Shown piece by piece: positions 1 through 64,000 of a stretch of 64,000 nt of DNA. A program made the position numbers and the translations under genes. The notes under the pieces are model-generated. The model saw only the letters and a list, made by a program, of their open reading frames with translations, was not told the origin of the DNA and made no database searches. Source of the DNA: Calliopum simillimum (Eukaryota; Arthropoda; Insecta; Diptera; Lauxaniidae); assembly GCA_951812925.1 (NCBI GenBank), contig OX638369.1, positions 25,015,329-25,079,328 on the forward strand, given 5' to 3'. The stretch's first letter is position 1, and every line of letters starts with the position of its first letter.

Positions 1-956
1 TATATTCACTTTGTCCTTCCGTTTGTAACGCAGAGAAGGAGGCGTGGCAGGTATGGAAAAGTATATATATTCTTGATCAGCGTCACCTCTTGAGTCGATA
101 TAGCCATGTCCGTCTGTCTGACTAGCTGGCTGGCTGGCTGGGTGGCTGGCTGGCTGGGTGTGTGTGGAAATACATTTTATGGGAAAACTAAGCAAGATAA
201 TTCAATGAAATTTAGTGCACAGCCTCCGTCGTAAAAGTTAGCTCGGGGGATTGAAAATAAGTAAAATCGGTCAACGAACACGCCTACCGCCCATACAAAA
301 AATATATTCAAAATGCAATAATAAGAGCATTATTTGCAATAACAGAAGCAAAATACACATAAATACTAGAAAAAGTAAGTATAAGGTCTGAGCAACAACT
401 AGGCGAATTCGAACTAGAGGGCGTGGCACCTCCCATATAAACAAAAGTTTCAAAATGTTATACGGAAAGTGTTTTTTGAGATAATCCAACCAAATTACAC
501 TCAAACACTCGGATCTATAAATAAATGCTATACGCAAGAACTAGGCAAACTCGGACAAGAGGGCGTGGCACCTCCCATATAAGCAAATGTTTCAAAATTT
601 TATAATGAAAGTGTTCTTTGAGATAATCCAACTAAATTTCACTCAAACACGAAAAACATTAATTATAAACTCTGAGCTTAAAGTAGGCGAAGTAGGATTA
701 GAGGGCGTGGCACCTCCCATATAAGCGAAAGTTTCAAAATGCTATACTGAAAGATTTTTTTAAGAAAACCTAACCGAATTTTACTCAAACACTCAGAACA
801 GTAAATGCAAGCTCTACGCAAAATCAAGGTAAGCTCGGAGGTGAGGGCGTGGCACTTCCCATATAAGCAATTTGTTCTTATAATCTCCTAATAATATACT
901 TGAAATGCACTGTAGGGTATTTAGTTTTTGGCCAGGCCAAAGATACCACCCTTACT
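1..956 (+). mobile_element. DINE-1/mini-me-type element, copy 1 (left end outside the window)
   Basis: Non-autonomous Helitron/Helentron-related repeat. The diagnostic dipteran core (TTCTTGATCAGCGTCACC, then GAGTCGATATAGCCATG) lies at about 70-110, preceded by (TA)n and followed by GTCYGTCT that has grown into a (CTGG)n microsatellite at 122-158. Three and a half tandem units of about 142 bp follow, each marked by GAGGGCGTGGCACCTCCCAT (near 416, 559, 701 and 843). The right end reads GTAGGGTATTTAG, then GGCCAGGCCAAAG and CACCCTTACTAG. Two further copies lie at 32267-32905 and 34290-35141. No coding capacity is visible. The family name comes from recall of the core motif and was not searched. 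Confidence 0.8.
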
Positions 957-960
957 AGTT

Positions 961-1420
961 GTCAACTCAACTCATTTTTTACCACCCTAAGGTGCCAAGT
1001 ACACTTCATAGAATTGAAGTCCACAAAAAATCATAAAATTCATATCTACGAAGTTTCCTCAAATAGTTGAAATTAAAGAAGTTATAGCGAATCTAAAACC
1101 TCAGTACAAAATATGAAAAATAGTATATTTCAAGCACAAAAATTGCCTCCTACAACTATGCAAGATTCTTTTTTCATTTATTTGCTTACTGTTTGAAATA
1201 TCAAATGTTAAAAAAATACTGCATAGTCTTAGGAGCGATATTGGTTTTTTAAATATACTGATTTTCATATTTTGTACTGAGGTTTTAGACTCGCTATAAC
1301 TTCTTTAATTTTAACTATTCGAGGAAGCTTTGTGAAACTAATTTTATGATTTTTTTGTGGACTTTAATTCTATGAAGTGTTTTTGGCACCTTAGGGTGGT
1401 AGAAAATGAGATGAGTCGAA
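961..1420. mobile_element. Palindromic (foldback) MITE
   Basis: A nearly complete inverted repeat. The left arm begins with GTCAACTCAACTCATTTTTT then ACCACCCTAAGGTGCCA. The right arm ends with TGGCACCTTAGGGTGGT and the complement of the same flank. Pairing continues inward past AAACCTCAGTACAAAATATG to a loop of about 50 nt near 1190. It abuts the DINE-1 copy, so one probably inserted beside the other. No ORF. Confidence 0.8.
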
Positions 1421-1811
1421 AAAAACATTTGAGATAAATGACTGCTATGAATGGAATATAGCCCATGTTAAGATATTTACAACGATATACTATACTCGTT
1501 GATCGGTCGTCAAAACCGCATCGAATTTAGAGGCCGAAAAAAGAAATGTTTTTTCCTTAAAATTCTTGCAATATTAGCTTTCAAACTGGGGGCGGACATT
1601 CGAACTTTTTTTTTGTGATACTACCTAGTGTGCATATGCCTTATAATACAGATAGCTTTAGGTACTAAAAAATGTAAACATTGCGGAAATTAATTGAGAT
1701 AAAAAAAGTACTATAGGCTATTGGTGCCATGGTGTAAAATTGTTAAGTACTTACATATGAAATTTAAGTATTCAGTATATGAGCCGTTCAAAATGACAGT
1801 GGTGCAACTCC
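1421..1811. other. AT-rich spacer, no gene seen
   Basis: About 390 bp of AT-rich sequence with homopolymer runs. No convincing ORF, repeat or RNA gene was recognised. Confidence 0.6.
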
Positions 1812-2001
1812 AAAACGAGGCAAAAGTAATGTCATATAAATTAGATGCCATAATGATCGGTTTTTTGGTCGATATCATTTTTTCAACTTAATCTCAACAA
1901 TTCCATATCATTAAGTAAATTTTTCGTGAAAACAGAAATAAATTTTATTCATCCCTAACAAAATGTCAGCCAATATTATGACATTATTTTTGCCTCGTTT
2001 T
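1812..2001. mobile_element. Small MITE with 25-bp inverted ends
   Basis: The left end AAAACGAGGCAAAAGTAATG continues into TCATA (1812-1836). It matches the reverse complement of 1977-2001 with one mismatch. Total 190 bp, no coding capacity. No target duplication could be fixed. Confidence 0.65.
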
Positions 2002-3600
2002 CAGCCTTTAGAAATTAATTTGATCAAAATCGAAATTATGACATGTTTGAGACCATACATCAGCCACCAGTTCTACAGTTCGCTTGACTGACCGACAGTT
2101 TACTGGTGTACATAATTACTATAACCAACTGTAACAAAACCAGCTTTTAGAAACGCAAAGTTGTTTTTAAGCGCTGGCTCTCCAGCTATACGATCACTAA
2201 TGATAACGTACATTTGACTTATAAGAATTTATTGCGGAATATTTTGATTAGAGAAAAAAATCAAACATAGCCCACTGAACTTTTACGATGGCAGAACATG
2301 ACCTTTTTCTTGATGATAACTATATACTATTATTTAGTCTATGAAATCTGCCTTTTGTTCGCCCAATAGAGTTGTCAGTCCAAAGAAATTCTTGAGATTT
2401 CGGAGATTTCATTTTGTAAGCAAGAATATATGAATATCAGATCTAATGAAAAGATACTCTGTGTACCCGGAATAATTTCTGCCAAAATATTAAAATTTTT
2501 ATTAACACTTGCTTTTCACTATAAGAGCATAATATTATATCATAAATTTTTCTATTTTACCCCTAAATTATAAAATCTTAAGATTCGTTTACTTAAATAA
2601 ATCCTTTTTCGACAAATCTGCACAAAATTTCGACGAGAATGTTATAAAATGCAAATTGAAATGAGTTGAGTGATTAAAACCATTAACGAAATTATCAGGA
2701 TTAAATAGATTTTCCAGTATTTTCATGCATTCGCACATCCTTTTGCTTACGTACGAGTACGCCAACGACACAGATAGACAAAGAGAGCGCCGTTATCCTT
2801 GCACTACAGGCGCACACTTTTACCCCTTCCTGTCGTGCTTCATGTGCTGACGTTGTACTAAATGAATGAAGACAATACAATTTAGCGTAATTCTTTGGCT
2901 TCAATTAATGGTGGTGGCAGTAGTAGGCTGGCTATTGAAGGTGGTAGGGTGTTGATTTAGATGAGAGTAAAATATAATACAATATAACAGAATATAATGT
3001 GGAACCCTTTTTTTTCTGCTTGTGGGTGTTGTTGCGGAGACAGACAACCCTTTTGCTGCCTGCCAGCTTGTACGTTACAGGAAGTTGGGTGAGTGCGACG
3101 TACGCCGTCAAATCCATTATCACTCCAACTTTAGTGTTTTAGTGAAACAAAAAGAAAAACAAAAAACATTTTTAGCTTTACAAAATCCCCCTAAATTAAT
3201 TTCAAAACTTTATATTTTTAAAAGAAACACTTTTTAAAAAAATTTTGATTTTTTCTGCGAACTTCTATGAAGAAGATGATATAATGATTACCTAAAATGT
3301 TGAAACATTTTTGTAAAACACAAAGCAATATTGAAATGTGGGAAAATTCAAAAGGTCTACGATAATTGTTTTTAGGCGAGGAAGTTTTGAAAATGTTGAA
3401 AATTAATAAAGTTTTGTTAGAAATTCAAAAATTATTGAAAATATGAAAAAGTTGGAAAAACTGTGTTTTCAGAATGTACTCGTATTTAGCTATCGAAGTG
3501 ATACAGAAGTGCTATTAGAATAAAAACGATAAAATCGAAATAGAAACGAAAACCATCCCGACATCTCATCCTCTTCTTCCCTTCCTTATTAATATTAAGG
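2002..3600. other. Probably unique host sequence, no gene seen
   Basis: AT-rich non-repetitive DNA. 2700-2950 is less AT-rich and has short simple stretches. Open frames here are under 75 codons with no start context, signal peptide or domain, so none is called. Confidence 0.5.
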
Positions 3601-6133
3601 TAAGTGTACCGAATTACGGCATGTTAAGGTACTCACCACTTTTAGAATGGCTCCTAGACATACAACTCAATTCTAAGATCGGAAATATGATTTCTCATCA
3701 CAAGTCGATTGTAACTCAATTTGAGCATCATAATGATTTTAAGAAACATTGCATTTGTACCTAATTCCGGATTAAAATTTTGCATTAAACCTAATTCCGT
3801 ACTCGCGTGCACCTTATTCCGTGCTAACTTAAAATATGATATATCTTCTCTTCTTATACGAAATAAAATTGTATATACTTATGTACATTGTATGTACGTT
3901 TGGAACGGGCAAATTTTTTTCTCGAAAACGGCTACAGCGATTTTAATGAAACTTCGGATAATGTAAGATATTAGCATACAATGAAGAATGAGCTAGGCTT
4001 GAACTTTGTAAATGCTCACCAGAGGGCGTGGCATCGCATTAAATTTTAAATTTGATATGGTCATAACTCGCAAACCATAAAAGGTATTTAGATGAAATTT
4101 GGTGAGCGGGTACGGCTTGATAATACCTCATAACAGACAAAAAGTTGGCGGGATCGAAGAAGTGCCACGTCCACTTTTAAGCCCTTGAAAATTTTTAATT
4201 CAATATTACTCGAAAACGACTCCAACCATTTTGATGAAAATTTAGGAGATGTTACCTTTGCAAACAAGTATTAATATGTGATATGCCGTTATATTGGGAA
4301 AACTCGTTGAAGGGCGTGGCACCGCCCACAAAAATATAACACAGTATAAAAAGAAAACTAATAAAGTAATCATTCTAAAATTAGCTGTGGAGAGCCTACT
4401 TGCTATAAGACATCTCTGATCTGAAAGTAGGCAAAATATCGCCGTTGCGCGTGGAACCTCCCATACAAGCAAAATACGTTAAATGCTATTTCTTGCAAAT
4501 GTTACAAGGTATTTTAATGAAATTTGGTATGTAGGTACTGCTTAATAATAACTTGTAGCAAACGAAAAGTAGGTGGAATTAAATAAGTGCCACGCCCACT
4601 TTTTAATCCTTGAAAATTTTGATTCAATATTACTCGAAAACGACTCCGACAATTTTGATGAAAATTTTGGAGCTGTTACCTATGCAAACAGGTATTAATA
4701 TGTAATATGCCGTTATATTGGGAAAACTCGTTGAAGGGCGTGGCACCGCGTACAAAAATATAATGCGTAATAAAAAGAAAACTACTAAAGCAAGCCCACT
4801 TTTTTATCAAAATAAAAATTTTGGTTAATACTTCAGGCACAAAAAAAAAAATGGAATGAACTGTTTAATTCTTATATGCAGTCTTATGTACTTTCATTAT
4901 ACCTGCAGGATTTTGAAATTTCCTTACTTGAAGTTGAAGAAAACGCTGTGTTCAGTCTTACAGCATTGCTACAAGAAAAGGTGGAATTCTTTTTTATTAA
5001 TAGCGTCGAATAGTTACACTCTTCCTTATCCAAATATATTTTAGGATTTTTCCAATGGGATTCTTATTTTCCAAGTTATGATCCTTTGAAAATAAGATAT
5101 TTCAGCCGCCATACAAAAGACGAAATATTTTGGGTGCGTGGCATATCCCATTTATTTATTTTAGGGCATTCTATTTCACCAAAAAAAAATTAGAGTCTTG
5201 ATATTTTCTATACCATTCAATGCTTTCCGAGTTTTTTTTTATTATTATTCTCATCGGTTTATTTATCTTTTTGAAAGCATGACCGTTAGAACTGAAAGAT
5301 ACAAGTTTCATAACAAAAAATAGCTATAAATAAAAACATCGACTAAAATAATAAGATTAGATTGTTGACCGAGCAGGGATCGGTCTCCAGGTACTTTTCA
5401 TTAAACAACAATCAAAAACGTTAACTTTCTTCATTTTATACATGTTAACATTTATTTAACTTTAATTATGTTCAAATATACTTTTTTTCTTCAAGAAACA
5501 TACATATATGGGCATATCCGAAAATAATCTTCCTTTATATGACCCAAGTTTAAAGAAATTTTTTTTTTTTCATGTTCAACAACCAAATTTGGTGGAATAT
5601 ATTTCTAGACGTGTAAAATGAAATTCCCAATAAGTGTACAAAAAAATTTCGACCTAAGGGGTGTCAGGAGGTCGTTTTATCTGAAAATTTTGGGAAAATC
5701 GAGATTTCCGATAATATACGGGAGAGCACATATTACAGAAGTAGTAGATATGTTACGGGGCACCTTTCCAAATATTCTGAAGTAAAATTCAAAAAAATCA
5801 TATGTGGGTCGTGGCGACAGAATGGGTTAAAAAGTTTAAATCGCGCATAACGGCCGTATAACAGGTCCTAAAATTCTGAAGAAATTCAAGCGAATTCCTT
5901 GGTAAGAAATAAATCGACTTAGTTTTTTTATGATGTTTTTTTAATTTAAGCCCCACATGCCGAGTAAAAAACGAACGGGAACGGAATTAAGTTCATTCAC
6001 ACAAATTTATGCACCTAATTACGTCATAAAGTAAATCGCCTTTTTTTTTTTTGGTAAAATATTATCTTCTTAATTTTTAACAAAACTTAAAAACTGATGG
6101 AATTAGGTACAAGCTCGTAATTCGGTACACTTA
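3601..6133. mobile_element. 2.5-kb non-autonomous TIR element
   Basis: Terminal inverted repeats TAAGTGTACCGAATTACG (3601-3618) and its exact complement (6116-6133). If the outer TA is the target duplication, the ends start AGTGTACC, as in Tc1/mariner-like elements. Subterminal copies of GTACCTAATTCCG recur in both orientations near 3760-3825 and 5980-6110, as expected of transposase-binding sites. The interior is a tandem repeat of GGGCGTGGC type (listed separately). No transposase ORF survives. Confidence 0.75.
4060..4880 (+). repeat. Tandem repeat, about 425-bp period, GGGCGTGGC motif
   Basis: Two diverged units. Each contains TACTCGAAAACGACTCC, then GCCGTTATATTGGGAAAACT and GAAGGGCGTGGCACCG (about 4314 and 4737). 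A related half unit lies at 4015-4060. The motif style matches the repeats of the DINE-1 copies and those at 16.8 and 23.2 kb. Confidence 0.75.
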
Positions 6134-6318
6134 CGTTATTTCCCAACTAAAAGTTTTTGAAAAACTAACTCCTATGATAAGGAATAAAAGAACAATTACT
6201 GCGATCGGTACAGCTTGGTCATGGTTAGCGATTATATGAATGTAGTATACAAAATAAACGATGTTGTAAGAAAAAATAACGAACAAGTTTTTGTAAATAA
6301 AGTATTTATGTCAAAAAT

Positions 6319-6384
6319 TAATAATCAGGCATGTCGTGAAATCCGATTGAAATCAATCGGATTTCATGACATGCCTGATTATTA
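6319..6384. repeat. 66-nt near-perfect hairpin
   Basis: Two 32-nt arms separated by only 2 nt, with one mismatch: the left arm starts TAATAATCAGGCATGTCGTG and the right arm is its complement, ending GCCTGATTATTA. The loop is too small for a normal pre-miRNA; a MITE remnant or replication-error palindrome is likelier. Confidence 0.75.
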
Positions 6385-6600
6385 CGAATGTAAGCAACCT
6401 AAGAAATGAAGAGGGTAGACAAAATTCTTTATTATCTAAACATAAACACGTTAGACAAAAATTTGTACCTACCTTTTTAACTCTGTTAGAAATGAAGCAC
6501 GACTTTGAATTATACACCATTGGAAAAGTATATGTGTGTAAATGTGCACAAAGTTGAAATTATTTTAATATTTTACCATTATACCAGGTAAAATTAAATA
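6385..6600. other. Spacer, nothing recognised
   Basis: Short AT-rich stretch between the hairpin and the mariner remnant. Confidence 0.4.
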
Positions 6601-6639
6601 TTATTAACAACGACAAAATACGTGGTCACACAGAGCTTA

Positions 6640-7003
6640 AAAGAGGATACAGCACAAAAAGAAAGACAAAAAGCTGACTGACACAGACTCAAAAAACTTG
6701 TAAAAAAGATCCAGATATTTCTACAATGCTCTTGGGATCTCTCCAAAAGTACGCTTCTCAGACACAAAATTCTGTGAGTTAAAAGTAAAAATTTTGAGGC
6801 TACAAATGAATCAAGCCAATTTCTGATACCATGTTCTGAAGTGAAGCGTATCCCGGTGAGAGCGTTTTGCATAGACCGAAATAAATGATAGTCGGACGGG
6901 GCAAGGTTCGAGCCAAAACTTCCCATCCAATATGTTTCAAATAGTTTTTAACCGGTCTTCCAACATGTGGCCGATCGTTGTCATGTTGAAAAATTATGAC
7001 TTC
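6640..7003 (-). pseudogene. mariner (DD34D-type) transposase remnant, C-terminal part
   Basis: Minus-strand remnant of a cut-and-paste transposase of the Tc1/mariner superfamily. From 7003 downward it encodes a segment with the second catalytic Asp (QHDNDRPHVGRPVKNYLKHI), then, in another frame, the third catalytic block NLAPSDYHLFRSMQNAL. The family's usual Pro-rich stretch between them is deleted and the frame shifts near 6910. After the conserved block (…RFTSEHGIRNWLDSFVASK) the product drifts into unrelated sequence, so the normal C-terminus is lost. The upstream part with the HTH domain and first Asp falls in the assembly gap. It cannot encode an active enzyme. It is unrelated in detail to the intact DD41D mariner at 43.6 kb. 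Confidence 0.85.
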
Positions 7004-7004
7004 G

Positions 7005-7204
7005 NNNNNNNNNNNNNNNNNNNNNNNNNNNNNNNNNNNNNNNNNNNNNNNNNNNNNNNNNNNNNNNNNNNNNNNNNNNNNNNNNNNNNNNNNNNNNNNN
7101 NNNNNNNNNNNNNNNNNNNNNNNNNNNNNNNNNNNNNNNNNNNNNNNNNNNNNNNNNNNNNNNNNNNNNNNNNNNNNNNNNNNNNNNNNNNNNNNNNNNN
7201 NNNN
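7005..7204. other. Assembly gap (200 N)
   Basis: Exactly 200 undetermined bases between the mariner remnant and the octamer satellite. The round size marks a gap of unknown true length, so the array may be longer than shown. Confidence 0.98.
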
Positions 7205-10200
7205 AATAAATGAATAAATGAATAAATGAATAAATGAATAAATGAATAAATGAATAAATGAATAAATGAATAAATGAATAAATGAATAAATGAATAAATG
7301 AATAAATGAATAAATGAATAAATGAATAAATGAATAAATGAATAAATGAATAAATGAATAAATGAATAAATGAATAAATGAATAAATGAATAAATGAATA
7401 AATGAATAAATGAATAAATGAATAAATGAATAAATGAATAAATGAATAAATGAATAAATGAATAAATGAATAAATGAATAAATGAATAAATGAATAAATG
7501 AATAAATGAATAAATGAATAAATGAATAAATGAATAAATGAATAAATGAATAAATGAATAAATGAATAAATGAATAAATGAATAAATGAATAAATGAATA
7601 AATGAATAAATGAATAAATGAATAAATGAATAAATGAATAAATGAATAAATGAATAAATGAATAAATGAATAAATGAATAAATGAATAAATGAATAAATG
7701 AATAAATGAATAAATGAATAAATGAATAAATGAATAAATGAATAAATGAATAAATGAATAAATGAATAAATGAATAAATGAATAAATGAATAAATGAATA
7801 AATGAATAAATGAATAAATGAATAAATGAATAAATGAATAAATGAATAAATGAATAAATGAATAAATGAATAAATGAATAAATGAATAAATGAATAAATG
7901 AATAAATGAATAAATGAATAAATGAATAAATGAATAAATGAATAAATGAATAAATGAATAAATGAATAAATGAATAAATGAATAAATGAATAAATGAATA
8001 AATGAATAAATGAATAAATGAATAAATGAATAAATGAATAAATGAATAAATGAATAAATGAATAAATGAATAAATGAATAAATGAATAAATGAATAAATG
8101 AATAAATGAATAAATGAATAAATGAATAAATGAATAAATGAATAAATGAATAAATGAATAAATGAATAAATGAATAAATGAATAAATGAATAAATGAATA
8201 AATGAATAAATGAATAAATGAATAAATGAATAAATGAATAAATGAATAAATGAATAAATGAATAAATGAATAAATGAATAAATGAATAAATGAATAAATG
8301 AATAAATGAATAAATGAATAAATGAATAAATGAATAAATGAATAAATGAATAAATGAATAAATGAATAAATGAATAAATGAATAAATGAATAAATGAATA
8401 AATGAATAAATGAATAAATGAATAAATGAATAAATGAATAAATGAATAAATGAATAAATGAATAAATGAATAAATGAATAAATGAATAAATGAATAAATG
8501 AATAAATGAATAAATGAATAAATGAATAAATGAATAAATGAATAAATGAATAAATGAATAAATGAATAAATGAATAAATGAATAAATGAATAAATGAATA
8601 AATGAATAAATGAATAAATGAATAAATGAATAAATGAATAAATGAATAAATGAATAAATGAATAAATGAATAAATGAATAAATGAATAAATGAATAAATG
8701 AATAAATGAATAAATGAATAAATGAATAAATGAATAAATGAATAAATGAATAAATGAATAAATGAATAAATGAATAAATGAATAAATGAATAAATGAATA
8801 AATGAATAAATGAATAAATGAATAAATGAATAAATGAATAAATGAATAAATGAATAAATGAATAAATGAATAAATGAATAAATGAATAAATGAATAAATG
8901 AATAAATGAATAAATGAATAAATGAATAAATGAATAAATGAATAAATGAATAAATGAATAAATGAATAAATGAATAAATGAATAAATGAATAAATGAATA
9001 AATGAATAAATGAATAAATGAATAAATGAATAAATGAATAAATGAATAAATGAATAAATGAATAAATGAATAAATGAATAAATGAATAAATGAATAAATG
9101 AATAAATGAATAAATGAATAAATGAATAAATGAATAAATGAATAAATGAATAAATGAATAAATGAATAAATGAATAAATGAATAAATGAATAAATGAATA
9201 AATGAATAAATGAATAAATGAATAAATGAATAAATGAATAAATGAATAAATGAATAAATGAATAAATGAATAAATGAATAAATGAATAAATGAATAAATG
9301 AATAAATGAATAAATGAATAAATGAATAAATGAATAAATGAATAAATGAATAAATGAATAAATGAATAAATGAATAAATGAATAAATGAATAAATGAATA
9401 AATGAATAAATGAATAAATGAATAAATGAATAAATGAATAAATGAATAAATGAATAAATGAATAAATGAATAAATGAATAAATGAATAAATGAATAAATG
9501 AATAAATGAATAAATGAATAAATGAATAAATGAATAAATGAATAAATGAATAAATGAATAAATGAATAAATGAATAAATGAATAAATGAATAAATGAATA
9601 AATGAATAAATGAATAAATGAATAAATGAATAAATGAATAAATGAATAAATGAATAAATGAATAAATGAATAAATGAATAAATGAATAAATGAATAAATG
9701 AATAAATGAATAAATGAATAAATGAATAAATGAATAAATGAATAAATGAATAAATGAATAAATGAATAAATGAATAAATGAATAAATGAATAAATGAATA
9801 AATGAATAAATGAATAAATGAATAAATGAATAAATGAATAAATGAATAAATGAATAAATGAATAAATGAATAAATGAATAAATGAATAAATGAATAAATG
9901 AATAAATGAATAAATGAATAAATGAATAAATGAATAAATGAATAAATGAATAAATGAATAAATGAATAAATGAATAAATGAATAAATGAATAAATGAATA
10001 AATGAATAAATGAATAAATGAATAAATGAATAAATGAATAAATGAATAAATGAATAAATGAATAAATGAATAAATGAATAAATGAATAAATGAATAAATG
10101 AATAAATGAATAAATGAATAAATGAATAAATGAATAAATGAATAAATGAATAAATGAATAAATGAATAAATGAATAAATGAATAAATGAATAAATGAATA

Positions 10201-11531
10201 AATGAATAAATGAATAAATGAATAAATGAATAAATGAATAAATGAATAAATGAATAAATGAATAAATGAATAAATGAATAAATGAATAAATGAATAAATG
10301 AATAAATGAATAAATGAATAAATGAATAAATGAATAAATGAATAAATGAATAAATGAATAAATGAATAAATGAATAAATGAATAAATGAATAAATGAATA
10401 AATGAATAAATGAATAAATGAATAAATGAATAAATGAATAAATGAATAAATGAATAAATGAATAAATGAATAAATGAATAAATGAATAAATGAATAAATG
10501 AATAAATGAATAAATGAATAAATGAATAAATGAATAAATGAATAAATGAATAAATGAATAAATGAATAAATGAATAAATGAATAAATGAATAAATGAATA
10601 AATGAATAAATGAATAAATGAATAAATGAATAAATGAATAAATGAATAAATGAATAAATGAATAAATGAATAAATGAATAAATGAATAAATGAATAAATG
10701 AATAAATCAATAAATCAATAAATGAATAAATGAATAAATGAATAAATGAATAAATGAATAAATGAATAAATGAATAAATGAATAAATGAATAAATGAATA
10801 AATGAATAAATGAATAAATGAATAAATGAATAAATCAATAAATCAATAAATGAATAAATGAATAAATGAATAAATGAATAAATGAATAAATGAATAAATG
10901 AATAAATGAATAAATGAATAAATGAATAAATGAATAAATGAATAAATGAATAAATGAATAAATGAATAAATGAATAAATGAATAAATGAATAAATGAATA
11001 AATGAATAAATGAATAAATGAATAAATGAATAAATGAATAAATGAATAAATGAATAAATGAATAAATGAATAAATGAATAAATGAATAAATGAATAAATG
11101 AATAAATGAATAAATGAATAAATGAATAAATGAATAAATGAATAAATGAATAAATGAATAAATGAATAAATGAATAAATGAATAAATGAATAAATGAATA
11201 AATGAATAAATGAATAAATGAATAAATGAATAAATGAATAAATGAATAAATGAATAAATGAATAAATGAATAAATGAATAAATGAATAAATGAATAAATG
11301 AATAAATGAATAAATGAATAAATGAATAAATGAATAAATGAATAAATGAATAAATGAATAAATGAATAAATGAATAAATGAATAAATGAATAAATGAATA
11401 AATGAATAAATGAATAAATGAATAAATGAATAAATGAATAAATGAATAAATGAATAAATGAATAAATGAATAAATGAATAAATGAATAAATGAATAAATG
11501 AATAAATGAATAAATGAATAAATGAATAAAT
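7205..11531. repeat. Octamer satellite (AATAAATG)n, main array
   Basis: About 4.3 kb, roughly 540 uninterrupted copies of the 8-mer AATAAATG. The only variants seen are G-to-C changes at 10708, 10716, 10836 and 10844. The minus strand lacks stops and gives an artificial Ser-Phe-Ile-His-Leu-Phe-Ile-Tyr polypeptide; that is not a gene. The left edge is the assembly gap and the right edge is abrupt. Confidence 0.98.
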
Positions 11532-11956
11532 GTGTAAAGACGTAATAGTTTTTACGTCCCCGAAGTATAAAATTAAAATCAAAGACCTTGCAAAATAAAA
11601 CGCGTGGTTAAACTTCAAATAAAATTTTATTATCAACACGATCTCGTAATTTAAATGCTAAACGAAATCTAATCTACTTGCTCAAAAGCTATCTAGTAGC
11701 AAGTCATTACTTATGCTAAAATTTTCGAAAGAGTTAAGCATCAGAAAATAAAAAGAGCAAAAGAATTCAATGAACTGTTATATTTTTGCAAATGCACAAA
11801 AAAAAAAAAAAAAATAAGAAGCTTACACTGTCTAACAAAAGATTATATTTTGCAAATAAAAAATTAAAGAAATTCAATCATCAATTTAAATCTAGTAAAT
11901 TAAAAGAAAATAAATTTAAATAGTAAGCAACTTAAATTCTCGTCTAAAGCGCAACA
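11532..11956. other. Non-repetitive interruption of the octamer satellite
   Basis: About 425 bp of AT-rich unique sequence between two blocks of the same satellite. No ORF, TIR or target duplication was found. It may be an insertion or a non-satellite segment flanked by expansion. Confidence 0.7.
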
Positions 11957-12530
11957 AAATGAATAAATGAATAAATGAATAAATGAATAAATGAATAAAT
12001 GAATAAATGAATAAATGAATAAATGAATAAATGAATAAATGAATAAATGAATAAATGAATAAATGAATAAATGAATAAATGAATAAATGAATAAATGAAT
12101 AAATGAATAAATGAATAAATGAATAAATGAATAAATGAATAAATGAATAAATGAATAAATGAATAAATGAATAAATGAATAAATGAATAAATGAATAAAT
12201 GAATAAATGAATAAATGAATAAATGAATAAATGAATAAATGAATAAATGAATAAATGAATAAATGAATAAATGAATAAATGAATAAATGAATAAATGAAT
12301 AAATGAATAAATGAATAAATGAATAAATGAATAAATGAATAAATGAATAAATGAATAAATGAATAAATGAATAAATGAATAAATGAATAAATGAATAAAT
12401 GAATAAATGAATAAATGAATAAATGAATAAATGAATAAATGAATAAATGAATAAATTAATAAATGAAAAAATGAATCAATGAATCAATGAATAAATGAAT
12501 GAATTCATTTTTCGATGAATAAATAAATGT
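11957..12530. repeat. Octamer satellite, second block with decaying right edge
   Basis: About 63 perfect AATAAATG units to about 12455, then progressively mutated units (AATTAATAAATG, AAAAAATG, AATCAATG) to 12545. Decay at the array edge is typical of satellites homogenised from the interior. Confidence 0.95.
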
Positions 12531-12545
12531 ATTCATCAATAAATG

Positions 12546-14545
12546 AGTTAATATAAAATAAAACAACTTTTATTTTATGACTAAGAGTGGGCGCCAGACG
12601 GGCTTGATTATGCAAAATATGAGTGCCGGCAACTGAGCTCAAATTCATATAACAAAAAGTGGATATTGCCATGATCTGCGTTGGTCCTTTATTGGTTTAT
12701 CCCCTAAAGCCTGCCATAATTCCTGACTTCAAAATTAATTAAAAGAAAAAAATTTCATTTGTTCAATCTAAAATGGATCTGCCATTTTTCATCTGATGTT
12801 ATTGACGAAAAAACAATATATGAACTTTTTTGTTTTTTCGGTCCGGCAATAGCCTTTGTATGTTATGGAGCGATAGCATTTTTTATAAGCTTTAAGTCGG
12901 AGATATGGGATCCATTCGCAAACTGTTTAAATTACGGCTTCTAGAGGGTAGTTTGGGCTACCCAAATTCGTTGACAAAAATTAATTTAAATACTTAAGTA
13001 TGTATTTGCTATTAGTAGAACTCATAATAGTGATTTTTGCATTTTTGATCAAGAGGAACGTTTCCTACGCGAATACTTGTAAAAACCGAGGACGGACAAC
13101 CACAGATTTCGTGTTGCAGCTATCTTTTCGAAATGATATAGAATGGTTGCGTTGTTTGGTGTTATCCTGAGGATTCTACTTTTATGCTTGGGGTCTATTG
13201 TCCTATATACAAAAAGACATGAAAAATTTTTAAAAATTTAATATAATATTTTTATTTCAAATTTTTTTTTTATTTATTTATTTCTTTTACGACTAAGAGC
13301 AAAAAATATTTTTTAGAATTTTGTTTTCATATGCATAGATAACCCTCGAAACTTTTACTAATGTAAATATCAATAAAAAAATGTAAAAAAATCAAAACAG
13401 TCCGATGTAATAACGTTCTCAGACATGAAAGTAAGCAAAAACCAAAAAAGAAAAGTAACAAGTTTACAAAATTTACATAAGTATGTCAACAAATAAACGT
13501 AGACTTATCCCCTTTTAACATCTACCACTTACCCGAATAACTCAACAAACATTGGTGAAACAATAAAAAAACGCCAGCAACAACAACAAAAAATCAAAAT
13601 TAAAATGTTAATTACATACAGCAATAAAACCACAACAAAATAACGGCAACGCTTTCGAGCAAGTAACGCCCCCTGTTTTTTTTTTGGGACTATGTAAATT
13701 GATACTTTGAATGTTTAGAGCCGAACATTAGTTTAAAGTACGAAGACACTTTTTTTTCCAATAGTAAACATAGAGGGGGCATACTTTATTTTGCATTCGA
13801 AAATCAAATAAATTTTTTTTTTGCTTGATGTGGTGGCAACTCCCATGCGTACTTATGTATCTTCCGGATTGTTTTATATGATTGTTTGCTGATCTCTTGA
13901 TCGAAAAATTATATGCCTGGAAGTTATTTGAAAACAACAACAATAACTGGCACGTCAAAACAAATACGTGCAACATTGTTGCTATATTAAAATTGTTGAG
14001 AGCATGCTTTGTAATAAGGGTGAAGATCTGTTGTTCTTAAGTGTACCGATTATACCGATTACTTTTTGACAAAATGTAGATATGTGGTTATAAGTAAATG
14101 AAATCTGAATAAAAGTATTTATTCGCATATCTCTAAAACCACAAAAAAGTGATATTATCTGAACAGTTTTAGCTTATGGGAAAATCTTCCATGTCGGACG
14201 TTTCATTCGGATGGTTTTTCTTTATTTAAGTATTGCTTATTAAGCATAGGTGCTTTTTGTTGCATAGCATTCTATGGACGTAATAAACCAGGGAAGTAGG
14301 CAGAATTATTTTTTCAGGTGGAGAGTGCCTACAAGGTCTATCATTCTTGTAGGCTTATCAAATTCAGGAAATATATGTTATTCATATTTCTTTTTCAAGA
14401 TAGTTGCAAATTTCGAGGGGAAGTCCTCTTTTGTTGATTCACTTCCGTTACAAATATTAGTCAAAATACGATTTTATTCAAATATTGTGGAGAATTTCTA
14501 GTGCGCATTTTCATACGTTCCACACAACCGAAATCGTTTTAAGAT
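12546..14545. other. Host-like non-coding sequence
   Basis: About 2 kb of AT-rich DNA with a short CAACAACAA stretch at 13575-13590 and no clear transposon ends. A 75-codon frame at 14274-14501 contains RSIILVGLSNSG, faintly like a G1 P-loop, but lacks the Lys-Ser/Thr and any continuation, so it is not called as a gene. Confidence 0.5.
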
Positions 14546-14938
14546 AATGATGAGCAAAATTAGTCTTGGTCTTGGTAATTATTCAAGACCAAGACTCTGA
14601 TAACTTTTCAATACCAAGACTGCTATGGTCTTGGTCTCGGACACGATAATCATCAAGATCAAGACTGCTTTTTAGTCTTGTTCTTTCGAGGATAAAATCA
14701 TCCCTCAATTCAAAATTCGCCATCTTAAAAACCCAACTGCTTTGGAATAGTAAGGTTTCGAAATTTTGAATAATCGATAATCTTTAGAAATTTTTTCAAG
14801 ACCAAGCCATTAATGACCAAGATCAAGACCAAGACCAAGACTCAATATCAAAACCAAGACCAAGACTCAATGTGCAAGATCAAGACCAAGACAAAAACTG
14901 CTATGGTCTTGGTCTTGGCCTTGGTTTGCTCATCTCTA
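14546..14938. mobile_element. Foldback element with TCTTGG-repeat arms, copy 1
   Basis: Ends are GATGAGCAAAATTAGTCTTGG (first 20 bases considered) on the left and CCTTGGTTTGCTCATC on the right, inverted to each other. Arms are built of hexamer-like TCTTGG/CCAAGA repeats. A unique segment at 14695-14790 (CATCTTAAAAACCCAACTGC) is shared with the larger copy at 53.6-54.4 kb. Confidence 0.75.
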
Positions 14939-15705
14939 TTTTGAGACTAACTTCAGACTAAGTCTTGTCCCGTGACTTCGAAAGTCGTATAAAAACTGTT
15001 TGGGGAAAGTCATAACTCATCTTATAACTCAGAGTAGGAGTGTCGTAGAGTTTTATTTTATTTGTTCGACTGTTTCATATCAGACGTATCAAATTTTTCC
15101 ACTCAATAAAAGCAAATTCTTTCTCAAGTTATTCCATAGAGATATGATAAATGGGTGATTTCTTATCGAGGTTATGTTTTGAAAATTATTTCTGGGATAT
15201 TTGAGCGATTTCACCTGGTTTCAGCTTAAAAAGAGCACTGAAACACTTCCAACACTTTGCACAGAGTGACAGGAAGACCATATAGGTAGTTAACAAAAAA
15301 AAAAAAAAAAATGGAGTTGAATTCTGTAAGCAAATTAAATGTGCAAGCTCAGGTAAACTTTGAAGGAAACTGAGCGTCCCCGGATATGTTGGCGTAATAC
15401 TTCTAAAACCCAAATCGAAATCTTCAAAATGATATTTAACTGCGGGTGTTATTTAAGATAATCCAACCAAATTTCATACAAAGGGCCTGTGCCAATCGAA
15501 AACATTTCTCTCACCTATACAAATTCTGACGTCCCAAATACAATTTTTGAAGTTTATGAAGTGAAATTGTTGCGTCAAAATTTGTACTAGCCCCAGGGGC
15601 TACTGAAAATTGTGACAATCGAAATAGAAAATGTGGGGCAGTAAACAACTTGAAAAAAGTCAAAAAAAAAATTTAAAATGAAATATAAAGTTTTTTCAAA
15701 AATAA
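14939..15705. other. Spacer, no gene seen
   Basis: AT-rich with an A run at 15294-15311. Frames of up to 75 codons have no recognisable domain. Confidence 0.5.
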
Positions 15706-15718
15706 AAAAATTTCAGCA

Positions 15719-16294
15719 TTCCAAATGAGGAAAACAGTTATTCGGGAATATCAAATGCAGCAGCTAGAAGTGGTCCAGTTTCTGCTGCAGCTTCATCAGG
15801 GACAAGTGCTACAAGCTCATAATTTACAACAACTGAATCGCATGCGTCTGCTTTGAGAGATGCTATATTGGGGGTTATCGGGAATTTTCTTAGACTGCAG
15901 TGCATTCTCCATTGCAGTTAAAGAAAATTCCCCGGGAATCTTGATTCACGATAACCCCCATTATGTTTTATTGGCTATCTTGGCTTTACATCTGGTGGCG
16001 GTGCGGTTAGTGTTGGATTGCTAATAAATTCGCATTTCACCAAACGCCCACAAGTTTTAGCTATTGCAAGCATAAATGCAACACATTACCAGTAATGACA
16101 AATGCTGCGCCAAAATTATCCTTCAAGAACCTGAAGTTATTGCAAGCACAAAGTTAGCGCAATCTAAAACAACAGATTCTTTCACGTTAAGCGGTCTGAT
16201 AGCACCGCCTAGGATAAAAAGAAATCACGTCAAAAATCATCCAGCTCCTCCACTTGTAAGTGCAATGAAATTTTGCTTGTTGGCTGTTGAATAA
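15719..16294 (+). pseudogene. Exon-like stretch, split by a hairpin MITE (unrecognised)
   Basis: After a pyrimidine-poor AAAATTTCAG there is a segment of higher GC that reads as a Ser/Ala/Gly-rich chain (…GISNAAARSGPVSAAASSGT…), ending after about 38 codons. The same bases are also open in the next frame (MRKTVIREYQMQQLEVVQF…, 44 codons). A 92-bp hairpin MITE interrupts the region. Beyond it, a 72-codon frame at 16076-16294 reads HITSNDKCCAKIILQEPEV… The bias suggests decayed coding DNA, but no family was recognised and chance is not excluded. Confidence 0.25.
15869..15960. mobile_element. 92-bp hairpin MITE
   Basis: Ends TGGGGGTTATCG and CGATAACCCCCA are perfect complements. Inner arms GGGAATTTTCTTAGACTGCA and TGCAGTTAAAGAAAATTCCC also pair, with a short insertion in the right arm. 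Too short to encode anything. Confidence 0.7.
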
Positions 16295-16785
16295 ATGAGT
16301 GCCGTGACCGCTAATCTTACATTCGGCCGATATTATTTTTAAGAAATAAACTTCCAAAATGGTGTTCTTTAATAAATAAAAAATCATTTTCGATAAATGG
16401 CTAATTTTTTTTATTTTTAATTATTTCACTAAATAAAAACTATCTTTTGGGACGCCTTAGGTCATGTTTTTTCATTAAAAATTAACTCCACAACTGCGTC
16501 CATTAGTGACCCAGCTCATTCAGCATATATTTGTTGCCTTTATTTTCTGCAATTGAAGAAAATCGTTCTAAAAAGTTTTTCGAAAAAACTTCGATTTGTT
16601 GGAATGTCAAAAATTGAATTAGTCAGAATTTGTAATCTATTTGGCACAACAAAAATAAAAAAAAATTTTAGTCACCAGAGTGAAATTTTTTTTCACCCCT
16701 ATTTGCTTAAGGAAAAAGTTTCGATTTGGCACACACCCAAATACTATGAACAGTATAGGAGACTCCGGTAGGAAACTGATTGAAT
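16295..16785. other. Spacer, nothing recognised
   Basis: AT-rich sequence. Overlapping short frames on both strands at 16550-16860 are not supported by any domain. Confidence 0.4.
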
Positions 16786-17200
16786 TCAGACAAGTGGGCG
16801 AGGCACAAGTAAAATCATCAAAACGCTGTACTAAAAGCATCTATACTTATATAAATGGGTAAAAAAAGTCGGTTCAGTCCTTGTTTATATGTTTACTGTT
16901 TTCTTAAAAGTGGGCGGTGCCACGCCCTTAAATAAAAAATACGCACTTAAAGCTAAACCGGTGGATCGATTTTAATGAAATTCTGTATGAAGATAGGGTT
17001 ATCACTGAAGTACGATATTATGACCATTAAGTTTTTAGGTGGGCGGCGCCACGCCTCGTAACCCAGCTAAGCTGTTGCATTCATTTTTACGAAATTTTGC
17101 ATAGAGATAGGCTTAACTCTAAGGAACGAAATCAAAAACTTTTTTTAATTTATTGCAACCGCAAGGAAGGATATTAAATTTTTATTTTTTTTTTTGATAG
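16786..17200 (+). repeat. GGGCGTGGC-type tandem repeat remnant
   Basis: Diverged units of about 125 bp, marked by GTGGGCGAGGCAC (16794), GTGGGCGGTGCCACGCCC (16910) and GTGGGCGGCGCCACGCC (17040), each followed by a TTTTAATGAAATT-like block. Probably a decayed DINE-1-type or similar non-autonomous element. Confidence 0.6.
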
Positions 17201-17758
17201 TGAGAAATTGCACGTGCCTTAAAATAAAATATACAGAAATGGTTACTAATGAGAGTATTTATGTTTGTTTAAGTTTGCAGTTGCGAAGTCTCTTTAAAGT
17301 CAAATTGAAGTGGTCGAATTTCGACCACAAGGCGAACTCTTGTACAATTAAAATTAAAGAATAAGAGTAATAAGTAGTTACTTTTCCTAGAAATACCCTA
17401 AATTCGGGTTTTTTATTGGCATATTTCACACAACACTAACCAATCAACTCCAGAGCAATAATTTAGTTTATGGCTTTCTATTAAACTCTCCACGCGCGGT
17501 GGTAAATGCTGAGATTCCATACTTATTGTTTTTGTTGTTGTTATTATCCTGCTTGCAGCAGCGCATCAGCACCCCCATAAGCGACAGGTTAATAATGATA
17601 TAAAATGTGTGCTCGCCCAGAGCGTATACAAGGGATTACACACAAACAGAGGGTTGGTCGGTTGGTTGGTGGCATCATCTACTGTTTAACCGTCGCACAG
17701 TGGGGTATTTGATACCAAAACACGCTATTAATTCATCCAGACTATTGAGGGTTATAAC
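17201..17758. other. Host-like spacer, no gene seen
   Basis: Mixed-composition sequence with GC-richer patches (17480-17660) and a small TTGTTGTT stretch. A frame at 17607-17828 runs into the neighbouring foldback element, so it is not a gene. Confidence 0.45.
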
Positions 17759-18140
17759 AGCCGTGTTTTTTTTGACGCGTATATACAATTGTGGATACCT
17801 TCAAATTGCGATAACTCATGAACAGTAAGTCACACAATAGAACTCTAAGAAACTTTTTTATGGAGAATCACGTTCTCTTTCATTTTTTATTTAAAAAAAT
17901 TTATTTTTAAGGAGGTATTTTATAAAATCTGGTTAGCGCCGATAAATGGCAAAAAATCACTTTTTTTAAATAACTTCTAAATAATTATTTTTTTTTTACA
18001 AAAGATTAAAATTATTTGTAGAACATGTGGTTCTCCTTGAAAAAGACCCTTGGACTTTTTATCGTACGACTCACCGTTCAAAAGTTATCGCAATTTGAAG
18101 GTATCCACAATTGTATATACGCGTCAAAAAAAACACGGCT
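17759..18140. mobile_element. Foldback element, 382 bp
   Basis: Left end AGCCGTGTTTTTTTTGACGC and its complement at 18140. Arms of about 90 bp run through TATACAATTGTGGATACCTT and a GATAACTCATGAACAGTAAG segment. The inner part is AT-rich. The ACTCATGAAC…GAGTCAC motif is shared with the much larger foldback at 42.5-46.8 kb. Confidence 0.85.
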
Positions 18141-19974
18141 AATACCTTATTTTTTTAGTTAATTATGCATAAAAAAGTAGAAAACTTATGCAGTTGCACA
18201 TTATGTAGTGAAATTTTTTTTTAATAGCAATAAAAAACGGAAATTGAAAATTGTCATCAAATTTTTTACGCATTTTTCTGAAGTTTTAAGAATATCTGTC
18301 TTCGGTAACCCCTAGTGAAATATTTTGAAGAATATTTTTGTAGAACATTTTAACCCATTTTAACCAAGTTTTTGGAAAAAAGAGTCAAGAAGACCCTTAA
18401 AAACAGGATATAATGTGATAAGATGCAGCAGAAAAATGTTTCTTGTATGATTTTATGATTAACTTATGAAAAAAAGTTTTTCCAAGTTGTAGTTTAAGAG
18501 TTTTACAGCAGGCCAAAATATCGAAAATATGTTTTCTTTCGGTTTTTTTGTCCAAAACAACAATACATGAATGATTTTAAATTCGAGATATAATATTTTT
18601 ATATACCTTGACTCAAGACAAAAAATTTTATATATCGGACAACTTATTCCGAGCATAACTTAAATCCTAATAAGTAAAATAAAAACTGTACTTAGCCGAG
18701 GTTTTGCATAAAACGGCAATGAGCAACCTCTTTATGACCTTCAAAAATTTTTAAAAAACTCAGCGTACTCTATTGACACCCTCTTGCAGATTTTTGGGGA
18801 TAATTGTCTGTCTATATGTCTGTATTTAACTTTTTATTTATTTTTTGCTCCACTTTCATACATATTGGACATGTCAGTTTGCCTTAAAAAAATTAAAATT
18901 TCTCACAGCCGCGCAAAAACGCGCAACCTATTTTTCATAGAAAGTAACACATTTATACACTTTATTAAAATATAAACATTTTTGTTTGAGCTCACTTTTG
19001 GAACAACTATATGTCTATGCATATAGCCAAAATGCACTTAATTTTAGACTTACGAACAAAAAAAAATTAAAATATAACAAAACACTTTTCCGCAAAACAA
19101 AAACCACTTTTGTATTACAAAAATACCTGAACTAAAAGGGTCCATCAAAATTTAAGAAGACAAACAAATCAAAAGGAAAAAAATCATTGCATTTTTGGTG
19201 GCTGCACTTGCTTCTTATGATTATGGCAACTGGAGTTCTCTTACAAAAAATTTAATAATTCCGAAAGAGCACAAAATGGCACAACCAAATCTTATACACT
19301 CATTATGGACAGTCTGTAGTTAAAGAAAATCATAATTAAATGAAAATCGTGCACACCCTTAAATACTTTAACTCTACTTGAATAATAAAAAACCCTAATT
19401 TTTTAACACATATTTAAAATATGTAAAAAAAATTTTTTTTGACATTAACTCAAGGAAACTTTTATGCAGTAAGAACCACAATTACCTAAGGTTGAAGGTT
19501 CCATTAAAAATTTTTCCACAAAAAACCTTTTTTGTTAATAAAAATGTACTTTAAAAAAGCCAAAAAATTCCAATTTTTCACAGCACGCGAACGAAAGCAA
19601 AAAAAGTTAATCTTTAACCGCGTATAACTTTTCAACTAGTAATGTTAGGTCAAGAATTTTTATTGTTAGTGACGCAGAATTTAATTATCTTTAAAACGTT
19701 ATCAAAAAAAAGCCGGTACTTTAAACATTTTTTTTTTTTTTTCAATTAAATGCGTAAAAGCGTATGCAATACCCCTTTGTGCGTCGGTCGCGTATCAAAG
19801 AGAAGACAAATTTGTGAATTTCACTTTTTATCCTATGGACTAACGCTGATGAGGTGTGAACACACCATAAAACTTTATGCTTATGGAGTGGCGGAGTGAA
19901 TAAAGGTGAATCAGTACTGAGGGAATAGTGCTAGTACACAGTAAGATGGTTTCATTCACTGGTAGCACTTGATG
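18141..19974. other. AT-rich region with one dispersed-repeat fragment
   Basis: 18300-18430 resembles the arms of the foldback at 52.4-53.0 kb (AACATTTTAACCCATTTTAA, then CCAAGTTTTTGG). The rest is AT-rich with homopolymer runs; no credible gene. Confidence 0.5.
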
Positions 19975-19978
19975 TTAA

Positions 19979-20800
19979 CCCTTTCATGCATTTGTTGTAT
20001 ACAACAACACTTTTTGATTGCATATTTCTCATGTCTCACGGTATATTTTTCCAAACGAAATATCTCAAAATATCTCTGAAGTCTTAGCTTAAGTTTAGTG
20101 TTTTACTTTTACATATCTTTAAAGTTTTTCTGCTTCATTTTATGATTTACATTCGTGTAGGTCGAACAATTTTGGTGCAGTAAATTTTCGCAATTAACAA
20201 GTGCTTAAATTTTTATGAATTCCTTAAATTACTTCCATGGTGATTTTTTTCCGATGACATCATTTAGTGGAAAAGTGAAATATAGCAAAAATAAGGTGAA
20301 CATATTTTCAGGCTCGCTTCTAAAATAAGTAGATCTGTTGTTTGTGTACAACATGGTGCATTAAAGGGTGTGTTTTCTAGTACTATTTTTGTATGAACTG
20401 TGTTGCCGTAAGTAACTTTTTCTATGATTTTGGGTCCTTTTAGTTACTTTTCAGCGATATGGCTTGTTTCCTACATCTAATTTTTTGATGACCCACTGAA
20501 GGGGACAAGTGTAGATGAAATAAGTCAAATCTATCAGTTTGATTGATTTCTTATCTCTAAAAAATGGATTTTTTTTATACCGTCAATCACTTGAGTTCGA
20601 TGGATTTTTAATAAAAAAATTAAAAAAAGTTTTTACTCCTTTAATGCATCATGTTTTATGTGTACAACATCTTTTAAAATACAGGTATAAGACTAAATTT
20701 AAAAATTTTGTATTTTTTGTGCTATTTGGCCCCTATTTAGTTAGAAACAAATCTTAAAAAAAAATATAGCTGACCTACACAAAATTGGCGCATGAGAGGG
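19979..20800. mobile_element. piggyBac-type MITE with TTAA target duplication
   Basis: TTAA at 19975-19978 and 20801-20804 flanks ends CCCTTTCATGC and GCATGAGAGGG, the CCY…RGG terminus and TTAA duplication of piggyBac elements. Subterminal inverted repeats (GTAGGTCGAACAATTTTGG near 20157, GACCTACACAAAATTGG near 20772) and several TGTACAACAT motifs lie inside. Length 822 bp, no transposase. Confidence 0.75.
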
Positions 20801-20887
20801 TTAATAAATAAAGTATTTCAATTCTGTTAACAACAATCTTATAATATATTCACATGTTCATACACCATATGTATTTTGTTTAACAAT

Positions 20888-20893
20888 TTTATT
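20888..20893 (-). promoter_or_regulatory. Polyadenylation signal AATAAA of the Gly/Tyr peptide gene
   Basis: AATAAA on the minus strand, about 65 nt after the stop codon of the 20958-21122 gene. It sets the 3' end of a short transcript about 90 bp from the edge of the piggyBac-type MITE. Confidence 0.65.
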
Positions 20894-20957
20894 TATAAAC
20901 GGCTTGTGTATATTGCAGACATACGAGTAGTGTGCCATGATGTGAACCATAGATTAG

Positions 20958-21122
20958 TTAACGACCGTAGTATCCACCGTATCCACCACCGTATCCACCG
21001 TATTGTCGTTTTTGCCTCAACAATTGCCCCAACAAAGGCTGTTGCTGTTCTGATTCATCTGCAGCAGAACAGAAGGCGATGCACAAAGCAACAATAATCG
21101 AAAAAATTAAATAGAAATGCAT
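20958..21122 (-). CDS. Small secreted prepropeptide with Gly/Tyr-rich C-terminal peptide
   Basis: A 54-residue precursor. Residues 1 to about 21 form a clear signal peptide (MHFYLIFSIIVALCIAFCSA). An acidic/Gln-rich spacer (about 22-39) ends in RQKR, a furin/dibasic processing site. The remaining 15 residues, QYGGYGGGYGGYYGR, would be released with an N-terminal Gln able to cyclise to pyroglutamate. A secreted neuropeptide-like or immune-effector peptide is inferred from this layout; YGGY-type peptides occur among nematode antimicrobial and insect neuropeptide-like precursors, but the family was not searched. The ATG at 21122 is the first after the predicted transcription start. Minus-strand order is TATA box (21228-21220), start, single exon, stop, AATAAA (20893-20888). 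There are no stops or frameshifts, unlike the surrounding transposon debris. Confidence 0.8.
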   Translation of the reverse strand: MHFYLIFSIIVALCIAFCSAADESEQQQPLLGQLLRQKRQYGGYGGGYGGYYGR

Positions 21123-21190
21123 TTTTCAGATTCTATTTATCACTTTAACTTCAAAAAAATATGTGTTTCTTATCCTTAAACCTGGACGGT

Positions 21191-21228
21191 ACTGTGTTAT
21201 AAAACGCAAAGATGCGATGCTTTATATA
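21191..21228 (-). promoter_or_regulatory. Core promoter: TATA box and initiator
   Basis: On the minus strand TATATAAAG lies at 21228-21220, and an initiator-like ACACAGT at 21197-21191 is about 31-35 nt downstream, the correct spacing for a TATA-driven start. The 5' leader would be about 70 nt, ending at the ATG at 21122. Confidence 0.7.
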
Positions 21229-21483
21229 CAAAAAATGCAGCGCAATGATAATACAAATTCTTGATATTTGAACATTTAATACAGAGCTAACTGGTTTTGT
21301 TAAAAAAAACACACTTTCGATAACAAATTCACCAAAACAATAAAAAATCTATAATTTGGATATAATTATTTTTATCATTCTGGAAAATATGGTAAATAGT
21401 TATATTCTTGTTTTGTTCTGTAGTGATAATTTATCTATAGAAAAAAAAATCATTTACAAAAGCGAAGAGTAAACTCACAAATT

Positions 21484-21710
21484 TCCCAATGGGGAATGGA
21501 GCGCATCAATAGCGCTTCTGAAGCGCTCTAAAGCAGCAATGAAGCGCATTCATCTCGCATCCAAAAGCGATGTAATTAACATTGGCATGTCATTGGAAGG
21601 AAGCGCTTCGTTCTCGCTACCAGAAATGCTCTTTGGATGCGCATCGCTCTCGCATCCAGAAATGCTCTTTCGACGCGCATCGCTCTCGCATTCATGCTTT
21701 TTGGATGACA
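21484..21710. repeat. GC-richer minisatellite, left block
   Basis: Units of about 45 bp around GATGCGCATCGCTCTCGCAT and CCAGAAATGCTCTTTGGATG. The same minisatellite resumes at 22790-22985, so the array was probably continuous before the tRNA/hammerhead element entered. The right block ends in complement-like units, giving the whole a foldback character. Confidence 0.75.
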
Positions 21711-22227
21711 ATAAAAATATTCAAAAACTTAATTTTTAATTGAAATTTTACGTCTTTCGCCACAAAGTCTCATCAGACTATTGTTTTTTTTTTTTTGGAT
21801 ATAATTTTAATTATTTTAATTTTACTAAATTAATAACAATTGAAAAATTGCAAGTTGAATATCTTTTGTGCTAGGTCTGGGCCGGAGTTGAACCGAGGAC
21901 CTCACGGTTGCTACACTGAGAAAAGAGTGTGTTTCCCTCAAAGAAATATATTTGGTTGAATATTTTATAAAATATTTGTTAATAGTTAACAAATTTTGGT
22001 CAATATTAATATGCCTTTAATTGGACCTTAAAATGTTGTTGATTGGGCCAAACATGATATCTGTTTGATGGAATGTCAAATATTTGCTATAATTTAAAAA
22101 AAAACCTTGTCTGGGGTTCGAGTGCATTCAAAAAAATAAAATAATCAAAAAAAAAAAAAAACATCATAAGATATAATATACGCTATAAAAGTAAAAAAAT
22201 AAAATAATAATTAAAAAAAAAAACACT

Positions 22228-22300
22228 TTCTTGTCTGGAATTCAAACATACGACCCCCAGGTTATCAGTCAAACGTCTTATGCATTGAGCTACCTCCATC
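22228..22300 (-). pseudogene. tRNA-derived sequence (Ile-like anticodon loop)
   Basis: Minus-strand A-box TAGCTCAATGCA (22292-22281) and B-box GTTTGAATTCC (22247-22237) are spaced about 45 nt apart. Between them is CTGATAA, which as an anticodon loop would carry GAT. The acceptor stem does not pair and no CCA follows, so this is a SINE head or tRNA pseudogene, not a functional tRNA. Confidence 0.55.
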
Positions 22301-22349
22301 TACAATAATTTAAAAAGTATTGAAAAACTTCAAATATATATAGACAGAG

Positions 22350-22412
22350 TAAGTTGAATGTATAAGACGTTTGACTGATATGCGGGAGGTTGTATGTTCG
22401 AATCCCAGACAA
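22350..22412 (+). pseudogene. tRNA-derived sequence, inverted partner
   Basis: Matches the 22228-22300 sequence in the opposite orientation: ATAAGACGTTTGACTGATA, then TGTTCGAATCCCAGACAA. The A-box half is degraded. It forms the other arm of the palindrome. Confidence 0.55.
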
Positions 22413-22789
22413 AAAAGAGATTTTTTTTTTAATAATTATTTTATTTTTTTACTTTTTACAAATATTGTCATGTTAGTTAAAGGCCTTAATGAAAAATAAT
22501 ATGGTCTTTATATTCACACATATGTTTGGTAATTATCAACAAATATACGATTGAACCAATGAAATTGCTCAAATATGCCGCTCATTAAATAATATCAAAT
22601 ATTTGATTCGCCTATATCAAATATATTATTTGTTAATTATTACCAAATTTTGATATATACAATCATTCTGTTTTCTCTGTGTACAACTCTCAATTGCAGT
22701 GCCAGTCGCTAGACAACTGCTCCATCCTTGCGCTCTTACGAAGCTGACTTATTGACTTATTTTGTTTTGTGCGTAAATACGTGACCGAA

Positions 22790-22985
22790 AACGCTTCATT
22801 CTCGCTACCAGAAATGCTCTTTGGATGCGCATCGCTCTCGTATCCAGAAGTGCTCTTTGGATGCGCTTCGCTCTCGCTACCTATAGCGCAGAAAATATGC
22901 GCATACAAATCAGCTCTTTAGATGCTAGAAGGGAGCGCATCGCTATTGCATCTTGGGGATGCGCATTGAAATTTTCCGTTGGGTT
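22790..22985. repeat. GC-richer minisatellite, right block
   Basis: Resumes the 21484-21710 repeat: CTCGCTACCAGAAATGCTCT and GGATGCGCATCG units, then units in the reverse sense (GATGCTAGAAGGGAGCGCAT). A 72-codon minus-strand frame here is only the translated repeat. Confidence 0.75.
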
Positions 22986-23164
22986 TTTTTAAGCACATCT
23001 TATTTGTATGTATGTATGTATTCTCTTAAAAATTCCTAGGGCCAAAATGAGGCGTCTCCATTTAGTGCAATCCTTTGAGATGGACTTTATAAGTATTTCT
23101 GTACGACTTTTCTGATTGATGAATTTCACACTTCAACGGGCTACCGGGTCCTATACTGCCTGTA

Positions 23165-23520
23165 CTGTTGCTTTTTACATATGAACCAAATTTCAGTTAT
23201 ATGTGTGCAGTAGTTTCGAAGTTAAGATGATTTAACTTTTGGGGGGGGGCGCGACACCGCCCACTTTTTCAGTGAAAATTATTTGCTTCGCCATTGCTTA
23301 CGTATATACCAAATTTCAACTATCTGCTCCAAGTAGTTTCAGATATAGGATGTATTAGTTTTTTGGTGGGCGTGGCACCACCTACTTTTCCAAAGAACTT
23401 TTTTTTCACGATGACCTTAACATATGTACCAAATTTAATTTACCTGCGTCAAGTAGTTTCGGAGATATGATTAATTAATTTTTTTGGAGGGCGTGGCTCC
23501 ACCTACGTTTGACAAAATAT
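23165..23520 (+). repeat. Tandem repeat, about 120-bp units, GGGCGTGGCACC motif
   Basis: Three units. Each reads ACCAAATTTCA…, then AAGTAGTTTCRGAKAT, then a GGGCGTGGC box (GGGCGCGACACCGCCC at about 23246, GGGCGTGGCACCACC at 23368, GGGCGTGGCTCCACC at 23488). Similar in style to the DINE-1 interiors and the 4-kb repeat. Confidence 0.7.
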
Positions 23521-23703
23521 TTGTGAAATGAAAGATTAAAACGAAAAAGTCAAAAATATTTTTATAATTGTGATTAGGAGACTAATCTTAATCAGAAAAT
23601 CTCATATTTTTTACTAAAAGTACGTTTTTAGATTAAAATTATAAAAATTAGGGACAAAATATAAAAATCGGGCCTGAGGGATCGATAGAGAATTTTATTA
23701 TAT

Positions 23704-24458
23704 GTATACACTTTTGATTCTACTGAAGGCCTATTTTGGCTAAAATAACATGTTTTTTGGTCATTACTTTTTTTTTCATTAGAAAATGATACCTAAGAGT
23801 GCTTAAGAAATAAAGATTATATTCTAAAAAAAATTTTGGCGCTTAAAAAAACTTTTTGTGGTATAGATAATATTTGGTTCCAAAAATCGGTTTTTTTACT
23901 TTTTTCAATAACGAGGTCACAAAAATGATTTTTTACTCAGAAGCAAGGCATCTAACAAAAAAAGTGTGTAGGGCAAAAAATGTTTAAAATTGTCTAAAAA
24001 ATACGTGTGGATTTTTATCAGAATTTTTTGAGATATTTTATAATTTTTCAAAACTTGGTCAAACAAATATGATAAAATATGAAACAAAAAAAATTCCTTA
24101 AATTCTGAAAAATTCACTCCAATTCTTTGAAGAATTCTAAGCATTTTACATCACATAAAATTTTTTTTTTAGTTTCCTTTGTTTTAAATAAACCTATCAT
24201 TTTGCTGACAAACGTGAGCTTAATTGTTTTTTTGACCGCGTAATTGAAAAACGTAAAAAAATCGATTTTTGGATATGAATATTATCCATATCCAAAAAAA
24301 AAAAATTTATAATTTTTAAACGCAAAAACTTTTGTAAGAACATGGTCTTTATTTCTAAAGTACCCTTGGGTATTCATTTTGTAATCAAAAGAAATTTTTG
24401 ACCAAAAAACATGTTTTTAGCTAGAATGGGCCTTAAAAGAATTAAAAGTGCTCCATTG
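23704..24458. mobile_element. Foldback element, about 755 bp
   Basis: Left arm features (CACTTTTGATTCTACTGAAG, AACATGTTTTTTGGTC, AGAAATAAAGA) recur complemented in the right arm up to about 24458. The interior block AGCAAGGCATCTAAC… with TTTTATAATTTTTCAAAA recurs at 62540-62720. Confidence 0.65.
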
Positions 24459-25094
24459 GGTTTTTATGGAATGAAAAAAAAAAAAAAAAAAATATGCAGT
24501 TATCGTTTTTACAAGTCCCTCTGACTTTTGACTCGGTTTAAGGATGGTTTTATTTTGCTCCATACAAAAATGACCTGGTCCTTTTTTGTTTCCCAACATT
24601 GATGTTTATTCGTCTAAGCAAACACAAATTTTTTTTTATGGAGGGTACTTTTTTGTATGCTCAAACTATACTCCAGCTGAGAAGAAAATATGTTCAAATA
24701 TCTATATAATTTTAAGCCAAAATACCTATATTTTGATGTTAAACTTTAAAACAAGCTCCATTAGCAGAAAATTTATTTCTATTAAAAATTTGATAATAAC
24801 TTTCTCAAGAACATCACTCCATGCGCACCACATAAAGTGATACGATAACAAAAGTGATATCACTTTGATCTTCCGTAAAGCCTTGAAAATCGGCTGAGTG
24901 CAGAACGATTTTATGGTTTTATTATTTTGCATAATTATTTATTAATATTTATGTTGATTTTTGAAGATCCATTAACGCATTTATAATAAATTAGCAGTGC
25001 GTAATTATGTGGCATATTGTATCAAATGAAGGTGATATAAAATTTTTATTTTAATAAAATCTGCGTGTGTAAGCCAAGGCAAAAATATATCATT
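24459..25094. other. Spacer, no gene seen
   Basis: AT-rich. Overlapping frames of 60-84 codons on both strands show no domain or promoter. Confidence 0.45.
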
Positions 25095-25598
25095 TGAGGA
25101 GTGATTTTTCAAAAGGGCGTAAAACCACTTCCAACCTCGAACAAACCTAAGAATGCCATTGCCATTACCATCCTAAAACGCATCCTCTAGTTCAAAATTC
25201 ATCACAAAAAATGCATTTTTCCAAGGTAAAATCGTGATCAAAAGTCGCATTTCAGAACAAAAGGGCTTATTTCCATATAATTTCATAGAAATTTTTAAAG
25301 TTTGATACAAAAAGGCGTATTTCGAATAGTGGCCAAAAAAACTTTTAATATTTTTTATATGCCCCAGGCTACATAGGTGCTTACATACCATGCCCATAGA
25401 CATCAAAATAAACTTCCAAATGGTGAAATAAGAGTGATTTCGAAACAAAAGGGCTTATTTCCAAACGTTTCAGAACAAAAGGGCTTATTTCCAAATGTTT
25501 TTTACTTTTTGCAATTGTAAACAGCCCATAAAAGTTTTTTCTCATTACTGAAAATTTGTTTAACATGGTTTTACGCCCTTTTGAAAAAACACTCCTCA
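25095..25598. mobile_element. MITE with 33-bp inverted ends
   Basis: Ends TGAGGAGTGATTTTTCAAAA and the complement at 25598, continuing through GGGCGTAAAACCA. A 4-bp ATTT may be the target duplication. The interior repeats AACAAAAGGGCTTATTTCCA three times. Confidence 0.75.
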
Positions 25599-25671
25599 TT
25601 TACTAATATCTTTACAAAAGATAATATTTAATTTTGTATAATTATTTTTCAATATAATATATATCATATAT

Positions 25672-26384
25672 ATCGATACCTTAGAGCGCTATAGTCCTAT
25701 CTCCATTTTTCCAATTGTTGGGAAATTCAAAAAGAAGATTTCAAACAGTGGTTATTTCGGATTGGCTGCTATTTTGGTATAACGATATATGCAATATTTT
25801 TACCTGTAGTATATTTTAACATAATTTATTATTTTTAACCAATTTTATTAATTTCTAACGAAATCCCAGCCAATTTATAGTATGACATTACTTTTGGCCC
25901 TACATAGATTCCACTACTATTGAAAAAAACGAAGCATATAGTAAATTTTTTGAATTTTTTCCACTAAAATGTCGTAAAAAGTCATAAAACCCGTAGTAAA
26001 CACAAAAAAACGATTTTTTTTTTTTTTCTTTTTTTTAATTTTTGGTTCCGACAAACAAGAGTGGAGCCTTGGGTGTAATTAAATTTGTTCACTAAAATGT
26101 CGCAAAAAGTCATGAAGGGCTAAGAAAACGCGAAAAAACAAAGAATTTTTTTTAAAAATGTGACTTATTTGAATATTCAGTGGAGATAGGACAGTAGCGC
26201 TCTTGAAAAAATTACAGTTTGGAGATAGAATTTTTTTTAATTTTCGAATATTTTGGTGTTTTAGTGGTATTTTGACATCACACAGTTTTCCACACGGTAA
26301 AGAAGCCCACAATGTTGCCATAACTGCAAAAATCTCAAAATCGCAAAAAGTGGAGATAGGACTATAGCGCTCTAAGGTATCGAT
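25672..26384. mobile_element. MITE, ATCGATACCTTAGAGCGCTA family, copy 1
   Basis: 713 bp with 33-bp inverted ends starting ATCGATACCTTAGAGCGCTA. The interior holds ACAAACAAGAGTGGAGCCTT and a repeated CACTAAAATGTCGYAAAAAG block. A second copy of 715 bp lies at 57415-58129, with the same order and clear similarity throughout. No coding capacity. Confidence 0.85.
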
Positions 26385-26733
26385 ATATCATATTATGATA
26401 ATAATAAATAAACTGAATTTCCTTATTCATATCATTAAATAATAATTTCATAACATTAATAAAAAACATTGTATTGAAACTACTTAGAAGAATTGAGGTC
26501 TAATGAATTATGTTCAAAAATATTAATTTATCAAGATTTTGGTAAACATAAGCAAAATATGATGATATGAAATCTAGCTTAAATCAAATATTTGTTCAAT
26601 ACAGACAACATTAGGTATTTTATCTATTTCGTAGAAAAGTTTTAAATTTAAATGCGCTTTAAGCTTAGAAAATTGCATGTCTATACAATAATGTTTTATA
26701 TAATTTTTTCATATTATACTAGAGAGATTTTGT

Positions 26734-27145
26734 ATCATTTTGTGTGACTCATTTTTATCGTGCACACTCAAACAAACTTTTAGCTCTCAATCAAAACTTC
26801 TCTAAATGCATGCAAATACTTTTGAATTGCTTTTAAAGTATCTACGAATTTTTATCATTTTATGTGACTCATTTTTGTTGTGCACAATCAGACAAAGTTT
26901 AAGCTCTCAAAAAAAAAACATCTCCAAATGCATGCAAACACTTTTGAATTGCTTTGAAGCTATCTGCAAATTTATATCATTTTATGTGACTCATTTTTAT
27001 CGTGCACAATCAAACAAAGTTTAAGCACACAAAAAAAAAACTTCTCCAAATGCATGCAAACAGTTTTGAATTGCTTTGAAGGTAACTACAAATTTTATAT
27101 CATTTTATGTGACTCATTTTTTCGTGCACATTTTAACCTTTCCTT
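26734..27145 (+). repeat. Tandem repeat, 120-123 bp period, 3.3 units
   Basis: Units start ATCATTTTRTGTGACTCATT at 26734, 26854, 26976 and 27099. Each contains TGCATGCAAA and TTTTGAATTGCTTT. The 72-codon frame inside is a translated repeat. Confidence 0.85.
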
Positions 27146-27305
27146 AAGATGAACAAAAGTTTTTGTTGAACAAAAAGTCTTAAGCATTCTAAAAAAATTT
27201 TTTTTTCTGAAATCATTTTTTTTTTTTTTTTCACCTGGGTGAAACACTACTCTTATGTCCCACTGTGGGGCGACGGAAAAACAAGTGCCTAGGGCATCAA
27301 ATTAT

Positions 27306-27665
27306 TTAGATCCGCCCCTGTCTATACCAAATTTCATCTTAATTGGTTCAGCGGTTATTGATTCCCCATACAAACTTCCGTCCTCCTGTTCACCCCCTTT
27401 AAGGATGATTTTAGGGGCAGAAACTATTCTATATCCTTTCTAGTGTCTCTTACTATCTGAATACCAAATTTCATCTTAATTGGTTCAGCGGTTATTGATT
27501 CACTATACAAACTTCCGTCCTTTTGTTCACCCCTTTTAAGGATGATTTTTGGAGTAGAAACTATCCTATATTCTTCCTATATCCATACCAAATTTCATCT
27601 AAATTTTAAGCGTGAAAAGGTTACAAACAAACAGACAGAGTTACTTTCGCATTTATAATATTAGT
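27306..27665 (+). mobile_element. 3' tail of a retroposon-like element
   Basis: Two units of about 165 bp, each with ACCAAATTTCATCTTAATTG then GTTCAGCGGTTATTGATTC, ending in ACAGACAGAGT and CTTTCGCATTTATAATATTA. This tail is widespread at the 3' ends of insect RTE-type LINEs and derived repeats (from recall). Truncated, no ORF. Confidence 0.6.
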
Positions 27666-27695
27666 ATAGATTCATACTCCATTTGTACTTTTTCG

Positions 27696-29633
27696 GTGCC
27701 GTTACATAGTCCCCACGGATATAATCCCCATTAACGAAATAGGGATTATGTCCGCCAATAATTCGGACAAAGTCCCCATTTCTAAAATGGGGATTGTGTC
27801 CGCAAGTGTTTCGGACATAATCCCTAGGAAAAAACGGACATAGTCCCCATAATGATATTTTGTTATTGACAACAGCCGCAGCTCCGGATTTAAAACTCCC
27901 AATAACACTGTGGAACAAAATTTGGTCAACAAAAGTTTACTCGGATCTGACGCTGCGGGGTGAAAATATAGGCCAAAATAAATGACCATTTGGCTCAGTT
28001 TGTTCAAATTGGCTCTAGTTTTCGAGAAAAGGCCGTTTGAATTTTGCACCTTGAATTATGTGGTTTTTTCGATATATCTCGTAAGTTAACTGAGTTTTAT
28101 TGCATTTAGTGATGGGGTTTTGTTCATCTAATCTATATCTACTCTTTCACTACCAAATCAGTATTTTTGGATGCACTTTTGGCAAGTAAGAGCACAAAAT
28201 TCCCAAAAATGTGATATTTTTCGCCTTTTATAACATTCGGCTCAATAGAAATCACCCGAGTGGTGGATTTATGCCTTTTAACCTATAGCTGAGATATATA
28301 CGAACACTTTGATATAATATATGTGGCATATGCGCAAAAATTTCTCAAGTGAGCCACCTATGAAATTAAACGTAAAAAAGGCTTTAACAAAATGATGTTT
28401 TATAACAACTACATAGTAAAGATTTTGTAAAAATGTTTTTTTTTAGAAATATTTAGCATAGGTCGTGGAATAAAATGGTGTTTTTGATTTGTAAAAAAAT
28501 GTTTCATTTATTATTGAAAATCCCTATTTCAAATAGGTACATAAAAATAAAGCAACTTCTCCGCTTCTGAGAAAACTATAAAAAATATGTGGGCACTCTC
28601 CACTTGTCAAGAAACTATATCATAGAATAAAAATTGGGGTAATCGACATTGGTTCAAAAGTTATTAACAATATAGTGATGTCGTGCAAGTCTTTTTTCAG
28701 CATTAGAGAAAAACAACGCATCCTACGAAAAAAGTGTATATGACATAAAATATATTTTTTATAGTTTTCTCAGAAGCGGAGAAGTTGCTTTAGTTTTATG
28801 TACTTATTTGAAATAATGATTTTCAATAATAAATTAAAAATTTTGGTCCAAAAAAAAAGTACCATTTTATTTCCCGACCTATGCTAAATATCTCTAAAAA
28901 AACAATTTTACAAAATCTTTACTAGTTGTTATAAAACATCATTTTTTTAAAGCCTTTTTTACGTTTAATTTCTTAGGTGGCTCACTTGAGAAATTTTTGC
29001 CCGTATGAAACATTTATTATATCAAAGTGTTCGTATGGATCTCAGCTATAGGTTAAAAGGCATAAATCCACCACTCGGGTAATTTCTATTCAGCCGAATG
29101 TCATAAAAGGCGAAAAATATCACTTTTTTGGGAATTTTGTGCTCTTACTCGCCAAAAGTGCATCGAAAAATACTGATTTGGTAGTGAAAGAGTAGATATG
29201 GATTAGATGAACAAAACCCCATCACTAAATGCAATAAAACTCAGTTAACTTACGAGATATATCGAAAAAGCCACATAATTCAAGGTGCAAAATTCAAACG
29301 GCCTTTTCTCGAAAACTAGAGCCAATTTGAACAAACTGAGCCAAATGGTCATTTATTTTGGTCTATATTTTCACCCCGCAGCGTCAGATCCGAGTAAACT
29401 TTTGTTGACCAAATTTTGTTCCACAGTGTAATCCAACACCGGCTTCGCGGCGGATCAGTCTATAACATCCAGCACTATATAAATTTTTTAAATGGACTAT
29501 TGCAAAAATTTTGTTCAATCTTAAATCCCAATAGGGGTTATGTCCGAAAATATGGGGATTATGACCGAAAAATTTTTGGACATAATCCCGTTTTCGTAAA
29601 TGGATTATGTCCGTTGGGACTATGTCCGGTAAC
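27696..29633. mobile_element. GTTACCGGACATA-family element, copy 1 (interrupted)
   Basis: The right end is the complement of GGTTACCGGACATAGTCCC; the left end (27696) is a diverged version. The outer 200 bp on each side are short inverted and direct repeats of GGACATAATCCC. A 1.5-kb palindrome has inserted at 27906-29428. Other copies: 38464-38660 and 45793-46064. Confidence 0.75.
27906..29428. mobile_element. 1.5-kb palindromic element with TAA target duplication
   Basis: Ends CACTGTGGAACAAAATTTGG and its complement. Arms pair along almost the full length, centre near 28667. TAA at 27903-27905 and 29429-29431 is the target duplication (TWA, as in PIF/Harbinger elements). The related GTTACC copy at 46000-46020 keeps the empty site (ACTCCCAAAAATCCAACACC), confirming the boundaries. 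No transposase. Confidence 0.88.
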
Positions 29634-29660
29634 CTACTCTTTCTAAGTTATTGAACTTTT

Positions 29661-30728
29661 AGCCCAGGAAAATAAGACAAAAAAAGAGCTGCTGTGCGAA
29701 AAAATTCCAAGTGAATTTTTTTCACCGGAATAATATTTATTTATGCATGGTTAATAATGTGTAAAAAGTCCATTGAAGTCCATTGTGCACGTAAGAAGTT
29801 ATTCAGGCTCAAAGGTCGCTAAAATCAGTTTTTTGCAAATATCTCGCTAACGCAAACATTTACAGAATAATTTTTCTCCACAATTTTGTAACACAGGATA
29901 TTCCCTATGTAAAGATGTAAAAAATGTTTTTGTGTAACTTATAGTTTAGAAGATAACTCAATTTAAAAAGTTGTGCACAGTTTTTATATGTAAATGCCAT
30001 ATGTGTACACATTAAAATAACCGTTTAGAAGTTATTCAATAAAAACCGGTTTTTCTGCCATTTGAAGTCTTTTTTTGAATATCTTCTAAACGGTTACTTC
30101 AATGTGTACACATATGGCTTATTTTTTGTAGATTTTGTGATTCTCTACAAAATTGATGTAATTGCTTTTTATCGTATGACTTACCGTTTCAGAGATATCC
30201 TTCAAAAACCAGTATTTTCGAGACCTTTATGGTTTTTGAAAAATATCTCTTGGACCATGAGTCGCTCCAAAAAAAATTTAATACGGTGTTTACAGAATCC
30301 AATTATCTTTTGAACGGTTTTTTAAATTTTTTTGTGCGACTCCTCGTTAAAGAGTATTCGCAACTTTAAAAGTAAAATATTTTTATGTGAACTTATACGT
30401 AGCATTTACATATAAAAACTGTGCACAACTTTTTAAATTGAGTTATCTCCTAAACTATGAGCTACACAAAAACATTTTTTACATTTTTACATAGGGAATA
30501 TCCTGTGTTACAAAATTGTGGAGAAAAATTATTCTGTAAATGTTTGCGTTAGCGAGATATTTGCAAAAAACTGATTTTAGCGACCTTTGAGCCTGAATAA
30601 CTTCTTATGCGCACAATGGACCTCAATGGACTTTTTACACATAATTCATTATGCTTTAATAAAGACAATTCCGGTGAAAAAAATTCACTTGGAATTTTTT
30701 CGCAGAAATATTCTTATTTTCCTGGGCT
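29661..30728. mobile_element. 1.07-kb foldback element
   Basis: Ends AGCCCAGGAAAATAAG and the complement CTTATTTTCCTGGGCT. Arms pair through TTCCAAGTGAATTTTTTTCA, CAAATATCTCGCTAACGCAA and AACATTTACAGAATAATTTT. The CAGTTTTTTGCAAATATCTC stretch resembles the arms of the 42.5-46.8 kb palindrome. TA or TTA may be the target duplication. A minor inner palindrome (GTGTACACATATGGC) is near the centre. Confidence 0.85.
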
Positions 30729-31564
30729 ATTTGTATTTTAAAAGAATTTAATTAATGGAAATTGAAATTGTAAAAAAAAACTCTCTTACTAAGTAGGTAG
30801 CTTGTTTTTGTGTGATGCAAATTACTACATTAATAAAAACCAAATTATGGACAGAAAAACTTTATTCTAGAAACAGAGAAACAAAAGTTTTTAGAAAAAA
30901 TTTTTTTTTTTTTAATTGAATTTTTTTGGGTTATAAATAAGTTTTTTCTGGGTTTAGATGGTTGGAGAATATAATTGTGTTTAGGACTCTAGAATTTCTT
31001 ACAAAAGGATATAAATTAAATAAATATGTGGCGATTAATAGTTGAAGAATTCAAGTTTTTGATTGAACATGCATACGTATAATGAAATCCACTTTAAAGT
31101 TTTGAAAGCTTTTAAGAATTCCAAAAAGTCTATTACAAATGTCAGATTGAATTTTCGCTCATGTATCATGAGTTTTATCCTTGTTGACTTGATTTGATGA
31201 TTTTTAAGTAATAGCCAGACTATTTTTTTTTTTAGAGTTAAACTTTTTGTTTCTTTTTTGCTCAATTTATTCTTTACGAACACATCCCATTAACACCAAT
31301 TTTGTGTGTGCTCTCCACTGAAAAAGTAGTCCAACTGTCTCGCCGCATTAAAAGGATTTCTAAGAAACGTGATTTCAATATTTTGGTCATTTTAAATTTT
31401 ATAACAGACTTTTTGTTTTGTTTATGCTGTTTAAGCCATACAATGTTCTAGGTCTGAGCACTGTGTCCGTAGGAGCACAATTTTTAAATATTATTTTTAC
31501 TTAATTTTTTGGTTGGAGACATCCAAAAATGGAGATAAACAACATGACACTTTAAGTATTTACT
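30729..31564. other. Spacer, no gene seen
   Basis: AT-rich, with a T run near 30900. No supported feature. Confidence 0.45.
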
Positions 31565-31572
31565 ATGTAATT

Positions 31573-31967
31573 CAAGGGTGTCAGCGTAGAACAAAAGTGA
31601 GCCAATTTTGGCTCGACTACAACAAAAATAATATTTCAATGTTATGCAAATTTCGCAGAAATACAACAATCACAGAAATAATTTTTGTTGTTATTTTTTG
31701 AGCTTGTCAAAATTTTGCGGAATTAAACATTTATGAAAAATTGTTTTTGTTGCTTCGCATAGAAAAAACAACAAATAATTTTTCGTGTGTGTTGTAGTTC
31801 TCAGAATTTTTAGAAATTATTGAAATATTGTTGTTGTTATAAACGAGCCACCAAGAAAACAACAAAAAATTGTTTTTCTAATTGTTGAATTTGAATTTGT
31901 TGTAAAAAAAAGAAAATATTGCGCTGACTGCGCTTGGCTCAGTGATTTTAAAACGCTGACACCCTTG
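31573..31967. mobile_element. hAT-type MITE with perfect 8-bp target duplication
   Basis: ATGTAATT at 31565-31572 and again at 31968-31975 flanks perfect inverted ends CAAGGGTGTCAGCGT / ACGCTGACACCCTTG. The 8-bp duplication and the YARNG-like terminus are those of hAT elements. 395 bp, interior rich in CAACAAAAAT-like repeats. The perfect duplication suggests a fairly recent insertion. Confidence 0.88.
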
Positions 31968-32266
31968 ATGTAATTTATACTTCTATACTATTTATATAAA
32001 ATTGCTTATATGAAAACCCTATGTAACGATTTGGTGCAAAATATACCGAACCGATTTTAATATTTTTTCTTTTAAAACGTTCTACGTGTGGTAAGGAACA
32101 GGATTGTATACTTAATTTTTTGGGTTTTATAAGATAAACCTTGTTTTTTTTAATATGAAGTTGTTGTGCTTGCATAAAAATGATTCTTTGCATTTCAGTC
32201 GCTACAGCTTGCTGCGCCATGAGTTGCTGTTGTCTTTTGCGTCTCTTTCATTTATTGTTTTTTTTT

Positions 32267-32905
32267 TATACCCTACACCCAGGGTATATTCACTTTGTCC
32301 TTTCGTTTGTAACGTAGAGAAGGAGGCGTGGCAGATATAGAAAAGTATATATATTCTTGATCAGCGTCACCTCTTGAGTCGATATAGCCATGTCCGTCTG
32401 TCTGGCTGACTGGCTGGGTGGCTGGCTGGCTGGCTGGCTGGCTGGCTGTGTGTGGGAATACACTTTTTGGGAAAACTAAGCAAGATAATTCAATGAAATT
32501 TGGTGCACAGCCTTCGCGTCAAATTTAGCTCGGGGGATTGAAAATGAGCGAAATCGGTCAACGGACACGCCTACCGCCGATACAAAAAATATATTCAAAA
32601 TGCAACTTTTTGAGTTTTTTTCACGATAATGCAACCAAAATACACATAAATACTACGAATTGTAAGCGCAAGCTCTAAAAAAAAAACCAGGAGCAAAAAC
32701 TTCAAAACGCTAAACTGAAAGCGTTTTTTGAGATAATCAAACTAAATTTTACTCAAATGCTAAGAACTATAAAACCAAACTCTGAGAAAAAACTGGGTGA
32801 ATTTGGACAAGAGGGCGTGGCACCTCCCATATAAGCAAAACTTTCAAAATACTGCTGTGTAGGGTATTTAATGTTTGGCCAGGCCAAAGGTAACACCCTT
32901 ATTAG
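32267..32905 (+). mobile_element. DINE-1/mini-me-type element, copy 2 (complete)
   Basis: Starts TATACCCTACACCCAGGGTA and ends GGCCAGGCCAAAGG, then CACCCTTATTAG. Contains the conserved core TTCTTGATCAGCGTCACC at 32352-32370, (TA)n, GTCYGTCT and an expanded (GGCT)n at 32405-32448, then only one clear GGGCGTGGCACC unit (32813). Shorter than copy 1 because internal units are fewer. Confidence 0.85.
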
Positions 32906-32959
32906 TTTATTCTTGATGTTGTGTTGTTGATGAGAGCAAAAATGAGAGTGATTTCGTCA

Positions 32960-33880
32960 GTGATGCCAACTCAATATTTTCAATATTTTTGGACTTTTAA
33001 CGATGTTTTGCATGTTTTTCAATATTTTCAATTCTTTTTTACTTTTTTCGATATTTTGGATATTTTTCGAAACGCTTGGACTTTGACCGTTTTCTTCGAT
33101 GTACATATTTCACTATTTTTCGAAACAATTGATTTTGTTTCGATATATTGGATGTTTGGTTTTTAGACTTTTACTGATTTCTTCCAATACTTTTGGACTT
33201 TTACCGACATAAAGGATGTTTTTCGATTTTTTTTTTTTTTTTTTTTTTTAATTTTACCAGTATTTTGGATGTTTTTCGACATATGTATTGGATGTTTTTT
33301 GATATATGAATTTAACCTGTTACCGATATATAGGATGTTGTTTGATAAACTCAATGTTTTTCGAAATTTTTGGACCTTTTTCGATATATTGGATCTTTTA
33401 ACCGATTTTTTTTATTAATTTATTGATTCAATTGTTCGCTTAGAAGAACTTAGTCTTTAACATGTAACTTATTCAAAATAATAACAATCAAATATAATAA
33501 ATTATTCGATGTTTTTCAATACTTTTGGACGATGTTTTGGAGGATGTTTTTCGACATTTTTGGACACTTACCGATATTTAAGATGTTTCTCAATATTCTT
33601 TGGAACTTTTGGACTTTTACCAATATTTTGGATGTTTTTCGATATATTTGGACTTTTACCTATATTTTAGATGTTTTTCGATACTTTTAGACTTTTGCCG
33701 ATATTTAAGGTGTTTTTCGAAACATTTGGACTTTTACCGATTTCTTCGATGAATTTCGATACTTTTGGACATTTACAGATATTTTGGATGTTTTTCCATA
33801 CACTTGGACTCTTACCGATTTTTTCAATGTATTTTAATATTTTTCGATACTTTTGGAATTTTACCGATAAAATAAATATA
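32960..33880 (+). repeat. Degenerate minisatellite, about 40-60 bp units
   Basis: About 20 diverged units of the form GGACTTTTACCGATATTTTG then GATGTTTTTCGATA, with a T run at 33227-33248 and a non-repeat stretch at 33405-33500. Two frames of about 80 codons (rich in Phe, Asp, Pro) are translations of the repeat. Confidence 0.85.
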
Positions 33881-34289
33881 TTGGAGCATCTGTTTATAGC
33901 TTTTTAGTGCAATATGGATTTTTATTTAATTATTTTTACTGTACGATATCCACCGAAATTATACAATCACCGCTTAATATAGAAATTATCTTGATAGGAG
34001 ATCCAGATTAATTTAAAATCAGCTATTTTTTAGTGATATACAGCTTATTTATCGTTGAAATTTAGTATGTGGCTTTATTCCAGACCAAAACCAGAAAAAT
34101 TGCACGAAAAATTTTGCAAAATCAGTTTTATGCTATTGGACAAAAAGTGCTAAAATAAAAGAAGGTCAAAATAGTACAGAACTTATGGACGTTTTTATTA
34201 TTCTTAGTACTAAAAAAGTATTAAAAATAGTACTGTTTTGCTCAATAACAGAAAACATACTTTGCACTTTAAGTCTGATCCACTACTCT
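33881..34289. other. Spacer, nothing recognised
   Basis: AT-rich sequence between the minisatellite and the inverted DINE-1 copy. Confidence 0.4.
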
Positions 34290-35141
34290 TCCAGAATGGG
34301 AGGTGTCACGACCTTTTGTCCGAGTTCACCAAGTTTTGCTCAGAGCTTGCATTTATAGTTCTTAGTGTTGGAGTGAAATTTGGTTGGATTATCTCAAAAA
34401 ACGTTTAACGTATAAGTAGCGTTTTGAATTTTTTCCTGATATGGGTGGTGCCAAGCCCTCTTGTCCGTGTTCGCCTAGTTTTAGCTTAGAGTGTGGATTT
34501 ATAGTCCTTAATATTCGAGTAAAATTTAGTTGGATTATCTCAAGATCTATAGCATTTTGAAATGTATGCTTATATGGGAGGAGCCATGCCCTCTTGTCCA
34601 AATTCGTCCAGTTTTTGCTTAGAGCTTGCGCTAATAGTTCGTAGTATTTAAGTGTATTTTGGTTGAATTGTCGTGAAAAATACTCCTAAAGTTGCATTTC
34701 GAACATATTTTTTGTATGGGCGGTAGGCGTGTCCTTTAACCGATTTCGCTTATTTTCAATCCCACGAGCTAACTTTGAGAACGAAGACAGTGTACTAAAT
34801 TTCATTGAGTTATCTTGCTCAGTTTTCTCGTAAAAAATATTTCCACGCACAGCCAGCCAATGTCTGTTAATGTTTGACCACAAGTTATCATTAAATGCAA
34901 GAAGATGGCACGATCAAAGAGGTACAGAATCAAAGACATCATGGACATGTTTGGTAGTGACATCTAGTTGCATTTGATGGTAGCTTGTGATCAAACACTA
35001 TCAAACACGTTCATAAATAATATGGAGATTGCTGCCTTTGCTTCTATACCCTTCATATACACTTTTCTATATCTGCCACGCCACTTTCTCTGCGTTACAA
35101 AACGGAAGGACAAAGTGAATATACCCTGAGTGTAGGGTATA
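34290..35141 (-). mobile_element. DINE-1/mini-me-type element, copy 3 (core replaced)
   Basis: Minus-strand copy: starts TATACCCTACACTCAGGGTA (35141 downward), followed by the AACGCAGAGAAAG-type segment, and ends in GGGCGTGGC-type units (34570, 34455, 34310). Between about 34863 and 35060 the core and (GTCY)n region is missing; about 195 bp of unrelated DNA with a 29-bp inverted repeat stands there instead. Confidence 0.8.
34872..34996. mobile_element. Small foldback insert inside DINE-1 copy 3
   Basis: A 29-nt arm at 34872-34900 (GTTTGACCACAAGTTATCAT…) pairs with 34968-34996 at 25 of 29 positions; all differences are transitions. The spacer of 67 nt is unique. A 125-bp or slightly larger MITE is likely. 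Confidence 0.6.
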
Positions 35142-35842
35142 AAAATTAATACTTATAAGCTAAGAAATGGACAATTTTGTAAAGCAGTATAGATCGATTG
35201 TACGTATTAAAATGAACAGAAAATCATAACTCAAAAATACCAACTTGATTTGAGTTCTTATGAAAAGTAATTTTGATTTCTTTCCATGAAAAATATTTTG
35301 GAAGGTTAAAAAAGCAGGCCATGGAGCGATTTTCGTAACCTATGTACTAAAAAAGTACTAAAAATATGCTTTTTGCCACATTCAAAACATTATACTTATT
35401 ACCTAATTCAATATTTTTCCAAAGTTGATCTTAACATAAAATTCGGCTAAGAAACATCGAAGTTGTGGATAATTTTGTGAAGCAGTATTTGCCAATATTT
35501 GACGATTTCGTAATTTTTAAAGGTCGCTACCCCCAAAATTGACAAAAAATTCCCTGAAGCAAACCATGAACTAAATTTCTATGAAATCCGATACGGTCAA
35601 TTCAAATCTTGTTACGTCAGTCATGGAATGACTGAATTTTAAGAACAATATTGAGAACAAAACTTTCTTCACCGGAATTTATGGTCCACGGGTTTTGCCG
35701 AAATCAAAAATCCTGAAATTAACCAAAATACATGAAGTTAAATAACAGACAACAGAGTATGTTATATTGGTATATCCGAAAACAATCTTCCCTTATATGA
35801 CCCAGCTTTTAAGAAAATTTTTTTTTATATATTATTTAACGG
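35142..35842. repeat. Dispersed-repeat debris
   Basis: 35155-35500 shares GGACAATTTTGTRAAGCAGT and GCAGGCCATGGAG…GTACTAAAAAAGTA segments with 59940-59995 and 61290-61405. 35760-35825 (TATATCCGAAAACAATCTTC…ATATGACCCA) matches 5508-5560. Fragments of one or two unnamed families; no ORF. Confidence 0.55.
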
Positions 35843-35964
35843 AAATTAATTTTTAATTGAACTTTTAGTCATATATTTGCAAAGATCGATTTAAATATAA
35901 ATCTATCAATGCATTTTCTAACACATAATTATGACAAATTAAGGAACGGATTAAAAACACGGCT

Positions 35965-36011
35965 ATAGTGACATATGTTTCGTCTTTCGCCACAAAGACT
36001 CATCAGACTAT
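35965..36011 (-). ncRNA. Hammerhead ribozyme (full consensus)
   Basis: Minus-strand RNA has CUGAUGA (36006-36000), then a 6-bp stem II GUCUUU/AAAGAC with loop GUGGCG, then GAAA, then a stem III made of the self-complementary ACAUAUGU, then C17 at 35970 (predicted cleavage after it). Stem I is ACUAU paired with AUAGU flanking the motif (5 bp). All conserved core nucleotides are present. Stem III is very short (3 bp, 2-nt loop), as in other animal type I hammerheads that may act as dimers. Confidence 0.9.
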
Positions 36012-36074
36012 TTTTGTTGTAATTTTACTAAATTAATTATAATTGAAAAATTTCAAGTTGAAAAACTTTTGTGT

Positions 36075-36160
36075 TTTGGTCTAAGCGGGAGTTGAACCAA
36101 GGACCTCTCGGTTGGTAGCACAAGTCGTTAGACCAGTGCACCAGCCTTGCCCGGCTGCGA
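36075..36160 (-). pseudogene. tRNA-like promoter segment of copy B
   Basis: On the minus strand TGGTGCACTGGTCTAACGAC resembles a tRNA D-arm/A-box and GGTCCTTGGTTCAACTCCCG a T-arm/B-box. The layout resembles a tRNA-Val-like gene (GAGAGGTCC before the T-arm), but the acceptor stem does not pair. It probably acts, or acted, as a pol III promoter for the element. Confidence 0.6.
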
Positions 36161-36199
36161 AGCAAATATATGACTAAAAGTTCAATTAAAAATTAATTT

Positions 36200-36430
36200 T
36201 CAATATATAAATGAAGCATTTATTTTATTACTCCTCGCTTTGTTACCCAAAATAATCAAAGCCTGAATGTGGTGAAAAAACGAGAACAGCTGAAAGTGTT
36301 ATGCCAATAAGCTACAATCGAAAGCAATAAAATATAAGACGAATTTAATTTGTGGTTAAAAGCAACGATAAGAAATGTCTCAGGGAAATAAATTGTTTTA
36401 TGAGTTTACAGCTCACTTCTTCTCTATTTA
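36200..36430. other. Host-like spacer
   Basis: No repeats recognised. It precedes a candidate promoter and exon. Confidence 0.4.
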
Positions 36431-36485
36431 AAGAAAAAATACAATTTAAAATTATGTTAACTCGATTTGCGTACACAAATTCAAT

Positions 36486-36656
36486 ATGGCCCATGAGAAT
36501 TCTTTCATATTTTGGTTGTATTTAACTTTTGCCTTTACCTTTAATATACATACTATAAAAGTAGAGTTCGTGACTTTGGCAGAAACACATGTTGCTAAAG
36601 AAAAACTCAACATCATAAGACCACCACCACTTAAAGGTGTATCCCCCAAGTACACA
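36486..36656 (+). CDS. Candidate first coding exon with signal peptide (weak)
   Basis: The ATG at 36486 opens a frame that begins MAHENSFIFWLYLTFAFTFN, which reads as a signal peptide or anchor. A more polar stretch (…LAETHVAKEKLNIIRPPPLK…) follows and ends at codon 57, where ACA|GTAAGT forms a good 5' splice donor in phase 0. The frame itself stays open to 36731. TATTTAAAG at about 36424, 62 nt upstream of the ATG, could be a TATA element. The surrounding 36.2-38 kb is the least repetitive part of the window, so a host exon is plausible. I do not recognise the protein, no acceptor was identified, and chance is a real alternative. Confidence 0.3.
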
Positions 36657-36731
36657 GTAAGTAGTCTGTTGAAATTTCATGTAGTGTTGTATGTCCCTCG
36701 TGGTTTCCGGCGCAAATGTGGTTGGTGTTAA

Positions 36732-38100
36732 CCTGCTTTATCAGGTAATTGCTGAGTTTTATAAGCAATCAAAAAGATTTAACAAGCAACTACTTGTTGG
36801 ACTTATTAAGTTTTGTTGGTGAGTTGAAATAAAGCAAATATTTCATATGGGAATGAAAATGAATAATGCATATGGCGAGGATATTATTATTGTCATAAAG
36901 GACATCATTTGTTTTTGTAGAAAAATTACATTTTTATGCAGTTAATGATATTTCATTATTTTGTAAAATAGATAAAAGTCTAGATCAGCAACATTGGAGA
37001 TACATTTTTTGCGTCCGACTTTTTAAACAAATGAAGTTCCAAGAGTCGTTGCACATAAAAAGAGAAAAATCTTGAAGTTACTTTTTGTAGGCCGTTCATA
37101 TATTTGCAACACGATTTTTAAACAGTTCCGGCATTTAACTTCAAATGAAGAAACATCAAAAAATTCAAATTTTCTCTCCACTAATGAATTTTAAAGTGTC
37201 TCAACTTTGTGCAGAAATCGCAACATCAACACTTTTCCCCCTGTTTTTGTTATTGTTGTTATTAATGTTGCGGCTACAGTCTACCAGTTAACAATTCAAA
37301 GTATCGCTTAAGCGTTGGATGTACCATCCAAAAAAGCGCAACCATCAACACAAAATTACAAATCGCTCTCCAGGGGGCGTCTTTCGAGAACGACGACGAC
37401 ACTATTTATGTGGCATCAGTGGGTGGCATATTTTATTTCCTGCCGCGAACGAAAAAATTGCGAAAAATTATTAAGCAGCTCAATGGCAGCGCTTTGAAAC
37501 CGAAACCGAAACTGAAGAAGCTACAAAGCAAAAAGGATAATCAATAAATTGTTCAAGTTTTTTATTTCGCTCTTTGTCAGTTTTCAGTTGTTTTTTTTTA
37601 ATGCTGCTGTTTCCTTGCTACTCATTTGCATATATTGCGTTGTTGTTGTTGTTGTTCTTGTACTTGTATTGTCTTACTGTCTGCTTGTTGTACACGGATA
37701 TAGCTAACTCTGTATCTCCCCAGGATTTCATGTTTCATGTCCTTTAAGCAACTTTGCTTACGTTTGCGAAAATATCCTTGAATTGTTTTATTGCTTTCGT
37801 ACATTTAAGTTGACATAAAAGCCGCTTAATCCAGTTAAAAGTCTTCGATTGTCAAACAGAAAAATAAATTATCTGGGAAAGGGAATGTTACGTGGAGCAT
37901 AGACGTATGCAGGGGGAGTGTGAGGGGCAGCAACCCCCCAAGTTGTTATATTTCCTTGGCGAAAAATATTTTAAGTAAAATATTTATTATTATCCAATGG
38001 GAAACTTGATCCGCTCCATGATCTATTCAAAAACTTTCTTTTCGGATCAAAAAAATACTCCATTTAAAATCCACCTCCTTCTACAGTTTAATATTGCTTG
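36732..38100. other. Host-like non-coding sequence
   Basis: Largely unique, with short simple repeats such as TTGTTGTTG at 37640-37655. Frames of 60 codons at 37315 and 37622 have no support. Confidence 0.45.
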
Positions 38101-38124
38101 CCTTATATCCACTGCCCATGCACT

Positions 38125-38215
38125 GCCTCATTATACACAGTGTATTAGTGCTAAAGACTCTAACTTTCGATACGAATAGAGCTGGGTTCGAATCCTGCAG
38201 TCGAATGAATTTTTG
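38125..38215 (+). pseudogene. tRNA-derived B-box sequence (SINE-like scrap)
   Basis: A perfect B-box GGTTCGAATCC at 38185-38195 follows a weak A-box-like TACACAGTGTATTAG near 38133, about 50 nt upstream. No cloverleaf and no tail; the family is unknown. Confidence 0.4.
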
Positions 38216-38463
38216 TGTTGAAATCAAGTAATCAAGTACGTTCCTACGTTAATAATAATTTAAACCCTAATAGTACTTTTTTTAATATTTATTTAGAAGA
38301 GCTAAGGATAGGCAGACTATTTTTTGGATGGCCACTTTATTTAAACAGATTTTGCAAAAGTTATTGTCCATAATAAGGACTGCGATCCGTAAAATTGTCC
38401 GATACATAATTCCAAAAATCTCTCGATTTAAAAAAAAAACTCATTTTGGAATCACCATTTTGA

Positions 38464-38660
38464 TGCCGTGATATAATCCCCATTCACGAAATTATTCGGA
38501 CATAATCCCCATTTAAAAAATAACCCCCATTGGGATTATGTCCGAAAAATGTGCGGATATAATCCCCACTTCGTAAAGGGTATTGGGAGTTATGTCCGCA
38601 CATTTTTCGGACATAATCCCAATGGGGGTTATTTTTTAAATGGGGATTATATCCGGTAAC
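38464..38660. mobile_element. GTTACCGGACATA-family element, copy 2 (palindromic)
   Basis: Ends TGCCGTGATATAATCCCCAT and the complement of GTTACCGGATATAATCCCCA. Two arms of about 65 bp (CATTTAAAAAATAACCCCCA, then TTGGGATTATGTCCGAAAAA) are almost perfect inverted repeats around 38575. It lies next to the 3' end of a dead transposase gene. Confidence 0.8.
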
Positions 38661-38683
38661 CCACCATTTTATTACAATTTTAA

Positions 38684-39630
38684 TTACTTACCTAGAATTT
38701 TAATATTATTTTTTATATATTTTTGTAACTTTTCTGGCACCCCTTCCATAAAGGATTTTATGGTATTATTTGATACTTTTCTAGCTAGCTTTTCTAGAAA
38801 ATTTTTAGCATTCTTGGCTTCTTTTTTTGTTGCATTTATATTCATTTTAACCAAAGCCCAGTATCTTCCAATAGGCCTGAATTCTGGACAGTTTGGCGGA
38901 TTTGCTTCACGAGGTACCAAAATCACATTATTTTTTGAGTATCACTCCTAGTCCATTTTACTATAATGACAAGATGCTAGGTTTGACCGAAAGAAAGTGA
39001 AAACTTCATGTTCTCGTAGGAAAGGTTTAAGTCTTTTTCGGAGTTCGGAGCTTATTGTTCCAGTGGTTGCAAAAGAATTGCTCCATTTCAGACAACTGCA
39101 GATTGCTTGCCAAACCAAGAACTTGTGAGTACATTTTGACTGCTTTTTTGACTTAAGCTTTTCGTTCACATTCTCTCACAAGTCTGCAGTGTAAAACTAT
39201 TTGCTTGGAAGCTTCGAAAAATCGGCTAAGACATACCTTATTCGTCCATAATGCAGAATTCGAATTTTTGAAAAACATTAATTTTTAATTTTATGGCGCA
39301 CTGTTTTGCCTCCATGTTCTTCACAGCATTTCTATCAATAACTTTTTATACCTAGAACGTCTTCAAGCCAACCTCTTTTTTGGCCTTGCGAACTAGAAAC
39401 ACGGAACACTCTATCTTCTGTGCCATTTTTTCGCATGAAATGTTGGGGTTTTCTTTAAAATTGTGACGATTTTCTTCTACTTGTTTTGGTCACGGATGCC
39501 TTTTTTTCAGGAACCTGATTTTCGAAAGACATTCAAGTTTTCCTTAAACTTTTCCAGAACTCTTGATACCAATTTCACATTATCTTTGCTATTCCGAGCA
39601 ATTCGAATGCGGGTGGTCTTGAAAAAGTTT
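38684..39630 (-). pseudogene. Tc1/mariner-like transposase, heavily decayed
   Basis: Minus-strand remnant of a DDE transposase of the Tc1/mariner group with LVWQAICSC and LASCHYSK motifs. An N-terminal HTH-like part near 39620-39360 reads ARNSKDNVKLVSRVLEKF … NISCEKMAQKIECS. The block around the first Asp (IMDE, then YVLADFSKLPSK) is at about 39250-39190. KFLVWQAICSC is at about 39095, NLASCHYSK at about 38965 and NPPNCPEFRPIGRYWALVK at about 38890. The second catalytic Asp (normally …DLASCHYS) is Asn, and the expected RPIE is RPIG. Several stops and frameshifts separate the blocks. The C-terminal part after 38926 is still open for 80 codons. It cannot be active. The element's own TIRs were not found; a MITE lies at its 5' side. 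Confidence 0.8.
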
Positions 39631-39720
39631 TATTATTGACTTTCGAACTTCTAGCTCGCTTACCATTTTTTAGTAAATATGATGGACTAGGGAAAAAATT
39701 GGAGCACAATAATTTTGATA

Positions 39721-40562
39721 GGGGAACTGATGCTATTGTCGTACAGTTTTTCAATGTGGTATGGCCGCATATCTCCGATTTGGGAAAGAACCTGCGAACG
39801 TCCCTGCTTTTGTCCTGTCAGAAAACATGAGTAACCAGGGATGTATTGCTGTCATGGACCAAACAAAATTTTTCCGATATCAGTTGAACGAAAAGTAAAT
39901 CGCGTGTGGTTGATGTAATTTTGCGCATTTTTTGCAAAAAAATTTTGTGAAGAAAAAGTTGCTTTTTGGTGAAGTTCTATTTATATTCATTTAAAGTAAG
40001 AATTGCGAAGTAAGTGTTTAACTATCTAAATTCACAAAGTTTCCAATTTAATTTTTACAATTCTGTAATTTCTAAAAATTAGCCAGTCTGGTCGAGCTTC
40101 GCTAATATGGTATATGAACATTTCTTGATGTTCTTAACATTATTTGATGGCTGTTTATTTTTTAATAAGAACTATGAGTTTTAAAACCAATTTAAATGTT
40201 ATTATGAACTTATTTCATACCTTTCAAACTTTATATTTGGTTGTATGGTTAAGAATACCACATAACCTTACTTATATGTACCACATTACTAGTCCACTTT
40301 ACAAGTACTGATCAGTATATATACCACATTGCGCCACCATATATACCACATTACCTGCCAACTTTTTGAAAACAGCTTTTTTGACTTTTTTCAGATTTTA
40401 CTCAATAACTTGTTTTAATGAAATTGCACACATTTTATTGTAATATATTCTGTAGCCAATACTTCAATGATTAGCATACAAAAATTTGGCTGAAATTGAT
40501 CTAACGGTTCTCTTTCAAATTCCACCTAAGCATTAGCTATACCACAATAGCATCAGTTCCCC
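39721..40562. mobile_element. MITE with TA duplication
   Basis: TA at 39719-39720 and 40563-40564 flanks ends GGGGAACTGATGCTATTG and the complement. The interior repeats ATATACCACATTRC three times. 842 bp, no transposase. Confidence 0.75.
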
Positions 40563-40564
40563 TA

Positions 40565-42460
40565 CGTTCATTTTAAAACCTACAGGGAAATAATTTTGAA
40601 ATTGGGTGATTTGAAAACATGTTATTGGATAAAATGTATCAGACAATTTTATCGAATGAACAATATTATATATTTGATTAAGGAAATTACCTTTACACTT
40701 CAATTAAGGATTACTTACTTAGTTGAGAATTTCTTGGAAACATACAAGTTTGTAATGAGTTTCATATGTGGAACAGAATATTCATTAAACTATCTTAAAG
40801 GACATTAATGCAACAGTCCGATTGGGTATATCTCGCTATCAAGTATTTTCCTTTTTGTGTACAGTAATATACGAGTACACTAATATTTTGAAATCATAAA
40901 GATAAATGTATAATAAAATCTTAGAGACATGATACAAATAAATGTCATCCCTTAAAAAAAATTTAAAAATTATCCCTTAAAATTGTACACAATTTTCTCA
41001 ATTCAAGCATCAAATATTCGATTTCATTTAATTGAATTTTTATTTGCAAAGAAACCAAAATTAAATAAAGAACAACAAAAAAAAAAAAAAAATCGTGTCT
41101 CAGCGTTGTATTTTTTATTCAAATTACAAGACGCTGCATTTAAAATGAAGAAGCGAAACTTATTGATTACCCGCGCTAAAATTACAAACAAAACAAAATT
41201 CGAAAAAATTCGAAAAATTCAAAAATAGCTTAAAAATACGTGACTGTAATTTTTAGTGCTTTGTCTTTTTGATTTGTAATGAGAGACAAAAAATTACTGC
41301 ATTTTCTTAAAGCAGCCTAAAAATATGCAACAAAAAATACTATACTCTTATGAAGCTGAACAGGCGAAAATTGAAACCATTTGTGCTGCATAGTTTTTGG
41401 CTGCTATTTAATTGTTATAATTATTAACAGAGATATACTTTGAATTAAAATAAACTTGCTTAACAGTTTAAAATACATAAAAAATTCCCAACAAAAGTCA
41501 TTATTTTATAATTCCCAAACTACTTGAACTCTAAAAAATGAAAAGTTAAAATATTGGGTGTTTTCACGTTTTTACTCAATTTGTCAAATGATAAATCTTA
41601 ATTTACACCTGCATCAAATGAAATTGCCCTATCAATTCGTTTGCCAATTTGTCGTCGCCAAGGGAGGTGTTGGCAACGCGACGACACTATACAACACAGT
41701 TTTAAATGTTTAAGGCGCAACATTTTCAGCAACATAATCCCCATAATACCACGGCGTATTTCAAGTTTACTAGACACAGCGCACAGCGGGTGAAGAAATG
41801 CAAAACGTGCCAAAGAATTTTATTTAAGGATTTTTATTTCTGTTTTTTTTTTTTGTTTTTTTTTTTTCCTTTAAGAAAATACTTTGCAGTTTCATTTCAA
41901 TTTGTTTTGCATTTTCTATGCTTTCCATCTCGTTTGCAATTTTCTTCATTTGATATTTGCTCTTTTTATGTAGCATTTGTTGCCATTACTATTTATTGTG
42001 GTTTGTTTACATTTTCTTCACACGTTTTCGCACTTCGCATTCTTATCGCAGTCAAACAGAGTGTGCCCGGGAGGAGTTGTGTGGAAGAGTGTGAGAATTG
42101 GTAGTGAAAGTGGTAGGGAAAGCTCTGCCACAATTGGCAGTGAGTTGGCAGTAAACGATTACCATGATGTTATTGTAAACATTCTCTGGTTGTCGCTGTT
42201 ACATATAAAATTTGACCACAGTAGTGACCATTAAGGTGCAACACTCTTTCGAAATAATGGAAAAAACCAAAGAGTTATTTTAGGAGCAGACTTTATAACA
42301 AAGGCAACATAGTTGGTTTGGATTAAAGCTCTCGAAAAAATGGCCCACCCGGGGCTTGCATGAAGGTCTGAATGACAAAATCAGTGTTTTTTTACAGTTT
42401 TTTGTGCTTATACCAAACTACTCAAATCTTTAAAATGTGTTAGTTTTCCATATTTTAAGT
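40565..42460. other. Host-like sequence with one long but unsupported frame
   Basis: AT-rich to 41600, then somewhat GC-richer. A plus-strand frame at 41706-42104 (132 codons, Phe-rich middle, N-terminal MFKAQHFQQHNPHNTTAY) is long for this composition, but it crosses T-rich simple sequence and has no recognisable domain or promoter. It is left uncalled. Confidence 0.4.
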
Positions 42461-43531
42461 TTTTTTCTAATTTAGTACAATCATTTGGGAGAATAAAATG
42501 ATGTTGCCTGGAAAGTTTTGCGGGATTTTTGCAAATGAGTCATTTTATAGATTTCGATGTGCTCTTTCAGAATTTCAACTTTGCTACCTCGAGTCGTGTT
42601 CGCTCGCGCCGCCATATTGGAAAAATAGCGTCTAAAATCAGTTTTTTACAAATATCTCTTTAACGATTACATTTAGAGAAAAATATTGAGAAGCAATATT
42701 GTAGCCTATAAAATTTTCTATAAAAATGATCACATAACTATTTTCGTACGACTTATAACTCAGGAGCTATCCTAATTCAAAATTTGAAAAAAATTAGTAA
42801 ATTGTGCATGCCTCTTATGAGAAGCCACAGCGATGTATTGAGTTTGAAATTATGATAACTCATGAACGGTGAGTCACACTTTGAAAGTAATAATATTTAT
42901 TTATAGGGAACTACTTCCACTACAAGCATCATATTATTTTTTTTCCACATGACCTATAGTTTAGGAGACATTTTTTTCAACACACCAGAATTTTAGAAAA
43001 AAACCGTTTTTTCAAAATAGCTCCAAAACGGTTCGTCCTAGAAAAAAAATTTTTCATGCATTTAATAGAACGTTTAATTCCTTATAAGGGTCTTTCCGAA
43101 CTGTTTTTTCGTCAGACTTACCCTTCAGGAGATATCGCGACTTGAAAATCATTCAAAATTGAACATAGTAGGGAGCATAGTACAGTGTTCATTGATGTGT
43201 TGAGCTTAAAATTACGATAACTAATGAACGGTGAGTCACACGTTCAAAGCAAAAACACCTATTAATAGGGAATTACGTCCAATATCAGTTACATTTCATT
43301 TTTTTTTTTTTCAGATGACCTATAGCTTACGAGATATTTTTTCAACAATCCTAAAATTTAGAAAAAAACCGTTTTTCAAAATAGCTCCAAAACGATTTGT
43401 TCTAGAATAAAAATTGTTCATGCATTTTGAAGATCGTTCAATTCCCTATAAGGATCTTTCCGAACTATTTTTTCGTCAGACTTACCCTTCATGAGATATC
43501 GCGACTTGAAAATCATTCAAAATTGAACATA

Positions 43532-44814
43532 AAGGGTGTTTTTTTTAGAGAATTGTTTTTCGAATAGAGATTTTGTGGTCAAATCTGGCAACTCTAATGT
43601 CATTTATGTTCAGCCATTTCATCATGAACAGGTTGACAAAAGAACAACGCTTGCAAATCGTGCAAATTTATTTCGAAAATAATGGTTCAGTTCGCGAAGT
43701 TTACCGCAAGCTCCGTCCATTTTATGGTCGACATAATCGTCCATCAGAGCAATTAATTCGGTTAACCATGGATCGTTTTCGCACTACGTTTACTCTATGT
43801 GATAATACGCATCCGCAGAGACGTCGAACAGTGCGCACCGAAGAAACAATTGCCGCTGTAGAGCAAAATGTTGAAGAGGACCCGAATGAATCGATTCGCC
43901 ACCGTGCACAGCAATTGGAGCTTTGTCCATCAACTTTATGGAAGATTTTGCGCAAAGATCTTGGCTTGCGACCTTACAAGATCCAGCTTGTGCAAGAATT
44001 AAAGCCGCGAGACCATGCAATGCGTCGTGATTTTGGTGTATGGGCCGAAAATGAGATTGATCTCGATGCTGATTTTCATCGCAAAATTTTGTTCAGTGAT
44101 GAGGCTCATTTTTGGTTGAATGGCTACGTCAACAAGCAAAATTGCCGCATTTGGAGTGAAGAGAATCCACATGAGACCCTTGAGACGCCATTACATCCAC
44201 AAAAACTGACTGTTTGGTGTGCTCTATGGGCTGGTGGAGTCATTGGGCCATACTTCTTCCGAAATAATGCTGAAGATTCAGTTACCGTTAATGGAGACCG
44301 GTATAGAGCCATGATAACCGACTATTTTGTTCCCGAATTGGATGGCATGAATGTGGATGAGTTGTGGTTCCAACAAGACGGCGCTACATGCCACACAGCG
44401 CACGTCACAATCGATTTATTGAAGGAAACATTCGATGAGCGCATAATTTCGCGGAATGGACCTGTCAATTGGCCACCAAGATCGTGTGATTTGACACCAT
44501 TGGATTATTTTCTTTGGGGATATGTGAAGTCGCTCGTCTACGCCAACAAACCAGAAACGTTAGGGGACTTGAAAGCCAACATTCGTGGCGTTATTGCCGA
44601 CATACGGCCCCATATGTTCGAAAAAGTGGTTGAAAATTGGACCTGTAGAATTGGCTTTATTCGAGCCAGCCGCGGCGGCTACATACCCGAAATCATATTT
44701 AAACATTAATGGCATAAAATTATCCTTCAAATAAAGCCAAATTGATGGACATTAAAACGATTTTCTTGTGTTTTATTTCAATTCGAAGTTTTATACCTCT
44801 AAAAAAACACCCTT
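43532..44814 (+). mobile_element. rosa-type mariner transposon, complete
   Basis: 1283 bp flanked by TA duplications (43530-43531, 44815-44816). Ends AAGGGTGTTTTTTTTAGAG and CTCTAAAAAAACACCCTT are inverted, differing by one T. It contains an uninterrupted transposase gene. It sits in the central loop of the palindromic host element. Confidence 0.93.
43624..44709 (+). CDS. Mariner DD41D (rosa-type) transposase, intact
   Basis: Transposase that cuts the element at its terminal inverted repeats and inserts it at TA sites in the nucleus. 361 residues from the Met that begins MNRLTKEQRLQIVQ, the start usual in this family; the same frame is open 17 codons further up, without support. Residues 1-110 form the paired HTH DNA-binding region. 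LVQELKPRD (122-130) stands where mariners have WVPHEL. Catalytic triad: D159 in FSDEAHFW, D252 in WFQQDGATCHTA, D294 in DLTPLDYFLWG. There are 92 residues between the first two and 41 between the last two, which defines DD41D. It ends EIIFKH. No stop, frameshift or lost catalytic residue is seen, and both TIRs are present, so it could be active or very recently active. AATAAA lies at 44730, just after the stop. Confidence 0.95.
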   Translation: MNRLTKEQRLQIVQIYFENNGSVREVYRKLRPFYGRHNRPSEQLIRLTMDRFRTTFTLCDNTHPQRRRTVRTEETIAAVEQNVEEDPNESIRHRAQQLELCPSTLWKILRKDLGLRPYKIQLVQELKPRDHAMRRDFGVWAENEIDLDADFHRKILFSDEAHFWLNGYVNKQNCRIWSEENPHETLETPLHPQKLTVWCALWAGGVIGPYFFRNNAEDSVTVNGDRYRAMITDYFVPELDGMNVDELWFQQDGATCHTAHVTIDLLKETFDERIISRNGPVNWPPRSCDLTPLDYFLWGYVKSLVYANKPETLGDLKANIRGVIADIRPHMFEKVVENWTCRIGFIRASRGGYIPEIIFKH

Positions 44815-45177
44815 TAGTATGGAAAATAGTACAATATTCAATTTTGAATGATTTTCAAAACGCGATATCTCATGAATGGTAAGTCTGACGAAAAAACAGT
44901 TTGGAGAAGCTCTTATAGGGAATAAAATGTTCTATAAAATGCGCGAACGAACCGTTTTGGATATTTTAAAAAAAACGGTTTTTTTCAAAATTTAAGGTTT
45001 GTTATAAAAATATCTCCTAAACTATAAGTCATACGAAAAAAACACGGTATAACTTAAATTGAAAATAATTCCCTATAAAAGGATATTTTTACATTAAACA
45101 TGTGACTCACCGTTCATGAGTTATCGTAATTTTAAGCTCAACAAATCACTGTGCCTACTCATAAGCGGCATGCACAA

Positions 45178-46485
45178 TAGGGTGGAGCGAAATTTGTTCT
45201 TGCGATTTTTGAAATGGCTCACATGCGAAAAGATGCTCCATAATATTCTTAATAAAAAATGTTATATGGTACTTTTTGATATTTTAATGTTTTGTACTGC
45301 CACAAAGACATTGAAGTTTTTTAAAAAAAAAAATATTACGTTGAGTTTATTTGTATGGGAAAGAGTCCAAATTGTGATTTTATTATAATATTAATATATT
45401 TTAAACAAATTTGAACTCCTTTTTAGTATTAAAAACAGGAATTGTCCTTCGTGATTCCAGCCTTTTTTTGATGAACCACATACCGCAGCAGCAGCTTCAC
45501 TTACAATTTGATTTGAGTATGACCTTTTACGCCCTGGCCTATTTGGATTATGTAAAAGTTAAAAATCTCCATAGAGCCGCTCTCGTCCACATTGTGTACA
45601 ATAGCAAGTGTATTTATGAATTTCATATAAAAAACATAAAAATTATTCTGACAGAAAATAATATTTCCGCTGATTTATCAATCAACAAAGCAATGGTTTT
45701 CTAAAATGTATGTTCCATGAACACTTCTCTATATACTTACCCGAAAATCAACAACTGTGAGCTTAGTTATTGCGAGTTGAAAGTTGAAACACGCAAGTGT
45801 TTCGGACATAATCCCCAGGAAAAAACGGACATAGTCCCCATAACGATATTTTGTTATTGACAACAGAAGCAGCTCAGGATTTGCAACTCCCAAAAATTCC
45901 AATACCGTTTCCGCGGCGGCCTTCAGCCGTTGATTAGTCTATAATATATCCAACACCTAGCTTAGTGGGCGGCCTGCGGCCGCAGCTCAGGATTTACAAC
46001 TCCCAAAAATCCAACACCGGCTTCGCGGTGGGGTTATGTCCGTTAGGATTATGTCCGGTAACCTTAAACTTTCTTATTTTCCAACTCTGGGCAAATTGAC
46101 GAACAGGCCTGATTAAAACATTTTAATTTCTAAGGCTTCGAGGTAACTATAATATGGGTAATTTAAACATGCCTCGAAAAAAGGGGCTTAAGCCCAGTTT
46201 ATTCACAAGAAGGAAGGGTCTTGATTTTAATTTTCATATTTTCCAACTCAGGAGAAGTGGACGAACGAAACCTCATCAAAAAAACTTCAGTGTTTCAACT
46301 TTGAGTTTTTGCAATATTCCCAGGATGTGTTTAAGGTTTGATTGACTTGTGGCAGTACTAAAACTCAAAATTTTTAAAAAATATTTATACACCTCCAAAA
46401 GGTGATTGACGAAGCACCTTTTCCGCACTGAGCCGTATAGAATATGTAAAAATAAAAAATCTCCATAGGGCAGCGCTCCACCCTA
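45178..46485. mobile_element. hAT-type non-autonomous element, 1.3 kb
   Basis: Perfect 8-bp target duplication ATGCACAA (45170-45177, 46486-46493) and ends TAGGGTGGAGCG / CGCTCCACCCTA, matching the hAT YARNG terminus. Subterminal repeats AAAATCTCCATAG…GC near 45565 and 46460. It carries a fragment of the GTTACCGGACATA family. No transposase. It is inserted in the right arm of the large foldback. Confidence 0.88.
45793..46064. mobile_element. GTTACCGGACATA-family fragment, copy 3
   Basis: Starts abruptly at AAGTGTTTCGGACATAATCC and ends GGATTATGTCCGGTAACC. Contains GCAGCTCAGGATTTRCAACT twice and the empty site of the 1.5-kb palindrome (46001-46020). Left end truncated. Confidence 0.75.
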
Positions 46486-46814
46486 ATGCACAATTTACAA
46501 ATTTTTAAAAATTTTGAATAAGGATATCTCCTGAGTTATAAGTCGTACGAAAACAATTAAGGAGTCATTATTATAGAAAATTGTATAGGGTACAATGTTG
46601 CCTAACAATGTTTTTCTCTAAATGTAACCGTTAAAGAGATATTTGTAAAAAACTGATTTTGGACGCCATTTTTCCAATATGGCGGCGCGAGTGAACACGT
46701 CTCGAGGTAGCAAAGCTGAAATTCTGAAAGAGCACATCGAAATCTATAAAATGACTCATTTGCAAAAATCACGCAAAACTTTACAGGTAAAACTACCAAA
46801 TGACTGTACTAATT

Positions 46815-47340
46815 GCTCTTCAGTAAAAAGTTTTCCCTCAGGAAGTCCCGGAAGCAGTTGAAATTTTTTGATTAAATCAATCCAATGTTAGCCTTGGAAT
46901 AATGATTCGGAAGCCATTATATAGCAAAACAGATTTATTGGGGTCTAAAGTCTCTGTGTCTCTTGCATCTTGAGTTATAGCAAAAAACCCGTTTTCTGAA
47001 TATAAAAACTTAAACTTCTTTCGGGACTTCCAGACGGCAAACTTTCCATAAAAATATAGCAAAATTTTTTTCATTTCTAACAAAATGGCGTTCAATTCAC
47101 ATCATAATATTTCCTACATTTTATCTTGTATAAGATACATAAAAAGAATCGAGGAAAAATGTTCGTTTGGAGCCCATTTTCGGATATAATATTTGGAAGC
47201 TAATGCTTCCTTATCGGACGTTTTGAGAGGCAGAGTCTGAACAGCGAAAACATGCAACGAAAAAGTGTAACGGATGTTTGCAACGAAAATGCGTCACACA
47301 TATAAAAATAGAGACGTACTGTATACAAAGTACAGTATAC
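46815..47340. other. Spacer, no gene seen
   Basis: No ORF of substance. ATTTGGAAGCTAATGC at 47191-47206 is complementary to GCATTAGCTTCCAATAT at 48091, possibly the ends of a 0.9-kb element around the endonuclease fragment; too short to be sure. Confidence 0.4.
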
Positions 47341-47518
47341 AGTATATATGTATGTATACATATATATATGTTTATAAACATTGCGCGCACCAGCTCATGC
47401 TCTCTCTCTCTCTCTCTCTCTCTCACTTATTTTTCGAACGTAAGAGGGGCGCTCATATATATAGATATATACATTTCACATATGGATATCACTTATGTCC
47501 GCGCGCCAGCTCGCGCGG

Positions 47519-47556
<38 letters not shown>

Positions 47557-47580
47557 ACTTATTTATTTTCGAGCGCACAT
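47340..47580 (+). repeat. Tandem duplication with (TC)n microsatellites
   Basis: Two units of about 120 bp. Each has an ATATATAT-rich start, a GCGCGC(A)CCAGCTC box, a (TC)n run (47400-47424 and 47521-47553) and TCTCACTTATTT…TTCGARCG. Divergence is low apart from repeat number. Confidence 0.75.
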
Positions 47581-47907
47581 GAAGAAATTGCTAAATTAAT
47601 TGGTCATGAACGATACAAACTTCCACTTATTTTGTCTGGTGATTTTAATGTGAATTTCTCGACTGAAGAATCTAAAATACTGAAAGATGTTTTGCGTGAT
47701 TTTTTAAAACTAAATATGAACAATGATCCCACCCAAGCTACAACGAAAAGTGGTACAACAATCGATGCTGTTTTTTCAAGATTTTTAGATAAAATAGAAT
47801 CTCAGACGTTTGTTTCATATTTTAGTTACCATAAACCCATAATATCGTTTGTAGAAGACCCATCACTAGAAAATTCTACTGTAATTACTGAAGTTTCGGA
47901 AGAATAA
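47572..47907 (+). pseudogene. Endonuclease/exonuclease/phosphatase-fold fragment (Helentron- or LINE-type)
   Basis: About 110 codons of the C-terminal half of an AP-endonuclease-like domain, used to nick DNA during transposition. LILSGDFNVNFS gives the GDFN catalytic motif, TTKSGTTIDAVFSRFLDKI the next conserved block, and YFSYHKPIISFV the final His block (S-Y-H where S-D-H is usual). The frame stays open upstream only because of the Ser-Leu repeat encoded by (TC)n, so the N-terminal half is missing. A natural stop at 47907 is followed by AATAAA (47940). Such domains end Helentron proteins in arthropods and begin LINE ORF2; the stop after the His block favours Helentron. Family assignment is from recall. 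Confidence 0.65.
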
Positions 47908-48543
47908 TCATATATTATAAATAATAATGTAAAATAATGCAATAAAAATATTTTTGTATTTAAGCTCGCTTTTTTAATACTCCAGTTCAACATTTTACCT
48001 CTTACTTAATAATAAACAAATTTTAAAATATCAATTTATTATAAGTTTTAACTATAATAAGTTTTAGCTTATTATATTAGCTTATAATAAGCATTAGCTT
48101 CCAATATCATCGGCCACTCCCCGAGTGCCACCTGCCGTTTTTTTTTTCTTTCTTTCGAATCAATGGAAAAGGATCTAAAATGCTTTTTTAACCTCATCAG
48201 GTTGTATCCCGACCGACAGAAAGGGCACTAGCTGCTGAGAAAATCCGTTCAAAAATTCATTTCGGACCTTATTAAAGACGGCGGTTTTGGACTCCGAAAA
48301 TAATAAATTTTGAAACAAATTTTTTTTAAAAAAAAACACAAATCGTTGGAATTAGGGGCCTGCACTGTATATGATATAGTGTACTTTTCTTTACTCGCAC
48401 AGTTTAATAAATGCTTCAATGCACTGTATTTTATGCAAGCAAATAAGTACTTCAGGTCAGTGTTAAACGTGCGATTAGAAAAGCTACAGCAAAATTTATG
48501 CTGTGGTTACACTTACAAGTTCTAACGCATTGGTAACACAGTA
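47908..48543. other. Spacer, no gene seen
   Basis: AT-rich with a TTATAATAAGC inverted segment near 48040-48090. No supported gene. Confidence 0.4.
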
Positions 48544-48948
48544 GGAGTATTCAAGCGTTGATGCGCAATTCCCATGCGTTGTTGCGGAAGTGCGAATTAC
48601 AAAAGTTTGACATTTGTCGAACAACAACCACATTGCCGAAAATTCCGCAATACTTCTGCAATTTCGCACTACTTTGTCCCTAAGTGAAATTGCGACGAGC
48701 GTGATTGCGTCTTAAGGACAGCTCTTCAGAACAATGTTGCCACCTGTATTTTATACAAAAAGTTTAATTCCGAATAAGAATTCAAAAATTGTTCATGTTT
48801 TTTCAATAAGTTGACAACATTGTCAATGTCTTGACATTTTATTTATTTCGCAAGATGGAAATATTTACATTGAACGTTCACGCGTTGGTGCGAAAAAGAT
48901 TTGCATTTTCGCAATTTCGCAAAAATACGCATCATCGCGTGAATACCC
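48544..48948. mobile_element. Probable MITE, about 405 bp
   Basis: Imperfect inverted ends GGAGTATTCAAGCGTTGATG and the complement of GGGTATTCACGCGATGATGC. Interior rich in GAAATTGCG / CGCAATTTCGC motifs in both orientations. No target duplication was fixed. Confidence 0.5.
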
Positions 48949-49222
48949 ATAGTATATCAGGATTATAGTAGTTTTTATACATTTTCGCGAGAGAGACAGA
49001 TAGCGTAAACAAAAAAGAGGCACAAGAAGAGAACGAAAAACTACTTTTGTCACTAAAGTAGTATTTTGTATATGCACTGAAATGAACTGAAGAAAATCAA
49101 ACAACACAGGTCTGTTCGGTGTTTGTTTTTTCTGCTCTCATATCCATGTACTGTCAAGGCATTTACACGCGCCGCTGAACTGAAGTTTTTGTTAAATAAA
49201 AAGCGGGTACAAGAAATGACGT

Positions 49223-50292
49223 ATGATACAAACCACGTGTAAACGATCAAGATTTTTTTTATGGCATCCGATTTGGCTGAAAATTGGCATAAGTAATAGT
49301 AGCATAGTGAAAAAAATTACTACCAAAAATTTTTTCAAAATTTAAAAGAATGGCGTAGATATAGGCCTTTGAAATTTTTAGGTTAGTTTTTTTTGAGAAG
49401 CTATAACTTTAGTTGCATTTACCCAATTCTCAATTTTATGGTGTCAAATGATTTGGCTTGAAACTGGCTATAAAACAAAAGCTAGCAAAAATTATTATTT
49501 ATTTTTTTTGATATTGTTTACACTGAAAAAAGAATTTTAAATTGAGTTTCCCAAAATACGTCATTTTTGAATTTTTTTATTTTTCTTGTACAAAAAGCTA
49601 CAAGTCCACCAAAAATTGGAGTGGGACTGCCAGTGGTTCTCCAGAAAAACAATTAAATGTAGTATCTTCCGCAATTTTTCAGTACATTTTTTTAATTTAA
49701 AATTTTTATTAAATAAAATTTTCAAATGCTGAAGTTAGTTTATTGACTGTTTTTTTTTGCTAGTACTAATGAAAGTACCAACGCACTTTTTTCAAATTCA
49801 AATTAACGTTTAATTAAAAATTTTACATTCAAAAAAATTGTACTGAAAAATTGCGGTAGAAGCCACATTTTATTGTTTTTCTGAAGAACCACTGGCAGTC
49901 CCACTCCAATTTTTGGTGGACTTGTAGCTATTTGCACAAGAAAAATAAAAAATATCAAAAATGATGTATTTTGGGAAACTCAATTTAAATTTTTTTTTCA
50001 GTGTTAGCAATATAAAAAAAATTTAAAAAACTTTTTCCAATTTTTTATTTTAAAGCCTGTTTCAAGCCAAATCATTTGACACCATAAAATTGAGAATTGG
50101 GTAAATGCAACTAAAGTTATAGCTTCTCAAAAAAACTAACCTAAAAATTTCAAAGGCCTATATCTCCGCCATTTTTTTTAAATTTTGAAAAAATATTCTC
50201 ACTATGCTACTATTACTTATGCTAATTTTCAGCCAAATCGGATTCCATGAACAAATATCTTGATCGTTTACACGTGGTTTGCATCGTATCAT
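49223..50292. mobile_element. 1.07-kb foldback element
   Basis: Ends ATGATACAAACCACGTG and the complement (CACGTGGTTTGCATCGTATCAT region, 50271-50292). Arms pair through CGATCAAGAT, CCGATTTGGCTGAAAATT, TTTGAAATTTTTAGGTTAGT and CCCAATTCTCAATTTTATGG. The centre is near 49755. No ORF. Confidence 0.85.
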
Positions 50293-51389
50293 AAAAAAAT
50301 TGTCTTAGAACTCCAACAAGCCGTCCGAAAAGCTCATATTTGAGCTCCTAAAAAAGCAGAATTCTTATTCTATGCACTCCTAATAGTTACTGGACAAGAC
50401 TACTTAATTTTTCAGGTTTTTTTTTTTTTTTTCACTATTATCGAGATACCAGTACCACCCTGTTTTAAACCATTCGAGATTTTTTCTTTTTTTTTTTCCT
50501 AAAACATGGTCAAGTGCTTTTACTACACAGCAAAATTGTATTTCAATTAGTTAAATGCACATTTGGGACACAAGCAACGTAGGACACCTTCTGTTTCCTC
50601 AAACAAATGTACAACGTTGTTGGCAACACTGAGTTCATTGTTCTGCGAAGCCGGCTTTTCATTTTTCACTGTCTATTTTATTTAATGTGACCAATTTTTA
50701 AAAAGATTTTTTTTATTTTTATTTTTGCAACTATGTTGTATTGCAATTTCATTACGTAAAAGTTCTTTCATTTTTAACTTCAATTTTTTCGTTATTTTTC
50801 TCAAGTGTTCAAGTATGTTGTCCAATGTGCTTAGGTTGGCAATTACAAAAGATTTAATGTTGTGTTATATTGCCAACATTGCTAGTGGTAGGGCATTGTA
50901 TGATGTTTTAAGTGTACTTGTCGGCCACTTTCAGGACAGTAAGGATAAGAAAGTATTTCGCAAAAAATTGGCTTTTAGTATAATTGTACATATTTCAATT
51001 ATTTGATGTGATATGTTTGTCAAGAGCGTATTGTGGCATTTTTATATTAGAGCAAGGAAGTTAGATTTTAAGTTTTAGTTTTTTTCCGATTTCGGTTTGG
51101 TTAACCGAAAAAGTGAGAACAAGGCTTTAATTAAAAATTTTAGTATAGTTCTTTTTTAATGAAATCTCATATTTCGTCACATTGTCATGGTCCTGTAATT
51201 TAAAAAATTTCAACATTTTTGCGCAACATCCATTAATCAAATAAAACTTCCGGACTTCTCAACATAAACGTAATATCCGTTTTAAAATTATATCTAACAC
51301 TTCGTGCAAATTTTGCTGTTTGTCGATTAAAACGTGTAAAGCTCCATAGAATGATATCCATCAAAAGTTACAAAATATGTGTAGTGCGA
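50293..51389. other. Host-like spacer
   Basis: AT-rich with T runs. A 93-codon frame at 50725-51006 has no recognisable domain and is not called. Confidence 0.4.
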
Positions 51390-51612
51390 GTAACGTTTTC
51401 ACATTGTTAGCAGCAGCTGATATCACTATGGTTTCTTGATTTCTGCCGTTGGTTGCCTTGGCCAACATTAATAGCTTGCATCCAACGGTGGGATGTATAG
51501 CGGATATGACGCCATAACAACGCATAATCATATCACCTTCTGCACGATTTAACCGCTGAAGCCCCTGTCTTGTCTGCTAACAGTACTGTATGGTATGTCT
51601 CGTTGGCAGCCT
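51390..51612 (-). pseudogene. GC-richer coding-like patch, possible frameshifted exon remnant
   Basis: On the minus strand one frame reads ETYHTVLLADKTGASAV and, one frame over, AEGDMIMRCYGVISAIHPTV then LLMLAKATNGRNQET. The pattern LADKTG…GDMIMR…G…LML…NG faintly resembles an OB-fold of single-strand-binding SOSS-B-like proteins. The frame change and lack of flanking support make this tentative; it may equally be conserved non-coding DNA. Confidence 0.2.
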
Positions 51613-52354
51613 GATTGTCTGATTGTACGAAAAGTGATTTTTTTCGTTTCGTTTGCTTCCCAGTAACAACTGAATGAACACTTTATGCGTGAAACACAAA
51701 ATTATTGCTATAAAAGTCTATCGTTTTTTTCTTCCGCTTTTATCCTTTGTTAAATGTTTTGCTGATTATTGAGCTTAAGTAAAGAGGAAAAGCATTTGGA
51801 AGCACCGGAAGTGCAACCATGACGAAAAATCTGATGATATTTGTTTGGTCTTATTTGCGTCTAAGTTGTTTTGTAAAGATTTTAATGCGATTGTGGATGG
51901 GAATTCATTAAATCTGTTTTTCTTGAGTTAAGCTCATGTGGGGGAATATATGCACTCATGTTATATAGACGGTCATATAATTCTCGGTTACTGAACTTTA
52001 ACATTCTTTTTTAAACATATTTTTGTTCTTTAATCAAGGCATGTTAAGTTTACAATCTTTGGATCCCAGGTTACGTACATTTCATAAAATTTATTTTTTT
52101 TTTTTTTTTTTTGTAATATGTTGTTTTGACATTGCTCTATACTTACTTAAGTCACAATTTCCGGACCGAAATCTTTCGTTATTCAAAGTTGACTTCGTTT
52201 GCTGGAGAGAAAAATTGAAACTTGTGAACTATTTTGAGCTATAAACAAGGAAGTTCTATAAACAAGGAAGTTCTTTTTGATATCAATAACAAGAATGTCT
52301 TTGATTGCATCCCAATTAAATGATACGGATTCTTAATTTTATACTTCATATATT
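51613..52354. other. Spacer, no gene seen
   Basis: AT-rich; no supported feature. Confidence 0.4.
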
Positions 52355-53512
52355 TGAGATTTTCTTTGCGTTATCGACCAAGATTCGACTTGGCATCTCC
52401 GATTTTTTTTTCAGTGAACTTTGTGAAATTTTTCATAAAATTTTTTTGTGGAATATTTTAACCCATTATCACCAAGCCTTTGTATTAAGGGGTCAAAAAG
52501 ACCTATGAAAACGGGATATAAGGGGTTAAGATGTTCCAGAAAATTGTTCCTTTCTTGATTTCATGATAACTTTCTGGAACATATTAACCCAATGTATCGC
52601 ATTTCTATGGGTTTTTTTGACCCGTTTTTGTGCGTGCGCTACCATACAGGGCCGCCACCTTCCGGATGATATTTTTTTTTCAGTGAACCTTTGTGAAATT
52701 TTTCATAGAATTTTTTTGTGGAATATTTTAACCCATTTTAACCAAGTTTTTGGATATATTGGTCAAAAAAAACCAATAAAAACGGGAAATAATGGGTTAA
52801 GATGTTCAAGAAAATTGTTCCTTGCTTGATTTTATGTAAATTTTCTGGAACATATTAACCCATTATATCGCGTTTCTATGGGTCTTTTTGACCCCCTTAT
52901 CCAAAAACTTGGTTATAATGGGTTAAAATATTCCAAAAAAAAATTTTTGTCAAAATTTCACTAAGGATCACTGAAAAAAATACCGTCCGGAAGGTGGGAG
53001 CTCTGTATGGTAGCGCACGCGCACCAACGACTCATAAACACAACATTACACAAATTCAGAAATTCATAACTTGAGAACCGTAAAACATACTACAATTTTG
53101 AGGACTCCAAAATAATTGTAATAAAATATACTATAAAAATATTTAAAGAAAAATAAAAAGGGTGCTCCAAGCCCCAAAATGGCTTTGAATAAGGAAAAAG
53201 GTTTTTTTCTACCAAAAATACATTTTTTTTTTTCAGTGTAATTATTTTTTTTACAAAAGCTCATACTTTTCTACAGAAATCCTGAAAATTTCATTAAAAT
53301 CGGTTAAAAAGCCGAGAGGTATAAATTTTCACATATGGGAGTATCCAAAGGTTAGATCGAACTTCCTATGGCCGCCATCTTGAAAATTTTCGGAATTTCG
53401 GAAAATCATTTTACAACAGTAATATGTGTGTCAAATACTAATTTTTCACCAATTTTCATAGAAATTGGAGATGCCAAGTCGAATCTTGGTAGATAACGCA
53501 AAGAAAGTCTCA
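52355..53512. mobile_element. Nested foldback element
   Basis: Outer inverted ends of about 47 bp (TGAGATTTTCTTTGCGTTAT…CTTGGCATCTCC and the complement). Inside, a second palindrome at 52628-53024 has ends GTGCGTGCGCTACCATACAG and GGTAGCGCACGCGCAC. The arms include repeated AACCCATTWTAACCAAG units that also occur at 18300-18430. Centres differ by about 100 bp, so the inner one is a separate insertion or rearrangement. Confidence 0.75.
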
Positions 53513-53587
53513 TTTCTAAACCAATCAAATTGTCTTGAGTCCGTTAACCCTCATTATAAGAAAATTAAAATTAAGCTTTTTTGCGAT

Positions 53588-54425
53588 AAGTGATTGGCAA
53601 ACTAAGACTAAGACCAAGGTCGTAGCAATCCTGGTCTTGGACATTCCGTATTTCTTCAAAGTTTTAATTTTATATTGAGTAGTAGTAGTAACTTTTCAAG
53701 ACCAAGACTTATTTTGATCATCACTCTTGGTTTTTCGAGATCAAGACCAAGAGTGATGAGCAAACTAAGACCAATACCATTGCAAATTGAGTCTTGGTCT
53801 TGGTTTTGATATTGAGTCTTGGTCTTGGTCTTGATCTTAGTCATTAAGTCTTGGTCTCGGTCTTGGTCTAGAAAAAATTTCTAAAGATTGTTCAGTCTTC
53901 AAAATTTCCAAACCATATTTTTACAAAGCAGTTGGGTTTTTAAGATGCCAAATTTCGAATTGAGATATGATTTTATGCTTGAAAACGGCGTGATACACCT
54001 ATTAACTATATATTCGAAAGACTTAAAAGCAGTCTTGGTCCGGATGATCATCGTGAGCAAGACCAAGGCCATAGCAATCTTGGTCTTGGTTTTGCAATGA
54101 TATTAGCGCCTTGGCCTTGATCTTGCAAAATTACCAAGGCCAAGACTAATTTTGCTCATTCCATAGACCACGACGCTGATATAGTTTATAGTAAATAGGT
54201 GCGTCACGACCCTTTCAAGCATAAAATCATCTCTCAATTCGAAATTTAGCATCTTAAAAACCCAAAACTGCTTTGTTAAAATGAGGTTTGGAAATTTTGA
54301 AAACTCAACAATCCTTAGAAATTTTTTAAAGACCAAGACTCAATATCAAAACCATGACTTAATGTCCAAAATCAAGAGCAAGGCAATAGAAGTTTTGGTC
54401 TTAGTCTTGGTTTGCTCATCACGAA
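53588..54425. mobile_element. Foldback element with TCTTGG-repeat arms, copy 2
   Basis: GATGAGCAAACTAAGACC (53755) and GGTTTGCTCATC (54420) are the inverted ends, with a further repeat block at 53588-53750. Arms are (CCAAGA)n-like; the inner arms share CCAAATTTCGAATTGAGA and CTTTGTTAAAATGAGGTTTG-type segments with copy 1 at 14.5 kb. Confidence 0.75.
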
Positions 54426-55275
54426 CATGGAGAGGTGATTTCATGTTCCAAATGGGTGTTGAACTCCTAATAATTTTTAATGATGAAGTCTACAAAGGTA
54501 TATTGTAATTAATAGTTATCTTGTTCCAAGAATCCAAGCATAGTTTTTGATCTTTAAACAGGACATGTCAATATTCTGGATGAGTTTAGGGATAAAACAT
54601 GTCTTGCAGTCTCCGATATGTTGGGTAAAAAGTTTTATTTTTTATTTTTTCTAGAAAATTCAAAGTGGTCATCAATGAACTTTGGCAAAAAAGTTACATA
54701 TAAAAACATACAGTGAAATATTATCACTTAAAGATGATGGGTCTGGTAGACGACGATTCTTGTAGACTCTGTCAAGAGGACTTGGAAATAACGAAGCATT
54801 GACGAGATTTATATATAATCTGGAACTGTTCTGATAGAGAAATGCTGTATAAAATATATTTTTAGATCGCAATATTATTCAGAGCCTTTTAATAATAATA
54901 ATGATTATGAAATCATAATAGCGTCTTGGCCTTCGTTATTTTTTGAGATTTTCGAGATGCAGAATAAGACCGATTTTCCTCTTCACTACTCGAGATCGAG
55001 AACGAGCATTCTTAAAGACTTTTAATTTTTATTACAACGTGTTTTACCACGTGTCGACATTATTGTCTTCCAAACCTTTGCTTACCATTTACATACTTTA
55101 TATGTATTGTCTCTGTCCATTTCCCGCCATAATGAATCTAATCACTTACGCTTGAGTGCATCAATTATGCTTCCATTTGACAAGCGTAACAAAAGCTAAA
55201 AACACTCGTATGTCTTTGAAAATTTGTTTGCATCAACGTAATGAAGATAACTTTATGATTTTTAGCTCCTTCCCC
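54426..55275. other. Spacer, no gene seen
   Basis: Largely unique AT-rich DNA upstream of a candidate small gene. No supported feature. Confidence 0.4.
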
Positions 55276-55282
55276 CAACAAG

Positions 55283-55290
55283 TATAAAAG
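55283..55290 (+). promoter_or_regulatory. TATA box of the 55366 small gene
   Basis: TATAAAAG, a consensus TATA box, 83 nt upstream of the ATG. An initiator-like TTAGTAAC lies about 27-30 nt downstream. Confidence 0.55.
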
Positions 55291-55365
55291 AGGGTAAAAA
55301 AATTCCCCCTTAGTAACGAACATAATAAACACAAGCGATGAATAGTGAAAACCGAAAACGACAAG

Positions 55366-55587
55366 ATGGAAAAGACCATGACAATGGCGATGACGATGAT
55401 GTTGTTGCTGTTGATGACTATCTTAAGCTCCATCACGTGTTTGCAGCTGCAGCTGAGTAAGAAAATGAAAAATGCAAAAAAAAAGTGGACATCATGCCAG
55501 GTTTATGAGGCAAAAATTGTAATCGATCTGTTGGCAGAAACAAAGGAAAATCTGTATGCATCTATGGAGCAGCTCTTCAAAAATTAA
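55366..55587 (+). CDS. Candidate small secreted protein, 73 residues
   Basis: A Met-rich hydrophobic N-terminus (TMTMAMTMMLLLLMTILSSI, residues 4-23) is a strong signal peptide, with likely cleavage near residues 25-29. The remaining chain is basic (KKMKNAKKKW), then amphipathic (VYEAKIVIDLLAETKENLYA), with a single Cys after the signal. It sits between a consensus TATA box (55283) and AATAAA (55615), giving a single-exon unit of about 330 nt. An earlier ATG at 55338 opens an overlapping 40-codon frame (acidic, NSENRKRQDGKDHDNGDDDD…), which could be a uORF or, less likely, the real product. I do not recognise the family. Small secreted single-exon proteins of this kind are common among male accessory gland and effector peptides, but that is only analogy. 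Confidence 0.5.
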   Translation: MEKTMTMAMTMMLLLLMTILSSITCLQLQLSKKMKNAKKKWTSCQVYEAKIVIDLLAETKENLYASMEQLFKN

Positions 55588-55614
55588 TGAAAATTTATTT
55601 ATTATGCTCCTCCG

Positions 55615-55620
55615 AATAAA
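55615..55620 (+). promoter_or_regulatory. Polyadenylation signal AATAAA
   Basis: 28 nt after the stop of the 55366-55587 frame, followed by an A-run. Confidence 0.45.
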
Positions 55621-56759
55621 AAAAAAAAATGCAATGTCTAATAGTCTATCACAAAGCAGTAGCGTAGGTAGGGGGATCAAATGGTTCAACGATAACTTTG
55701 AGATATATCAGTCTCCCACTCGAAGCAAGAAGTCATCTACGCCACTGTCTATTTTAAATTTCCTCTTTAAAAGCCTTTAATATTAAAAAAATATTAAATT
55801 TTTCGCGCTAAAACATTCTGCATCAAAGCAAAACCACAGACTTTGTGTTCATTATGGCAACCACAAACTTATAAGGGTCTCGTTTTTTTGAGGTCACTTA
55901 AGTCATTTTGTGTTAAAACTCCAAAGAAAAAGCCTCACATCATCAAAATAAATATTAACTTACAAAATATGTTTACTTGTCTGGCTTTTACAATAGAAAC
56001 AAACTTTTACGCAACATTCAACCAACATCTTAAAGAAACTCAATTAGACGTATGTTGAACGGAACGTGGGAGAGGTATAAATTTGATTTGAAAATGCTGA
56101 TATGGCAACATTGATGAAAACACTTGATGCTGAACAAAAGCAGCAACAGCTTTGGCATTGATATGGTTGCCATCATTCATCTGACTTATTCGATCAAAGG
56201 AATTTTTAATTGAAATTACAACGTACCTTCGCTGGTGTTTCTTATGCAGAAAATTGTTCTTTTCCGTCTCGTTGGTCGCTAATGAAAAATGGTGACGAAG
56301 CTGAAGAGTTCTACTTTGTGCATAGCTTAAATTCTTATTTTTTGTAATTCGAAATTCAACATCATCATTTATTCTGCGAAAATCTGTTATTTAATTTATA
56401 ATTCTGTAACTGACTTTGATTTTTAATTTAATTAAGTTTCGCATAGTGTTCATTGTCTGAGAAAATGGCTATAATTTCTTGAATGACTTATTCACCTACT
56501 TGATTAAGCCTATAAAAGTAAAACCAGACATATGTCAAATGAGGTTTAAAGATATCTTGAAATACCTAAGTAAGTTTCTGATTCTTTGGACTAGAGAGTG
56601 ATAAATAAAGCGTCAATTATTGTAAGTTTTACAGAAATTATTGCGATCATTATGATATTTTTTTGTTCAAGTTTATTTAAAACTTCGTAATTAGACACTT
56701 TTTATTAATATTTGCTGTTTTAGAAGAAGTACCTACTATTTATTTTTAATGCTTTTTAG
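55621..56759. other. Spacer, no gene seen
   Basis: Mostly unique. A 71-codon frame at 55843-56058 has no support. Confidence 0.4.
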
Positions 56760-57414
56760 TAGGGTAAGGGAGGGAAATATGGACTACGTGGGTAATATGG
56801 ACCACATGGATATTTTCCATTGCGTACATAGGATTTACCGTTGTTCATATATAAACGTTACGCCAATACCTAAAGCGTATATCAGTGCGATTTTAGCGTT
56901 CAGTGAAGTCGCATGTTTCTGTAAAGTTGTTTTTTCTAAAAAAGCGTTTGGTGATAATTTTTTTCTAGTGAGTAAATTTCATTATTTCACTTTAAAGACA
57001 TAGCGTTTTTAAATAAATGGTTAATTATATAAAGTCAGTGAATACCATTTATAATTTATTAGCACAAATAAGTTCATTAACCAAAAGAGTTTTTGATAAA
57101 AAAACCATTTATTTCACCAACACGTGCTGTGGGTAATATGGACCACCAAAGAAAAAAACCTCAAAAACATATGTATTTATCATCTTTTTCAGATGGGGAA
57201 TCTAGTTGCAGTTTTCATGACGAGTCTGATGTAATTCATTAACTACAAAGGAAAAAAAATGATAAAAATGCATATAATGTAATACCCTTTACTCAGAAGA
57301 TCGACGTGGCGAATTTTGGGTTGAATGTGTAATCTGACGATCTTGGAGTCATGAAAAATGTGCCGAATGTGGAAGTGACATTTTTATATGCAACTTCTAT
57401 ACCAAATGGACTAT

Positions 57415-58129
57415 ATCGATACCTTAGAGCGCTATAGTCCTATCTCCATTTTTCCAATTGTTGAGAAATGCAAAAAGAAGATTTCAAACAGTGGATATTT
57501 AGGATTGGCTACTATGTATTTTGATATAACGATACATGCAATATTTTTACCTATAGTATATTTCAACATAATTTAATATTTTTAACCAATTTTATTAATT
57601 TCTAACGAAATCCCAGCCAATTTATAGTATGTCATTACTTTTGCCCTTATATAGAATTCCACTGCTATTCAAACAACGACATATTTAGTATATTTTTTGA
57701 ATTTTTTTCACTAAAATGTCGTAAAAAGTCATGAAACGCGTAGAAAACACGAAAAAAACTAATTTTTTTTTTTTTTTTTGAATTTTTGGTTCCGACAAAC
57801 AAGAGTGGAGCCTTGGGTGTAACCAAATTTGTTCACTAAAATGTTGCAAAAAGTCATGAAACGCGAAGAAACGCGGAAAAACGAAGAATTTTTTTTTAAA
57901 AAATGTGACTTATTTTAATATTCAGTGGAGATAGGACAGTAGAGCTCTTGAAAAAATTACAGTTTGGAGATAGGATTTTTCTTAATTATCGAATATTTTG
58001 GTATTTGAGTGGTATTTTAACATCACACAGTTTTCCACACGGTAAAGAAGCCCGCAATGATGTCATAACTGCAAAAATCTCAAAATCGCAAAAAGTGGAG
58101 ATAGGACTATAGCGCTCTAAGGTATCGAT
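57415..58129. mobile_element. MITE, ATCGATACCTTAGAGCGCTA family, copy 2
   Basis: 715 bp, same ends and interior as the 25672-26384 copy. It interrupts a GGACTAT…GGTCCATATTAC segment of the composite element, so it is the younger insertion. Confidence 0.87.
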
Positions 58130-58639
58130 ATGGTCCATATTACACAAAATTTTTTTTTATCTTCATTTTGAGTATTTTCAGTTTTTTAACTTTTTTTCTT
58201 TATCCTGATGAGATATTTATCTAAAAGTGCATCAGAATAAAGGCAAATTGTTTCCTTTACTGAATGACATAAAATTAATTGTTTTGTTTTATGTATTTTG
58301 GGTTTCATTAACAGTTCGGACATTCCAAGAGCCGATGCGTGTTCGAGTTTTCATCGAAAGGATTTTAAAATTTTGGGAAACCATATTGGTTCCAGTTATA
58401 GGAGAATCATTCCTAACTATGCATGTTTCTTGCACCTACAAATCCGATGTGCATGCTGCCGAGGCAGTTGGATTAACCACACTCTAGTGGGTACCACTTG
58501 GAGAGTTATTTTCCATCGTTTTTCGATCCATGCTTCATTAGTATAATTTTCTCGGCAACGCCCCACGCAGTAAGTTATAAGCTTAAAGCTGGATCCGGCA
58601 AACGCTGCAAATATAGTGGCCAAATTCACTTGTAATTTC

Positions 58640-58910
58640 AGCCGCCCAATCTGGAACAGACGCTGACCTGGGAGCCGCCCACTCTGGGTCAGACGCTTCA
58701 GGATTTTGACAAGATGCTTATTTTAAGGCGGCATCGACTCGCCTTGTCAGTGCCAGTTACGGGCATTGTGGGTTTTCTTTCAAGGCGCAACGCTGTCCAA
58801 CGCTACGCCCTTCCACACCCTGGCTGGTCACCCGCTTTTAGTCGCCTCTTCTGACAGGCATGCTTACCTCGGGCATATTCTGACCCCTTACCCGCAGGTA
58901 AGGCCAAAAG
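58640..58910 (+). repeat. GC-richer retroelement-flank sequence
   Basis: A short tandem repeat (GCCGCCCAATCTGGAACAGA / GCCGCCCACTCTGGGTCAGA) and a TCGCCTCTTCTGACAGGCAT stretch that looks like common retroelement sequence directly upstream of the RT fragment. Function unknown. Confidence 0.4.
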
Positions 58911-59735
58911 GGGTATCCAATGGAACTTTACCGAACATCTGGTAGATCTCGACTACGCTGACGACATCTGCCTCTTATCGTCCAAACATTCAGATATGCA
59001 AAGCAAAATTGAAGACCTTGTCTTGGAATCACAAAAGGCCGGCCTAAAAATCAACGTATCCAAGACTAAAAGCAAGAAGCTAAACGCAAGCAATGACATC
59101 ATGTTTAGAGCTGGCAGTGATGACATCGGAAACGTCGATAGCTTCACGTATTTTCGCAGCATTATCTCCATGGATGGTGGAGCAAAAGAGGATATCAACT
59201 CAAGAATAGCAAAAGCAAAAGGCGCGTTTGCTCAACTGAACAAAATATGGTCTTCTTCCGTTATATCCACCAAAACGAGAGTGCGCATTTTTGATTCGAA
59301 TGTGAAATCGGTTTTGTTATATGGGTGCGAAACGTGGCTTGTTACTGAACAACTAACGAACAAGCTGCAAGTATTCGTCAACAAATGCTAAAGGCGAATA
59401 CTAAAGGTTGGGTGGCCTCGCACTATATCAAATGCCGAGCTACATCAAAAATGCAATCAGAGGGCTATAGCAATCGAGGTCAAGCTGCGCAAATGGAGAT
59501 GGATTGGTCACACTCTCCGGAAACCACACAGCGAAGTTTGTCGCCAGGCTCTTGAGTGGAATCCACAAGGCAGTAGAGGACGTGGTAGACCCTAAACCAA
59601 CTGGAAGAGGTGGTCGCTGGAAAAGGAAATCCAAGAATCGGGAAAGTCGTGGCAAGAGATTAAAGTCATCGCAAAGGATCGTGACAAATGGAGAGATTTC
59701 ATATTGGCCCTATGCTCCTCCTAGGAGTTAAAGGA
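58905..59735 (+). pseudogene. Non-LTR retrotransposon (LINE) reverse transcriptase, C-terminal fragment
   Basis: Remnant of a LINE reverse transcriptase, starting in palm motif C: DLDYADDICLLS at about 58947-58982 with the YADD catalytic box intact. The thumb follows (SQKAGLKINVSKTK, FTYFRSIISMDGGAKEDIN, GAFAQLNKIWSSS, SVLLYGCETW). An in-frame stop (59389-59391, after FVNKC) interrupts it. It resumes RRILKVGWPRTISN … KWRWIGHTLRKP … QALEWNPQGSRGRGRP, then needs one frameshift near 59600 to reach KVIAKDRDKWRDFILALCSS and the stop. An (ACAT)n tail ends it at 59763. The 5' part, including fingers and endonuclease, is absent. Clade not assigned. Confidence 0.88.
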
Positions 59736-59737
59736 GA

Positions 59738-59763
59738 ATACATACATACATACATACATACAT
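59738..59763 (+). repeat. (ACAT)n microsatellite tail
   Basis: Five to six ACAT/ATAC units directly after the LINE fragment, the usual place for a LINE 3' simple-repeat tail. Confidence 0.85.
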
Positions 59764-59820
59764 TTTGGGTTTTATTTAAAAAAGAAGGATGGGTGGTCCA
59801 TATTTCCCTCCCTTACCCTA

Positions 59821-60101
59821 CGAAATACTAACATTAATAAAAACGCTGTAGGGCATTATTTAAAGATCTTTATTTTAAATTTTTATACTTTGCATTTATT
59901 GCCCATTTTACTACCCAACCTTTCCGAAATTGGTTAGAACATGAAAATCAGTTAAAAAATGTCTAAGTTATGGACAATTTTGTGAAGCAGTATCATTCGA
60001 CTGTGTATTTTAAAATTACAATAAATCATGATTTCTAATTACACTGTACAACAGAACAGCAAAAAAACAAACCGTGAGGTTTGAAGACTGTCTATAATGG
60101 T
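59821..60101. other. Spacer with dispersed-repeat fragment
   Basis: 59940-59995 matches 35160-35215 (GGACAATTTTGTGAAGCAGT). No gene. Confidence 0.45.
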
Positions 60102-61235
60102 TAAGAGGTCGCTGAAACCTAATCTGAAGTCAGTTTCTTCGGGTCACACTAGGTTTTAGTATTGTCAGTTAAATCAATAATTCTCTTTTTAGTGAGGACC
60201 GGAGACGGTTAATACGTATATGTATGTATATATGACTGACCCACATTACTTTTTCAAAAGAAAAATTTTTTTCTTGGGAGCCTATCCTTTTTGACCCCTC
60301 CTTGGGGGGCTCCCATACAAATTATATGATTTTTTTAACTTACTAAATAAAATCGTTGGTACGTATGTTTGTCATCGCATTATTGATTATGCCACTAGAC
60401 GTATTGAAACCATAGTTATCTGACAAGAGGTTGAGTTTTCGCATGTTCGTTTGTCTTCGCATTACGCCTTAACCATTATGGACATATCGAAGGCGTATTG
60501 TCACTACCTTCCGCCAGGTTAATATCCCGATGTAATAAAAAAACCAAAGGTGACCCGAAAAAACTGATTTTATAGTTGGTTTCAGCGGTTTTTGCATGGT
60601 CTTCGGTGGATTCTATGTACATTTATGTTTGAAGTTTCATAGCTGCTGAAGATCCAGCATTTTTTTGGAGGGCGCAATTCCCCCCTTTCTATTTTTTGTT
60701 TATAACATATACATCCATACATCAAGATTCGTATCGGTACCTGTCAAAAGTCCGGAGACATAGGATTTTAAGTGTTTTTTGTATGTTGTTTTCTATATGC
60801 GAGGCACAACGCCCCATCATTAGATTCCCAATTTTTTACAATATAAGTTTGGCAGGGAGTTATCGTTAGATATCGTGAAAATATTTTGTGGTTTTTGTAC
60901 GGGGGGCATAAGACCGCCTTGTCTGATTCTCCAAATTTCTCTTAGAAACCTTTAGGGGCACCAAAAAACATATGTTGTGAATATGGTTTCAATACGTTCG
61001 TTAGCCCCCTTAAGGAAGGGTCGGAGGGGTTAGGACCCTAGGAAAAATATTTTTTTCTTCGAAAAGAAATGAGGGTCAGCCATACATAAAAACCTCCTCT
61101 AGTCCTTTCTAAACGGGGAAATATTGATGTAATTAACAATGGGGGTAGGGTTTGACCTAGACCACTGTGGTGCGAAAACCAAGGGGGGACCCGAAAAAAC
61201 TGACTGCATATTCGGTTTCAGCGACCATGACATTA
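60102..61235. repeat. Complex inverted repeat
   Basis: GGTCGCTGAAACCTAATCTG…AGTTTCTTCGGGTCAC at about 60105-60150 is complementary to GACCCGAAAAAACTGACTGC…GGTTTCAGCGACC at 61187-61232, and a direct relative lies at 60550-60595. A second pair, TGACTGACCCACATTACTTT (60232) and its complement near 61080, is nested within. Probably a composite foldback; boundaries uncertain. Confidence 0.55.
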
Positions 61236-62539
61236 GTAAAAACCGTCGTCAAACCCCACAGGATTTTTTTGCTGTTGTACAGTATTATCATTTTGGTTTT
61301 AAATCCATATCAGAGATAATTTTGTGTTCTTTCTATAAAATATATTTTGGAAGATCTAAAGAGTAGGCCATCGAGGACTCTTTGTAACCTTAGTACTAAA
61401 CTAGTAAGGGTGCAACCTTTGTATGTGTGGTTTCCGGAGAGTATGATCAATCCATCCCCACTTGAGTAGCTTGATCTCGTTTGCTATGGGCCTCAGTTGC
61501 ATTGTTCGTGTAGTTCAGCGATTAAGATGGTGCGAATTGTTCGGTAACAAAGCACTTTACGCACCCATATAACAAAATCAATTAAAAATGCATTGCCAAA
61601 ATTTTCTTGATCCAGAAATAAACCTTAAATGGCTAGACAATGGATTCCGAAGTCTTATAAGATTGACTAAAAAATGTTTAGAGGTAGCAATATAATTAAA
61701 TCGAGGGACCTAGTAGTTTAAGACATTGCTACTTACTGAATGACTAAATATTAAATTTTCATACAAATACAATGGAGTTTTGGAAGAAATTATTATTGAT
61801 TTTGGACTAATCCGAGAAGATCAAATCAAATCTTGTTATACTAGAAATGGAACTGTTTTCGAACTAAAGCTGTTAAAAGAGTGCATTGATGTATAAATGT
61901 AAATCTTTGGATCCCGATGATGTATCGTACATATGAAGTAAATATCTTTTTATTCCCTTGGTTGAAAGTGGGCCACGAGAAATAGAAATCGTCCAATGGT
62001 CAAAAAAGTTAGTGAACCTTTGCTCTATGTAGTTTTTCAAAGGTACCGCATCGCCAAGTTAGAAGAAACATCTTATACCACTTAATGGCAACTGTTTTCT
62101 TGGTTTTTGCTCTTTTAGTTTATTAATTATGTCCTAAAAAACATAGCTATATGGAAAAAACGAGTTTTTATTACAGAAGTTGGTCAAGGGGTCATTTAAG
62201 AAGAAAAAACCGCGTATTGCTATTAAATTAGATGGTGGAATTCAGAGATAGAGGTGAAAATGCACCCTTTATAGTTTTTCAATATATCTAGCAAACGAAG
62301 CAAAACTTCGATATATTTATTAGAAAAATTGTTTATGCTTAAAATGTTGAAACCAAAAAAAAAAAAAATGAATTATTTTGTTTATTTACTTTTTGGCAAT
62401 TTTTTTTTTTTGTCAGAGGCGATCATAATTATTACTTGATATAAAAAAGTACTTAGTTAAAGTTTCCTTTAACATGCTGAAACATTTTTAGGTTAAAAAT
62501 TGACCGAAATATGGCCCGTCGAACATAGCAGTTTTTCAC
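61236..62539. other. Low-information region with repeat debris
   Basis: 61290-61405 resembles 35240-35370 (GGCCATCGAGGAC… GTACTAAACTAGTA). The rest is unique-looking AT-rich DNA without a supported gene. Confidence 0.4.
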
Positions 62540-62720
62540 GCGGTCTGAAAAACGGTTTTTACTCAAAAGCAAGGCATGATACGAAAAAAGTGTATTAGGC
62601 ATAAAATACTTAAAATCATTCAACAAATACGTGAGAATTTTTATGGAATTTTTTTAGATATTTTATAATTTTTCAAAAATTGGTCAAAAACAATAAAAAA
62701 TTTAAAAAGTTACAAAAACT
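62540..62720 (+). repeat. Fragment related to the 23.7-24.5 kb foldback
   Basis: AGCAAGGCATGATACGAAAA…TTTTATAATTTTTCAAAA follows the same order as 23938-24060, with 75-80% identity by eye. Confidence 0.6.
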
Positions 62721-63720
62721 GTAAAACAGTAAATCAATAAGCAATTAATTTTTTTTTGTTGAAACTTTACCCTAACACAACCAAATGTTTCTAGCATTTC
62801 TTTAAAAATGACTCAATTGAAATGAATGATTGAAAAATGCTATCTCGGCCAACTTGCGTAATTCACTTAACAGTAACATTAGGAAGATTAATACGTTTGT
62901 TGTTTTGCAATATCTTCGCCATCATGCACTCAAACTCTTGCATACCCCACAGATTCTCTGTGACGATATAAAAATCTTCGATTTTATTCGCATTGTGTCA
63001 GTGATAAGAAAAATCTTAGCACGAAACAATGTTATTCTGGAAGTAAAAATAAAAAAAATAACAAACCCATAAAAAACTTGACAAATATACAAACATCAAG
63101 AATAACAGGAGAGAATTAAAAGGTTTTTTTTTTCTTGATTTTTTTTGCTGATGTTATGTGAAACCCCCAATCGATTTGTAAAAAAAAGAGGGAAAACTAA
63201 AGCCAAAAAACATCATCATGCTAAAAGTAACAATAAAATGCGTAACGCTTACCACACACATGTTGGATTTAAAAAAAAAAAACATTGCAAAAAAATTATT
63301 CCTTTATATATCCTTGAGAAAAAAAAAAAAAAAAATCGGCTCAGTTTCTTAAAAACTCATAAAGTTGATTGCTGTCGTTGCTTCGGATGCTCGATGAAAC
63401 GTACATACGTACGAAGTTCTATGTAGACATGTTTGAAATTTCTTATGCAATAATACTCTAAAATAAAATGAGTTTTCTGATTTCACCGGTTCTTTTTTTT
63501 ACAATTTCCATTTGTTCATGTTTCCCTGTTTTGTTTCACCCAACCAACACAAAACACCCACAAAATCGTAAGCGTAACCGCAAACGTTTCAACGTATACG
63601 ATTTTGATTTACCGCATGGTACGTAGAATCCTGCTTGCCTGCCTGCCATCAGAGTTGGTCGTGTGCGGTTCGTCGTTGTACCGCATCCAACTGTGAAAAA
63701 AATACTTTTGGGTGTTTTCA
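62721..63720. other. Spacer, no gene seen
   Basis: AT-rich with A/T runs, less AT-rich after 63360. Frames of up to 93 codons have no domain. Confidence 0.4.
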
Positions 63721-63766
63721 TATAAAGCGTTGATATTGAAACCTTTTAAGGGAATTCTAATTCGAA

Positions 63767-63880
63767 ATGAGTTGTGCCGACTGTTTTCTCCATGGTGATT
63801 TGTATGGCATGAAAAGGGTTTGCCAATGCTGTCGCTGTCGACGACCTTTGTGTTATTTTAAATGTTGGTATATAAAATAA
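63767..63880 (+). CDS. Candidate Cys-rich micro-protein, 37 residues (weak)
   Basis: The ATG at 63767 opens a short frame with eight cysteines (residues 3, 6, 19, 21, 22, 24, 29 and 33), including MSCADCF, VCQCCRCRRP and CYFKCW. No signal peptide is visible. TATAAAG at 63721, 46 nt upstream, could be a TATA box, and AATAAA at 63876-63881 overlaps the stop. Eight Cys codons in 37 is striking in AT-rich DNA. Small Cys-rich proteins occur among fly sperm and metal-binding proteins, but no family is recognised. A later exon beyond the window cannot be excluded. Confidence 0.35.
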   Translation: MSCADCFLHGDLYGMKRVCQCCRCRRPLCYFKCWYIK

Positions 63881-64000
63881 ATGAATGAGTTGAAGAAGAA
63901 AAAAAAAAATAAAATAAAGATATAAAAAATACTATATACCGATATATTTTTTTCTTGGAGATATCCTAACCTAAAAGTTAAAAAAGTGCAAAAAACACAT

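Follow-up and report, generated by a model that had tools for sequence, protein, structure and literature searches.

Introduction

The closest described systems are the metazoan retrozymes, tandem repeats with type I hammerhead ribozymes (HHRs) in animals, insects being mentioned among their hosts (Cervera and de la Pena 2020, PMC7229834). In that paper the described repeats measure 150-450 bp, circles of 150 to over 1000 nt are allowed for, circular RNAs are shown in several species and Penelope-like elements (PLEs) are considered strong candidates for the movers of animal retrozymes (PMC7229834). Retrozymes seem to be promoterless according to a 2020 review, which describes the animal ones as having no motif that would name an autonomous mover (PMC7761336). 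In plant LTR retrozymes (PMC4918200), as the same review outlines, the type III HHRs sit in LTRs, and both a PPT and a tRNA-Met primer site are present (PMC7761336). SM-alpha of Schistosoma is SINE-like and has a type I HHR (Ferbeyre et al. 1998 as cited in PMC8490949), the length given there for its W36.2 form being 335 bp (PMC8490949).

For PLEs, the account of the rotifer elements includes an inverted pLTR, an optional 31-bp tail and target-site duplications (TSDs) of 8-10 bp (PMC3846280). The protein of an Anolis PLE cuts and extends both strands of AT-rich targets; synthesis begins at two sites of an AC-rich stem-loop, which explains the tail, and in vitro it inserts without need for HHR cleavage (PMC11167929).

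Here we describe a repeat family of the fly Calliopum simillimum, encountered in a 64-kb stretch of its genome (the window), that combines a type I HHR with a tRNA-like head. The window site is best read as an old, 5′-truncated insertion of an animal (non-LTR) retrozyme family.

Results

A complete hammerhead motif and a tRNA-like head in the window

The features of the window copy are as follows.

35843..36163, minus strand: right (direct) arm, a 5′-truncated element (L001 sense strand 1538-1858)
36162..36211, plus strand: left (inverted) arm, a reversed copy of the element 3′ end (from copy comparison)
36078..36152, minus strand: tRNA-like head (read from the sequence; same part in other copies)
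36133-36143, minus strand: A box, read by eye
36088-36098, minus strand: B box, read by eye
36061-36065 and 36046-36050, minus strand: two T5 runs, possible pol III stops, between the tRNA part and the HHR
35965..36011, minus strand: type I HHR motif (motif read, strict scan and copy comparison)

The HHR motif is complete, running from stem I to stem I with the full core. On the minus strand from 36011 to 35965 it reads AUAGU-CUGAUGA-GUCUUU-GUGGCG-AAAGAC-GAA-ACAUAUGU-C-ACUAU, with a 6-bp stem II, a 5-bp stem I, C17 and the palindromic ACAUAUGU as stem III. The cut site is GUC, with the cut predicted after C17 (35970). The claim of an earlier sequence-only reading, that all conserved hammerhead positions are present on this strand, was confirmed. 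A strict HHR scan of the window found this motif as its sole match, and the same scan gave no match in 20 first-order Markov simulations of the window.

Covariance models were less responsive. Rfam gave no match in the window at gathering scores; at a loose threshold the motif was matched by RAGATH-1-hammerhead (18.8 bits; gathering 56.3) and Hammerhead_3 (17.3 bits; gathering 48.5), so that the Rfam check proposed for the minus strand returned matches but did not reach a gathering score. A young unit of the family, in L064, scored 21.5 bits with Hammerhead_1 (E 0.017; gathering 34), and the Rfam type I consensus likewise has a loopless palindromic stem III in its alignment. A genome-wide run of RF00163, in which 73 of its 75100 candidates were scored, gave no match at E<=1, and the exact 30-nt HHR pattern had no match in viral contigs. 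When folded as a monomer, the 64-nt HHR consensus preferred another structure (-8.1 kcal/mol, versus -5.4 for the HHR fold). Two such molecules co-folded at -22.6 kcal/mol into the double hammerhead, in which they share a stem III of 8 bp, and this shared stem was kept in the dimer fold by 14/30 dispersed copies. Loop II (UGGC) is complementary to a stem I bulge (GCCG), a possible tertiary contact.

The tRNA-like part lies upstream of the HHR on the same strand, as had been proposed, and its A and B boxes are readable by eye, although ARAGORN accepted no tRNA. In a young unit the B box (399) is followed by T4 at 435, T5 at 450 and then the HHR (504). With these T4/T5 runs in between, pol III transcription from the internal boxes is expected to terminate short of the ribozyme, and a pol III transcript that extends into it is doubtful. 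SM-alpha has a pol III promoter upstream of its HHR. The corresponding layout proposed for this locus, a pol III promoter with a self-cleaving RNA, exists at the level of sequence, in the boxes and the HHR, but the T runs speak against simple pol III read-through.

Inverted ends as a feature of the window copy

The ends of the window copy are inverted repeats of 38 bp at 100% identity, or of 49 nt at 92% after extension, and correspond to the left arm (36162..36211) paired with 35832-35880. The right arm begins a little upstream of the tRNA part and runs to the short 3′ end. There is no TSD of 8 bp around the window copy, and other copies have a longer 5′ sequence. The sequence-only reading had delimited a 357-bp unit by perfect 38-bp inverted ends. 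The ends are real, but the unit is not the one so defined: the family unit is about 545 bp. Nor do inverted termini bound the unit, as the arm varies in length and occurs in 16/30 dispersed copies; the 38-bp ends are an insertion arm of the window copy, not family termini.

A degenerate second relative lies elsewhere in the window.

21745..21913, minus strand: degenerate relative, CTGATGA to stem II kept, 3′ half of the HHR missing
21717-21750, plus strand: short inverted piece beside it

Relatives with a broken HHR, here (21717-21913) and in L019 on contig C118, adjoin repeats of the kind GAGCATTTCTGGATGCGAGAGCGATGCGCATCC. L019, which lies on a repeat-rich contig, has two such copies, separated by about 475 bp and next to a PLE fragment. 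These relatives are a branch that was able to spread with an incomplete ribozyme. Three further features of the window were noted: a 386-codon open frame that by eye resembles an intact transposase (43549-44709, plus strand), a 178-codon frame that contains a YADD motif and looks by eye like part of a reverse transcriptase (58855-59391, plus strand), and a long simple-repeat region (about 6800-12480) with FIHLFIYS repeated in three frames and stretches reading X.

Dispersed copies of the family

A search of the 690 Mb genome (334 contigs) with the window element gave 1765 candidate places, and all 40 that were scored were strong. From these searches 30 distinct copies were picked by their similarity to the window copy, three duplicate loci being dropped. 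The 11-position HHR core was intact in 23/30, and in nine of the 30 the whole 47-nt HHR equalled the consensus. Ranked by conservation across the 30 copies, the HHR came 39th of 262 windows, which is good and not exceptional. Loss of the core and absence of the tRNA part across the genome had been named as the result that would speak against the sequence-only reading; the core persisted at the frequency given and the tRNA part was present in the copies read. Its description of an HHR-bearing, tRNA-headed mobile element with an SM-alpha-like layout and kinship to retrozymes thus holds.

Tandem arrays of a unit of about 545 bp

In locus L063 two HHRs lie 542 bp apart and the tail of one unit abuts the start of the next. 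A second search, with this two-HHR region as query, gave 3061 candidates. Among the best-scored 40 places, 16 contained at least two near-full units, three of these having seven, and 24 contained one. The array sample comprised 13 array or inverted-array loci (L064-L076) out of these 40. In the long arrays the units are 545-547 bp long, head-to-tail, with one HHR apiece: L064 has seven HHRs spaced exactly 545 bp, L065 has eight at 546-547 bp and L066 has eight exact copies of the 30-nt HHR core. Tandem Repeats Finder returned no rows for L064, its longest period (500) being below the unit length. The longest ATG frame of one array unit was 59 codons, with a G+C content of 31.9%, and Pfam had no match in the one frame of the window locus submitted.

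The 47-nt HHR was identical in 35/38 complete array units, and differences from the subfamily consensus occupied 0.17% of cells within the HHR versus 0.47% outside it (p = 0.09). Pairs of units from the same array differed at a mean of 2.35 positions (60 pairs, maximum 16), pairs from different arrays at 16.4 (643 pairs, minimum 0). Six arrays had three or more complete units; of their variable columns, 26 were private to one unit and a single one, a length change in an A run, was shared, in a count that omits units whose cut site missed the search pattern (e.g. two in L066). Eleven arrays formed two subfamilies that were distinct without overlap at 17 columns, leaving out L075, which fits neither, and L074, which has no complete unit. 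Variants present in all complete units of an array were found at two columns in L065 (seven units), four in L069 (two units), five in L071 (two units) and one each in L067 (three units) and L073 (two units); six arrays had none. Part of this homogeneity reflects youth, because L066, L068 and L070 have an identical consensus. That the variants are private and not shared is the pattern predicted by rolling-circle reverse transcription of one circle, and it is not predicted by transcripts of old tandem loci. Each array looks as though it had been copied from one unit or RNA circle. The HHR, the tRNA head, the tandem units and the low variation within arrays can all be read directly from the assembly.

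The direct arm started at the HHR cut site in 2/13 array loci (L072, at unit position 1; L073, at position 3), and no such start was noted among the 30 dispersed copies, a sample chosen for similarity to the window copy. In both L063 and L065 only a few bases separate the start of the leftmost direct unit from the 5′ edge of HHR stem I. This edge may possibly be a second preferred stop of reverse transcription.

Insertion arms, end zones and target duplications

Each of the 16 dispersed copies that have an arm was directly preceded by part of the element in inverted orientation. Among the best-scored 40 places (of 3061), both orientations were present in 21, and the polarity was head to head in every one. 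With unit positions counted from the cut site, 26/29 measured right ends fell into two groups about 40 nt apart, 15 of them at 125-140 and 11 at 163-182; L042, L053 and L059 ended outside both, and L057 was left out as mis-anchored. The outer ends of the left arms behaved similarly, in that 18 of the 22 readable ones lay in 126-153 or 170-184, zones which make up 7.9% of the unit and which were fixed after the right ends had been seen, the left-arm values being compiled by hand. L050, L002, L008 and L046 ended outside both zones, and L067, L073 and L076 were unreadable. Between the two end zones, at unit 148-164, there is an AC-rich stem-loop (TTAAGT-AACAC-ACTTAA).

AT-rich TSDs of at least 8 bp were present at 12/30 dispersed loci, compared with 4.6% of mismatched flank pairs, although two of the twelve (L004, L045) are merely T or A runs. 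The duplication encloses the inverted arm at several loci, among them L003, L005, L044, L062 and L063. At 11 array loci TSDs of this length were not enriched (2/11 versus 13.6% of mismatched pairs). The arms and tail ends found on arrays match those on monomers.

Penelope-like elements in the same genome

A search of the genome for GIY-YIG domains gave at least 51 matches, with 150 of 209 candidates scored. Thirty loci were read, and 26 had by eye a PLE-like frame, the exceptions being L009, L010, L011 and L018. The last three lie on small bacterial-looking contigs (C183, C104 and C171), two with long frames that look UvrC-like by eye; these contigs are probably contamination or symbionts in the assembly. 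Self-comparison detected the PLE's own reversed 3′ part upstream in 7/26 PLE loci at six places (L017, L019, L020, L028, L029, L030 and L035), a count that leaves out L013, L022, L034 and L037, where self-matches lie in flanking repeats. In L025 an inverted arm became visible by comparison with L023. Among the matches listed there were four GIY-YIG pairs of opposite orientation, the partners no more than 2.5 kb apart and head to head in each case.

C2:48.387 Mb: head-to-head GIY-YIG pair
C2:128.91 Mb: head-to-head GIY-YIG pair
C3:12.136 Mb: head-to-head GIY-YIG pair
C5:64.07 Mb: head-to-head GIY-YIG pair

L029/L030 (C2:48387135-48388166) and other pairs are near-perfect head-to-head PLE palindromes, the arms of the L030 palindrome being 1057 bp long at 99.3% identity. 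Four PLE groups (L014, L023/L026, L030/L032 and L036/L035) had HHR-like motifs in the 3′ UTR when read by eye, with an extra U before stem II in three of the four; automated HHR scans of the PLE loci flagged none. A sequence or tail common to the element and the PLE groups of this genome was sought and not found, so the link between them is one of architecture, and the argument for PLE mobilisation is carried by the element's own arms. The arm geometry, the two end zones, the target duplications and the PLE genes with similar arms are all matters of observation.

Discussion

We consider it probable that this is a tRNA-headed family of animal retrozymes that is moved in trans by PLE machinery through RNA circles made by the HHR. 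To a fuller version we give even odds: that each array came from one hammerhead-made circle, that the insertions were Penelope-written on both strands, and that retrozymes are non-autonomous partners of PLEs. Self-cleavage, RNA circles, cleavage as a dimer, a PLE as the enzyme and priming on both strands are what we infer. Tandem units of about 545 nt would be transcribed, and the type I HHRs would cut the RNA into units, probably as dimers joined by the palindromic stem III. A host RNA ligase would then close the units into circles. A PLE-type reverse transcriptase acting in trans may nick both strands of an AT-rich target and begin the cDNA at one of two sites around the AC-rich tail stem-loop; several rounds of one circle by the enzyme would give an array of a single sequence. 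Priming on both strands would leave two arms head to head, the right one long and the left one inverted and usually short, and the 38-bp inverted ends of the window copy may derive from such a left arm. Some observations run counter to this account. The HHR shows no significant excess of conservation over the remainder of the element (39 of 262; p = 0.09), the monomer does not fold best as an HHR, only 14/30 copies keep the stem III of the dimer fold, TSDs are not enriched at arrays and T runs precede the ribozyme. Automated scans flagged no HHR in the PLE loci, no sequence common to the element and the PLE groups was found, and the Anolis PLE inserts in vitro without HHR cleavage (PMC11167929).

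The A/B boxes, the 1765 candidate places and the 5′-truncated monomers with target duplications would also suit an ordinary tRNA-derived SINE, moved by a LINE and carrying the HHR as a passenger, with arrays formed by template jumps or unequal crossing-over. Such a reading would accommodate an HHR constraint that is not clearly above that of the rest of the element, as well as a relative with a broken HHR that spread too. We nevertheless find it unlikely, because inverted 3′ ends stand head to head in 21 of the best 40 places, the two end zones are common to both arms, the 3′ ends inspected as a rule showed neither poly(A) nor a simple tail, and the arrays are in phase, of at most eight units, with variants that are nearly all private. 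The arrays also bear on whether a retrozyme-like repeat now behaves mainly as a satellite, amplified as DNA by unequal crossing-over or extrachromosomal DNA circles and not through RNA circles. Recent local amplification would likewise be expected to give near-identical units, and the 11 array loci do lack TSD enrichment; but arrays carry the same arms and tail ends as monomers, and repeated crossing-over should produce variants common to several but not all units, a type represented by one of the 27 variable columns. We regard this as quite improbable.

The HHR-like sequence itself could be a chance or dead motif without catalytic role, given the weak Rfam scores and the absence of RF00163 matches at E<=1 (73 of 75100 candidates scored). 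The absence of strict matches in the 20 simulated windows and the identity of the motif in 35/38 complete young units make this very unlikely. Least credible, with hardly any weight in our assessment, is the reading as a MITE, a DNA transposon whose terminal inverted repeats would be the 38-bp ends: the perfect inverted ends of the window copy invite it, but other copies differ on the 5′ side, the inverted arm is absent from L004, L006, L007 and L047, for example, and arm length and inner end differ among copies. The TIR transposon or MITE was rejected, as copies do not share inverted termini.

On the question of which autonomous element moves animal retrozymes, the copies described here offer genome-level evidence in their Penelope-type arms and end zones and in arrays that look copied from one circle. 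Puzzling inverted ends also become a readable by-product of insertion. A defined 545-nt RNA and PLE proteins occurring in one genome make the insertion step testable.

Comparison with known systems

The sequence-only reading had put the locus forward as the best candidate for an undescribed system. That does not stand, since tandem HHR repeats are mentioned for insects and PLEs proposed as movers in the 2020 paper (PMC7229834). Among the top hits of searches of the open-licence literature there was no publication on this family, which is a weak negative. What appears new is that an animal retrozyme has a tRNA head, a unit of 545 bp and insertion arms of Penelope type that can be seen directly. 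Like the metazoan non-LTR retrozymes, it is made up of small tandem units, in dimers to multimers, each carrying a type I HHR and lacking a coding region, and at 31.9% G+C in one array unit lies below the 45% bound used for that class. Its unit of 545-547 bp is longer than the 150-450 bp of the described repeats but lies within the 150 to over 1000 nt allowed for circles (PMC7229834). It departs from them in the tRNA-like head with A and B boxes, in its visible Penelope-type arms and end zones, and in its many monomeric, truncated copies.

Compared by description alone, SM-alpha resembles the family in being SINE-like with a type I HHR and differs in host and length. Plant LTR retrozymes are likewise non-autonomous and HHR-bearing with a circular-RNA model, whereas the motif here is of type I and lies in tandem units. 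With PLEs the family shares partial tandems, head-to-head inverted repeats, 3′ ends at two sites with an optional tail, an AC-rich stem-loop and an HHR with a weak stem III; AT-rich target duplications like theirs occur at the dispersed loci and were not enriched at the 11 array loci. Unlike PLEs, it has a tRNA head, a fuller HHR and a unit without an RT/GIY-YIG gene (longest ATG frame 59 codons); as the unit has no long frame, it can be at most a non-autonomous client of PLEs.
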